In this document: piece after piece, positions 1 to 64,000 of the stretch
Numbering within the stretch: position 1 is the first letter of the stretch
Layout: each line of letters starts with the position of its first letter
Translations under genes and position numbers: made by a program
Assembly: GCA_025201365.1 (NCBI GenBank)
Contig: JAIXMF010000009.1
Span: forward strand, 682,001 to 746,000
DNA from: Syncephalis plumigaleata
Taxonomy: Eukaryota; Zoopagomycota; Zoopagomycetes; Zoopagales; Piptocephalidaceae
Length of the DNA: 64,000 nt
Direction: 5' to 3'
The notes under the pieces: model-generated
Database searches by the model: none
Told to the model about the DNA's origin: nothing
What the model saw: the letters and a program-made list of their open reading frames with translations, nothing else

Positions 1-35
1 GATATGAAAGCAATAGCATCACAACTAAGTTATTA

Positions 36-344
36 TTTGTTGTTTGGTTCTCCTTGTATTGAACGTTTAGAAGCAATGGCACTTTGATGTAGTTGTGTTG
101 GAACACCGTTTCCATTGCGAAGACTGAGAATAATCTGAATGACATTCAGACATGCTGCCATATCCCGATTCCATACACGATACTCGAATCCTTTACCATT
201 CATGTCATCTTTACAATTCTGATGTGTGCATCTAATAGAATAATGAATTAGTATATTGTTATAGATTGTACTCATATTAAGAAGGCATAACAAGTGACAG
301 TAGGATATCTCGTCAATTAGAAATACTTGAACACCATGCTTCAT
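36..344 (-). pseudogene. Fanzor C-terminal remnant, copy A
   Basis: An open stretch of about 100 codons matches the last part of the complete Fanzor at 58.9-61.3 kb. It keeps the VFLIDE stretch (second RuvC acidic region), the CTHQNCK zinc-finger half and the RuvC-III motif VWNRDMAACLNVIQII. Everything upstream is absent, and about 30 residues carrying the CPEC half of the zinc finger are deleted. The region matching the Fanzor intron is present, but its donor GT has been lost, so it reads through. The start of the upstream F-box-like gene lies 100 bp away in divergent orientation, as in copies B and C. It cannot be a nuclease. It may be a plain relic or retain the guide-RNA-encoding 3' end. 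The element's outer end on this side lies beyond the window. Confidence 0.85.
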
Positions 345-443
345 TATTATCCATGCTTACGTATGATTTATCTGTGTATTCTTGATTAAAATAACGTCAT
401 CCTATTTCTCTACCACATATCGCCTTTCTTATTCCATTTCACC

Positions 444-2081
444 ATGTCTACTACTACTACTACTACTGAAATATCGAGTAATTCCAACTCGTCTTGTAGA
501 TTACTAGTTTGTCTAAGCAGTATTCCGTTTCATGATCAGCGTGTCTTCCGTAGTCTACTTGGTCATACCGAATTATTGCGTTTATCAGCATGTTGTCGCT
601 CGTTAAGGAGCAGTATTCGAAATGATACAGTATTATGGCAAGCACTATACCATAGGGATTTCCTATCGGGAATTTATTACGCTAAAGAAATGGATTTTGT
701 ATTGTGGTGTATACGCACGGATGCCAACAATCCATGTACATCGGATAAACGAGCCGATCTACTAGAGAATGTGGATTGGTACAACACATATCGTCGACGA
801 GTGAGCACCGAGAATAACTGGCGATATGGACGATGCAACACCACGCATATCGATATGGAAGTTGACAATGATGGATCATGTTATAGTGTAGAAACTGAGT
901 ATAATAGTTTAGTCACCATACATCAAGATCGCTCAGACGAAACGCCAGAGCATAATTATACTTTAGAATATCTACCGCATTCAAATTTTAGATCAAGCAA
1001 CAATACTGTGTATAACAGTACGTTATCAACATCGCCAAATATTCTTTCTCTGGGTAGCGGTACTGATGCTCAGTGTATTTATATTGCGGGCGACCATTAC
1101 ATAGCTGTACGTCCTGATATATTCGAGGGTGATACCCACTATACTGTAAAAATACTTACTCGCAAGCATGGTGGCGTGTTCACTACATTCAATGTCCCAA
1201 TACCATATGAAATGATGACAGTCGAAGGGAAATGGATACTATTAGTGTATGAGAGAGAGGATTTATTTCACGATTCACCAGTTTGTATAGGTAAGCGTAG
1301 TAACTATACAACGATGCAATATAACTAGTACTAATAATCAATGAATTTAGTCGATATAATGGTATTCGATATAGATAACAGTATCATGTGTCCAGGAAGC
1401 ATCGATGATACATGGCATGCAACTCGTTTCTACAAAACAATCAGTGATACAGCAATAGTATACACGGCAAGACTAGTCAAAGATGATGATGTGGATCGTA
1501 TTGAATGGGCATTATACGAGTTCTCGAGCAATAATCCTGTTATACAATTGCGAAATGGCTGGTTTCATCTACCTGAGAGGGTAACGGCTACGTCAATGCA
1601 TCTTGCTCGTAATCCATGCAATTCGCATATGATAATTGAATTTGGTGGTCAGCGTGGTTATAAGCTATGCATAATCCATAGCATAACATCTAGTGATCAA
1701 AGTCATACTCCACGTCATTGCTACACTACATCTAACCAACATATACCTACCCCATTGTTAAGGATTGGATGCAGATATTTAATGTTTAATTTCAAACCAA
1801 GAAAAGTATGGACAGACTTATCCTATAGTGACGATCAAGTATTACGAATACCGGATGTGATTTTCGGCATAAATATTATCGGGGATATCTATGTTTTCAT
1901 TGCAAGAGATCATAATCGTAGGGGAAGTCGATTGCTTGTCGACATCAATACAAAAGAAATAATACGTAAATTGGAAGCTCCAAATATGAGCTGGGAATCG
2001 GATAAACATACGATAGTTGGTACGTTATATAATCCAGTTGACAGCGATGTGTCAATTGTACAAGAGTATGGTGAACTATAA
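444..2081 (+). CDS. F-box-like protein, copy A (passenger of Fanzor-family element)
   Basis: Two open frames join cleanly across a 60-bp intron (1291-1350: donor GTAAGC, branch-like TACTAAT, acceptor TTTAG), giving 525 aa from exons 444-1290 and 1351-2081. Residues of about 15-75 fit an F-box: hydrophobic helix, LLRLSACCRSLRSSI, then LWQALYHRDF. F-box proteins normally bridge substrates to SCF ubiquitin ligases through Skp1. The C-terminal 400 residues carry no repeat I recognise. The start is the ATG before a Thr run (MSTTTTTTE), shared with copy B. The frame and splice sites are intact here and in copy B but broken in copy C. It lies between a Fanzor remnant and a terminus-like sequence at 2591, so it appears to travel with the element. 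F-box assignment is fairly sure; function is inference. Confidence 0.8.
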
Positions 2082-2458
2082 CAAATATCAATAAATCATA
2101 CTACATTAGTTAATAAGAGCAGTATTTATACATCATTAAACCATAGGATATGTTAATACGTTCTATGAACTGGATGATTGATCGAATAAATCAACTATAG
2201 TAGCAATTGAGACATCAAGCTGTACAACTGATGAATGCTTCTCAATGCATAAAGGATGTTGCTCGATAGCACATGTACTGTGTCATCATTTCATTCTGCT
2301 TGATTGAAGATTGCTATCTGAATACTCACAAATGTCATTATAACAATGCACTGAATAAAACAAGCATCCATGTTGTCCTTTACTAAATGTTCCTGTCAAT
2401 TCATCATAACTTGTTACAACTAGTGCAATATATGATATCGCGATCATTAACATCTCCC
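2082..2458. other. Gene-free DNA between copy A F-box gene and its terminus
   Basis: AT-rich sequence with no open frame or splice pattern that I can support. The first 30 bases after the stop match the same position in copy C (CAATAAATCATACTA), which may include a polyadenylation signal. The rest shows nothing recognisable. Confidence 0.5.
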
Positions 2459-2593
2459 TCAACTGCTAGAGCCATGACAACTACTCAATGATAATAGCAA
2501 TGCAATATTGGTGTTAACAATTGTGTAAATCTATTTATTAATAAACACGAAAGTAAAGGCCAGCAGTGTTAATTGGCTGAAAAAACCCCTGTA
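2459..2593 (+). repeat. Right terminus of Fanzor-family element copy A
   Basis: The stretch around 2510-2556 is nearly identical to the right end of element D at 63205-63245 (shared TTGTGTAAATCTATTTATTA). It ends in AATTGGCTGAAAAAACCCCTG followed by TA, a decayed version of D's terminal repeat. The segment from 2459 also matches 56890-56940 (copy C) and 13784-13830 (piece E). This places the F-box gene inside the element and puts the element boundary about 200 bp before the TM9SF start codon. Confidence 0.7.
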
Positions 2594-2791
2594 TCTCGTT
2601 CTCATTAAATAGGTCATTTCATTCATTCCTACATCTTGTCCCTTTATTTCCTGTCCTTTATTCCTGTTTCCTTACTGTCTTCCACTAAAGTTTACTGCCA
2701 ACTATTTCTATTCTATCATTTACAGGTATGTACCAGTTGCTAACAGAGATACTCGGCTAAATAAGCTATATTATATTTATAGACTGCGAGA

Positions 2792-5299
2792 ATGAAGTAC
2801 AATGCCATAGCAAGGCAGCTGAGTTGGCCTTTCTTAGTGCTTACTGCTGCTACTACTATATGGCCGTTAGCTACGGCTGCCTTCTATTTACCTGGTGTTG
2901 CCCCGCACGATTATCGTCCAGGCGAACGAGTTGACCTCACGGTTAATCCGATAACACCGAAAATTGACAAGCAAGGCAATCAGCTACGTTCTATTATTCC
3001 TTATAATTATTATATGGACAAATTCCACTTTTGTCAGCCGGAAGGAGGACCGCAAAGCCGTTCGGCATCGCTGGGCGCCATTCTATCGGGGGATCGACTC
3101 TATAATTCGCCGTTTAACGTAAGTGACGTATGATAATAGTGACAATAATGATGGCGTAACATAGACAGTCATTAATCGAGTACGGTTATAGTTGATAATG
3201 CTGCGCAATACCACTTGTAACGTGTTGTGTAAAACAGACAGCATCGGCAAAGACGACATCTACTTTATAGCAAATCGAGTCCGTGAACACTACGCGTACA
3301 ACTGGCTTATTGATGGATTGCCCGCGGCCCATATTAAAGTAGATCGACAAACGGGCGAATCCTTCTATAGCGTTGGCTTTGATCTGGGCCAAGTACGCTC
3401 GGATCTTGTGGCCAATAATACCGAATCATCTATACCACCACCTGTCACCCTACACAATCATTACAATATTCGTGTGCAATATCACACAAAGGACAATATC
3501 AATTATCGTATTGTAGGCGTTGTCGTATCACCGTATAGGTAGGAAAGCGATCATTCGTGCTGTATCATTCATAGGAGACATGCTTATTAATGTTTCTATT
3601 TATCTGTGAACAAATGGATATAATAGTAAAAACACGGTATTAAAGCAGGATGGCACATCACAATGTAATACTACTGAACCACTCGTTCTAGATGAACAAC
3701 ATGGTAACTCGGGTATCGTGTATACCTATGATGTATCATGGGAGGTAAGTAGCGATTAATGGAAAAAAGACGACGGTATTATAACTGATGATCATTTAGG
3801 CATCAGATATTCCATGGGGAACTAGATGGGATAGCTACCTACATGTATTCGATCCAAGTATTCATTGGTTTAGGTAAGATGAAGAGGATGAGCTAATAAT
3901 ACTAATAATGCTAATAATACCAACAATAATATGTGTGATATAGCTTAACTATATCGGCTGTCGTAGTAATATTCCTTACTGGTATGGTAGCAATGATTCT
4001 ATTAAAGGCTCTCCACAAGGACATCGCACGTTACAATGTCGATGAGGAACAAGATGATATTCGCGAGGATTTCGGCTGGAAATTAGTACACGGTGATGTA
4101 TTTCGATCACCACCGCACGCCATGCTTCTATCGGTATTGGTGGGCAATGGTGCACAACTATTATGTATGGCGGCGGTAACATTGAGTAAGTGGGCGTTGC
4201 ATACGAAATAGCCTTGTAATCTTACTAATAGTAACACGAATGCATCCTATTTAGTATTTGCCGTGCTTGGATTCCTGTCGCCATCAAATCGCGGTGCACT
4301 CATCACGGTTATCATCACGTTCTACATGCTGTTCGGCTGTGTAGCCGGTTATGTGTCAGCTCGCTTGTACAAGATGTTTGGCGGCGAGGAATGGAAGACG
4401 AACATTGCACTGACTGCATTTTTATTCCCTGGGTGAGTATTCCATGCAGTATAATCCAGGTGTCAATAACAATAAGGATAAGAATCATACGACTAATCCA
4501 GATGATTTAGTATTATTTTCGGTATCATCTTCTTCATTAATATATTTTTACTAAGTGCCCATTCCTCGGATGCAGTGCCATTTGGTACATTGGCCGCATT
4601 GTTTGCCATGTGGTTCTTAGTATCGACACCATTAACGTTTGTGGGTGCCTATTTCGGATTCAAGAAACTAGTAAGCTTTATTATTAATCAATAACAACAA
4701 TAATAATCATTTGTTCTAATATAAATGTACTTCTCTATAGCGAATTGAACATCCAGTACGTACTAATCAGATTCCACGTCAAATACCGGAACAAGCCATC
4801 TATCTACGTCCATTGCCTTCATTACTTATGGCAGGCATACTACCATTTAGCGCTATATTTATCGAGCTCTACTTTATTATGAATAGTATTTGGTATCATA
4901 AAATCTACTACGTATTCGGATTCCTATTATTGGTATTCATCATTGCCGCCATTACTTGCTCGCAGGTAGCGGTACTCATGTGCTACTTCCACCTATGCAC
5001 CGAGGAATATCGATGGTGGTGGCGATCCTTTTTCACCTCGGGTGCATGCGCCCTTTACACATCGGCATTCGCGGTCTACTACTATTACACGCGACTTGAC
5101 ATTGATAGCGTTACGAGTACCGTGTTATACTTTGGCTGGACCGGTATCATGACACTCATGCTTTTCGTTATGACAGGTGAGTGATCAATCACGCGTATGA
5201 TGATATAGACTAATTTATTGTTATCGTGCAGGGGCAATTGGATTTGCAGCATGTCTCTTATTCACTCGAAAAATCTACTCGGCCATTAAAGTGGATTAA
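2792..5299 (+). CDS. Transmembrane 9 superfamily protein (nonaspanin, EMP70/TM9SF)
   Basis: Nine exons (2792-3118, 3192-3538, 3627-3744, 3800-3873, 3944-4185, 4255-4432, 4511-4670, 4741-5176, 5232-5299) splice in frame to 649 aa. A signal peptide (about residues 1-30) precedes FYLPGVAPHDY, the family's usual mature N-terminus, and the lumenal domain has IPYNYYMDKFHFCQP and RNTTCNVLC. The WDSYLHVFDPSIHWF segment leads into nine membrane spans. The protein ends in KVD, matching the family's C-terminal KXD/E Golgi-retention signal. Nonaspanins work in Golgi/endosome membranes in cargo sorting and adhesion-related traffic. The start is the first Met before the signal peptide, and all splice junctions keep family motifs. 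Confidence 0.95.
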
Positions 5300-6039
5300 A
5301 ATAACCATAGGTAGACGAGACAAATCTATGGTTGGTCAGTAATTGCAACAATAAATACAAGTTGATACGACAATTATAACTGATAATGATGATAATGATG
5401 ATAATGATGATGAAGCATTTATACTTTTATGATTAGCATGGTACATGTTACTTGCATGCATATGCACATACATACATTTGTCATTTTATTAGTAAGTAAA
5501 TGTTGAAACAAATAATCAACATGTAAACAATAAAATGATTGGAATACCATACTAATGCACCGTTGATCATTCGAATGATTGTCTACCCGTGCGCGTAATA
5601 TTAATAAACAAGTGGAAATGATAGCTGGAAATGGGGATCGACAAACGTTGCTTGCAAGTCCCCTCTCCGTGTCACGCGGTCATCATCAGCCTCATGCTGA
5701 TTTCTCTTTCTATCCTTCTATCTGTGATCGGATAAATTGGTTCACACGACCATATCACCTGAGTGGCAGACAACTATCAGGTGGTAGCATCAATTACATC
5801 ACCTCTGGATTCCATTCATCATAGTACATCAATGCAGAGATAACCGATCAGAGGTGACAATCTCCCGCTATAAGACAGACTATTTATTGAGTGTCGTGGA
5901 CACTTTACGGTGACGCTACCTCAATTCATCACTTGTTTATTTGTCATCAACTGTTGTATTTGCCATTGACTGCTGTATTTGCATATCGTTTTCTTTCGTT
6001 TACCATCTGTGTTTCGTCGTATCAACTTGAAAGAAAGAC
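5300..6039. other. Intergenic region
   Basis: Between the TM9SF stop and the nucleoside-phosphate kinase start there is AT-rich DNA with GATAAT repeats near 5380-5412. An 81-codon open frame at 5579-5824 has no ATG of its own, no motif and no splice context, so I do not call it. Confidence 0.5.
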
Positions 6040-7395
6040 ATGTCCGTAAGATCAAATAATCAACAAACCGGATCTACTGCTCCGTGTTCGTAAGTAACAC
6101 ACTCATTTATACAGTCACTTGCAAATTAATTGACAATTATTATCATCATCATTATTATACCGTTAAAGAGGTGATGCAGATGATTCGGCAACCTCTTTTT
6201 GCTTTCCATTTCTATTAACTCTCCAGTAAGTGATTAGTTAACAACCAATTATCAAGTCATAAATGGTAGCTAAACGTATAATGTACAATCATTTAGGAAA
6301 TTGTTTGGACGTGGCAAACAAAATGAACTCTGCAGTAGACGAGCGAGTAAGCAGCAATTGACGCGATCACAGCATTCGATCACTCCGGGCATGGAGGCGG
6401 ACGAGGCGGGCATGCAAGAGATGGTGCAGATCAAACGCTCCATTGACAAGCTCACACCTGATAATCAGGAAGCTACAATGTCCAATTACGTGGCAAACGA
6501 TAGCGGAAAAGACTTGACGCGGACTGATCTGCCATTCAGCGATACGCTAATTATATTCGTATTGGGTAAGCGACATAACAACATGCTATTACCATAATAT
6601 TAATCGGTATGCTACTTGTTCAACGACAATCACAGGTGGACCGGGTTCTGGTAAAGGTACTCAATGTGAAAAACTGGCGAAAACCTTTCAACTGGCACAT
6701 ATATCGGTAGGTGATCTACTTCGTAATGAAGTGGCACAAGGATCAGCATTGGGCGCCGAGATTACAGCAGCGATGCGAGAAGGCAATATGGTGTCAATGG
6801 TAAGCTCACTTTGTAATAACAATGGTATACTTATTAATCTATGGTAAACGATATAATACCTCAAATAGTCCATTACTAAGCAATTGCTCATGAATGCTAT
6901 CGCCAAAGAAAGAGATGCATCCATTGGTATTCTACTTGATGGCTTCCCTCGTGAATTATCTCAAGCAAAAGTATTCGAAGAGTCGATCGGTTTCTGTTCA
7001 TTCTTACTTAACTTTGACTGTCCACAAGAACTACTTACGGCTCGCCTATTGAAACGTGGCGAGACAAGTGGTCGTGAAGACGACAATGCGGAAACAATTG
7101 CCAAACGCCTGGATACATTCAATCGACTTACTCAACCGGTGATTGATCATTATGCTCGATTAGATCGTGTCCACACTGTAAGTATTCATCCATTCGTTAT
7201 TTCATGCAAGCGTGCTCATTAATCAATTCTACGGTTGTGCAGATCGATTCAAGCGGAACAATAGAGGAGGTGAGCGCGCGTGCACATCAACTTGTCAAGA
7301 CGGCCATTGAGGAATACATGTCGCGCGATGCATCCATCAACTCTCTAGATGATCTGGGCGAGTTAGAAGACGTTAACATGGATAACGAAGAGTAA
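6040..7395 (+). CDS. Adenylate/UMP-CMP kinase family protein with long N-terminal extension
   Basis: Six exons (6040-6089, 6169-6225, 6297-6565, 6636-6799, 6869-7177, 7243-7395) give 333 aa. The catalytic core starts near residue 125 with P-loop GGPGSGKGTQC, then HISVGDLLRNE, the NMP-binding GFPRE and the LID-region sequence KRGETSGREDDNAETIAKRL. These are typical of the short-LID AK1/UMP-CMP kinases that move phosphate from ATP to AMP or UMP/CMP. The LID sequence is closer to AK1 and the DGFPR motif is shared by both, so substrate is undecided. The hydrophilic N-terminal 120 residues exceed the usual 190-220 aa family length and contain no domain I recognise. The first three exons rest on splice logic only, so that extension is less certain than the core. 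Confidence 0.9.
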
Positions 7396-7617
7396 AGATC
7401 GTTAACTAAATATCAACCATGCATATGCTATTATTACGATATATATATTATTCAATAAAATTATAACTAGCTGATCAATTCTAATGTGCCTTGCATGTCT
7501 CCACCTAATTGTACACTGTTATGACATTAGTCTTTGAACACTAGTACGTTCACTTCTATTTGAACAGCTCATTAGCCGTTTCATTACGTTATTATAATAA
7601 AATTGAATTCCTTTCTT

Positions 7618-8060
7618 TCAGGACAAGGACATTAGCATGCTAATATTAAAATGGTGCTAAATTAACCATTAGTCAGTGCATGAACCATTATTGCTTACCG
7701 TAGCAGATGATGCTTGATGTGGCCCCAATCCTATCGATGCCTTCATGCCTTCAATCAATGTACCAGGTATCATTGCTGTAATGACATAAAGACTATCGCC
7801 ACCTAGTTCGAATACATTCATTGCTGCTATGGCCACCGGGACTACCTCATTCGATTCACAATCAATAAATCTAGTGCAGTTTATTAAATGGATTTACATA
7901 CATGTCTTCTGCTATCATCTTACCCGTAAGTCTTGTGCTGTCTTGTAGTCCTATTCGATTAATGTTATTAACGATTTAATAGTTATCAAACTAGTGAACG
8001 GAATGAGTACATATGCATATATGCTTACAACGAGAATGCAATACTCGATTTTACCAAATG
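7618..8060 (-). pseudogene. Fragment of a PUF60/half-pint-like RRM splicing factor
   Basis: On the minus strand, exon-like pieces read IIEAFGKIEYCILV, DYKTAQDLR and FIDCESNEVVPVAIAAMNVFELGGDSLYV. This follows the second RRM of PUF60-type poly-U-binding splicing factors (FEAFGKI..C.L, GFIEYE, SMNLFDLGGQYLRVGKAV). The piece at 7699-7870 ends in a normal donor (GTAAGC) and may splice to a short last exon stopping at 7618. The phases of the pieces do not join, there is an in-frame stop upstream, and no first RRM is found. Element-related repeat F starts immediately upstream at about 8080, so the gene may have been cut by that insertion. Family assignment is moderate; pseudogene status likely. Confidence 0.55.
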
Positions 8061-8079
8061 CTTCAATGATAGTTTACAG

Positions 8080-8720
8080 TGTCAACTATACCATACTAAA
8101 TAAATAGGAGTCACATTACAAATACTCACATACTCTATAATCATATGCTGTATTCGATGAGCATTGTAAACCGTGTATTTGATAAATAAACTATGATGAT
8201 AGTACTTACGATTAATTGCATAGAGAGTAACGAGTGAACAAAGTGAATACACGATAGACAATGCAATAAACAAACAGTAGTTAGTAGAATGATTGAGTTG
8301 TCACGAATGAGCAAGAAATGAACAAGGAAGGGTGTATGAACACGTATGCCAGTTTATTCGAAGAAGCAGTATATGCTTGTAGGTAGATAGAGTATGGAGA
8401 TGGCAGTAAACAAATGAAAATACAAATAAAAGCATGACGTAAGAGTGGCATACAAACAGATGACGGAAAAGAGTGGTAAGAGTAAAAGGTGCATGTCGAT
8501 ATAGATCAAATTGATTCATGTTTATTAATATTGCTAGTGGATGCTTGTCAATGATGGATGGCAATGAGTGTTGGCAATAAGCATTAGCATGGTTGGTTAT
8601 CCCAGTATGTTGTCGTTGTTGTTGAATATTAGTTGATTGACATTTAGAATGGGAATTAGTACATATTGTCTGGATGTTGTCACTTGCATTAGCAATGAAT
8701 AGAAATGTCAACTTACCGAA
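8080..8720 (-). repeat. Inverted piece of Fanzor-family element (piece F)
   Basis: Read on the minus strand, about 8200-8520 closely matches 62710-63000 inside element D. Shared landmarks in order are TTTTCCGTCATCTGTTTGTA, GCTTTTATTTGTATTTTCAT, CTTCTTCGAATAAACTG and a block ending in GCAATTRAYCGTAAG. Two open frames here (8082-8273 and 8301-8711, minus) are translations of this repeat; their hydrophobic, His/Tyr-rich sequence is not convincing protein. No terminal repeat was found at the outer edge, so it is a partial or diverged copy. Confidence 0.7.
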
Positions 8721-8859
8721 TAGAATGGAAATAGTATGCAGTCAATATTGTTGACAGTTGGATGTTCTAATTGTAATATTGTTAGTATATTATAATAAAT
8801 GAACTTACCTGGAATTAATACTTATGAATGAATGGATTTTAATAAAGTAATAAAATATG

Positions 8860-9165
8860 TTATGTCCCCATCATATCCGTATACCGCCGCCACCGTGCCA
8901 AGGTAGATGGATCGTGTATAATATGCTGAACGGTTGGATAGCCTTGAGACAAGTATACCACTATACTGCCGAATGCTGTGTGATAACATTCAGCAATAAA
9001 GCTATGAAGGCTGGCATATGGTCCATTCATTACAAATGGCCATACACCACATTGTCAGTATGAATGGCAGCCAGTGGCCAGCCAACCACCACCCACTGAC
9101 AATGTTGCCGCTCCATAGCGGTTCGTGATATAGTCAACCGAAGCGCATACGAGGGATCAGCAAAT
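8860..9165 (-). other. Coding-like island, unrecognised
   Basis: This stretch is visibly richer in G and C than its surroundings. On the minus strand one frame reads for about 100 codons with a single internal TGA and ends in ARWRRYTDMMGT and a TAA at 8860. A 68-codon frame also exists on the plus strand (8857-9063). I recognise no family in either. It could be a decayed exon or a structured noncoding element. Confidence 0.25.
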
Positions 9166-10781
9166 AAGCAAAATTATTCAATTATAAATGAGCTAATAGG
9201 ACATAACATAATAAATAGATGGATTATAATGATGCAAAGCAATGATATTGATGTACAAGCAAAGATTATATGATAACGTAAGCAGAAGAAATAGCAACGC
9301 ACACAGACGTGATAAAGCAAAAACAGCAATAAAATATAAGAGTGTAAACATTAAGTATTGGATATAAGTAAACATACATTGGATTATAGCAGCATTGGAA
9401 TAGAATGATGCAAGAGAGAATGAATAGAAATACATAGTTATATTACAGATTGAATAGGATAGCGCGAACAAGGAATGATTAAACATACGCAAAACATATC
9501 ATTAAATAAGGTCAGTCACCATCATATCAAGTAAGCTAGGCTTTCCTTCTCCCAGCGAAGGCAGCAACATGATGATCAAATATCATGGCAAAGCGTCGTT
9601 TAAATGATATTATGGTGGCAAATTGATCTAAACACATATCAATATAGAATAAAGATACATATTTAGGCATTTGCAAACTGATACACTCCATGATACTCGT
9701 ATAATAGAGAGGCTACCCAGCTACATTAACAACTGAATGACCTGTAGAAAACAGTGGTAGCTAACCTTACTGTGCAGCTTATACATCCCCACTACAGACA
9801 GTTATTTTAGTCCCACCATTTGCTTTGCAGTAGCTTCATATTATACCAATATACGAATGTCCGCAAGCAAGTAGCGTAGAAGACCGACACCCGTTACAGG
9901 TACCGACATCACACTGAGTTGAAAAAAGTCAACTACGCTCATTATCACACTCAGCGCTACGCTATACGCAAACAGTTTACAGAGCACTGACCTATTTCGC
10001 TATGTGTATGTTTAAACAAAGAAAGTGAAAGAGAAAGTAAAGATGATGAATGATGAGTGATGATGATGAGAAAGAGAAAGAGAAAGAGGTGGACAGTGGG
10101 ATAGCCCTTATCGATAAAGGGTGTATTGACCTGCTATGTGTGCTTCTCTGATTGGCTGATTATCACAGGACACCAAAGAGACGATAAGACCTTCCTGTTT
10201 AGTAAGATTGGTTTCACTAATACTGATAGCTGTCCGTCCTTGGATTTACAGGATCAAACGACCTAACTTGCGTTCTACCTAGTTGGGTATGCAATGCCGT
10301 GGTTACACCGCGCTAAAAGAACCAGTATGGAAATAGGAGTAATAGCAACGCGTCGTTGCAACATGTACATAAGCATGCATGGCCTGTGCAATATACCTGT
10401 CCTTATTAACCAATCATAATAAAATATTATTTATTAAATAAAGTAGGCTACGGCCTAGAGTTATAATATTAATAAATGGCGCTAGAACTTAGCGAGATAG
10501 CCACTCATAGTGAACAAGCTAATTATTTGCACGCAATCACCGCGTAGTAGCGTCTTCATGTGATAATAGCGCTCGTAGCTATGATAGCAGCTTAATTCTG
10601 TGCGGATTGCAAGATCATTGGCCGAGAAGTGAGACATAGCGGCCCAATGATTGATTTTATTTACCCGGCTCTTCCACCTCCACTATGACAAATAACGCCT
10701 TTGTTTTCTTTTCACTTCTATCACACGGTCATCTTTCTTAATAAGCGAATTAACGCGTTACGCTACTATTATTTACCAATC
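9166..10781. other. Long gene-free region
   Basis: No supportable gene or RNA was found. The first 330 bases are A-rich and resemble the composition of the element-derived repeats, with a meaningless 99-codon minus frame at 9193-9492. A GAAAGAGAAAGAG purine tract lies at 10020-10096. The last 100 bases before the kinase are pyrimidine-rich and may hold its promoter and 5' UTR. Confidence 0.5.
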
Positions 10782-13106
10782 ATGTCTGTTTCTACATCTA
10801 CTACTACCGAAAGTCTCTCCTCAGAGCACCTGAGCGATAGCTTGTACGTCAATGTACCTCAGGGCTGGAGCCAAATGAGTAATGAAGATAAGCGGAAGTT
10901 AGTTGGATGGGTGGAAATTCGTGACGCCAAGACCGCAGGTACGTACCGCTAGCGCTTGTACGAATGACTACTGATCAATACATAGAATACAAAGAATATA
11001 TGCTGCCGGTAGGGACAACGGTCAAGATCGGGCTCAGTAGTACGGAGCGGTAAGTTCTATTATGTTATTAAAACTTCCGTATATGCTAATGATATCTCCG
11101 TTTTAAATAGCGATTGCCGAATCAATATTGGTGGACCACCGGACGCCTACTTTGAGTTAGTGGCGGTAAGTCAATAGTGGCTGCTTTACACGTACAATGC
11201 TAACTATAGTATACGCTGATAAATTACACTGTAGGCCCGCAATGGCATTACTTTTAAGGTAGGCAACATACTAAAGCATTTATTACTAATACTAACATCG
11301 AAACTAGAACAACCAGCACCCGTCTATATATAGTAAGTTACGCACACTATCCAATACATGATGGCTTATACAATATGTAGTCGAAGGAGAAAGAGTGGAC
11401 GTTGACTACGTGGGATTGCTTCCGAACAAGTGCCACGTCACCATTCCCGGATGCAAAAGTAAGTTAGCAGCTAATACAATCTACGACCGTCATTAACCAT
11501 ACCTGTATTGATAGCGAACTTCATCGTGCACGAGTTACAGCCGACGAGAGTCAATGAGAATATCAACGACGAAGAGTTCAAGGAGGTAAGTTATAGTATG
11601 ATTTGAATATAGCGATATTAACGGGCATTACATTATAGTGGGCGGAGGAAAATTGCATCATGACTGAGACAAGACTGGGAGAGTAAGTGCTTTATGAATG
11701 CTCATATTGACGAAGAGCGAACTAACGCTAATTACCTAGGGGAGGACAGGGATCTGTCTACCTGGGTGTTGATCGCCGTACTAAAGAGTACGTTGCGATC
11801 AAATCCTTCCGACGCGGTAATGATCAAGATACCGCTGCCCGGGAGGCGAGCATATTGAAGGAGCTGCGTGGCTACCCCTACTTCATTCAGATGGTCGGTA
11901 AATGCATCACCTCCCGTAATACATATATTGTCCTCCAGCATGCCTGGGGAGATCTGGACCGCTACATTGACCTTCATGGAACGGTTCCAGAAGAATGTGC
12001 AAAGACAATATTCAAGCAACTACTAGAAGGCATCAAGGTAAGTTGCATTCTGATTAATATCACTATAGAATACTAATTACTTATTAGATCATGCACGACA
12101 ATTACTTGGTGCACAGAGGTAAGCTATACTAACGAATTCCTCATACTGCTATTAACATATCATTTACTACTAACACTATTGCACCACTAGACATTAAGGT
12201 AAGTATTAATTTATTAGCGGTATATGATATCACGACTAACAATGTTCTTGCTAGCCCGGCAACATCTTGTTGCTGGAGTTCAGTCAAGCGCCCACGGCTG
12301 TTTATGCCGATTTTGGGCTCACGAAACAACTGGTGTCGCCAGTCGCGCTCTTAACGAGCTGCGTTGGTACACCAGGGTACATGGCGCCGGAGGTGTTAAA
12401 AACACACCCCGACTGGGATCTCCTTGAATTGAAGGAGAAGTACCCAGCAATAGCACATCTATTAGATGTGTCGCCATTTACCAAAAATGGCTATAGTAAG
12501 GCTTCCGATATGTGGAGCCTGGGAATAACATTATTCCAAATGTTGTTCGGTAAGTGACTAAATAACTATAACTTACTTTACTAATATCAATATCATTATT
12601 AGGAGGACGCCCGTTTGAAACGGATGGTATATACCACCGTCAACTATATAGCATTCTTTCTACGAATGTTAATGATTATTATCAATATGGGCGCGTTAGC
12701 AATAACTGTAAGTAGAATAATTTTATTAATTCATTATACTAACTAGTGCTTAGGCATGGAGCTTATCAGCAATTTACTCGTAGTAGATGCTGATAAGCGC
12801 TATACGGTTGATGATGCGCTGGAATGCGCATGGCTCACGGAGCCAGAGGTGGAGGGTGAGAGCCTGTCTACCGCGTCAACGGTAGAAGAGGCCAGTCAGT
12901 CTACCGAAATAACGGTAGAGCTGACGCTCCCCTCTACCGAATCGGTGGTGGAAATAAGTCCACCTATCGAGCCAGCGGTGGAAGAGGTGAGCCCGCCTAC
13001 TCCATCACCACGACCCCCCAAGCGCAACTGGCGCTTGCCCGACCCGCCCACTCGCGCCTACTACTCGCGCAAGGCCAAGCGAGGGCCTATCAACTACAAA
13101 TGGTAA
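10782..13106 (+). CDS. Ser/Thr protein kinase with N-terminal FHA-like domain
   Basis: Fourteen exons give 535 aa: 10782-10938, 10986-11049, 11111-11165, 11235-11258, 11310-11334, 11381-11458, 11515-11585, 11639-11682, 11740-12037, 12088-12118, 12191-12198, 12255-12549, 12603-12707, 12754-13106. Residues of about 55-160 resemble an FHA fold (VKIGLSSTERDCRINI), though the usual phosphopeptide-binding Arg after IG is Leu. The kinase core has GEGGQGSVYLG, the VAIK lysine, REASIL helix-C glutamate, HRDIKPGN, YADFGL and GTPGYMAPE, so it should be active. FHA plus kinase recalls Chk2/Rad53 checkpoint kinases, but orthology is not shown. The C-terminus is rich in Ser, Thr, Pro and Glu. The TGGTAAGT at the stop could instead be a donor to a TTAA final exon at 13150. 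Confidence 0.88.
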
Positions 13107-13429
13107 GTAAACATTTATTTCAATATATACATCACTAACATATCTTTAGTTAATATGAAACATGGCATCACGCTCTTGCTTGTATAATCTTTTTTGCTTA
13201 ACATGTATACTAAAATAAATTTTGTGCTTTATTCTAATTCTCTATTATTCTTACAATCAAAATGATGCTAACAGCACATACACAAATCATTAATAAATGC
13301 TTATACTGCTACTTTATCACATACGTAATTGAATGCTTAGCATACTGGATCTATTTATTCAAGTGTTCGACAATATCAGCATACATATTTTATTTTAATC
13401 ATTACTCTAAGCAGATACAACTAGTATCA

Positions 13430-13912
13430 TCTTGCTACTCCCCTCATTCCACCTTTACTTTCATACACTCCCTTTCGCTCTCTTTACTCATTATGACTAT
13501 TTATTTCCATCATTCTATCTTTCCACTACATACACATGCTTACCACTACTGCCATTTCACTCTGCATGTATTCACTATTCCACCTATTGCTCATTTCCCT
13601 TGTTATTTACTTCTTTACACAGCACGCGTCTTCTTTGTGTCAACTGCATTCTAACTGCATCCTCTTTCACTTTAACATACACATTCCCAATAGCAGCTAT
13701 TCTGTCATACTATCTCTATGACTTTTATTTGTCTCTTTGTTTTCCTCCTCTAAGCTATCTATTTAACATCTCCTTCATCTGCTAGGGCCATAACAACTAC
13801 TTAATAATAATAGCAATGCGATAATGGTGCTGATAATTGTACAATTTTATTTATTAATAAACAACAACAGTTAAAGGCTACTGCGCTATTCGGTTGGAAA
13901 AAAATGCATTTG
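13430..13912 (+). repeat. Partial Fanzor-family element (piece E) with decayed right terminus
   Basis: Positions 13620-13770 match 62455-62580 in element D (landmarks CACATTCCCAATAGCAGCTA and CTATGACTTTTATTT). Positions 13784-13905 match the right-end region of copies A and D (AATAATAGCAATGC, TTTATTAATAAAC, then TTGGAAAAAAATGC). No Fanzor or F-box sequence remains. The open frames at 13262-13785 are translations of this pyrimidine-rich repeat. It ends about 60 bp before the ZNG1 start codon. Confidence 0.7.
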
Positions 13913-13974
13913 TCCTTACACTGAGTGCACGTCATTATACAATTATTTTTCCCACTTCTACTCGTTTATTTATC

Positions 13975-15814
13975 ATGGAAGTAGATCAAGATTGTCCTGA
14001 ACTTGTTGACTTGTCGGTCAGTAATGACGACACCGTACCAACCGAAGAACTTGCCAAGATTCCTATCACAGTAGTTACTGGATTCCTCGGTGCCGGTAAA
14101 ACCACTCTGTTAAACTATATACTGACCGCAGAGCATGGTAAACGTATTGCGGTTATTCTCAATGAATTTGGCGATAGTAAGCGATTAGACACTAGTAATG
14201 AGTAAATGGCTTATTAACACTACTTTATTGACAGGTAGCGATATTGAAAAATCACTACAAGTAGCGGGACAAGATGGTCAACTCTATGAAGAATGGCTAG
14301 AGTTGCGAAACGGTTGTTTATGCTGCAATGTAAAGTAAGTAGTTATTCGTCAAACCTATCACCTCTTACTACACTATACTTGTACAAATACTTACACATA
14401 CTATTTAGAGATATAGGTGTGCAAGCTATCGAGAATCTGATGAAGAAACGCGGTAAATTTGATTATATTCTACTGGAAACAACAGGTATCGCACTCTAGG
14501 ATAAATGTAGTAAAGTTACACTTTATTAATACAGTCCAAATCGTATTATTACTATACCTATAGGATTGGCCGATCCAGGCAAGTATTCTATGTGACATGT
14601 ACAAGATAGCATTATCATTTACATAATCGACAAATTATAACAATAATAATAGGACCAATTGCCTCGATGTTCTGGCTTGATGATGCACTTTGTAGTCAAG
14701 TATACCTGGATGGTATTATTACACTAGTCGATGCTAAACACATTGAAAGGGTAAGATAGACTAGTCTTTTAGGTTGTAAATGATATACAGTAGTTAACAA
14801 TGGAATACGTATTATGTATGTTTAGCATCTATCCGAGATAGACGATACTAATCCAACTAATACGGCAACACGGTAAAGACACATTAATCGATCGTCCATC
14901 CATGAGATTAATCATCGTTTCTTACATATACACGATACATCATTATTAGACAAATAGCCATGGCAGATCGATTAATTTTGAATAAGGTCGATTTATTATC
15001 AAGCGAGGAATTACAACGAATTGAACAGCATATTTTGTAAGTCGTTACTACTAATAATAGTAATAATAATAGTGACAATATTAATTGCATGTAGACAAGT
15101 CAATTCCATGGCAAAACTATATCGATCCGAACAATCAAGGTAATTGCTCGTTGCTATTATTCGATTATACTTACCGTTGATAATACAGAGTGCCCATTGA
15201 ATTCGTCTTGAATCTAGATGCTTATAGTTCAGCACCTGATCCACCGGCACTATCCACGATTGTACCGCCTACTAATCATTTACAAGTATGTATTCATTAT
15301 CTAGGATTGTAGTCATGTCTAGTGCTCATCTCGTGTATACTATTACTAATATTACCTTTATTGTTTCTAGGATGTAACGACAGTGTGTCTAGAATGGACG
15401 GCAACCCGTGATGACACTTTATTACCACCACTTGCTGATCGACTAGAACGTTGGATGCAAACATTACTCTGGGAGAAATACGTACCATTATCAAGTGAGG
15501 AAATGTTGAACGAAAGATCCTCCTCATCGACGACCACAACCACGACATGTACACTTGATGTACTACGTTTAAAGGGTGCATTTCATCTCGTGGATGATCC
15601 CATTGATCGATTGCATGTCATTCAAGGAGTGCAAGAATTGTATGAAGTACGAACGATTACCACGGAACCAGCGATGATGCTAGCTGCCGTATCTGCTAAC
15701 CAGAACACCATTGCTAATATGAATGTCGGTAAACTTGTACTGATTGGACGTGGACTGGACCGTCAACAGCTGGTGGATTCATTGTCTAAATCAGTAAATG
15801 TAAACGTTGAATAA
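13975..15814 (+). CDS. ZNG1: ZNG1-type zinc-regulated GTPase metallochaperone (CobW/COG0523)
   Basis: Ten exons (13975-14176, 14235-14334, 14409-14485, 14574-14588, 14653-14750, 14826-14872, 14950-15036, 15095-15139, 15189-15285, 15371-15814) give 403 aa. The N-terminus has DCPELVDL, the short motif by which ZNG1 docks on methionine aminopeptidase 1. Next come Walker [10 protein letters not shown], the metal-binding [24 protein letters not shown] and NKVD, then the C-terminal CobW domain. Known role of the family: GTP-driven zinc delivery to MetAP1. Exon 4 is only 15 nt and is followed by a GC-AG intron (14589-14652), both needed to keep the conserved GLADPGP. I chose the ATG at 13975 because it directly precedes CPELV; an upstream in-frame extension from 13894 has no support. 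Confidence 0.95.
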
Positions 15815-16276
15815 AGTATGGCATGCATTCATTGATTCATTCGAAATGCTTTCTATTCAATGTATTATTCTAATAAAGCCATTACCGTTGTTAATCATTT
15901 AATGCGATAGTAGATTACTTTAGTAAATGCTGATCAATCTATTTTATTTATTCGTATATGTTACTGCAGCAGCATTAGCATACTTATTAGTGTACGGATC
16001 ATTTAGGAACGCGTAAAATATACTCGGGATTCATCATAAGTCGTTTTGTTACTCTGGGAAAAACAACAACAACAACAGCATCATCATCAGCATCATTTGA
16101 TGTCTTTCCACAGTGGCAATATGAAAAAAATATTCAATTCGACAGCATGCATTGTTTGATTCTTTCATTATTCGTTTTCCGTAGATTGTCCAGTTGTTCT
16201 CTCGTTGTCGCCTATCCCGATACACCAGTGACGTGGAGCTTTACTAGGTTCTATAGTACACTTGGCCTATGAGAGG
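15815..16276. other. Intergenic region upstream of PPR gene
   Basis: AT-rich sequence with CAA and CATCAT triplet runs near 16060-16100. No gene is visible. It must hold the PPR gene's promoter and 5' UTR. Confidence 0.5.
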
Positions 16277-19195
16277 ATGCACTGGCTACCGCAACCCGTG
16301 TGTTTGTCGTGGCTATGCCGCTATAGCGGTCGAAGCACTAAATATTCGATTTTCCTTTACGATTCGTTAATGACGCGTCTTAATCGACCACTTCTAGCTC
16401 GATCTTACGTTAATTCCATTAATAGACGTTTAAACCATGATACTCGACAGCTGCTAAATGTGCAGCGTTATTCCGTTCGTCATAGAACGATGCCTTTTTG
16501 TCGTTTAATACCGACTCGCACACTCTTCGTTAGTAGTGCCGCACGCTCACCCGTCAACAACGCGACTATTAGCGACGAGACGTATATAAATAGTTTGGAG
16601 AAGGCGGTACAAAATGATGATATCGACGCGATAGTTGGTGCATGCAAGGATATCGCGCAATGGGCTAGTGCGTCAGCTTACGTGCGTAATATGCTTCAGC
16701 GTGGTATGAGTGCTATCGCTCGTAGCAATCATGTCAACACCTTACAATGGACGCTAGAAATATGCAAATTGATGGAGGAGCACGGCAAGCCTATGGGGAT
16801 TGGCGAGTTTCACATTCTTCTAGCGGTCTACGCTCGTCAGCAACAACCGCAGCAAGCGAAAAAGATTATAACAGCAATGCGACAGCGTGGCATTCCCGCA
16901 ACGCCCACCGCCTATAATCTATGGATAGGTTCGCATATAGAGGCGCTTGATCTATTTGGCGCGTTAGATGCCTACGAGTCGATGCAAACTAATAAGGTGA
17001 AATCCAACTCGGACACATTCCGCCAATTGATCGCGGTAGCCTTTGGACACTTGAATCCCTGTAATCTTATTATGGATCGATTTGCGCTATACGCGGATAC
17101 AGATGGTGCCGACTATTTATTCAATTACATGGTAGGCACGGGTATCACGCCTAGTAGTTTCACATATGAAAGATTACTCGATGCTCATCAGCAGCGTGGT
17201 AATGTTGCATCGGTGACGCGTGTCTATCAGTCGATGCGAGAGCAAGGCATTCCGTTAACGCAGAATATCGGCATACGCATGATTGTATTCTTCAGTCGAT
17301 TAATGAACGAGAAAAACGCGCTACAAGTACTCGATGACATGGAACGCGAAGGCGTTAGCCCTGACGTCTTTGGCTACACGGCACTCATTCATTTATACGC
17401 GAAACTGCGCGATATCGATTCAGCCATGCGTTTATTCGATCGAATGAAACGTGTCGGTATAGAGCCGACACGCTGGACGTTCAATGCGATTATTCGCGCC
17501 TATACCGATTGCGGTCGGCATATGCAAGCACGTCAGATTATCAATGACATGATCGGATCGGGCGTCAAGCCTAATCAATACACGTATCGACCATTGATGG
17601 CCTATTATGCATCTACTGGTCAGTTGGACAGAATAGAAAAGCTACTTGAAGAGATGCGTGCGCATGATGTATGTCCCGGCAATGTAACACTATCGGCGAT
17701 TATTGGCACTTATATCGAGGCGAATCAAATGGAAGATGCGCATCAATTCCTAGACACGGCTATTAAACAAGGATTGGAGGTGCGTACACGTACGTTCAAT
17801 CTGCTACTACTTGGTTACTCGCGCAAACCAAGTATTGATGGTGCACTACGTGTTCTACGTGGTATGCTAGAGCAAAACGTGGAACCCGATAAGGCGTCCT
17901 ATGATTTATTAATTCGATTATTCTCGCGTATGGCGGATCCAGTGAATGCAACGCGTATCTTGAAGGAACGTCAAGCGTCCGATTCATCCGCTACTACGCA
18001 GTACACGTATGTACCATTACTCGCGGCCTACGCTGCAGCCGGTGACACCGAGGGTATTGATCAAGCATTTCGTTTAATGCTTGAATCGGGAACACGACCG
18101 TCGGCCGAGGCGTATAACGTACTTATCCACGCTCATGGTCTACACAGCAGTATAACGAGAGCGTTGGAGATTTATCGCGACATGCAGTTGCATCATGTGG
18201 AAGCGGACGAGGTCACCTATACCACGCTTATTTGTCGACTGGCCGACAATGGCTACGTCGATGAGGCGGAGCGTGTTTTCGCCGATGCACATCAACAACT
18301 TCGTACGGCTCGTGCCTATAACGCGCTTATTAGCATGTACACGCAACAGCATGACTTGACAGAGGCACGAAGAATCTATAATGAACTATTATCGAACGGT
18401 GTTGTCCCCGATGGCCTAACCTACACGCTACTAATGCAAGCCTATGTCATTACTGGTGATGCACAAAGTGCGCACGCAACCATGGACGAGTTACGCTCGC
18501 GTGGATTTTCACCGGATATCGTTCATTATACTACTTTATTGAAGGCATACGCACTCAGTCACGATGCAAGTGCTGCCGAGTATTTGCGTAATGAAATGGA
18601 CGCCAATAACGTACGTATGGATCGTATCGCATGGCTATGGCTGTTCCGTGCACTCTCCTACCAGTACAACATGTTATGGTATGCCTGGGATGAAATGCTC
18701 AATCACAATCAGGCGAGTGCTCAGGCATTCTCGGTAATGGTCAATCAGTGTGCATCTCGTGCCAATCTATTACGTCGTGCCTACACGGAATGGGAACGAG
18801 TACGCCTGCACGAGTTTCTAGATGTACGCAATTACAACCAATTAGCGGCAGCATTGGCTAAACGACGCATGCTACCAGAAGCGTGTAATGTACTCGAAGC
18901 AATGCATGTGGATAAACCGCTCGACTACTCGAATGAAAGAGAGTTTTCTAACGTTTGGACGTGGACAGCACGCGCACTCGTGTCCGGCTTATTCGAATAT
19001 CGTCAACAACAAGGTGATGTGAAAGCAAGCGATTTATTAGAACGATTAGAACGTGTCGCACCAGAGATACTCACCCTCGTTGAGGATGAAGAGCGTATAA
19101 GACGGGAGGGCCCCCGTGAGACACCGAGACGTCGACCAGATGATCCGCGTGGAACACGTAAACGTCTAGGATATCGTGAGGTAAAACTGAAGTAA
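16277..19195 (+). CDS. Large pentatricopeptide repeat (PPR) protein, intronless
   Basis: A single 972-codon frame with no intron, although most neighbouring genes have many. The first 90 residues are rich in Arg, Ser and Leu with few acids, as expected for a mitochondrial targeting peptide. From about residue 140 the protein is a string of roughly 35-residue PPR units, for example GVSPDVFGYTALIHLYAKL and NGVVPDGLTYTLLMQAYV. I count around 15 or more. PPR proteins bind organelle RNA one base per repeat and act in mitochondrial RNA stability, processing or translation. The tail is strongly basic (RRRPDDPRGTRKR). The first in-frame ATG is at 16277. The stop lies 6 bp from the convergent COG5 stop. 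Target RNA is unknown. Confidence 0.93.
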   Translation: MHWLPQPVCLSWLCRYSGRSTKYSIFLYDSLMTRLNRPLLARSYVNSINRRLNHDTRQLLNVQRYSVRHRTMPFCRLIPTRTLFVSSAARSPVNNATISDETYINSLEKAVQNDDIDAIVGACKDIAQWASASAYVRNMLQRGMSAIARSNHVNTLQWTLEICKLMEEHGKPMGIGEFHILLAVYARQQQPQQAKKIITAMRQRGIPATPTAYNLWIGSHIEALDLFGALDAYESMQTNKVKSNSDTFRQLIAVAFGHLNPCNLIMDRFALYADTDGADYLFNYMVGTGITPSSFTYERLLDAHQQRGNVASVTRVYQSMREQGIPLTQNIGIRMIVFFSRLMNEKNALQVLDDMEREGVSPDVFGYTALIHLYAKLRDIDSAMRLFDRMKRVGIEPTRWTFNAIIRAYTDCGRHMQARQIINDMIGSGVKPNQYTYRPLMAYYASTGQLDRIEKLLEEMRAHDVCPGNVTLSAIIGTYIEANQMEDAHQFLDTAIKQGLEVRTRTFNLLLLGYSRKPSIDGALRVLRGMLEQNVEPDKASYDLLIRLFSRMADPVNATRILKERQASDSSATTQYTYVPLLAAYAAAGDTEGIDQAFRLMLESGTRPSAEAYNVLIHAHGLHSSITRALEIYRDMQLHHVEADEVTYTTLICRLADNGYVDEAERVFADAHQQLRTARAYNALISMYTQQHDLTEARRIYNELLSNGVVPDGLTYTLLMQAYVITGDAQSAHATMDELRSRGFSPDIVHYTTLLKAYALSHDASAAEYLRNEMDANNVRMDRIAWLWLFRALSYQYNMLWYAWDEMLNHNQASAQAFSVMVNQCASRANLLRRAYTEWERVRLHEFLDVRNYNQLAAALAKRRMLPEACNVLEAMHVDKPLDYSNEREFSNVWTWTARALVSGLFEYRQQQGDVKASDLLERLERVAPEILTLVEDEERIRREGPRETPRRRPDDPRGTRKRLGYREVKLK

Positions 19196-19201
19196 TCATT
19201 T

Positions 19202-22200
19202 CTAATTACTACTAGTAGTACTTTTATTATCATTATTATTATTGTCAGCATCAGCATCACTCTTGTTATCCTTATTTGTATAATAAACTTTTGCCGCATT
19301 GCTTAGGATGGTCAATGTACCATTACTGCCGACCAGTTCGTGTACATGAATATGCTCCTTGATTCGTGTCTGAAGCTGTTCAAATAACAATTGTTGTTTA
19401 CCATGATCATTGTCCATGACCAATTCATTGAGTTGATGCATATAACTATCGAGACTAGTGTCTAATAATTGATAAGGTGATCCGATCTCCTTATAAACAT
19501 GCAGTAACAGCTGATGTACACGCACTAATGGTGAGATTACTTGTAGATCAGTTCTAGTAACTATTTCATCGGATGTTGCAAACAATAAATGACTAATAGC
19601 AATAGTAATGCATTAGTTTCTTGTTTAATCATGTATCAGATTACTTACCGGAAACTACGTAATGCCGCGTAACTAGAACCTAGATCGGATAATGACCAAG
19701 TGACACGACCCGATGTGGCAATGTTATTTGTACAGAATTCCAATTGTGTTGCATCAGCCGCCAAGCATAATCGTTTATGTTCATCCAACGGACATATGAT
19801 ACTTGCTTGTAGCATGAACACACGTAATAGTCGATCGATCCATTGTTGAACACTGATTCAATCAAGCATAATGCATAGTAGAATGTAAGCAACTTTATAA
19901 TAATGACGACAATGATCATGACACTTGACTTACCGTGGTACTAATACTGAATCACATTCAAATCGTGCCAGATATTCACGTTGTAAGTAGCCGATCTTAC
20001 GACTGAATTCATCCATATAGTCACTTCCCCCACTAGTAGATACAGGAGATTGCGATCCATCTGTTTTACTATTATAGTATAGTATAATGTTAATAATGCC
20101 TAAGAAGCAGTAATGAATCATGCATATACTTACTTGTTGAATTCATTATGCATCTTCAATAATGTCTCTACCAATGCTTTTTCAAATGCTTTCAACATTG
20201 GATCAATGACCGATGTAATAAGCTGTGCCAGCGACTATTCGACGCGTATAAACATAAGTAAGTATCAAGTGTGCTAATGCGATCAATTACCTACTTTACT
20301 ACTTGCTCGTTCATGAGATATATACTTTGCGTAGGCATCCGAATGATTTAGATAAGTTAACAATGCATGCATGGCATTGGCAATATCAATATTCAATAGT
20401 TGACCCGGTGTACAGATGCCTTGACCAATCTCGAAGTTGGCAGGTGAACGAAGCTATCCCGTTTATCTATAGCATTAGTTTGCTTCATTTCGATGCTATA
20501 TATGTAATTCGAACAACTGCTTACTAGTAATCGACCTCGTTCGACGCATTGAATAACAACATCATTGGCTGATTGTATAATCAATCGAGTGGTACGTGGA
20601 TCAAATTGAAGTCTTTCCAGTTCACTATAGCATTATTGCATACTAAGCATGTCCGTATGGTGATATTCATCGTTCATTACTTACGCAACCAATAGAGACC
20701 CTATACGTGAAAGTTCATCGCGAGATATACCGCCACGTTGTGAGAATGATTTACGCATTTGATCATCTAGCTGACGTTGCCATCGACGTATATAGGTTGC
20801 CTCCAATTGAGACATACTACCAATGATCAAGGATACTTGCGGTCTAATAATAATGATACACATATGTTATTGCATACTAATACATACATATATATATATG
20901 GGCAAGCATCTTACTCTGGATGTTCTGCATCAAATGTCTCGCCAAAATAACTGGAAAGTTTAGCGAATAAATCATGCCACAATCGAAGCCATCGCGGATA
21001 ATCCGAGTATAATAACTCCATAGTATGAGCATGCACACTTTTAGATACTAATCGTAAATGTGAATGAGGCACTTGTCATTATATCTATATAGAATGCTTA
21101 CCTGTACCAGAGGATAATAGCTTTGTCTTTACTAGATTCGCCAATTTCTTCCAATAGATATCAAGTAAATTATTGTCTATAATCAAAGATACACACATAT
21201 ATGTAAGAATAGCATCTAACATTTCAATTATATGAACATACCAATACTGGATTCTAGATTCAATTGACTTTGTTGATGATTTAGAGCCGATTGCAATTCA
21301 TACAACTAATATTGATATGCATGATATTAGTAGAATTGCTATATAGCAATAATAACAAGGATTCACTTACATCACATCCAGTTTTATACACCGAATCTAT
21401 CCATGTACTTAATTTCGTCCAAAATATTGTTGCATATTCTGGATCTATACGATTGTTACCTAGTGTCATTATTATCATTATCATTATTAATAAGCAAAAA
21501 GATGTAGCGTAACATACTGTTATTTGTAGTAGATGGACTAGTAGTATTGGTCAGTTCAATGGCTGTATCAGCCAGTTGTCTTATTCGTGTATCAACAAAT
21601 GTATCGATATAGTCCTCCATCTTTCCCAAATGATAATAGATAACAAGTGCACGACTTAATTGTAAGCTATCCTAATAATATCATCTATCTTAATCTAACG
21701 AGTATCGCTTCCTCATTTGATCTAGCACTCTACCTGATCTACAAGTGCCTGATTAACAAGTTGCTCTCCCTTATTACTAATCAATTCCCGTATTGTATTA
21801 ACACGATGCTTCTCCCTTTCCACGGCCTCTATTCCATTTAACAAATGTAATCGACTTGCAACTGTATCTACATAACAAATAATCATTAGTATTAGTATAG
21901 TAGAATTACACGTTTATTCATTATTACCAATCTGTTTAATCATCTTGGCTATGGACACTAGAGCTGCATAATCGGCTTCATTGATCGATTTATCATCATC
22001 GTGCAACTTTTGCGTTAACGTGTAGAACTGTTTAATATCACGTAATATACGACAAGTTTGCTGTAGTTTCTCTAACTGTTGAATATTCCGCGCTAATTGA
22101 TCCCGTGGCTTCTTAAGTAATTCATATAGACTGGTGTACATAGTGTATATTACTATGAGGTAGTTATAGATACTATTATGCTAGCTTACGTTGTACTCTC

Positions 22201-22385
22201 CTTGACTAGTTTGCCCGCGTTATCCTTTGCTGCTGCCAACTCTTCCAAAGCGTCATATATCTATATGTGTGTGTATATGTATAAATACAAATAAATAACC
22301 AACAACTTGTTATACATACCTCTGGCAATGACTGCTCTGTATCCTTGTTCTCACTATCATTACTAAGTAATGGTGAATCCGCCAT
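19202..22385 (-). CDS. COG5: Conserved oligomeric Golgi complex subunit 5
   Basis: Minus-strand gene of about 15 exons starting MADSPLLSNDSENK at 22385 and ending TAG at 19202. Spliced segments follow COG5 order: LARNIQQLEKLQQTCRILRD near residue 75, LALSRALVIYYHLG-type helix, FWTKLSTWIDSVYKTG, then C-terminal helices including SLAQLITSVIDPMLKAFEKAL and the Ala/Leu-rich end. COG5 belongs to lobe B of the COG tether, which holds retrograde vesicles at the Golgi. Exon borders in the middle (20150-21550) were read from splice signals and are approximate. The C-terminus has an Asp/Asn run. The gene is convergent with the PPR gene and divergent from the helicase gene, whose start is 219 bp away, so they may share a promoter region. 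Confidence 0.9.
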
Positions 22386-22603
22386 ACTGACTAACTACTA
22401 ATAGAAGTGATTTGATAAAGGATATAAACAAAGTAATAGAAATGTGTATAATTTCATCATCATCATCATCATCATCATAACGGATCAATTGCAATATGGT
22501 AACATTTAAGGAACGAACACGCTAAAAAAAGAAAAAATATTTCCAGCAAGATTCTTTCTTCTTTCATTTTGACTTTTAACGTTTGCCACCTTCTTGTTAC
22601 AAC

Positions 22604-25227
22604 ATGGAAATATTTAAAGCGTTAGGTGCAGGTGCACGTTTCAATAAGAAGCGATTCTCTGAAGATATCAAGTTATTTGAGGCAAGTATTACAAGTAAAT
22701 CTATGTAGCATACGCAATTAGCTAATACTACTAAACAAATAACAGCATACACCAACTGCTACATCGACACCTGTCACGAACAATACTAATGAATTACTTG
22801 AAGAGATTGACTTTTTCAACAATAAACCTGTACCGGGAACACCGACTCGTCGTAATAGACGTAGAGATGTTGAGAAAGAAGACGTAATGGAAGTGGACGG
22901 TACTGAATCTGGTAAGCTGCTTTGAATAATAATATTTATTTCTATATACTTATACTATGTAGATTATTCTGAAATGGATTCAAATACGACTAGTATAAAG
23001 GTGAAACCATTTCGTACTGAACAAGAGGTGAGTGATAACCATGATTATTACTGCATTGTCATTTACTAATGGATCTATTATTGATTAGGTAGAAGATTTT
23101 CGTATCAAACATCGAATCAAAGTATACGGTACAGATATTCCACGACCATTTCAGGCATTCTCTGAAGTTGAACAACAGTAAGACCATTAGAGTAGTAGTG
23201 TATAACTAATAGTAATATCCTGTATTTGTAGATTCAAGATGGAACCATTCCTATTGAATAATCTACGTAGACTAGGATACAAGCAACCGACACCTGTTCA
23301 AATGCAATGTGCACCTATTACACTTGATGTAAGTACAAAATGAATACTATTATAATATCTATACTTACTATGAATGTATATATCTATATATATACGTACA
23401 GGGTCGTGAATTAATGGCTTGTGCACCTACTGGCAGTGGTAAGACATTATCATTTGTCTTGCCAATTCTACAAGATCTACGCAATCCAAAGAAGGTGGGC
23501 TGTCGTGCATTAATCATTTCACCTACTCGTGAATTAGCTCAACAGGTACATATATATATATATGCATACATACATACATACATGTATTCATCATGTCTAA
23601 CATTGATCATTATAGATTTATAATCACTTTAATGCATTAAGTGTTGGTAAAAAGTTCAAGATTGGTATAATGTCAAGAGTATCGACTAGTCAATCAGATG
23701 ATCCTAAATTACGACAGAAATTTGGTAACTTACTACTATATAGATAATACAATAGCTATTCACTATTATTAACTTACTATTATGTAGATATTCTTATTAG
23801 TACACCATTACGACTTGTACATGCCATTCAACAAGAACAAATGGATCTAAGCCAGTATGTATATGATATATTATTATTATATTAACTAACAATTACTATT
23901 ATTATTGCTGTAATAGAGTAAAGCATTTGATTCTAGATGAAGCTGACAAACTATTGGATTTGGGATTCCTCGAACAAATGGATGAAATATTGGCAGCGTG
24001 TACCTTACCACAATTACAGAAAGCGTTATACAGTGCAACATTACCATCAGGTGTTGAACAATTAGCGCAGACCATTATGAAGGATCCTATTCGTGTGGTT
24101 GTTGGTACCAAGTAAGTGATTACTCATTAACTATAACATATCTCATTACTAATTGATAATACGCGTGTATGTAGAAATGCCGCCACTGAAACGATTAAAC
24201 AACGACTAATCTATGTGGGAGGCGAGGAAGGCAAGATGATTGCTATGCGACAACTTATTCAAGAAGGTCTCAAGCCACCCGTACTCATATTCGTACAATC
24301 GATTGAACGTGCCCGTGAATTGTTTAGCGAGTTAATCTATGATGGCATTAACGTCGAAGTCATTCATTCGGAGCGTACACGTGCTCAGGTATATCTCATT
24401 GTTAATAAGCATAGAATAGAATAGATAGATAGCTAACATTGATGATATAGCGTGATAATATTGTACAACAATTTAGAGAGGGTAAAATTTGGGTATTGAT
24501 TTCTACCGAATTGATGGCACGCGGTATTGATTTCAAAGGAGTACGCCTTGTTATTAATTATGACTTTCCACAAACTGTACAAAGTTACATTCATCGTATT
24601 GGTAAGTGATAATAATAATGATAATGATGTAAATGAATAGATAACACTAATATGAAATGTATATGTATATAGGTCGTACGGGTCGTGCAGGTCGTGAGGG
24701 TGAAGCCATTACACTATTCACTAATGATGATGTTGATTTTCTACGCAGGTAATTTAACTATTTAACCTGTTTACTATTACAATGACTAACTTGTATTATT
24801 AGTATTGTTAATGTTATGAAAGAATCTGGATGTGATGTACCTGAATGGATGTTGAAATTAAAGAAGGCATCGTAAGTGATTAGTGATATGATTATAACAG
24901 CCTTATTGTTTATTTACTTATTGATTATGTTACTAGGAAGGATAAACGACATCAATTGCGTAAGGCACCCATAAAGCGTAAAACTATTAGTACACGCACA
25001 TCATACGATAAACGCAAGGCTCATCGTAAACAGTAAGCAGTTTTACATTGTCTTTATTTCATATATATTTATTGTGTATATTTAGAGAGATGATTGCGGC
25101 ATCACAACGTAAGAAGGAAGCAACCACTCATACATCGAATAATGCTAGTGAATCAACAGCATCAACATCATCTCAAGTGCAAACGAGTAAGAAGCGTAAA
25201 CGAACCAAGACAAACAACTCGAAATAG
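22604..25227 (+). CDS. ROK1: DEAD-box RNA helicase, DDX52/Rok1 family
   Basis: About 15 short exons. The N-terminus [18 protein letters not shown] is typical of DDX52/Rok1. It is followed by the linker [18 protein letters not shown], the Q motif (QPTPVQMQ), motif I APTGSGKT, Ia [14 protein letters not shown] at about 23937-23948, [16 protein letters not shown] and [12 protein letters not shown]. The tail is Lys/Arg-rich. Rok1 is an 18S pre-rRNA processing helicase in the small-subunit processome of the nucleolus, acting with Rrp5. All splice junctions I read are in frame and no helicase motif is missing. The last exon ends in [12 protein letters not shown], which could serve as a nuclear or nucleolar signal. 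Confidence 0.94.
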
Positions 25228-25655
25228 AAAGATAATAAATAAGTTTAGAATGTGATGATGATGAAGGATAATGATTGGACCACGTCAATTTATATACAAT
25301 AATGAATGTAGGGTTGTTATTATTACTATTAGTATTCTTAATCACACACACACATTCATGTCCCCAACCTTTGATGAAATGACGATATGAACAATTAAAC
25401 ACATTCTTATCCACACACACACACACACACATCTGCATACACTCTCAGTAGTTTGAATCTTATTCCTTTTCTTCAGTCATCTCCATATCTTTTTGAACTT
25501 TACTTAACATAATCTACGTCTATTATTGGATAGCGTATGGTTACGCATACTACTATTGTGGTTTATTATTTCTTTTGACAACTAGCATTCTGGTGAGTAT
25601 GGTAACTAATGAGTAGACTACGTAGATATTAACGATAGATGTAGCATATATCACT

Positions 25656-28600
25656 ATGATAAGCAACAATCCACTTGGTGATACAGTCACTCACAATACG
25701 GGTAAGTGTATGAGAGGAACCTCATTTGTCTCATATACTTGTAGACTAACACTTTATGGTTATTGATGTTGTAGCGTCGAAAGCGTCGAAAAAGAAAAAG
25801 AAGCGCAAGGGAAAGAAGCAGGGCTCATCCCAAGCGGAATCTAACGATATCATTGTATCGCCTACTACTGCCACTGCTATTGACACTGACACGATCGATA
25901 CGCCATTCTCTCCGAATGAACAGGATATTGAGGAGAGTGTCGAGGATACTGCTATGAACGAGCAGGAGGAGGAGACACCGGAGACCGAGGAGTCAACTGG
26001 CGGTCCCAGTCAGTCGGTGACAATGACGGAAATCGCAACTAGTAAGGATTAATAAGCGAGTAATGGAATAGAGTAAAAGCATACTTATACTGTCATCATA
26101 TAGCGTCTATAATGGAAACAGTTACGGATAGTAATGGTAAGTTGAATGAATAGGATGAACAAAGGTGAGGATTAACCAAGATATTCACATTATTAGATAC
26201 TACAATGGTGGAGACCGCATCTACTGCAACTACTACTGCAACTACTATTACATCAGTACCTGTTACAGCAGTACCTGTTACAGACCCGGTTATTACATCG
26301 ACAACAGAGACAGTAACTGAAGAAGTGAATGTGGATACTACGACAGATACCACTGATACAATTGCTTGGACATCGTCTACATCGTCTACCGATCATTTGT
26401 TGACATCGAATAGTGCGACTGCTATGGAAATAGGTGCACCATGGGATGATCCTATACTATCGACCATTGATGATAGTATAGTGGAGAACAAGGAGGAGCG
26501 AGTGGAACAGGAAACAGATACTACTATGTCGTCAGCAGAAGTAAATACCGTAGAAACTAGTACGGAAATGACAACCACTATAACTACAGTTACGGAAGCA
26601 ATAGTAATGTCTACTTCTACTATTGAAGACTCGTTGGATACAGCGGTAGAACAGCAAACAATAGTAACTGAGCAGCCTGTTTTGACAACTGAACAACAAC
26701 AACAACAACAGCAACAACAGCCTACATCAGAAGCGGTAACCACCGATGCATTGTTTTCTAGTACAGTACCGGATTTCCTCACTACTACTGCCACTACTAC
26801 TGATAGTTCCACTGTATTCGATGATTTATTTGCAGCATCTAATACACCACTCATTGACGATAATGATCCATTTGCAACATCTGTACCTGATCTATCCGTG
26901 AATACAACTGAAATCAATGCAACTACATGGTCTAACTCTACAAATCAAGAGCAAATCTCGGTAGAATCGAAAATGGACACGTTACCCGATGTAACTACAC
27001 CGCGTGTAATACTCAAGGAAGATGCAGCGACAGATTACACGGATGCATTGTTTGCAGCACCTGCAACAGCAAATGATGATGTAAGTCAATTGTTCTCTGG
27101 TCAGAATACAGATTTATTTGCAACAAACGATGAGGTGAATCAACTATTCTCGGGGCAGGATACCGATTTGATTGGAACATCACCTGCAACAGTGCCTGCA
27201 TCTGCATCGGCACCTGCACCTGCAACAGCAAATGACGATGTAAGTCAATTGTTCTCCGGGCAAGATGTAGATTTATTTGCAACAAACGATGAGGTAAATC
27301 AACTATTCTTGGGACAGGATACTGATTTGATTGGAACATCACCTGCAACAGTGCCTGCATCTGCACCTGCAACAGCAAATGACGATGTGAGTCAATTGTT
27401 CTCCGGGCAAGATGTAGATTTATTCGATCAATTGGGCACGGGTAATACGACAAGTAGCATATCAACAGAGCAAACCGAATCTAGTTCGTCCAAACAAGCT
27501 GATATATGGGCTGCATTATCGCGTGATTATGAAGATGATGGATATGACATGGTGGAATCATATCCTACCTCGGATACTACCACTGCTCCTGCTCCTTCTG
27601 TTGCTACTGCTACCACTGCTACTAGTACAACGACAAACACGGTACAATCACAGCAAACGTATACGGCAGCACAAACCACATCGACAGCCACAGTGAATAC
27701 ATCTTATGGTTACTACGCCAATACAGCCACCAATTATTACGCATCAAATGCAAATAATTACTCGTATCCCAACTATCCTGGATATTCGAATCCAAATGCA
27801 TCTACTACTGCCACTGTTAGTTCTGCTGCCACAACCACGACTGATACGAGTTTCGCCTATGATGGTCCACCCGAGCTATATACAAAGAAGAAAACACGAC
27901 CTGCTGCTGCTGCTGCTGCTACTGTACCAACCAACTATTATTCTAGTCCCTATGCAAATCCCACTATGGCCACATCCTATCCAGCAACGTCTATGCCAGG
28001 TATATCCATGCCTCCTAGTGCAATTGGCAATGCAACTACGAGTGTTTCTTCTTCCACTACTGCAGCTACTGGTGCTGCAGCTACTGGTACTCCCGATGAT
28101 TATGCCTATGATGGACCACCAATGGATTTCTTTAAGAAAACAGCACCATCATCACGTCGACATACACAATCACAGCAACAACTACAACAGCAACAACTAC
28201 AACAGCAGCAAACATATGGTGCCAGTTCACATTCAGCTTATGGTAATACCGGCTATGCCAACTATGCCAATACATCTACGGGATCTTATAGCACATCCAC
28301 CGTAGCTATACCTAACGAGTCCAGCACTAATTATACTGCCACCGTACCTATGCCCAGTCAGACCAATTCGATCTATTCCACTCATTCCGGATCTAGTTAT
28401 GACCAGAATATCATGGGCCATACAGCTCCTACTGCGGTACAATCCACCGAATATCCCACTGCATCTAATCAACAATACCCGCCATCACAAGCAACAGCAG
28501 CAGCACCAACATCCTCCCAATCTAATCAAGCATACACATATCAAAGTAATGCTACCACTTCTTATGAGGTACACGCTACCAATACTGCCTATAGTGGACA

Positions 28601-31600
28601 AACAACGGCAACCGATAAGGATACGCAATACGCCATGACATCGAGTGTATCCTATAATGCAACGAGTGCACCACCAATGGATCAAACTTATCCGGTATAT
28701 CAAGAACATGGCCATAATACTACCGTGCAGTCCGTACAGCAAAGTGCTCAATTGATGGAACCTCCCACATCAACATCATCCTATTCGACGAATCAAATGA
28801 CGCATCAAGAGAATACAACTGAGATGAGCAATCAACAACCAGTAGCATCTAGTCAGTCATATGAATATCCCATTCAATCATCATCGAATACAGTGGATAC
28901 AACTCATACAGCTGATTATAACTATGAGAATACTGCTCAACCAGCAACAACCACATCAGCTGCAACAACTGATACGACAACTGATACACCGGTAGCATCA
29001 ACTGAATATCCCGGTTGGACATATGATTATACGACACAACAATGGATTCCATCAGTAGATCAAAATGCTTATCCGGGATATCGATTTGATGCAACATTGA
29101 ATCAATGGGTTGCTGATACAACATCAACAGAGACCACGTCCAATACTGAATTGCCCACTCAACAGCAACCTACAGCACATGATGATGTGTCATATACTGC
29201 AGCCACCACTACGGCAGTTACATCAGTCGAGGATGTACCCGCTACAACCTTTGATATGACTACACAACCTGCTAATCAGTATGATACAATGTCACCGGAT
29301 CAATCATCATTACCATCTAGGATAGAAGCATCAGATGATCTAGACGATTTAGTGTTTGGCAATAGCTCAAGTGCAACCGCGCCTACACCATCCAATATGT
29401 CGACATTTGAGACTATTAGTGCAGAACAGGCCAATTCTGTAGCATCTCTACCGGAAGATACTGAACAGCCACCGGTGTCATGGTCGGGTGCCTGGTCCGA
29501 TGTTCGTAGTCCATCACGCACCGATACAGTTGCCACTAATCAATCGGTAGTGGATGTGGCAAATCAAGGATGGGATATGGAGGATGTCGATCAGAGTCGA
29601 TCGGCCAGCGTGATATCCAATAGAACACATCCAGATCGTCGTTATTCGCAATACTCTTATAGTACGGAAATGGTGACACAATCAATGTACGGCAGTGAAT
29701 TCTCCTCAGTAGCCGCTTATAGTCGTCCACCAGGTGATCAATCAGCTGTACCCGAGGAAGATGACAATGCGTATGGCATGACACGTAGTGTACAATTAGA
29801 TAGCTATAATAATGATGGTCTACTACTATATCATCATGATATGACGGCATCTACCACTAGTGCTGTAACAGCGATTGAATACACTCATACAGATGCCAAT
29901 CGAACGACGCAACCCACTGGATCAGATATACTAATGGATCCGGCACAACGACCTGCATGCCCGCTTGTTTCATTTGGATTTGGTGGTAAGTGTGCAATAC
30001 TATGTTGTTGTGTGTATGACAAGTTTAACTTATTATGACATTGAATAGGTCGTATGGTGGTGATGTTCCCTCGAGCAGTTCAACGATTTGGTGCTGATCA
30101 AACTTCGCCCATTACTAAGGTTGTCCCGGGACCTGTACTCGTGTCAACATTACGCGATCATTGTCCGGCCATCAACGAGGATCAATCATCGGAAGTGTTG
30201 GCACCTTTACTGCATGATACACGACAGAATAGCAAGAATAAGAAGAAGGAGATTCTTGCAATGATAGATGAGAAATTGGCAACATTAGAGAATAATGAAT
30301 ACACTAATGCTTCACAATCGAGTGTATCATCACGTCAAGGACATCGTCTATTATGGTATTTGCTTCGTTTATTATGTGAACATGATGGTACTGCACCTGG
30401 CAGGTAAGTAGACATTGCATTATTATTGTACCATTATAATAATAATAACATGATTATCATTAGTGGTAATGAATCCATTGATCAGGCATTCTGTCAACAA
30501 TTACATTTGGGTGCTGTCAAGGAGGATGTATTCACTGAAGTGGCTGCACCACTGCCAATGGCATCACCTCAGAAACTAAGTGATATCGAGTATATGTTAT
30601 TACGTGGTGATCGAGCAGCAGCCGTTGATCTAGCCATAGAACATAAATTATGGCCACACGCTCTTATGATTGCCAGTTGTGTGGGGAAGGATACGTGGAA
30701 GACTACCGTACAACAATTTATGATGGATCAATTGGGTGATGCAGCCTCGACGGCAGCACTTCGTGTATTATACGGTCTATTAGCCGGTCAAGGTCGTGAT
30801 GCAGGTAAGTTAATCATACTAGATTAGTAGTAATAAACTGATCTTGATCGATTGCTAGTTGAACACGTCATTTACGGTAGCAATAATAATGCTGAAGAGT
30901 TCACTACTGCTGCTGAACTAACAGCTGGATCTGGATCAACCACCGTTTGGACACCCGGTCAGACGGGACAAGCACCACCCATGGACTTGTCACGTTGGCA
31001 ATCCATTCTTTGTATGATGATCGCCAATCGTACACCAGGTGATCAACAAGCATTGGCAGCTTTAGGTGATGCACTACGTAAAGCAAATTGTATTGAGGCA
31101 GCTCATGTCTGGTGAGTAATGCTGTCTATATAACAATCTAGCATTCCTTACTAATCATCATTGTAGCTATTTACTATCACCACAAGTGTCCATTATGAAT
31201 GGTCTAGGTACTAGTGCGCGTATTGTACTACTAGGTGTTGATCATCAACATCAATCTAATTTCTACAAGAGTACTGAAGCACTTCGCATGTCAGAAATAC
31301 TTGAATTTGCACTATCATTACGTAATACCACTGCTGCTACTGCTACTGCTGCTACTGCTAATACAAGTGGCTCTAATGGATTCCCACATTTACAAGCGTA
31401 CAAGTTGGCGCATGTTTGGACACTCATCGATGCAGGTCATCTTAGTGAGGCATTACGGTAAGTAGCAATGACTACACATCATGGAGTAATACAATTAACT
31501 TATCATCAATGACTAGTTATTGTGAAGCGATAGCAGCTTGTGTCAAGGCATACGCTAAGGGATCACCCTACTTCCATACATGTTTTATGCAACAATTACA

Positions 31601-33415
31601 AATAGTCAATCAGCGTATTGTCATATCCACTGGTGGTAACTTGTAAGTAGTAGCAGTAGTAGCAATGCTACATTGACTAATTACTCATTTATTATAGGAA
31701 TTCGATTGCTGCTGATGCTGCTGCCTCATGGCTATCGAAACTACCCAAACCTACATTGGGCTCGTTAATGAACGCCATTGATAATGGGTTGAACAAGTTC
31801 ATTGCGGGTGATGAGGAGACGACAGCAAATATTAATACATCTACTAAGGAGTCGGGTCCATTTGCCACTAGTGGACAATTCCATAGTACACCTGCTTCAC
31901 CTTCAATGATGCCGTTACGTAGTGCATCGGCAGATGTAGCAGTCTACAATCAACAGAGTTACTATGGTAGTGGTGGTGATGCACGTAGTCGTCGTAGTTC
32001 ACAGGGTAGTAGTACAGGCTACACCGGTGGTCACACAATCATGTATCGATCGAGTACTGTGGGACAGCCATTACCCGCACATACCGGTCGTTATCAAGCA
32101 ACTACACATTCACCGCTGGTTGGCACCACCAATGCACCAACTATGGATCAACGCTCGACCACGTATCCATTCTATAATACCAGTGCAACGAATATCGGTA
32201 GTGATAATGGTATGACACCTAGTCTAGAAACTACTCAAGAGGAGGATTCATTGGATGGCACGACCACACCTACTTGGTATAATAATACAAGTGTCACTAG
32301 TGAACTAGCAACATCTACTACCGCCACAACATCATCAGTACCGTTCTACAATAATAGTGATGCGTCCACGTTGTCAACAAAACCTACATTCTATTCGAGT
32401 GCCAATGCAGAAGTACCTTCATGGTGGAATGCCACTGCAACCTCCATCGATACAACAACAACAACAACAACAACAACAAATACACAGAATGATCATCTAG
32501 GTAATACGCAATCGATGACAGAGGAGCATTCAACACAACAGCAGTCAACATCATCCTACTATGCAAATAACAGCAACAATAACAATAATAGCAATCAGTT
32601 TGATGCTAACGATGATGATGATGATGACTTTGGTTTGGGTAATAATGCACTACGAAAGAAGGCACCCGCTGAAACGACATCTAATGAAGCATCGAACCAC
32701 GCCAATAAATCTGATGGATATCAATCTAAATCGAATGGATCAGCACCAACTGAATCTAGTGCTGCACCAGCATCAAAATCTACCCAAGAGAATGATAAGA
32801 CAGATGGTGAAAAGAAAGGCAGTAAGTTGATTAATACAAATAATCAATAAGCATATTCTAATCATAATCATAATCTACTAGGCTGGTCTATCTGGGGATT
32901 ATTCCGTCCTGGTAGTACGGGTGGTGTTAAACAAGCGAAATTAGGAGAAGAGAACGAGTTCTACTATGACGCTGAGTTGAAACGTTGGGTCAATCGAAAG
33001 GTAATTAATAAGTGTGTTCATTGTTATTACACAATTTATTAATACGATATTTTATTTGTATGATTAGGCGGGTGCTGCTGCTACTGCTCCTCCCCCACCA
33101 CCACCACCACCACCTATGGCATCATCGGCATCGGCACCATCTACACGTTTCGGTACACCAGCAACAGGACCTCCACCACCTCCTCCAACAGGTCCACCAG
33201 CCATTCCCTCTAATATCATGTCATCACCCTCTCAAGCTAGTAATACAAGTAGTATTGGTAATGGTCCACCACCAGCATTAGATGCATCTGCTACTCCCCC
33301 TCCATCTCTCCCCTCAATGCCATTATCAGGATCATTGTCATCTGGTACTGCAGGTGGCAAGAAGAAACGCGGTGCACGTAGTCGTTATGTTGATATTATG
33401 GCACAAAATCAATAA
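25656..33415 (+). CDS. SEC16: COPII coat assembly protein SEC16
   Basis: Twelve exons (25656-25701, 25775-26041, 26104-26136, 26197-29985, 30049-30403, 30464-30804, 30859-31111, 31167-31457, 31517-31642, 31698-32821, 32882-33000, 33068-33415) give 2363 aa. The N-terminal 1300 residues are disordered and rich in Thr, Ser, Gln and Tyr. They include a poly-Gln run, tandem repeats with core QLFSGQD, and two aromatic motifs (YDYTTQQWIP, YRFDATLNQWV). The central conserved domain starts SFGFGGRMVVMFPR and continues as an alpha-solenoid that binds Sec13. The C-terminal Sec23-binding region has LGEENEFYYDAELKRWV and the end KKKRGARSRYVD. SEC16 organises ER exit sites. This is the longest gene in the window and its frame is unbroken. 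Confidence 0.95.
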
Positions 33416-33698
33416 GTGTCATCGTTATTATCTATTATTCATTACACTATTATCGATTGCTTTGATTTAAAATAAACTCATGTTATTATATTTGTTCTTT
33501 TATATAATTCTCTAGTATAATTGATCTTTTTAGCCTATATACGATTCAATGATCATGAATGGCTAATGAACATGACTACAAATCAATTAAGTGGTAGTAG
33601 TGGTAGTAGTAGTCTTTCGATACAAAGTGTAAAAAACACGATTAGAAATAATGGAAACCAAATATTATCCACCTATTTTCTCGCCTCTAGTTCATCGA

Positions 33699-34919
33699 TT
33701 ATTCGTCATTGAAGAAGGCACCAGCATCTCGACGTACATTAGTGACACGCGGTCGAGCAGCACGTCTTGAGGGTGCCTGCGGTAATGAGCCACTAGATGC
33801 ACGCGAGTATTTGGCATCACCGAGTGCCGGCGAGTCATAGCTTGCTTGTTGCGGTGAACGTAACGACTGACCATAACCTGCTGAATTGCTGCTGCTGCTG
33901 CCTCCATCCTGACTGTGTCGAGAGGCATGACCATAAGAAGCGGGTGCACCAGGTGATTGTGCCATCACTTGGCTGTGATTATTAGAGAATACGGAGCTGT
34001 TCGTCGATATGGGTCGTTCTCGTTGTCTATCCGCAAATGGATGGTATAACTCGGGTGGTGGTCGAGTTAACCAACCAGGTAATTGAGCATCTGGATATCG
34101 TTCACGATAGTACGATTTTAGCAATCGTGTTACATGCGATTCGCCTTCGTAATCCGATGTATCCGAATCTAGTATACGTTATACATACATTAGACATGAA
34201 TAATAAATTGCGTATTTATTGACATATATATATGTATACATACCAGGTTCGTCGAATTTTTCATTATCTGCATTGCCTCCCATTAGCTTGCCCCATAGTT
34301 TCTTACCGGAACTAGTCGATTGTGGTGGACCTGCATCGCTTGCATCATCATCGCCTAATAATAATGTATATTGTTATTATTACTACTATTACTATTATTA
34401 CTTGCTAGTGTTATACTAACCGCGTTCTGATCCACTAGCATCTGATGTATCTGTATTCCAATTGGTGGCAGCACGGAATTTACCCCATATTGAAGTGTTG
34501 CCACTATTGCCGCTAATTGGGTTGCCATTCTCATCTTCAACACTACTACCAGGAGCAGTTTGACCAGAGGAATTCGGTGCAGACTGTCCTGCTAGTCGCG
34601 TCCATCGACCGGCACCCGCTCTCAATGAACTAGTACCGCCGGTAGTGCTAGTGCCGCTGCCGCCACTCGCGGATGAGGGAGCAGTACGCGCGGCATATCG
34701 TCCACCGGTATTGGAACGTGCCGATAGACCGGGTCGTGGTGGGGCCAACGAAGGTGGGGCCAGCGAATGTGTACTATGAGCACTATCGCGCGACGTAGCC
34801 GGTAAAGGTGGTGCATCTGTCTCGTTACAACGATGTCGCGTTGGATACATGCCGACATCTTGACCGCAATCTTTACACAATACCGCTACTTTAGATACAC
34901 GATAGTCTGGCGCAGCCAT
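33699..34919 (-). CDS. Zinc-knuckle protein, possibly Mso1-like (Sec1-binding)
   Basis: Three exons on the minus strand, about 340 aa. The N-terminus has a CX2C...HX1C knuckle (CKDCGQDVGMYPTRHRC), then a long Ser/Gly/Ala/Pro-rich linker. SIWGKFRAATNWNTD and KKLWGKLMGG follow, then HVTRLLKSYYRERYPDAQLPGWL. The WGK helices and the L..YYR....LP.WL block recall the fungal Mso1 region that binds the SM protein Sec1 at exocytic SNARE sites, but I assign this from motif memory only. The first intron uses donor GTTAGT, the second GTATGT. The rest of the C-terminus is disordered. The gene is convergent with SEC16, with 283 bp between stops. Confidence 0.6.
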
Positions 34920-35690
34920 ATTGCGCTATAGTGTTGTTGCTGCGATAATAGTATATTTAATAGCCGTAGTAGTAATAGTAGTAAGAGTTATAAAGGAAAG
35001 AATAGTGATGGTGATGTTGATGAAAGAAGTAGGATAGAAGTGGTAGAAACAATGGTTAACAGTAAAAAGAACGACACGATGTGGTGGTCACACGCTTACC
35101 TCTTTCACTCTAGAGTCTCCCCAACCATACTAACGAGCAGAAATATCCCAAGGCGAATGTGAGGAATGGTGTCGTTGCATGATAATGCTATCCAACATGG
35201 AAACCATACTATACATGTACATGCACCACACTCACTCACTAACTCACTCATTTGCATGCGTATTACTTGTATTGGCACGTGGCGGAAGATCTATCATAAT
35301 ACGAATGTTAAGTAAAGTAAATGATTCGTAAAGCATATCCTTAATCGATATATAAACACATCATGCTAGAATAGAAACTAATACCAAATGTAACGATAAC
35401 TCATATCAAGCTATTATAGTGGATACTGACTTGTTATTGCTTTAGAGATCATTCTAGGTATAGATAGGATCATTTTTGTATTACCTACGAATTACCAATG
35501 GTAAAAAGATTATGATGAATCAGGAGAGATGAAAGACTAATTTCCTAAAGAAGTGAACTAATAATCCAGGAATATTTTCATGGATTGCTAATAAAACAAT
35601 AGGCATTGTTTGATCATATAGAATAACTGTTATATGTTTAATGATAATCTTGTAGTTATCAATCAACTGTATTCGAATAACTAAGCATGG
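34920..35690. other. Intergenic region left of copy B
   Basis: Holds the promoter side of the preceding minus-strand gene and AT-rich DNA. ACTCACTC repeats occur at 35230-35250. The segment 35603-35668 recurs in the same orientation at 37982-38046. No gene seen. Confidence 0.5.
35603..35668 (+). repeat. Direct repeat flanking copy B, left member
   Basis: About 66 bases sharing TTTAATGATAATCYTG and ATCATATAGAATARCTGTTA with 37982-38046, in the same orientation. The pair brackets the F-box gene and Fanzor remnant of copy B. It differs from element D's terminal repeats. Confidence 0.7.
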
Positions 35691-35800
35691 CACAAGTAGT
35701 AGACAGTATTTAAAAGAAGTTAACGACGAATGGAATGTAGTCAAGACTAAAAAGACAGCATTGATAAAGAGAAAGAGAGAAAGAAAGAGAATAACGATGA
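35690..35800 (-). repeat. Element-internal tandem-repeat unit next to copy B
   Basis: Read on the minus strand this matches the tandem-repeat tract of element D at about 62200-62290: AGTCTTGACTACATTCCA, then GTTAACTTCTTT and ATACTGTCT. It lies just 3' of the F-box gene of copy B. This shows the element order Fanzor end, F-box gene, repeat tract. Confidence 0.7.
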
Positions 35801-35817
35801 AATGGATTTGACACTTG

Positions 35818-37446
35818 CTATAGTTCGCCGTATTCTTGTATTATTTGCACTTGGCCATCACAGGAACTACCAATCGTACCAACCATCGCGTCAATTTTCA
35901 ATTGTCCACCCGTGTTTGATGCTTCCAGCTTGCGTACTATTTCTTTTGTACCGATGTTTACAACCAATCGAGCTCCTTTACAATTATGATCATATGCAAT
36001 AAAAACATAGATATCCCCGATAAAATTTCTGCAGATAATTGCACCCGGCACTTGCAATACTTGATCGTCATTGTAGGACAAGTCTGTCCATACTTTTGCC
36101 GGATGGGCACCGAATGTTAAATATTTGCATCCAGCTCTTAATAGTGGGATAGGTATATGTTGCCTAGTTATAGTGTAGCAATTACGTGGAGTATGGCTTT
36201 GACCACTGGATGCTACGCTATGGATTATGTATGGGTCATGATCACGATGACCATGTAATCCTATGATCATATGCGAATCGTATGAACTATGAGCAGATAC
36301 TGACACATTCATTACCCTCATAGGTAGTTGAAACCAGCCATTTCGCAATTGTACAACAGGATCATTGCTCGAGAACTCGTATAGTGCCCATTCAATACGA
36401 TCTGTATCATCATCTTTGACTAGTCTTGCCGTGTACACTATTGCTGTATTGTTGGTTGTTTTATAGAAATGAGTTGCATGCCATGTATCATCGATGTTTC
36501 CTGGACACATGGTACTATTATCTATATCGAATACTATTGCATTGACTACATCCATTGATTATTAGTACTGGTTATATTGCATCATTGTATAGTTACTACG
36601 CTTACAAATTGGCAAAAATCTGTATGATTGTTGCAATTCATGCACTAATAATACCCATTTCCCCTCGATTATCTCCGCTCGATATGGTACTGGAACATCG
36701 AATGTAGTGAAAACACCGCCATGATTTCGAGAAAGTATTTTTACATTATAGCTGGTATCGCTCTCGATTTCCCTAGGAGATACAGCTATGTAATGGTCAC
36801 CCAGGACATATTTATGCTGAGCTTCATTATCACTACCCAGTAAAAGAGCATTTGGCGATGTGGAGAATGTGCTGTTATACACTGTATTATTGCTTGATCT
36901 AAGATTTGAATGTGGCAAATATTCTAAAATATAAGTATGACGTGACATTTCGTCTGAACGGTATTGCAGTGCGATAATTATACGCTTATCCTTACTATAT
37001 CTGCGATAACGTATTCCATCCTTGCCCTGTTCCAGATCGATACGCGTGGTCCTGCGTCGTCCATATCGCCAATTATTCTCGGTGCTCACTCGTCGACGAT
37101 ATGTGTTGTACCAGTCCACATTCTCTAGTAGATCGGCTCGTTTATCCGATGTACATGGATTGTTGATATCCGTGCGTATACACCATAATACGAATTCCAT
37201 TTCTTTAGCGTAATAAGCACCCGATAGGAAATCCCTATGGTATAGTTCTTGCCATAATAGTCGGTCATTTCGAATACTGCTTCTTAACGAGCGACAACAT
37301 GCTGATAAACGCAATAATTCGATATGACCAAGTAGACTACGGAAGACACGCTGGTCCTGAAATGAAAGACTACTCAAACAGTCTAGTAATCTACAAGACG
37401 AGTTGGAATTACTCGATATTTCAGTAGTAGTAGTAGTAGTAGACAT
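35818..37446 (-). CDS. F-box-like protein, copy B (Fanzor-family element passenger)
   Basis: Minus-strand homologue of copy A with the same two-exon structure: exon 1 37446-36606, a 60-bp intron 36605-36546 with donor GTAAGC and branch-like TACTAAT, exon 2 36545-35818. The product is about 522 aa with the same Thr-rich start and F-box (LLRLSACCRSLRSSI, LLWQELYHRDF). Differences from copy A cluster in the C-terminal half (for example residues after GNIDDTW are conserved, but the region after QLRNGWF varies). The frame is fully open, so this copy looks functional. It is divergent from Fanzor remnant B. The ORF could extend upstream to 37596, but that extension overlaps the remnant and I prefer the shared Met. 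Confidence 0.8.
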
Positions 37447-37548
37447 AGTGGAATGGAATAAGAAAGACAGTAAGGGGTAGAGAAATACGATGACGTTATT
37501 GTAATCAAGAATACACAAATAAATCATACGCAAGTGTGGATAACAATG

Positions 37549-37851
37549 AAGCATGGTGTTCAAGTCTTTCTCATTGACGAGATATCCTACTGTCACTTGT
37601 CATGCCTTCTTATTATGAGTACAATCTATAACGATATACTAATTCATTATCCTATTAGATGCACACATCAGAATTGTAACGATGACATGAAAGGTAAAGG
37701 ATTCGAGTATCATGTATGGAATCGGGATATGGCAGTATGTCTGAATGTCATTCAGATTATTCTCAGTCTTCGCAATGGAAACGGTGTTCCAACACAACTA
37801 CATCAAAGTGCCATTACTTCTAAACGTTCAAGAAATGAAGGACAAGAATAA
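37549..37851 (+). pseudogene. Fanzor C-terminal remnant, copy B
   Basis: An uninterrupted frame of about 100 codons matching remnant A: GVQVFLIDE, then the deletion joining to SYCHLSCLL, CTHQNCNDDMKGKGFEY, VWNRDMAVCLNVIQII, and a basic end (TSKRSRNEGQE). It shares with copies A and C the loss of the CPEC zinc-finger half and all upstream Fanzor sequence. The first exon's donor GT is AT here. After the stop, ATCCGTGATGGTTATAGC resembles the D sequence where the guide-RNA stem is predicted; similarity fades near 37905. Confidence 0.85.
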
Positions 37852-37981
37852 CAACTTATCCGTGATGGTTATAGCTTTCGCATTTAAATACGTAAGTTTT
37901 ATTACCACTTATTGTAATTAAATGGAATGAACATACCTGAAACTTTATCACTTTACTCGCTTTCTCTCTCTAAAGCAATAA

Positions 37982-38046
37982 ACATCGTCTAATCATATAG
38001 AATAGCTGTTATGTGTTTAATGATAATCCTGCAGTTTGCAATCAAC
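37982..38046 (+). repeat. Direct repeat flanking copy B, right member
   Basis: Partner of 35603-35668, same orientation, about 2.4 kb apart, with copy B between them. The match is roughly 80% by eye over 65 bases. Confidence 0.7.
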
Positions 38047-38111
38047 CTTTGACAATAACGGTATTCCTGATACCCTAACAGATCAATATGAATCACCAAT
38101 TGTGCATACGT

Positions 38112-38300
38112 TCATTCATGATTTGAGTCAATGGAAATACGGTAAATAGGTCGAATGATCGACTGGACTTTGTAGTACAGCATTGCCATTGTAGGGCTAG
38201 ACCAAATAGCTGCATCTTTTTCCTGTAGAGACCGTAACTCTTTTGGACCTATTTTGCTTTCAAACCGGTTCACCTGCAATAATACTCGTTCGCCCTACCT
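38112..38300 (-). other. Open coding-like stretch, unrecognised
   Basis: One minus-strand frame stays open for about 60 codons with normal amino-acid composition (ERVLLQVNRFESKIG, IWSSPTMAMLYYKVQ). It has no Met start, no clear splice sites and no family I recognise. It may be a decayed exon. Confidence 0.2.
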
Positions 38301-39778
38301 GATCATTTCTCCAGCTATTTAGGCAAAGCTAGTTTAATCACCTCCTTGAAATAGCATTGAATCAACTAATAATTGTATATTGTTGATAATAATAATAAAA
38401 GGAAAGAGGAGAAGGAGGAGGAGGAAAGCATGATAGTTGAACATGCTGTCACGAGATTGTAACAAGTGATGTCGGTACACTGCAATGAAGATTAAGCGAT
38501 GTTACTTGTCTGCATGTGCGTGCTTGTGTGTACGCTTGTGTATGTGCTTGTGTTGTCTAGGCCCTTCCCTCCTCTTATTCCTCCTTCTCCATCAACAAGC
38601 ACATGGTCTATATCGGTAATTTACCGAATTTGTCGCACACTACTATTATCTCGCTACTCTAATACTATATTTTCATAACTGCGCTGTACGCACTTGGCTA
38701 CTATGCGGAATTCACTCACGTGTAATGTATTCCTATGTAGTATGCTAGCCGCGTTGTCGCATAATGTCGAATGAAAATAAGAGTCTTGAATAAGCAAGCA
38801 ATTACCATGGATTCGATCACTACTACTATGTCTTTCTTGCTCTTTCCTTGATAAGCAACAATGGCAATGTAGTGCCATGCCATAATGCAATACTATCCAT
38901 GTGCATGGATGTATTGATATTGCTGTGCACGTATATATACATATACGTGTGTGCGTGCGTGTGTATACACTTGTATAAGGCGTTGGTCACACCAGCCAAC
39001 AAGCATGCATTATCCTTGTGCACCAACAACTAGCGATACGGAAATGCCGAATGTTTTGCGCGGTTCCACGCTTTGTATTCTGAGCCAATGTTTATTTCGT
39101 TTGTAACAGGTTTTGCACTACTAAGGGTCGACTTAGCTTTGCTATACTCTCTCTTCCTATTGTTCCTTCGCTCACTCACTCACTCACTCGCTCGCTCTTC
39201 TCTTCTCTTCTCTTTTAATCCTCTATTCCCCCTACGTACTAGTTAGTATTCGTTCATTTCATTCCCGTATCCGTAATATTTGTTTCTATTTCCATATACT
39301 TCATTAATTTTGTTTGTTTGTTTGTTTGTTTGTCTGTATTAGGATAGCAGTATTAGTAGTATTAGTGACAGTAGTAGTGCTGCGTGTGGTATTAGTTAAT
39401 TTATTCGTAGTTGTTATTCCATATATATATATTCGATTTGTTCATATCTTGTTGCCTATAGTCTATATCGGTAATGCACTCAGGTATTAGTCGACATTAT
39501 TATTATTATCATCACTGAGGTTTATCTTGTTCAACACGCACCACACAACACACACAACAAACATACAGAGAGAGAGAGAGAGCTATCCATTAATTACAGC
39601 AAATACAACGAATCAGTATTATTATTATTATTATTATTTATGCTGGCATCAAAATCTTCAGCAACAACCCATTTGTTTATCTAACCTAAGAGATTAGCTA
39701 TCATAGAGATAATATATATATACACATACATACACATATACACTAATAATCACTATACCTACACATTAATCATCAATC
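38301..39778. other. Gene-free region with simple repeats, upstream of 7TM-RGS gene
   Basis: Contains purine tract GGAAAGAGGAGAAGGAGGAG (38400), TG-rich 38505-38555, ACTC/CTTCTCTT runs (39172-39217), GTTT repeats (39310-39331), GA repeats (39568-39582) and ATT repeats (39618-39640). No gene is supportable. The last few hundred bases probably form a long 5' leader. Confidence 0.5.
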
Positions 39779-41953
39779 ATGGCATTCTCAGATGATCGCT
39801 GGGGATTGTATATTGGCTTGGTGATAACGATCTTGAGTATTTCAGCCATGCCATTGGTGATCATTTATAAAAAACGGCATTTCCCTGGATTAAGACATCG
39901 AGGCGTAATATTAACCATACTTAATGGTGTACTACCAATGATGTATATGTGCATCCTAACCATTAGAATGGTAATCGAGACGCCCATCACTTGTATAATG
40001 GATGTTTGGGTATCTACGACAATCTCGACACTATACGGATTTCTCCTTATTACACGGTCATTTCGTGTAATTTTCCTGTATCACGTAAGCGAAGCTCGCT
40101 ATCGAATGACACGTAGCCTTTCCGAGACGTCAGGGTTTCCGTCGAGTCTGATGCAGATGCTAATACTGCTGCTGCCGCATCATCAGTATCAGGCAATGAA
40201 CGACAACATAAGCTAGTGACATCGTTGTCGGCATCCAGTATGCAGAAATCCAATCAGAATCGACGTCGTTTGTTTAAATCGTGGAAGTCGCACGAGCATC
40301 TAGATACACATTCTAAACGATTGCCACCAATCTTACGTAAGCTTCCTTTTACCATACGGGAGACACCGTCCACCAAGTTTCTTAGGAAGAAGAAAAGTCG
40401 CTCGGAACGTGGTGAAAAAACGGAACTTACCGACGAATACAGCAGTCAGGCTGACCTCGTGGAGATGGAAAATATACATGTCGTCGAACACAAAATGGAG
40501 ACTAGCTCTTGTCCGAAGGGTGCTGACGCGCAACGATCAAGTCATCTATCTGTCGAATATCCCGCCGAGCAATCTTACGAGACGCGAAACTCGGAAAATG
40601 ACTCGGAAGCTACCACCACCAATGGCGCGTCATCATCGACCTGTGAAGTATCGCCAACCACTGACAACACGCAATGGAGTCCTGGCGTGCCATCTTCCAA
40701 GAATATCAAGTTCGACTTTCTATCGATTAAGCCGGAAAAGCCGAATTACACCTGGATTTACCGACATCGACACTGGATACGTACGCCGTTTATTATGCGT
40801 GGTTTCTTTATTGCGCTCATTGTACAGGTTGCTATTAATACAACAATCCAAGTTACATTGGGACCTGGACCTTTAGTCACACCCAGCACCGCCATTCTTT
40901 GTCATGGTTCATCGCAATACTTGGCGCTCTACATAATTGGACTTACTATCGGCTGTATTCTCACGTGTATTGTGATATTTCCGCTGCGTCGTGTTAATGA
41001 TGCATTTTTCATTCGCATCGAACTGATGGCTGGTACCATAATCGCTGGATTATGTGCGTTAATTGGTGTGCTTACCTATATATATCGTTACGCCGATCCT
41101 TCGGAAGTCGCCATACAATCGTATATTTCCACCGCTAGCCAGGTATTCCTATGTATAATGGCTATTCCATCGCTATCATCTTCCCGCTTATCGACGCAAT
41201 TCGTCTCGATAAGTTTTCAAGGGCAGCAAGCGGATTCGCCGAATCGTTGGCTAATCCGGCCTCATTCGAAAAGGTAAGTTTCTAGTTGTTATCATTATTT
41301 AATGGAATGCCAACTGACATTTATGTATACGTGTATACATATGCTCATTGTTTCAATATTAGTTCAAGATCTTCTCCATTATCGATTTCAGTGTGGAGAA
41401 TGTGCTGTTCTACGATAAAGTTCGTCGTCTTCGTGCACTTGCAATTAAAAAACAAAGCACTAGCTCATGCGGCAATGGTGTACGCCGTCATCGCTCAAAC
41501 ACAACGGATACAGCGGCAAGTGGTGAAGCATTAGCACGTCGGATCGATAAGGAGATTCGTAACATTTATGTAAAGTTTATTGTACCTGGGAGCGAGTACG
41601 AATTGAATCTGGAGCACGACACTCGCAAAAGCATCATGAAGGCGATGCAGCAGGACGAGTTCAACATTACCCTATACGATGCGGCGTTCAATGAGATATC
41701 CAGCCTGCTAATAAACAACACGTATCCACGATTCCTGCAATGGAAGTCCGGACAGAGCAAGACCGACGACATCGAGACCCTAGCTATCTTTCGCGATCGA
41801 CAGACGATAGACGACAGTCGGCCTTCTCGGAAATACCGCCAATGGTGGTGGTCGAAAAACCATACCCTAGCCATAACAATGATAATAAGTAGCATGTGGA
41901 CGCGTGATATTCACGACAAACATGTGCACCATCGATGGTCGATTGTAGTTTGA
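39779..41953 (+). CDS. Seven-transmembrane RGS protein, frame disrupted
   Basis: The N-terminal part has membrane helices (LYIGLVITILSISAMPLVII and three more). A long charged intracellular loop (about 40130-40740) follows, then three further helices. Exon 2 (41363-41953) encodes an RGS domain: FSIIDFSVENVLFYDKVRRL, then IYVKFIVPGSEYELNL and a final helix with RFLQW. RGS proteins speed GTP hydrolysis by G-alpha; 7TM-RGS fusions occur in fungi and plants. The reading frame changes near 40100-40140 and again near 41160-41190. The second shift is certain because only the shifted frame (AIIFPLIDAIRLDKF) splices into the RGS exon (intron 41274-41362). The first might alternatively be a 32-nt intron, shorter than any other here. 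Gene decay or assembly error is undecided. Confidence 0.8.
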
Positions 41954-42388
41954 GCAGTATTTATTTCTATCGCTACGCTTGCGATCATACACAACATGAT
42001 TGATTCAAAACCAACCAACCAACCAACCCGCCAATCAATCAATCAATCAATTGTCTTACTCTACCTTCATGTACGTTATTCACAACAATCTTGTTGTTAA
42101 AATTATTACCATTGATATGCAATACCGTCAGTGCGCTCATAAGAAGCCGCGTTAATTCCTATACCTTTATACTAGAGTAAAGAGGTATTTGACACGCATT
42201 GTTGGAACGAATAAACGAGCAAGTTGCTTATATATATATTCATTGCGTGCTTTCATGTATGATAATTGAAATCAAATGAAATGAGATAATATATTTGTTA
42301 ATTTGATATTCCTCCTCTTCCGTATTCGCCTCTTTTCTCTATGTCACCTTTATTGTAATTACTTCATTTATTCTGTTTTTAAACGACA
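41954..42388. other. Intergenic region
   Basis: AT-rich, with CCAACCAACCAACC and CAATCAATCAATCAAT tetranucleotide runs at 42012-42050. No gene seen. Confidence 0.5.
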
Positions 42389-42724
42389 ATGACTGATTCA
42401 ACACCGTCAACTCAGTCTGATGCAGCGAATTTGGAGGAGATAGTTGCTCGGCTCAGGGATATGGAGACACGCTTGGCACGACTCGAGGAGAAACGTCGAC
42501 CGATACCATTAATGAATCGAATGCGAGGTCGTGTAATTGCCTACATGAAGAAAGTTGCATACAAGAGTGCATGGGAGCTCGTATGGTTTATCTACGTGAG
42601 TAAACTACGCGACTTGCTAGTATGGGGAATATTACGCACCTACTGGATGTACTCGCGTTGGCAGCGACGTAGTGGACTTGCCATGGAACGAGCTATCGGT
42701 CATGCAAGAGATTGGACGCGTTAG
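42389..42724 (+). CDS. Small hypothetical protein with coiled coil and basic/aromatic tail
   Basis: A 111-codon intronless frame starting at an ATG after a pyrimidine-rich leader. Residues 14-36 (LEEIVARLRDMETRLARLEE) form a heptad coiled coil. Residues 55-90 are aromatic and basic (AWELVWFIYVSKLRDLLVW), possibly a membrane-associated amphipathic helix. I recognise no family. Clean composition and a good leader favour a real gene. Confidence 0.55.
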   Translation: MTDSTPSTQSDAANLEEIVARLRDMETRLARLEEKRRPIPLMNRMRGRVIAYMKKVAYKSAWELVWFIYVSKLRDLLVWGILRTYWMYSRWQRRSGLAMERAIGHARDWTR

Positions 42725-43188
42725 ATATCTCGACACCGATAATTCAAGTAGTTGACGTTCATGAAGTAGATGCGATAACTGTTATCGTTAGTATAATAGC
42801 AAATCATTGTATTGGAACATGTCAATAACATATATATATACACAATAATGTTGTAATAAATGAGTATACTAATCATTGCAATTGGTTAATTATGTAAGAA
42901 TGATATGCTAAGTGTTTATTCAAGGAAAAAAAGCAATAATTTGATAGTAGCCAAAAGAAAGATAGAATAATGCCAACAGGCAAAAGTGGTCGCCACTTTC
43001 CAATGCTGTATCGTTGCAGTAGTACAAGAAAAGCAAAGAAAAAGATGAGTTATGGACAAGCAAGTATAACAAAAAAAGAATGGAAGATAATAGCAAACAA
43101 CAAAGCACTGCAACAATATGTAAACAAAGATGGTAGCACATAGGGTACAGCATTGTCAAAAATGAAGAAAGAAAGAGAGAGAAAGATG
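42725..43188. other. Intergenic region
   Basis: A-rich sequence between the small ORF and the 3' end of the KEN-box protein gene; open frames on the minus strand here are low-complexity and unconvincing. Confidence 0.5.
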
Positions 43189-44010
43189 TTATACTCGGGC
43201 TAGACGAGCTGGATTCAATCGTGCACTACGTCGAACGGCCATTCGCGTATTGCCGGAAGGATTGGGATACTCGTAGACACGACGACGCTTAGCGCGATAC
43301 GCCGATTCTTCAGTCTCCATATCATCACGTAATCTGCCGGTGGTGCACTCCTCCTGATCGAATAGTTCCGGCAGATAGAAGCATTGCGTGGTGCTGCAAT
43401 CACTTTCGGAATAGCCGAATGATGCCATACTCGAGGGATAGCCAGAGGACGAGAACATAGTCGTCGATGACTCCAATGACGACACGATGTCTGGCAGATC
43501 GGCCTCGGATGTCATCAACTCGTCACTGTCATCCGATGTCGGGTGTTCATCTCTCTCTTCATCGGTCAACAATCCTGTCGCTAATAGTTCCGGATTGTGG
43601 TGCATGCCTTGCAAATGTGGTATATCCTCGGGCGGAACATTCTCCTTGTCCATCACCTCGTCCAAATCGTCGCTGTCGTACATGTCAAAGTCACAGCTTG
43701 TGCTTACACGATTGGCGTGCTTGCTGCTTGGCATGGTCGACTGGGCACGTATCGGCATTGCAGCTCTGATCATCGAACTGATGCTCGGTAGTGAGGTCAG
43801 CTCTCCGCTGTAGCTGCCTATCGAATGAGCCGTACCGGATGATGAAAGTGTTGCACCGCTTAATGATGGAATAGCGATATGTGCATTGGAACCGGAAGCA
43901 CGGGCAACAGCTCGTTGTTCGTCTCGCTGACGATATATCTCCGTGCTACCGCTGAAGCGGGCCTCAATACGAGCTGAACGGTACGCTTGAAAACTTGTAT
44001 CCTCAAACAT
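43189..44010 (-). CDS. Unrecognised acidic protein with KEN box
   Basis: An intronless frame of about 273 codons from MFEDTSFQAYRSARIEA to RRSARLNPARLARV. The frame extends 24 codons further upstream, but the Met at 44010 gives the more natural start. The middle is acidic and Ser-rich (FDMYDSDDLDEVMDKENVPPE). KEN followed by PP is the usual form of the KEN-box degron read by the APC/C activator Cdh1, so a cell-cycle-degraded protein is possible. The C-terminus is basic (AKRRRVYEY), compatible with nuclear import. No domain recognised; the degron reading is inference. Confidence 0.55.
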   Translation of the reverse strand: MFEDTSFQAYRSARIEARFSGSTEIYRQRDEQRAVARASGSNAHIAIPSLSGATLSSSGTAHSIGSYSGELTSLPSISSMIRAAMPIRAQSTMPSSKHANRVSTSCDFDMYDSDDLDEVMDKENVPPEDIPHLQGMHHNPELLATGLLTDEERDEHPTSDDSDELMTSEADLPDIVSSLESSTTMFSSSGYPSSMASFGYSESDCSTTQCFYLPELFDQEECTTGRLRDDMETEESAYRAKRRRVYEYPNPSGNTRMAVRRSARLNPARLARV

Positions 44011-45084
44011 GGATGAGCTTAAAAGAAAGGCACAGCCCAAGGATTTGACGACTTGAATAGGAGCAACGATGAGACTGCACAAAAGGGCAGGATTACAGAG
44101 ACAAAACGTAAAAAGTATTTAGTACTTGACGAGCGATGAAGTTGTCGTCTAGTAGTATAAGGGTCAGATATTTAGTACCCGATATTGTTCTACTACTCAA
44201 AATGCCAGAAATAAAGAAAGAACAAAAGGGTCAGTAGTAGTAATAGTGGTGGTAGTAGTAATCGTCAGCGATAACAGTGGGCAATTAACGGATTGGTAGG
44301 AGCTACTTTAAATGAAAGAAAAGCGAATGGTATGTGCGCACTGAAGTAATAAAAAGAAGGAATGTAGCGTGGTGGAACAAGAGAAAGAAAGGTAGAAAGT
44401 AACTGGGGGAAATCTATGAAAAACCACGTGATCTTAAGGAAAAATACGTGTCAAATGAACGCGACGCGTCAGTATAGATCACGTGATATATAATAAAAAC
44501 ACGAAGAACGTGTCGAAAACAAAGAAAGGTGATTTCCACCTAATAGGTGTGGTAAAAGCAGTGAGTTGTAAGTAAAAGAGTATACGAAGGATAGAGACAA
44601 CAAGTATTCCAAGTATATTAGAAGTATTATCAAATACGCTAGAAATATGACAGAGGTCTATTGTGATAACGAGCAAGAACAAAGAGTGAAAGAAAGACGA
44701 ATGGTGATGATGGTGATGATGGTGATGTGTAGCGCGTAAAGGGCCGACATACAATCACACAACTCCTCTTAAGGGTCTGATGTTGCTCGATTCGTACGTG
44801 ATGATTGGCTTATAATGCAAATCCATTGTGTATTTTTATTGGTTCATCACTTCCAATAGAATGAATTGCTTGTTATTGTGCTCTGACATTCCGTTGAATC
44901 AATACCGAATAGTGCTTCTAAGCGTGGTTATTAACGCATGATCTCACTGTGATTGCAAACTATGTTTATTTGCATTAAATAGATTCGTGCCTATTTTATT
45001 GGAATTGTACAGGAATCGCAATAGATCGTGACTTATAGTTGTTTGTCGAGTAAACGCTTCTTGTTGCCTACGGATTATTGGTCA
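44011..45084. other. Divergent intergenic region
   Basis: Separates the minus-strand KEN-box gene from the plus-strand PPR-like gene. Two CCAAT-type sites (ATTGG at 44803-44807 and 44839-44843) lie near the centre-right. GATGGTGATGGTGAT repeats occur at 44700-44726. No gene seen. Confidence 0.45.
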
Positions 45085-46512
45085 ATGCAGCCACAGTATG
45101 TGTGTGGCGTACTTGTGCCATCCAATGCAACTCTATGCTATCTACGCCAAGCGATCACTACTGTATCTATCGCGTGTATACGACAAAGAGCTGGTCTATT
45201 TACCGCGGCTAATAGTCACTCGAGACAATCCAACAACAGATCTACTTTTTATACACGCGAACTCGAAAAGAAACAACCTAACGAATCACAGCAACCACAA
45301 CTACAACAGCAACGAATAAATAGGCATGGAAACGATAAAGCATTGAATGCTATGCAGTGCAACCATCAACAAATGTCATCGAATGGAAAACGCTACCAAT
45401 ATAGTCATACACCATATCACAAATGGTTCGAGCATACGCCAGTTACTGAAAAGCAAAGCATAGAACGTAAACCAGTATATGCGGTACAGCCACCTTTAGT
45501 ATTAATAGGATCAAAGTCAACTGGTCTATACAGTAATGTGTACCATCATATCTCGTTACAATTACTCGCTGACTTTTACCGATTAATGGCGACTAATGTG
45601 GAGGGACATCGACTATTCTCTGCATATCAATTGTTGCGCCCACATCATCTACAGGCCGAGTTGCGTCGACGTGATTTTCGGCATTTATTCCGTCGATTTG
45701 CCAAAGATGACAGTGTATCCGTGTCTGATACACTACTACTGCTAGAGGATATGCGCGTATGTGGCATAACACCGGCCATTTCCGATTATCAACTAGTCAT
45801 GTGGAAAGCATGCTACGTACACGACTGGCACACTGTCGGCAATCTATGGGCAAGAATGCATGCTGCCAATCTACGTCCTGATTCACTTGGTTTTACCGTT
45901 GTTCTCCGTATGGCTGCGTACACGTCATCGTGGTTAGACGTCGAAGATTACCTTCGTAATGATGATCCGTATCATCCGCTACTGCACCACCTACCGGAAT
46001 TAACGAGTCTTGAGCGTAGGCGACGTCAACGACGCAAATACATACCGCACAATACGTATGATCCCAATCAGGATACATGGCTTCGTGTCACTGAGCATCT
46101 ACTAGATCGTATGCGTAGCATTAACATGCAATGGACACCCGAGGCATGGGCTGCACTCGTTATGGGTCAGGCTGCTTGCGGTAATCTACACTCACTCGGT
46201 AGGGTGCTTAAGCAAATGCACCATCATGCTATTCCTTGTTTACCCTACGCGGCAGATGCAGTTATACGTCGTCTCATATCTATAGATCTAATAATGGCGG
46301 ATTGTATTAGTGCGCGGCTGCCCAATCTACCTGCACGTACATTCGGTCGATTAATGGAGGAATTCGCTGCCATTGGTGATTATCCACGCTTTCATAATGT
46401 ATTGCTTCGTGCTCTACACCATCATTATATACCAAAGCCGAGTTTTATCATACCATTATTGCATCGATTACGAGCTCACACGACTACTATGTCCACTAGA
46501 CATTCACGCTAA
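45085..46512 (+). CDS. PPR-like mitochondrial protein, intronless
   Basis: A 475-codon single-exon frame from the ATG at 45085; the frame opens earlier, but without another ATG. The N-terminal 60 residues have Arg and Ser but few acids, suggesting mitochondrial import. A Gln/Asn-rich stretch follows. From residue 195 there are degenerate PPR-type helical pairs, for example LLLEDMRVCGITPAISDYQL and WARMHAANLRPDSLGFTVVL. It is the second intronless PPR-type gene in this otherwise intron-rich window. RNA target unknown. Confidence 0.75.
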   Translation: MQPQYVCGVLVPSNATLCYLRQAITTVSIACIRQRAGLFTAANSHSRQSNNRSTFYTRELEKKQPNESQQPQLQQQRINRHGNDKALNAMQCNHQQMSSNGKRYQYSHTPYHKWFEHTPVTEKQSIERKPVYAVQPPLVLIGSKSTGLYSNVYHHISLQLLADFYRLMATNVEGHRLFSAYQLLRPHHLQAELRRRDFRHLFRRFAKDDSVSVSDTLLLLEDMRVCGITPAISDYQLVMWKACYVHDWHTVGNLWARMHAANLRPDSLGFTVVLRMAAYTSSWLDVEDYLRNDDPYHPLLHHLPELTSLERRRRQRRKYIPHNTYDPNQDTWLRVTEHLLDRMRSINMQWTPEAWAALVMGQAACGNLHSLGRVLKQMHHHAIPCLPYAADAVIRRLISIDLIMADCISARLPNLPARTFGRLMEEFAAIGDYPRFHNVLLRALHHHYIPKPSFIIPLLHRLRAHTTTMSTRHSR

Positions 46513-46728
46513 TCATGATCATCACATTATTCATACGTATTAGTTGTATTGGAATACACAAGTGAACAGATATTTTATTGTAATTCTAGCTATTTGCTTC
46601 ATTAATTTTAGTACATTATTTATCTAAATAAATTGCAATAATCATTATTGAACATCATCATCTCATGTCTATCTATATATCTATATAGGATTGTCTCAAT
46701 AGCTCTTCCTTATAGATCCTCATTGATA

Positions 46729-47990
46729 TTACGATCGAGTGCGTTTATCATTTAGTATCTCCTTTGTTCGTTCGTAGACCGGGAAGAATAGACTACAGAT
46801 GCAGAACCACCATACACTACGTGGAATGGCACCGGTAAAGAATACTTGACCGAGGGCAAGTGTGCCTGGACGTGGATGTGCTCGTGCCTCTGCTATAATA
46901 TTCCTTGCTGCCTCCCTAACCGTAAGTGATGCCGTGGATGTACCGACTACACCCTGCTTGCCACTGGCAACGCCAAGATTGGTACGTGTCTCGGTCATGA
47001 CACGCGTTTTAATAACATCGAATGGTGTGGTAAGAAATCCCGCTATGGCACCGCTCACACCGCCGAATAATGTACTGGCCAATGTGGGTACACCGTTAAC
47101 ATCGCCATTCTCGTGAGGATGTCCGCCCAGTGGTCTCCAACCACGTTGATGAGCTAGTTTAAAGTTTTCATAAGTCGTGAATAGAATCATCATGAAGGGT
47201 ACATCTCTCAGGGTGGTCGACCAGAAGCCGCGAAACAATCCACGTACACCCTCGGTGTTCAGCACTTGTTCAATGGCCGCTCGTGATGATGTGGCCGTAC
47301 CCGCTTGCAATCGTGTGGTAATCACTTCACGCGGTACTTTAGCAATACTAGAGGTTAGATCACCTATCGTGGCAGCCACTGCAGACGCGGGCACTTGCGA
47401 TAATTGTGGCATCCAGCCGGGCACCGGATGACTACGCTCCGATACAGGTGGCACATGCATTAAATAACCTTTAGCTAATTCATAAGTGGCAAGACGTAAT
47501 GCGCCCTTTATATTATGTAATACGATATAAATGATGAATATTAGCGAGAGTATATTCACTAAGCACTAAATCTATGTCATTGATTTCATTACTCACCTGA
47601 GGTGCAGCACCAGTAACACTGGCTAGAAATCCCTTACTCAAGATGGATAGGGTCTCCTTGCTTAGTAGTCCTTTAATGGGTGGCGACACTGTTGCTGTTA
47701 CTGCAGTGGCTTGTAGTCGTGTTTTAAACGTATCTAATGGATGCATGATCGCATAGGCTAGAGCAAGTGCCACACCACCGGATATAAAGTTATCTGTACC
47801 ATAACTATCTTAGCATACTGCGATATTATATAACCAATTCCCTCAAATAATACCTACTTTGATATTGTTGCGGTCGAGTAAGTCCACCGTGTAATGAACG
47901 ACCTTGCAACATTGTACCAAATGGTTGTTGTTGCTTAGATGTCAACGACATATTGGCCAGTTCTTCTTGGACAGATGACGACTGAGACAT
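46729..47990 (-). CDS. Mitochondrial carrier family (SLC25) protein
   Basis: Three exons on the minus strand; start MSQSSSVQEELANMS at 47990, stop TAA at 46729. Three carrier repeats are marked by signature motifs HPLDTFKTRLQ, PREVITTRLQ and PFDVIKTRVM, each at the end of an odd-numbered helix. FRGFWSTTLRDVPFMMILFTTYE resembles the S-adenosylmethionine and mitoferrin-like branches, but substrate cannot be assigned. The second repeat has PxE instead of PxD, which is known in the family. Inner-membrane location is expected. The frame is intact across both introns. Confidence 0.88.
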
Positions 47991-48233
47991 AAACATTAAA
48001 GGTAGCGGTTATACTACAAGATGAAGTAATTCCGCTATAGTGTACCAGTTGTGTTAATAAAGAAGGAGCAAGAACGCACACACACGAATAGTCATGAAAA
48101 CAACAGGGATATACAGTGATGAAATAGTAGCTGATTATTTTATATAAAAATTGATTAACCGATTGATCTCATCTCAGATGTGAATGATGGTCATCATCAC
48201 CTATTTGTTTTTTCTTTTCTACTAAACTAAAAT

Positions 48234-50694
48234 CTAATCTCGTAACAATGCTTGTACTACATGTGCTACATTCATACTTCTAAGATCTGTATAGGTCTGG
48301 CCTGTACCCACGAATAGAATAGGCTGACCAGTGATAAATGTCATGGAGAGTGCCGCTCCCACCTATTGATGCAATCATCATCATTAGTATACACATGTAT
48401 CAATTCATCATCAACGTTATTATTATATACCTTGTCATCAATCGTATCGAATTTAGTCAAGATAATGCCGTCAATTTGACGTGGATGCTGTAGACCTGAA
48501 AAGTCCTTGAGTGCTTGGTTGAACTTTGTCAATTGATCGACAGCTTCATTGCCCACCAATGCTTCACCGACGAATATGATTTTATCTGGATTGTTAACGC
48601 TTACTAGCTGCAATACACATACAAGTAATACGATGAATGATGAGCGATTGACTTGCTTATCTATTTGTTTGTAATTACCTTGGATAATGAACGCATCAAT
48701 GGTTCGTTGTCTTGCATACGTCCAGCGGTATCCACTAATACTACATCGAACTTATTTGCTTTCGCTATTACAGTCATGTTATAGTAGTAGATGATGATGA
48801 TGATGATGATGATGTAAATCACTTGTTACTTGATACATACCATAGCTAATGGCATCTTTGGCAATCCCTGCCGCATCTTTGCCGTAGCCTCGCTCGTACA
48901 ACTCGACACGGGCTGTCTTCTCCAATGCACATAGATTACGAGCGTGTACACGCAACTGTTCAACTGCACCCGATCTGAATGTATCGCATGCGGCAATAAG
49001 TACACTAAGTCGATTTTGTAATAACCAGAAGCAAGTCTTTGATAGATTCGTCGATTTACCCACACCATTCACACCGACGAATACCATCGTGTAGGGGCGA
49101 TGTTCATCTCGTGCCGCAATATATCACGTAGTACATCGAGTGAGGTACGTGGTGTAAGAATGCGTGTTACCGCGTTTCCATTTGTCGTTTTACTTCCGCC
49201 TTGACACCTAAAAGTGAAGAGATATATATACGTCAAATAAGCTGCCATTCTCTACTAGTAGCAATCTACGTTCATCTAGTCACTTACTCTTAAATGTACC
49301 AAGTCGTCGACCAGCAATACCCTTGGCTATCGAGTCACACAAATGATCGGCAATATGAGCAGCTACATTCTTATTCACTAGATGCTCCTTCATCGCTCGC
49401 ATTACTGGTTCCAAATCGGATTCCGTAACAGCTGATTGACCAGTAATCCGTTGAAAGAAGGACATCATACCAGAGAGGTGGATGCACTCTGTGCTTGCTC
49501 ATCTTCCTCATCTTCATATTCATCTTCTGAACTATTCATGGTACGTACACTATACATGCCATTGGACATTTGTTCACCCAATGCTGATCGATCAATCTAA
49601 TAAACAAATAAATGAATTAGTATATGATAATAGCAATGGATACAATAGCATATCCTATTACCAATTGTCCGTATTAATGGTATCCTCTGTCATTTGATCG
49701 TTATGATTACTGAAATCTAATGCTTTAGCTTCATTCTCATTGTATGTATCATCCCATACACGTGGTTTACGTCCTTTACTGCTACTTGATTCTCTATAGA
49801 ATATTTATATGTATTTATATATGTATATTATGTAATACTCGATCTTCTACTTACGAGTTGGGCTTCTGCTTTCTTCCACTACTATTTCCTCGTTTACCTT
49901 TGCCATGTCTTTGTACTCGTGGTGTAGTCTTATCTGCAAACCCGACATCTTCATCGTCATTTGCTTCTGCAACACGAGCAGATGAGCTACTCTCGGCTTT
50001 CTTGTCTACATATGCCATTATTTATATGTGCGCAAATATTGAATACTTGTCTATATACTTACTTTTACCGCGTGATCCCTCTAATGTATTCTGATACTTT
50101 TTCGTCTCTTCAAATCGACGTGGTGCCTTAGTGGTTCGTGACTATAATATGACAATATATGATCATAATAAATAATAACAATAATCAATAAGCGATTACG
50201 TATATATGTATGTATATATCGTTATAGCTAGTATTACCGAGTATGCACGTTCTTCCAACTTTCGTGAAATGTTTGCGTATTTCGTATCAAATGCTGCGAA
50301 ACGATCATGAGGTATAACCTTAGTCATACAATCCACTAGAACATCGGAGAACATTTCCGTGAAGGCACGTCGTACGCTATTCAGCAAGTCTTCCACATAG
50401 GCGAGTTGCAATATCTTTTGATATACCGCCTAACCAAAGAAATAAAGCAAGGTATCAATGGATAGTCGATCGATATCAGTGCATAAGAAGTCTTACCACA
50501 AATACGATATTTAATTCATTGGCCAGTGTCCAGTGCACGGTATAGGAGCCGCTTTCGAATGCACGTTGTCCTGTTCGTTCTTCAACCAGTACTTCACGTA
50601 CAAGATCGTTCACCGGATCGCCTTGTAATTGCGAAAAGGAACTCGACCATAAGACGATACCACCACGAGTAAATACGGTGAAGTGATCCAACAT
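48234..50694 (-). CDS. SRP101: Signal recognition particle receptor subunit alpha
   Basis: About ten exons on the minus strand. The N-terminus [19 protein letters not shown] is the longin-like SRX domain that binds the beta subunit at the ER. A charged linker ([31 protein letters not shown]) follows. The NG domain begins near [22 protein letters not shown]. The GTPase has G1 [24 protein letters not shown]3 [12 protein letters not shown] and G4 LTKFDTID, ending VVQALLRD. Between 49090 and 49200 the frame shifts twice, from ETR to [17 protein letters not shown] and then to [16 protein letters not shown]. Both sides are clearly the same protein. As this gene is normally essential, sequence error is the likelier cause. 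Confidence 0.9.
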
Positions 50695-50985
50695 ACTAGC
50701 TGCAAGTATAAGTAGAGAATACGTCAAGATTCCACAATCAACAAAGGAAACAGATAACGAGAGATAAAGAGATAGATAGAGAGAGAGAGATAACTGCGAA
50801 ATAATAGGGTGAACACACACAGTCAACCACCGCTGACATTCATTACAAGATTATCGTTCCTTTTTGGAATCACACACACACACATCTGCCATTTAATATC
50901 AGGGTGTGCTTTTGCTCTAATAAGTCAAGAGGCCTAGTTAATTCCACAATTCTCCATTGATATTTGTTTGTTTGTTTGTTTATCC

Positions 50986-51616
50986 ATGAGCGGTAATAGC
51001 AACCATAGTGATTGCTACGATGACTGGGAGGCAGCTGAAGATGCCGGTGTACGTAGTTAGCGAGTATTGATGGTATCAATGGAGCTATAGAAGCTAACTT
51101 AAATTCAGCTAGATCCCATACCGATTCCTGGACTTTTGACGGAACAAGCACGGAATCAACAGTTGTGGAGTGAAGCGTAAGTTTCAGTATAGACTAACGA
51201 CAAATACTGACCTGATATCGGCAGTAATCGTGGTGAACGGGTAGAAATAGTGCATAGTAATACGGAGCGTACTCATTATGTACCGGAGGTATGTAAGCGA
51301 TAGAGTGCGAGAAAAGAGAGAAAAGCAAACAGACTAAGAATAACAATAATCTACGCTCTTGTCTCGCGTATATTTATATTTCGATTATGTTTAGCGTAAG
51401 ATTCTAAAGCGACCTAAAGAATCCGAGAAGAAGCGAGAAACAAGTCAAGTCATGCCGAATCAAACGATCGACGAACGACAGAAGAATTATGAAGCAGCAC
51501 GACGTCGAATATTTGGCGAGGATACATCGGATAATGCTAGTTTGAAAGATAGCCAAACAGACACCGCGACAACATCGAAATCGCCTATTATATTAGCTAA
51601 TACCACTAATAAATAA
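50986..51616 (+). CDS. SUZ-domain protein (SUZRD1-like)
   Basis: Four exons (50986-51048, 51109-51176, 51225-51288, 51395-51616) give 138 aa. MSGNSNHSDCYDDWEAAEDAG is the acidic DxWE-type start of SUZRD1-like proteins. The middle holds RKILKRPKESEKK and QTIDERQKNYEAARRRIFGED, the SUZ/SUZ-C signature; SUZ domains bind RNA. The 3' end is convergent with the aldo/keto reductase gene, 60 bp between stops. Its start is close to and divergent from the SRP receptor start (292 bp), so the promoter region may be shared. Confidence 0.85.
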
Positions 51617-51676
51617 TAATAAACCTGTAATACTCTCTATGTTCGATGTTTTATTACTATGTTGTATAGCAAGTCA

Positions 51677-52871
51677 TTATGCATCTGACGGTGGTGACTC
51701 CCATGAAACATTATGATAGGGAGCAAGCAACAGTTGCACTTTATGCAAGCATGACAAATACTTGTCCGTCTGACTCAATATCGTCTTATAGTTGGAGGTA
51801 TCCGTATTACGAACATATTGGCTGGAATTACGAATGGCTATAAAGTGATCAAGCGCGCAGTCCAGTTCATCGGGAGTGGAGCAACCCACCATGATGGTAT
51901 CCGCTTGTGTGAATTGCATGGAGAAACGAAGTGCCAGATTGGCAATGGAAAGTCGGATCACGACACACGCGGCACAATGACGCGTTGCCTGTCGTAACTC
52001 ACTGCTGGCTGGATGCCACTCGGGTGGATCATGTCGCGGAATAAACCCATACACAATGGCGATGCATTCATGACTTTGGCTACACCGGCAGTACGGAACT
52101 GTGGTATATACTGCTCCAACAATGTATTCTGCAGTGTGTAGTGACAATAGCTCAGTATAATATCGAGTGGTGGTCCGCGTTCTGCTTGTTTCTTTGCTAT
52201 ACGAAGTAGCGTATCTAATGGATAACCTATATAGCACTTTTGATTAATAGCAGACTAAGCAGGTATGTTCATCTTGGCAGTACTCACCACTAATACCAAC
52301 ACGATCGATAACACCTTCATCCTAGTATATTGTTATTATTATTATTACTTAATCAATCGCATCCTCATCTGTGTGATGCTTACCTTTAACTTGAACAGCC
52401 TGGCAATGCTTCATCCAACACTTGCGACTCACTAACGAACTCACATCATGGCAGAATACGATATCCAACTTATTGACACCGAGTCGACGACAACTCTCAG
52501 CGACACTTTCCTTGACACGCGATGCAGAATAATCGAAATCGGCGCGTTTCAATCCGTAGCGTCCTATCTTCGTGGATATCATGTATCTATCGCGTGGAAA
52601 TCGATCGGCTACTCGACGTAGTGCCTCGCCTAGTATAATCTCACTTTGGCCGTAATAGGGCGCTGTGTCAAACATGCATACGCCTATTTGTTCGTTTCGT
52701 GTGGGTAAACATAGATATTGAGCATTCATACCGATGACTATATACCTCGCTCAGTGCTCGCTCCACTGCTGCATACGCATTAGCCTCAGGGAGTGGATTG
52801 TAGGCACCACTGAATACACCGGCACCGAAGCAGAAATCCGGGAATTCCTTGGAAGTAGTAGTAGTAGCCAT
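51677..52871 (-). pseudogene. Aldo/keto reductase (D-arabinose/L-galactose dehydrogenase-like), several frameshifts
   Basis: Minus strand, start MATTTTSKEFPDFCFGAG. Family motifs in order: FDTAPYYGQSE with the catalytic Tyr, ISTKIGRYG, FDYSASRVKESV, DIVFCHDV, RVGISG, GYPLDTLLRIA, then PPEWHPASSELRQA and NADP-binding-side TIMVGCSTPDEL. This order fits the Ara2/L-galactose dehydrogenase branch, which oxidises aldoses on the way to erythroascorbate or ascorbate. The frame is interrupted about four times: at the first exon junction, right after CHDV, before the exon end near 52388, and near 52060. Either the gene is decaying or the local sequence has indel errors. The same problem affects neighbours, so I do not firmly call loss of function. 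Confidence 0.75.
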
Positions 52872-53020
52872 TGATTGTAAATAAATAGTAAAGTAAACAA
52901 ATGGATAAGCAGCAATAAGATGGAATTGCTTCTTTGCCCATGCTTCTATACATTTGATGTCACTAGTAATTGTGTATATCACTTTATTTTTATTTATTAA
53001 TTACTAAGCGTATTATATGA

Positions 53021-53772
53021 TTATGAAGATGGAGATGGAGATGATGAGCGAGAACGTCGATGTGATTTGGAACGATCTCTCGGTGACAAGCTACGACGAC
53101 GATGATGACGGCTACGACTATCTCTATCGCGTTTAGATCGCTGTCTAGATCGACTTGAGGAATGATGGCGTTCATCATCACTATAACATGAATGTTAGCG
53201 TATAGTTCATTATAGCAATATCTACTAATTAACAGGTACTATTTACCTTGATGAAGAATCACTACTACTACTACTGCTGCTGCTACTGCTACTACTCGAT
53301 GAGTACCGCTTGCTTTTTCTTGTGCGTTTACGACGTGATCGTCTTTTCCTCCTATCCTCTTCGCTATCTGATTCCGACGATGAACTCGAGGACGATGATG
53401 ACGATGAGGAAGACGACGACGAAGAACGACGACGACGACTACGTCTTTTATGCCGTGACGTCTTCTTTTTAAGCGCCATACGCAACTCTTTCTCCTTCTG
53501 CGCCTTCTCAATAGCTGCCAGTGCCTCAGCTGTCTTCTTTTGCAGTGCTGTCTGTCTCTTTGGTGGATCTATTTTAATATAGTTACGACATTCCATCGTG
53601 AGATGACCCACTAATCTCATAAAGTATTGGTTAGTCTGCCGTGATAATCGTGAGCTTATTCTGTTCCCTTACTGCCACCGCATTTCTTGCAAGCACCAGT
53701 TTTGATTGAGGAACCGGCATCTGGGTTAATGAGGCGTTCGAATGCCTCGATACCTCGTTGCTGATTATTCAT
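53021..53772 (-). CDS. Zinc-knuckle, serine/arginine-rich protein (SREK1IP1/ZCCHC10-like)
   Basis: Three exons on the minus strand, about 200 aa. MNNQQRGIEAFERLINPDAG precedes a CCHC knuckle (CKKCGGMGHLTMEC) formed across the first intron. A basic linker follows, then long poly-Ser runs alternating with Arg-Lys blocks, then an RS tail (HHSSSRSRQRSKRDRDSR). The same order occurs in SREK1IP1/ZCCHC10-type proteins that bind splicing factors. Poly-Ser is encoded by mixed Ser codons rather than a single triplet, arguing for selection on the protein. Nuclear speckle location is inferred. Confidence 0.82.
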
Positions 53773-53886
53773 AGAATGCTAGAGAAAAGAATACAGACGA
53801 AAAAGCAATAAATGAAGAATTTGAGAAGAATGCGCAGCTAATGTGGTAGGCAGAAATGCTTTTTATTTATTTATTTCATCTTCTCT

Positions 53887-54489
53887 TTACACGAGTGCTT
53901 GTGGTTCACCCTCTATCCATGTTAAATTGAACGTACGCGGTGGCACTTTGTACTCCATGAGTGCCTTCTCCACTAAATCAACGGATGAGCAGCGTTGTAC
54001 GATTTCACGATTCGTTGGCGAGACGAAGCCTTGATTTCTAGTGTGATCGAAGAATTTAAATAACATATCGTAAAAGTTACAAATATCGAGTACGATGACC
54101 GGCTTATCGTGAATGCATAACTGCGACCACGTAGTCATTTCTAGTAGCTCTTCAAAGGTGCCGAATCCACCGGGCAACGTGATAAATGCATCGGCCAGCT
54201 TGTTCATCATGGCTTTTCGCTCGTGCATATCCTTCGTGATGTGTACAGTGCCGTAATTAACGCTATCGCCGATATTTAACGCACGAGGAATGATGCTAAT
54301 TACTTTGCCACCGCCATCGTGTACCGTTTGCGCTAGTCGACCCATCAATCCCATGTTGCCACCGCCATAAATCAATGTGATATTATGCTTTAGAAATACT
54401 CGGCCCAAGTCCTCTGCTGCTTGTAAATATTCAGGTTGTACACCACTGGATGAACCACAAAATACACAAATACTAGAGGGCAGTGTCAT
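53887..54489 (-). CDS. LOG-family nucleotide phosphoribohydrolase
   Basis: A single-exon frame of 200 codons from MTLPSSICVFCGSSSG. It carries GGGNMGLMG, the catalytic Arg in HERKAMMNKLADAFI and the signature PGGFGTFEEL, all typical of LOG (lysine-decarboxylase-like) proteins. LOG enzymes cut N6-modified AMP to free cytokinin base and ribose phosphate; in fungi the natural substrate is often unknown. The Met at 54489 fits the family start; an upstream in-frame Met at 54582 would add a non-homologous hydrophobic leader. Copy C of the element starts about 130 bp upstream. Confidence 0.92.
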   Translation of the reverse strand: MTLPSSICVFCGSSSGVQPEYLQAAEDLGRVFLKHNITLIYGGGNMGLMGRLAQTVHDGGGKVISIIPRALNIGDSVNYGTVHITKDMHERKAMMNKLADAFITLPGGFGTFEELLEMTTWSQLCIHDKPVIVLDICNFYDMLFKFFDHTRNQGFVSPTNREIVQRCSSVDLVEKALMEYKVPPRTFNLTWIEGEPQALV

Positions 54490-54734
54490 GGTGATAACAA
54501 TAACAATAATGGAGAAGAGTGAATGGGAACGAGAAAGAGAGAAGGAAAAGAGCAATAACAGGAACGAGATGCGTTTGCTCATTGATTCGAGCGGTATTTA
54601 TACCCTATCAATTTGTACAAGGCTTCCCCACTAACCGATTAACGCTGTTAGCCTTTTGTTTCTACTAATAAATAATAGCCATGTTAATACGTATTTATAT
54701 GTGAAAGCTATAACCATCACGGATAAGTTGTTAT

Positions 54735-55035
54735 TCTTGTCCTTCATTTCTTGAATGTTTAGAAGTAATGACACTTTCATGTAGTTGTGTTGGAACACTG
54801 TTTTTATTGCAAAGACTGAGAATAATCTGAATAAAGGTCAGACATGCTGCCATATCCCGATTCCATACATGATACTCGAATCCTTTACCTTTCATGTCAT
54901 GTTACAATTCTGATGCGTGCATCTAATAGAATAATGAATTAGTATATTGTTATAGATTGTACTCATCTTAAGAAGGCATGACAAGTGACAATAGGATATC
55001 TCGTCAATGAGAAAGACTTGAACACCATGCTTCAT
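54735..55035 (-). pseudogene. Fanzor C-terminal remnant, copy C
   Basis: Homologous along its length to remnants A and B, with the same junction where the CPEC zinc-finger half is deleted and the same mutated first-exon donor. It carries extra small deletions, for example within the segment before the second Cys pair, so no long frame remains. Its downstream part (minus strand) continues into sequence shared with the 3' end of element D. Confidence 0.8.
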
Positions 55036-55132
55036 TGTTATCCACACTTGCTATGATTTATTTGTGTATTCTTGATTACAATAACGTCATTTATTACTCT
55101 ATCCCATATCGCCTTTCTTATTCCACTCCACT

Positions 55133-56752
55133 ATGTCTACTACTACTGTACTACTACTGAAATATCGAGTAATTCCAACTCGTCTTGTAGATTACTAGAC
55201 TGTCTGAGTAGTCTTCCATTTATGACCAGCGTGTCTTTCGTAGTCTACTTGGTCATATCGACTTCTTGCGTTTATCAGCATGTTGTCGCTCGTTAAGAAG
55301 CAGTATTCGAAATGACCGACTATTATGGCAAGAACTATACCATAGGGATTTCCTATCGGGACCCTATTATGTTAAAGAAATGGATTTCGTATTGTGGTGT
55401 ATATGCACGGATGTCAACAATCCATGTACATCGGATAAACGAGCCGATCTACTAGAGAATGTGGACTGGTACAACACATATCGTCGACGAGTGAGCACCG
55501 AGAATAATTGGCGATATGGACGACGCAGGACCACGCGTATCGATCTGGAACAGGGCAAGGATGGAATACGTTATCGCAGATATAGTAAGGATAAGCGTAT
55601 AATTATCGCACTGCAATACCGTTCAGACGAAATGTCACGTCATACTTATATTTTACAACATTTGCCCCATTCAAATCTGAGATCAAGCAATAACATCGTG
55701 TATAACAGCACTTTTCCATTCGCCAAATATTATTTCACTGGTAGTGGTAATGAACTCAGCATAATATGTCCTGGGTGACCATTACATAGCTGTATCTCCT
55801 AAGGAAATCAAGGACAATACTGACTATAATGTAAAAATACTTCCTCGCAAACATGGCGGTATTTTTACTACATTCGATGTTCCAGTACCATATGATGTCG
55901 ATAAAATCGAGGGGAAATGGGTATTATTAGTGCATGAATCACAAGAGTCATCCAATGATTTGCCAATTTGTAAGCATAGTAATTATACAATGATGTAATA
56001 TAACTAGTGCTAATAATCAATGGATTTAGCCAATGTAATGGTATTCGATATAGATAATAGTATCATGTGTCCAGGAAGCATCGATGATACATGGCATGCG
56101 ATTCGTTTCTATAAAACAACCAACAACACAGCAATAATATACACAGCAAAACTAGTCAAAGATGATGATACAGATCGTATTGAATGGGCATTATACGAGT
56201 TCTCGAGCAATGATCCTGTTGTACAATTGCGAAATGGCTGGTTTCATTTACCCGAAATCCAACCAGATCGTCTAGAATGTGCTTATAACTCATCTGGCTC
56301 ACACGTGTTACTACAACTAGTTAGTTCAGCCTGCCGCTTTCTCTATGTAATTCATAATGTAGCATTAGGCGGTCAATGTAGTACTCCACAAAACTGTTAT
56401 ACTATATCTGATAATTATCTGCCAATCCCGTTGCTACAGCTCGGATTTAGATGTTCAATGTTAGCTAATCGTTCCGTAAAAGTATGGACAGATTTATCTT
56501 ACAGCGACGATCAAATATTACAGTTTCCAGGCGCGAGGTCATATCGTCATGTCATAGGAACCTTATATTTAATCATTACAAACCCATATTCGAGAAAGTC
56601 TAGATTCCTTGTGGATATTAGTACCAAAGAGGTAATACGCAAACCAAAGCCTACATCTCCAAGAGAAGTATAGATGTATGACAATGGTTGGCATGCTATG
56701 TAGTCCGTTTACAGCCGATGTGTCAATAATACAAGAATATGGTGAATTATAA
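55133..56752 (+). pseudogene. F-box-like gene, copy C (broken)
   Basis: Alignable throughout with the F-box genes of copies A and B, including the Thr-codon run at the start, the DVNNPCTSDKRADLLENVDWY block and the second exon (FDIDNSIMCPGSIDDTWHA). It has several breaks: an early frameshift in the Thr/ACT run near 55155, a loss near 55222, and shifts near 55735 and 56660. The intron's branch-like TACTAAT is changed to TGCTAAT. The C-terminal half is diverged from A and B. Confidence 0.85.
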
Positions 56753-57267
56753 CAAACATCAATAAATCATACTATATGGTTATTGATCATATTAGAGCGT
56801 GCAATATATTTCTATTAACTAATAATGTGAAGTAATCATGAGGAATAGCTATTATTTATTATTACTCATTGTATATGTGAGTAGCAATAATCCTCAACTG
56901 CTAGGGCAATGACAACTACACAATGATAATAGCAATGCTATAAAGAATGCTAGACAATTATTGATCATTTTACGATGATTGAGTAATAACAAAGCGCTAT
57001 AAAGATGCTCATCTAAATTTGGCAAGTAGCACACTATTATAAGGCATGTCAAATACGCTCGGATGCCTGTTGTTGCGGAGAAATCACATGCATATACCGC
57101 GGTAGTTTGCCGACTACGTACACACTTTCTCTCCTCAACTTTCTTCTCGTTTCCTATTGCCTCTTTACTATCCTACTCAATCAATAACGGATTCCAGTGC
57201 TGTAACAACGGCAGCTACACCTTCACTCGATAATAAGCAGGCTACAATTACGGAAACACAAGCTGAA

Positions 57268-58693
57268 ATGTCTTCTACAGATGATAATAGCCAGTGTCAG
57301 CACGATGCTAACGTTGTCCGCACGGAAACATGGGTTGAACACGATAGTCATCAGTTTTATACGGTCACATATGAGGTAAGCAAATAAACAAATAGACAAC
57401 AGATACATACGCATACCTATAAAGAATACGGTATACTCGTCAATTCAGTTCTGTATGCTTATCCCCTATCTTGATTATGATAATAGCCGAAAGACCAACC
57501 TGTCAAGGCCACCCTCACTGTTGTGCACGGTATAGGCGAGCACATTGATCGATTTGATCATCTCATGCGAGCATTCGCGCAAATTGGCGTACGTTCGCAT
57601 GGCTATGATCAGCGTGGTTTCGGTAAAACAGGGCAGCGCAATGGCATTCCTGGCCATACTGAAGGATTCAAAACGGTACTAAACGATGTGGAGGCAGCGA
57701 ATAAACGTGTTCGTGTCGAGGTCTACCGCACATTCTCGTAAGTTATCAAACTTACAGATAGACGATAGTATAGGACAAGCTAATTAATCAGCAATGTATG
57801 AATAGTATGGTCATTCCATGGGTGGTATGATTGTACTCAACTATGGAGCACTTTGTCATGAAACAGATCCTGTAGACGGCATTATCGCTACAGGTAAGTA
57901 AGCGTAATGTCATTCATTCATTACGATATTGTGCATACAATAAACTAATACTAACGATAATGAATTAGGCCCAGCAATTGCCCTACACAAGTCTGTGCGT
58001 CCCGGTGTAATTAAGCGTACAGGTTTAATGTGTTTGGCGAAAATACTGCCAACTCTTCATATTAATCCTGGCCTCAGTAAGTTGAATGATGTCCCTGATT
58101 ATGCCATGTTACTAATGAGGAGCAACATTGTTAGACGCCAATCATATAAGTCAGGATAAGGAAATAGTAGCGGCATACATAGCAAGCGAGTATAATGTCA
58201 GCTATGCCACATTACGTACACGTAAGTAGACATTGCATTAGTTATACGATATATAATGTTAATTTATATACAACTATAATGCGTGATTAGTCAAGGATCT
58301 AATGAATAATGGCGAGGCATTATTAACGGAAAGATACGCCTACCTTAAAACGCCATTATTGATTGTTCATGGTGCGCAGATCAAATAACTTGGTAACTAC
58401 GAAAATGACTCATTCATCATGGCATATTGTGTGCTAATACGAGCATGACTTCATTCATCTATGAATCTCTAGTCCGGATGCCAGTCAAGAATTCTTTAAC
58501 AAACTACCCAATGATATGGATAAGGAGATTGCAATACTAGAGGATCAATATCATGAAGGTATTTTATTAATTATTTGACTAATGATACATATTAACTTTG
58601 TATACGATATATATTCTAGTTCATAACGAGATTGAAAAGGAGAAAGCCATTAACATAGCGTGTCAATGGATTGAAAAACATATTCAATCGTAA
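57268..58693 (+). CDS. Monoacylglycerol lipase-like alpha/beta hydrolase
   Basis: About seven or eight exons. Motifs: VHGIGEHIDRFDHLMRAFAQ (oxyanion-hole HG), GYDQRGFGKTGQRNG, the nucleophile elbow GHSMGGMIVLNYG, a cap region, then PLLIVHG followed by PDASQEFFNKL, and a C-terminal helix. The layout is that of serine-aminopeptidase-fold lipases (MGLL/Yju3 type) that cleave monoacylglycerols. The start ATG at 57268 is the first in frame. Two junctions do not keep frame: before GHSMGG (57737/57806) and just after VHG (about 58376), each off by one base. The catalytic Ser and likely Asp are still visible; the His lies in a less clear exon near 58500. It is flanked by element copies C and D. Confidence 0.75.
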
Positions 58694-58751
58694 ATGATTC
58701 ACAATCAATGATGACAATGATCATAATGATGATGTCATTTGTTTCGGTCTA

Positions 58752-58777
58752 CAGGCTTTTTCCATCCAATTTGCGCA
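58752..58777 (+). repeat. Left terminal inverted repeat of element D
   Basis: Begins CAGGCTTTTTCCATCC and ends AATTTGCGCA; flanked outside by TA at 58750-58751. Its reverse complement is at 63264-63289 with one mismatch. Confidence 0.92.
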
Positions 58778-58870
58778 GTTAGCCTTCTGTTTTATGAATA
58801 AATGATAGTTATAATAACACTTACAATTACCCTGTATTTTGGGGTGTAGATAGCGATAACTATCACGGAT
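58752..58870 (-). ncRNA. Candidate Fanzor guide (omega) RNA region
   Basis: In TnpB and Fanzor loci the guide RNA comes from the element end just 3' of, and often overlapping, the nuclease gene. Here that is the stretch between the Fanzor stop and the left terminus. It contains a 10-bp perfect inverted repeat, TGATAGTTAT (58803-58812) and ATAACTATCA (58856-58865), whose second arm covers the stop codon. An inner ACCC/GGGT hairpin is also possible. The RNA would read through the terminal repeat, with flanking DNA (below 58750) giving the guide. No transcript evidence; boundaries inferred. Confidence 0.5.
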
Positions 58871-61332
58871 GAATTGTTTTTTGTTGTTTGGTTCCCTCTT
58901 GGTCTTGCTCATCATTGCTTGAACGTTTAGAAGGAACGGCACCTCGTTGGAATTGTGTTGGAATACGGCCTTTAGCACAAAGACCGTGAATAATCTGAAT
59001 AAAATTCAGACATGCAGCCATATCACGATTCCATACACGATACTCGAATTTTTTAATTGGCTTGTTGTCTTTATCCAGCTCGACTTTCTCGTCCTCCGTG
59101 TCCATCATACCCTCTTGAACCTTCTTGTCCTTGATATTCTTCATGGCCTCTTTACAATTTCGATGTGTGCATCTAATAAAATAATTAATTAATATATCAT
59201 GATAAATAGCAAAGTGTAATAAATTGTACTTACCTTAAGAGACCATGTCGAATAACTTTAGGACGTTTTTTCCGTTGATCGGGCCGAGGATTATCGACTG
59301 GCTTGTATGTCTCGAGGGAGGGATTCTTGCACTCGGGACAGCACTTGCTGGTCTTATGCTCATCAATTAGAAAGACTTTAAAATGTTGTTGTATAAGTCT
59401 TCTAAAGCCTTTACCACGTATGGGCTCGTGGTGTTTGGCGGGAGGAGCTGACCAGTTGCCCATCACAAATACCGCCTCCTTACCGAACTTCTTAGTTAGC
59501 TCTTTGATCAGCATTTGATCGCTCTTTTGTTTGTTGATATAAGCCGAGAGCTTTAGCTTTCTAAAAAGAGGCTGGGTGGTAGGACGGGTGGTGGGCTCGG
59601 TGGAGGGCTTAGCGGCAGAATCGGTGATGGGATCGGTGGCAGAATCGGTGGTGGTAGAACGGGTGGCGGGAGGACGGGTGATGGGGGTGGTGAATGTGTC
59701 TCGGTAGAAGCTAGTAAGGACCTCCGAGTGCTGTGATCTGCATCTCAGATAGTCCTTATATTTCTCCAGAGATACAGCGCTGCCCTTGATTTCCGAAAGA
59801 GCTGCCTCGGCATCCAGCACCGCCTGGTTCCCCTTCTTGCACTTCTGGATAATCCTGCGGTATTTCTTCATCCTCCGCATCTTGTCTTGACATTGTTTTG
59901 TGTACCGATATTTCCTTGGCTCATCTGGTGTCGATTTCTCGTGTACACAAAATAGTAAGTCTCTTCTTCCAGGGTCCACCGCCACGCATTTGCCTTTGAT
60001 TTCCTCGTGCTCCTCATCATCTAACTCGGTGATATATCGGATGCGTTCCTCTGTTGATTCCTGTGTTGCTGATTCCTCTGCTGGCTCCTTTGCTGATTTC
60101 GCTCCCCCTTCCTTGGTGACCTTCTTGGTGACCTTCTTGGTGACCTTCTTGATGACCTTCTTGATAACCGTGACGCCAACGCCATCGGTGTCGATCGAGC
60201 CAAAAAATTCGAGCTTGCCACGCATTTGATCCTTGAATACTTTTCGATTGAGCTCCACGACCCGTTCCCAATGTTCCGTCTTCCAAGCCTTAAGCTCTTC
60301 CTCAGTCTTCTTCTTCTTCGCCTTCTTCTTCGCCTTCCCCTCTTCCTTCCCCGCTTCCTCGTCCTTTTTCCTCCTCTTAGCTTCTTCACTCCTACACTTG
60401 CAATTTAATATATTCTGACAAAGGATAGTGGTATCAATGTGAATATAGCAAGGCGAAAATGAACGGCGTAGCGGGAAACATTCAAAAGCCTTTAATTTGA
60501 GGTCTTCGAATAAAAGATCAAGCTTGTAGAATGCTTTGAAATGCATAGCTGGATTTGCTTTACAATCATAATAAATGCTATCCTTTTCAAACTCGTAGCC
60601 CTCAGGATAAGCACTCAAAACATCCCTAAACTTGTCGAATGCCTCAGTGAACGTGGGATCTTCTTTAACCAACTTTTCAAGCCCGCCTCGCTTCGCTATT
60701 GCGGCTTTAAAGTCTTTTACTGGAGTAGTGATAGCACTGATTTCCTCGCAAATCACAGCATCACTTACTCCCTTGGGCAATCCCTCCTTCATAGCCTTTA
60801 TCCGCTCCTTGACATCGAAATGTTTGTTGATGGCGCGTCGAAGATGGTCGGCAAAGTGTAATTTGATGTTGTTGGTATAAGCAACGTAGATTCTAGTTGC
60901 TTCATAGGTAGCCGACTGGCCAGCATTGGCTAATTTTGGCCGTTGATAGCTAGTAGCGGTATGATAATCCTTCCAATGCTTGCTGATCAATTTACGAAAT
61001 TTAACTGTTTCCTCTTTTTGGATCGTGCGTTCTCGCGCACGCTTGACTAAGGAAAGCCACACCTCTTTGAAAAAGTCCTCGAAAATGTATTCCTCAAACT
61101 TGAAGTCTGCATTCCCCTCAAATTCACTGAGAAATATGTACTTTGCAAAAGCATAGGCATGGAAGGTTGTAGTATGCACGGTGTTTACTAGATCGCTTAA
61201 AACACCGCGATACTTATCAGCCCAACCAAGACCAGATATAGAGGACTTTACAGACAGCACTCGTTCACCACTGGCAGAAGATTTGGGTCTGCCTTTAGTT
61301 GACGAGACTTTAGTCCCTGGCGGTGACGCCAT
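58863..61332 (-). CDS. Fanzor (eukaryotic TnpB-like RNA-guided endonuclease), complete
   Basis: Two exons, 61332-59235 plus one base at 59234 and 59172-58863, joined by a 61-bp GTAAGT...TTATTAG intron, give 802 aa. The N-terminal 450 residues (LVNTVHTTTFHAYAFAKYIF and helices) match the recognition part of Fanzor1 proteins. RuvC-I is AVDPGRRDLLFC (Asp near 453). GNWSAPP near 626 matches the Fanzor GDWS-type motif. LIDEHKTSKCCPEC supplies the relocated RuvC glutamate (near 657) and the first zinc-finger Cys pair, CTHRNC the second, and VWNRDMAACLN RuvC-III (Asp near 750). Lys-rich tracts (KKAKKKKTEE and repeated KKVT) may be nuclear signals. Fanzors cut DNA guided by an omega RNA. All catalytic positions are present. 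Confidence 0.93.
60110..60170 (-). repeat. In-frame 12-bp tandem repeat in the Fanzor gene (KKVT units)
   Basis: Four to five copies of a 12-bp unit (plus strand ACCTTCTTGGTG, with small changes) encode repeated Lys-Lys-Val-Thr/Ile between the recognition part and RuvC-I. The result is a flexible, strongly basic linker. Confidence 0.9.
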
Positions 61333-61850
61333 GTAAAAAAAAGGATGGATATCAATGTAATAGTAATACGGTAAAGCGAGAACAGTTATAATATGAAGGC
61401 TTAATTAATCTTTTCTTTTATTGTAGTATAGACGCTTCTTTATATACGTGGCATGTTGGTAGTATTAGCTGCATCAATCTATTGTACAGGGGCGAAACGC
61501 CCTGCAGACACATACAGGAAGGGTGAATCTATTGTCGTAAGCAGTGTCATTTACAGCACAATACAGTAAGATTCGTGTCATCTAGTGTCATTGTAACTTA
61601 GCTACAATGGCATAATGCCAATTATAATTTAGCAATCAATAAGCGTTAATAAGTACTAATGAACTTGTTAATATTTTATTAATTATAATTGAATAGATCC
61701 TTTATTAATAAATGAGCAGAGTTTTGTAACGGGTGTTAATAGATGAATTAGCACTTATTAATGCTTCCATTAGTAACCTTCCCTTAACTCCCTATTAACT
61801 GTTATTAATCTATTTGCTAATTCATCTCTAAATATCTACTTCATTATTAT
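61333..61850. other. Noncoding leader side of element D
   Basis: Upstream of the Fanzor start, AT-rich with TTAATAA repeats at 61620-61800. It should hold the Fanzor promoter. No open frame of interest. In copies A, B and C the F-box gene takes the place just upstream of the Fanzor end. Confidence 0.5.
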
Positions 61851-62600
61851 TTCCTCCTTCTCCTCCTTTACTTCTTTACCAATGCTTTCTTCTTAGTCTT
61901 GACTATATTCCACTTGTCATTCAACAATACATCTCATTTTTGTGCCAACTTCATTTCTCTTTACTTCTTTCTTGTTTAATTTTCTTTATTAGTCAATAAA
62001 AGCATTATTTCCTCCTTTACTTCTTTCAAATACTATCTTATTCGTGCTAACCTCATTTCTCTGCCATTTCCTTTGTCATTCAACAACACGCGCTTTCTTG
62101 ATCTTGCCAACATTCCACTAGTCGTTAACTTCTTTCACCTATTGTTTTCTTCGTGTCAAACACATTCTAGCAGCTTCTATTGCTTCCTTTTTCCCTTTAC
62201 CTCTTTACCAATGTTGTCTGCTTAGCCTTGACTGCATTCCACCTGTCGTTGACTTCTTTCACATACTGTCTTCTTCGTGCCAACTACATTCCCCTGCCAT
62301 TCCCCTTACCCTTAAACAGTAAGTGCCTTCTTTGTGTCAACTACATTCCACTTGTCAGTAAACAACACACGTCTACTTCCTCTTAACTATATGCTAGTTA
62401 TTCCTCTTTCTTTTATTTACCTATTTACTTTCTCAGTAATACGCGTCTTCTTCGTGTCATTCGTATTCCACTTACTTCCCCTCTCACTTTAGCATACACA
62501 TTCCCAATAGCAGCTATTCTGCCATACTATCTCTATGACTTTTATTTATCTCTTTGTTTTCCTTTTCCTCTAACCTATCTACATGCTCACTTGTCGTTAT
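61850..62600 (+). repeat. Pyrimidine-rich degenerate tandem repeats in element D
   Basis: About five to seven diverged units of roughly 80-100 bp, each with the pattern CTTCTTCGTGTCAACTACATT or a close variant, then CCACTTGTCGTT and CTTCTTTC. Parts recur in piece E (13620-13770) and next to copy B (35690-35790, inverted). Open frames here (for example 62180-62386) are low-complexity translations. Confidence 0.75.
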
Positions 62601-62639
62601 TATTACTATACCAATAAGTGTTGTTTATTGTTCGTTCTA

Positions 62640-63140
62640 GTCCTTCGTTTTCTATCACTGTCCTGCTTATTTATCAATGTTTAAACATTTACTGCTCTCG
62701 TTGTAATATGTACCTTTCACTTTTACCACTCTTTTCCGTCATCTGTTTGTATGCCACTATTACGTCATGCTTTTATTTGTATTTTCATTTGTTTACTGCC
62801 ATCTACATACTCTATTCACCACCTACAAGCATACACTGCTTCTTCGAATAAACTGACATACGTGTTCATGCACCCTTTCTTGCTCATTCCTTACTCATTC
62901 GTGACAAGTCAGTCATTCTACTAACTACTGCTTGTTTATTATATTGTTTATCGTGTATTCTATTTGTTCACTCGTTGCTCTCTATGCAATTGACCGTAAG
63001 CATTATCAACATAATATATCTATCAAACTAGTTTATTACTACTTGTAAGTACATGACATGGCAATATCCAACTATACTAGTACACTTGTATCATCTACCT
63101 TATAGAATTGATGATGATAGTTATCGCTATCAATAAATGA
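62640..63140 (+). repeat. Element D internal segment shared with piece F
   Basis: This is the partner of 8080-8520 on the opposite strand. The central 290 bp align with only small differences. No protein I trust is encoded. Confidence 0.7.
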
Positions 63141-63263
63141 TCTATTACTAATACTGAATTGTTATTATTATTATGCTGTGTTAATTGGCATTTCTATGGT
63201 GATAATGGTGTTAATAATTGTGTAAATCTATTTATTAATAAACTGCAAATGCTAAAAGATAAA

Positions 63264-63289
63264 TGCGCAAATTGGATGGAAAAACCCTG
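63264..63289 (-). repeat. Right terminal inverted repeat of element D
   Basis: TGCGCAAATTGGATGG then AAAAACCCTG, followed by TA at 63290-63291. The 60 bp just inside (TTGTGTAAATCTATTTATTA) also occur at the right end of copy A. Confidence 0.92.
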
Positions 63290-63447
63290 TATTATAAGAT
63301 TGGTAATGAGAGTGACATACGATACATTCACTCTATTCCTGATCTCTTTCTAATAAAATCAAGTCTTTCTTCTTGTATTGATCATCGTTTATCATTCACT
63401 GTTTATTTACTTGCTCACCTGTGCTATTGTCGTTGTTGTTGTTTATC

Positions 63448-63732
63448 ATGCCACTCAATATCGATGCACTTCGTAAGGAGATGGCGAATCAGCCACCCTT
63501 CCATAACAAACCATCCGTACCTACTGCTGTAGATAGTATTGACACTGCACCTGTTCAACAAGTGAAAGAGCACATCAAACAAGGCATCGAGAAGGATACT
63601 ATCAATGAAGCAAACGCCACCTCTAGTACGAATACTGCTACCACCAATCCAGCAGGTAATAATGCTACCGCTGGCAGTAGCAGTAGTACTGATCACCATA
63701 CAACTTCATCGATAGTACAATCTGGAAGATAG
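63448..63732 (+). CDS. Small hypothetical protein
   Basis: A 94-codon intronless frame, MPLNIDALRKEMANQPPFHN to SSIVQSGR. The first half is helical and charged; the second is a disordered Thr/Asn/Ser run. No family recognised. It begins about 160 bp after the right end of element D, so its promoter may overlap or adjoin the insertion. Confidence 0.5.
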   Translation: MPLNIDALRKEMANQPPFHNKPSVPTAVDSIDTAPVQQVKEHIKQGIEKDTINEANATSSTNTATTNPAGNNATAGSSSSTDHHTTSSIVQSGR

Positions 63733-63926
63733 ACGATTCAACTAGCTTTTGCATTGACATCACGTTGACTACAGCATTGTCTTTTCATTATTCCTAGTAT
63801 ATCAACAATAAATTGTACTTACTGAATATCGTGTGACTTGTTAGATGGTTATAAACAGATAGGAGCAATGTAGTATGCATTTTACTTTCTTGTTTTATTT
63901 TATTTTTCTTGTTTTACATTTCTAAT

Positions 63927-64000
63927 ATGCCACCACGTCGTAAACGTATAATTAAACGACGTCCAGTAACGACGGACACTCCTTACTCGTTAGCTACTGT
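63927..64000 (+). CDS. Start of an unidentified gene, cut by window end
   Basis: ATG after a T-rich leader opens MPPRRKRIIKRRPVTTDTPY and stays open to the last base. The N-terminus is strongly basic. Too short to assign. Confidence 0.4.
   Translation, partial: MPPRRKRIIKRRPVTTDTPYSLAT

Follow-up and report, generated by a model that had tools for sequence, protein, structure and literature searches.

A Fanzor1 gene and its gene-less relatives in a Tc1/mariner-like transposon family of Syncephalis plumigaleata

Introduction

Several described Fanzor systems provide a frame for the locus reported here. In Spizellomyces punctatus, 42 Fanzor (Fz) and 134 ghost loci have been reported; according to the same account the wRNAs of ghost loci work with SpuFz1, and at some Fanzor loci the wRNA overlaps the gene (PMC10432273). 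Help in trans through the guides of ghost loci is discussed there as well, and host genetics is said to be needed (PMC10432273). The catalytic residues of SpuFz1 are given as D383, E541 and D606; the Fanzor1 of Parasitella parasitica (PpFz1) is described as having a wRNA of 75 nt, the target-adjacent motif (TAM) ATN, and a RuvC insertion of about 100 aa, named FRI, which binds cyclophilin (PMC11423790). A general Fanzor1 pattern has been formulated as D-X(125,275)-[TS][TS]xx-C4 zinc finger-X(5,50)-RD (PMC3627910). For bacterial TnpB, a role in gene drive has been reported (PMC11870625).

The element that we found in the window (the whole 64,000-nucleotide stretch of S. plumigaleata DNA analysed here) has much in common with these systems. 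Like the Spu-1 and ghost elements of S. punctatus, as far as their published description goes, it places a Fanzor1 in an inverted-repeat element without a transposase, has numerous ghosts that keep the (here candidate) wRNA end, and shows conserved bases beyond the left end; its terminal repeats and candidate motif differ from theirs, and its ends are more numerous (237 and 248 exact copies; in S. punctatus the reported loci number 42 for Fz and 134 for ghosts) (PMC10432273). With the PUl-4-type Fanzor1 elements, as outlined in their description, it shares a Fanzor as sole coding content, terminal inverted repeats (TIRs) and a TA duplication; their TIRs match a known Mariner family, whereas for the TIRs described here no transposase was found (PMC3627910). 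The TnpB of IS200/IS605 elements is likewise presented as an RNA-guided nuclease whose guide records the insertion site of its element, but here a eukaryotic TIR/TA element is the carrier (PMC11870625).

Because transposase-less Fanzor1 elements with TA duplications, Mariner TIRs and the S. punctatus ghosts have all been published, in the accounts cited, this kind of system is already known. In the open-access literature, a search combining Fanzor with Mucoromycota found no paper, and one combining Fanzor with Parasitella found one. Within the open literature searched, we met no precedent for the family itself, its covarying hairpin, the genome-scale bias towards AMTA at its left ends, or its same-site alleles.

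Results

A two-exon Fanzor1 gene

The gene is encoded on the minus strand (61332-58863) and yields a protein of 802 aa once spliced. Exon 1 (61332-59234, minus strand) starts with the ATG at 61332 and contains the codons of the RuvC-I residue D453 (59976-59974) and of E658 (59361-59359). Exon 2 (59172-58863, minus strand) contributes CTHRNC, the RuvC-III residue D750 (codon 59024-59022) and the stop codon TGA (58865-58863). Between them lies an intron of 61 nt (59233-59173, minus strand; GTAAGT...TAG), which splits the zinc finger into its CPEC and CTHRNC halves. In the 802-aa product, the motifs AVDPGRRDLL, GNWS, LIDEHKTSKCCPEC, CTHRNC and NRDMAACLN begin at residues 451, 625, 655, 701 and 748, respectively. 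A sequence-only reading of this DNA had proposed a complete, two-exon Fanzor of 802 aa; the frames, the splice pair and the phmmer matches given below bear this out, and the motifs that it quoted, as well as the intron between the zinc-finger halves, lie where it had put them.

The gene holds a single open frame of 724 codons; with this frame and with phmmer matches to solved Fanzors, a chance origin is excluded. We enumerated splice pairs with GT or GC donors between 59330 and 59180. The pair giving 802 aa has a consensus donor, and among the 12 longest pairs listed a single one is longer. This alternative, a frame of 812 residues, was rejected: its donor GTCCTA is non-consensus, a stretch (HGLLR) that aligns with PpFz1 is lost, and the intron is read as protein. 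An intron of 60-61 nt could be modelled in six of seven other Fanzor copies tried; the seventh, L016, was left without a model, most likely because it reads DPGRRN where the search was anchored on DPGRRD.

Searched against PDB chains with phmmer, the protein matches PpFz1 (E 1.5e-113), SpuFz1 of Spizellomyces (E 5.7e-32) and GtFz1 of Guillardia (E 8.3e-7). The PpFz1 alignment is significant over stretches 5-312, 351-552 and 590-710; stretch 743-776 is not significant alone. The stretches that carry D750 are short, with non-significant individual i-Evalues of 15 (PpFz1) and 1.2e3 (SpuFz1). In the phmmer alignments D383, E541 and D606 of SpuFz1 fall on D453, E658 and D750 (the construct offset was checked for E541). 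The RuvC triad had been predicted to be intact with its glutamate beside the zinc finger, and this is what we find: E658, the counterpart of E541, stands next to the CPEC half. The Fanzor1 pattern, in the form published in PMC3627910, is matched by D453, T661-S662, C665/C668, C701/C706 and R749-D750, with spacings of 207 and 42 residues, and homology to solved Fanzor1 proteins extends over most of the chain. Pfam gave matches below cut-off only (OrfB_IS605, E 0.0052; TNB, 0.78). The NCBIfam search of the protein and the Rfam search each gave no match, and no close relative of the protein was found in IMG/VR. At the sequence level, membership is firm and the gene can be taken as a genuine Fanzor1.

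PpFz1 (PDB 9cf0-9cf3) is the best-scoring solved relative; it aligns from residue 5 to RuvC-III and has the same order of motifs. It is set apart, in its published description, by its TAM, ATN against the candidate AMTA of the window family, and by its FRI domain of about 100 aa, in place of which the window family has a Pro/Thr-rich linker. The unmatched gap spans 37 residues here (553-589) compared with 105 in PpFz1; the FRI-type insertion is absent. In 26 of 31 copies (the readable ones), the linker from FYR to FRK is variable, rich in Pro and Thr, and 15-48 residues long.

A TIR element with many gene-less members

The whole element extends over 58752-63289 (minus strand; 4,538 bp), its left end (LE) at 63289 and its right end (RE) at 58752. 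It is bounded by 37-nt inverted repeat arms (58750-58786 and 63255-63291) that are 89% complementary. The right-end TIR (58752-58777, minus strand) is of the CAGGC type, with 248 exact copies next to TA in the genome; the left-end TIR (63264-63289, minus strand) reads CAGGG here and CAGTG in most left ends read. The TA target-site duplication is seen in the sequence at 58750-58751 on the right-end side and at 63290-63291 on the left-end side, where it forms, together with 63292-63293, the word AATA in the Fanzor sense, in agreement with the candidate TAM AMTA. A 21-nt TIR core occurs at only two places in the window, namely both element ends, and never in shuffles. Close to the left end, a 17-nt palindrome copy (63115-63131, minus strand) makes a perfect inverted repeat with 58849-58865. 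The long 5' non-coding part (61333-63114, minus strand) is pyrimidine-rich on the plus strand and contains degenerate direct repeats; three of its open frames were compared with Pfam, none scored above the curated cut-off, and no transposase was found there. TA was present at all 36 left-end flanks and at 62 of the 63 right-end flanks tabulated (three ends with unclassified heads were left out). TIRs combined with a TA duplication are of Tc1/mariner type, and by its ends the element would be a cut-and-paste TIR transposon, Tc1/mariner-like. Neither the ends of the element nor its candidate wRNA nor the gene-less copies had been noted in the sequence-only reading.

The 32.6-Mb genome contains 616 exact copies of the 21-nt TIR core (0 for the reversed-pattern control). 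The exact 26-nt repeat with TA is found as 237 left ends of the CAGTG type and 248 right ends of the CAGGC type, nearly a one-to-one ratio, as expected if every element has both. The Fanzor protein has at least 107 matching stretches in the genome, grouped into 41 loci, partial loci included. Given these numbers of ends and loci, most family members lack the gene, and we call them ghosts. The earlier proposal of a "new ortholog" was right about Fanzor and understated the case: the genome holds 41 Fanzor loci, this gene among them.

Three further copies share 94-97% identity with the window copy over residues 1-701. The RuvC motifs DPG, LIDEH.TS and WNRDMAACLN are all present in 23 of the 30 Fanzor loci read (L009-L038), and dN/dS lies between 0.22 and 0.48 for 21 pairs among seven modelled copies (L016 left out). 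The Fanzor copies are under purifying selection, and the Fanzor1 gene of this TIR transposon family has been selected for its coding function. Conserved residues and dN/dS below 1 lend indirect support to the window Fanzor being catalytically competent.

The last 131 nt of the element side (58750-58880) match at 91-100% at 40 scored places, drawn from 549 first-look candidates, and 35 of these 40 right ends are outside the 41 Fanzor loci. When compared with the window element, 28 short elements turned out to be internal-deletion derivatives. In a class of about 550 nt, element positions 1-251 are joined to about 4245-4538; in members of about 1,090 nt the left ~90 nt is combined with other DNA and with fragments from the region of the intron and exon 2; those of about 200-240 nt consist of the left 74-176 nt and the right ~61 nt. 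Of the 16 elements in the ~550-nt class, the divergent L003 and L005 were set aside. The remaining 14 differ from one another, as a mean over pairs, by 8.8% across the dead coding sequence, 1.1% over the 50 nt that follow the stop (element 4428-4477, window 58862-58813), 7.7% over the 35 nt beyond this segment and 1.0% within the right TIR. Such conservation estimates are biased, since similarity at the right end was how most of the ghosts read had been located; these 14 were chosen in that way, and for them the contrast within the right end alone is meaningful.

Regarding the partner transposase, the genome has 31 DDE_3 matches, and none of the 10 loci read carries a family TIR within 1.5 kb. 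Profile searches with DDE_1, HTH_Tnp_Tc5 and Transposase_1 gave no matches, and their controls were silent too. We considered locus L049 as an autonomous element combining Fanzor and a Tc1 transposase and rejected it: the transposase frame is embedded in the interrupted Fanzor gene as a nested insertion. A partner transposase was thus not found in L049 or in the 10 of 31 DDE_3 loci that were read.

A candidate guide RNA at the right end

A hairpin, SL1 (GATAG-UUAUCG-CUAUC; 58849-58864, minus strand), overlaps the stop codon of the gene and is a candidate 5' stem of a wRNA. Its stem starts within the stop codon in the window, a likeness to those Fanzor loci whose wRNA is described as overlapping the gene (PMC10432273). 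The candidate wRNA scaffold would reach from the stop codon to the element end (58752-58865, minus strand). Extrapolating from the published Fanzor wRNA layout, as far as it is described, the predicted guide region, TAGACCGAAACAAATGACAT..., would be located in the flank past the right end (58731-58751, minus strand).

Among Fanzor loci L009-L038, SL1 with at least five pairs and the loop core UAUCG is found near the stop at 25 of 27 right ends read. The loop core of L012 is UAUCA instead of UAUCG; four of five pairs are formed in L032, L036 and the interrupted copy L049. The stems themselves vary: GATAG/CTATC in the window, and GTGATGG/CTATCAC, GGTTG/CAACC, GATTG/CAATC and GTGGC/GCCAC elsewhere. 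In 10 distinct versions of equal length, picked by hand (nine from Fanzor loci and one from ghost L003), all 50 of 50 cells pair, with two of the five pairs changed on both sides. Column shuffles were as good as the real pairing once in 10,000, a figure in which relatedness among copies is not controlled; with the partners slid by 1-2 positions, 9-22 of 50 cells pair. Not in this count are six versions whose apical loop is longer or whose stem is imperfect; they form 5, 5, 4, 4, 4 and 4 of five pairs.

The hairpin is kept in 26 of 26 further right ends picked by similarity, partly as a result of that choice (the Fanzor copy L078 is among them). Found by TIR alone, L003 and L004 also keep SL1, and L005 keeps four of five pairs; the low-complexity matches at L008, L085 and L087 were not counted. 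SL1 is missing in all eight elements of ~200-240 nt that were read, and not all small copies can therefore be guide-RNA ghosts. Some copies carry an additional hairpin.

Two other pairings were considered. The left-end palindrome was rejected as a partner of the right-end hairpin, as the two do not co-vary: it is still GATAG in L005 and L049 despite their changed right-end stems, and its decay in L004 does not track the GGTTG right end. A pairing of AGGCT with AGCCT near the right end was inspected by eye and showed no clear covariation. Pairing that is kept amid sequence change, with a left palindrome that does not follow, suits an RNA structure better than a DNA-binding site, and SL1 remains our candidate for a wRNA stem.

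Bases beyond the left end

AMTA stands outside 112 of 237 left ends, compared with 48 of 248 right ends read inwards (Fisher p 6e-11). At TA sites of the window its background is 19.5% and 18.6% on the two strands; right-end AMTA is thus at background genome-wide. Among 33 elements with both ends read, AMTA is present at 21 left and 11 right ends (p 0.026). This subset is weaker than the genome-wide set, and its right end (11/33) is above background. AATA or ACTA is present in all four full-length intact copies for which the left end was read, and CATA in the interrupted copy L049. We regard AMTA as a candidate target-adjacent motif. Its excess at left ends is not expected of a TA-symmetric transposase, although asymmetric docking could give it. 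The right end reads TGTA, not AMTA, so that an occupied site would be spared.

Different family members at the same site

The same TA holds a full-length Fanzor copy (C373, at 287 kb) and a ghost of 548 nt (C174, a 20-kb contig). On the two sides, their flanks show 9 differences in 882 sites and 24 in 949 (1.0% and 2.5%), compared with 21 in 248 and 20 in 294 for the element ends (8.5% and 6.8%; Fisher 7e-10). These ends are as divergent as those of unrelated copies, and the ghost has the breakpoint of the ~550-nt class; its origin by deletion in situ was rejected on these grounds.

Four more pairs have a common right flank, and in three of them the element diverges more than the flank: 7.05% against 0% for L059/L063 (whose left flanks match over 36 nt only), 2.9% against 0.4% for L021/L024, and 4.6% against 2.1% for L071/L074. 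The fourth, L011/L078, has no excess element divergence (flank 0.8%, element 0.5%). The common right flank of L034/L038 (87% over 62 nt) is too short for comparison. Every one of the five pairs has a member that sits on a short contig, 20-56 kb in length (C174, C325, C28, C365 and C26). For the window's own insertion site, neither a second allele nor an empty copy was found in the assembly.

Discussion

We now propose that the Fanzor1 belongs to a transposase-dependent TIR element for which it would provide wRNA-guided retention, with ghosts being helped in trans; we put the probability of this explanation at about 75%. RNA-guided retention is the best-supported reading of the sequence data, unproven as a mechanism; transcription, guide use, cutting and the role in retention or drive are steps that we infer. 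A transposase for the element would be supplied from elsewhere. The wRNA would come from the gene's 3' end, with SL1 at the stop codon and the scaffold continuing to the right end, and the host DNA adjoining that end would serve as guide. At an occupied site the guide target would be preceded by the element's own TGTA rather than by AMTA, and would be spared. Were the element gone, or the allele free of it, the AMTA of the left flank would adjoin the target and Fanzor would cut; repair from an element-bearing chromatid or homologue would then restore the element. Ghosts that keep the guide-RNA end may use the nuclease in trans.

The same observations can be arranged with the Fanzor1 as a mere passenger: a transposase would do everything, AMTA would be its orientation-dependent target preference, and the ghosts would be MITEs whose right end binds the transposase. 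The eight of eight members of ~200-240 nt without SL1 fit such a scheme, as the hairpin is evidently not needed for spread, and so do the unlike ends, CAGTG and CAGGC, which make asymmetric docking possible. It accounts poorly for coding copies with dN/dS of 0.22-0.48 and for a hairpin whose pairing persists through sequence changes that the left palindrome does not follow, and we judge it improbable. A host-domesticated, immobile Fanzor gene would agree with the insertion between genes and with the single allele in the assembly; intact ends with a TA duplication, and the three near copies elsewhere in the genome (94-97% identical over residues 1-701), make it very hard to credit.

The same-site alleles admit an explanation in which Fanzor is uninvolved, namely ordinary ectopic gene conversion or mis-assembly of repeats. 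Dispersed repeats often undergo conversion, one member of all five pairs lies on a short contig (20-56 kb), and one pair of the five, L011/L078, lacks excess element divergence; against it, the C373/C174 site has alignable flanks of about 0.9 kb on either side, whereas the element ends diverge. To us it has slightly less than an even chance of being right, and it is compatible with wRNA-guided retention as favoured above. A bolder extension, retention and drive at the level of alleles, has many ghosts, each providing a guide to its own empty site, and one nuclease that would cut homologues free of the element in trans, with repair through the shared ends swapping one member for another. Its model is the gene drive reported for bacterial TnpB (PMC11870625), and we consider it rather doubtful.

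If such allele-level retention and drive is real, the bias towards AMTA at left ends and the divergence of alleles at the same site would be traces that it has left. In this one genome there are intact copies, ghosts whose guide-RNA end can be defined, a specific prediction about AMTA and a site with two members, so that the retention, drive and passenger models differ in predictions that can be checked. It also makes available a PpFz1-related Fanzor1 without the cyclophilin-binding insertion. Altogether, the family is well suited to testing what role Fanzors have for their carrier elements.

Organization of the Fanzor element

Divergence among the 14 ghosts, members of the element family of about 550 nt without the Fanzor gene, falls to 2.9% in a left-end block (window 63113-63039, element 177-251), against 8.5% in the adjoining sequence. 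Within this block lies ACTTACAAGTA, the reverse complement of a conserved right-end motif. Possibly, the block acts as a promoter for both the gene and a ghost RNA. The pyrimidine-rich 5' non-coding stretch (window 61333-63114, almost 1.8 kb), which carries degenerate direct repeats, is largely absent from the short family members that were read.

The Fanzor coding sequence contains minisatellites with units of 12-15 nt (window 59575-59692 and 60112-60171); their products are a Thr/Pro-rich linker, variable in length from copy to copy, and a KKVT repeat. Beside the right end of the element lies a gene with several putative introns (window 57487-58693). The domain at its start is Hydrolase_4 (PF12146), matched by 57487-57738 at E 1.1e-16, and the gene, judged by eye, seems to end about 60 nt from that terminus.

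A nested transposase frame and candidate homes of the partner transposase

An interrupted Fanzor copy elsewhere in the genome, L049, encloses a Tc1-like (DDE_3) transposase frame of 380 aa (L049:2607-3746), and such frames are present at three further loci. Outside the Fanzor loci, terminal inverted repeats of the family are paired in correct orientation at G000:C115:2309-6675, C112:397107-405665 and C112:994943-996985, with spacings of about 4.4, 8.6 and 2.0 kb, respectively. One of these three TIR-bounded intervals could house the partner transposase of the Fanzor element family.
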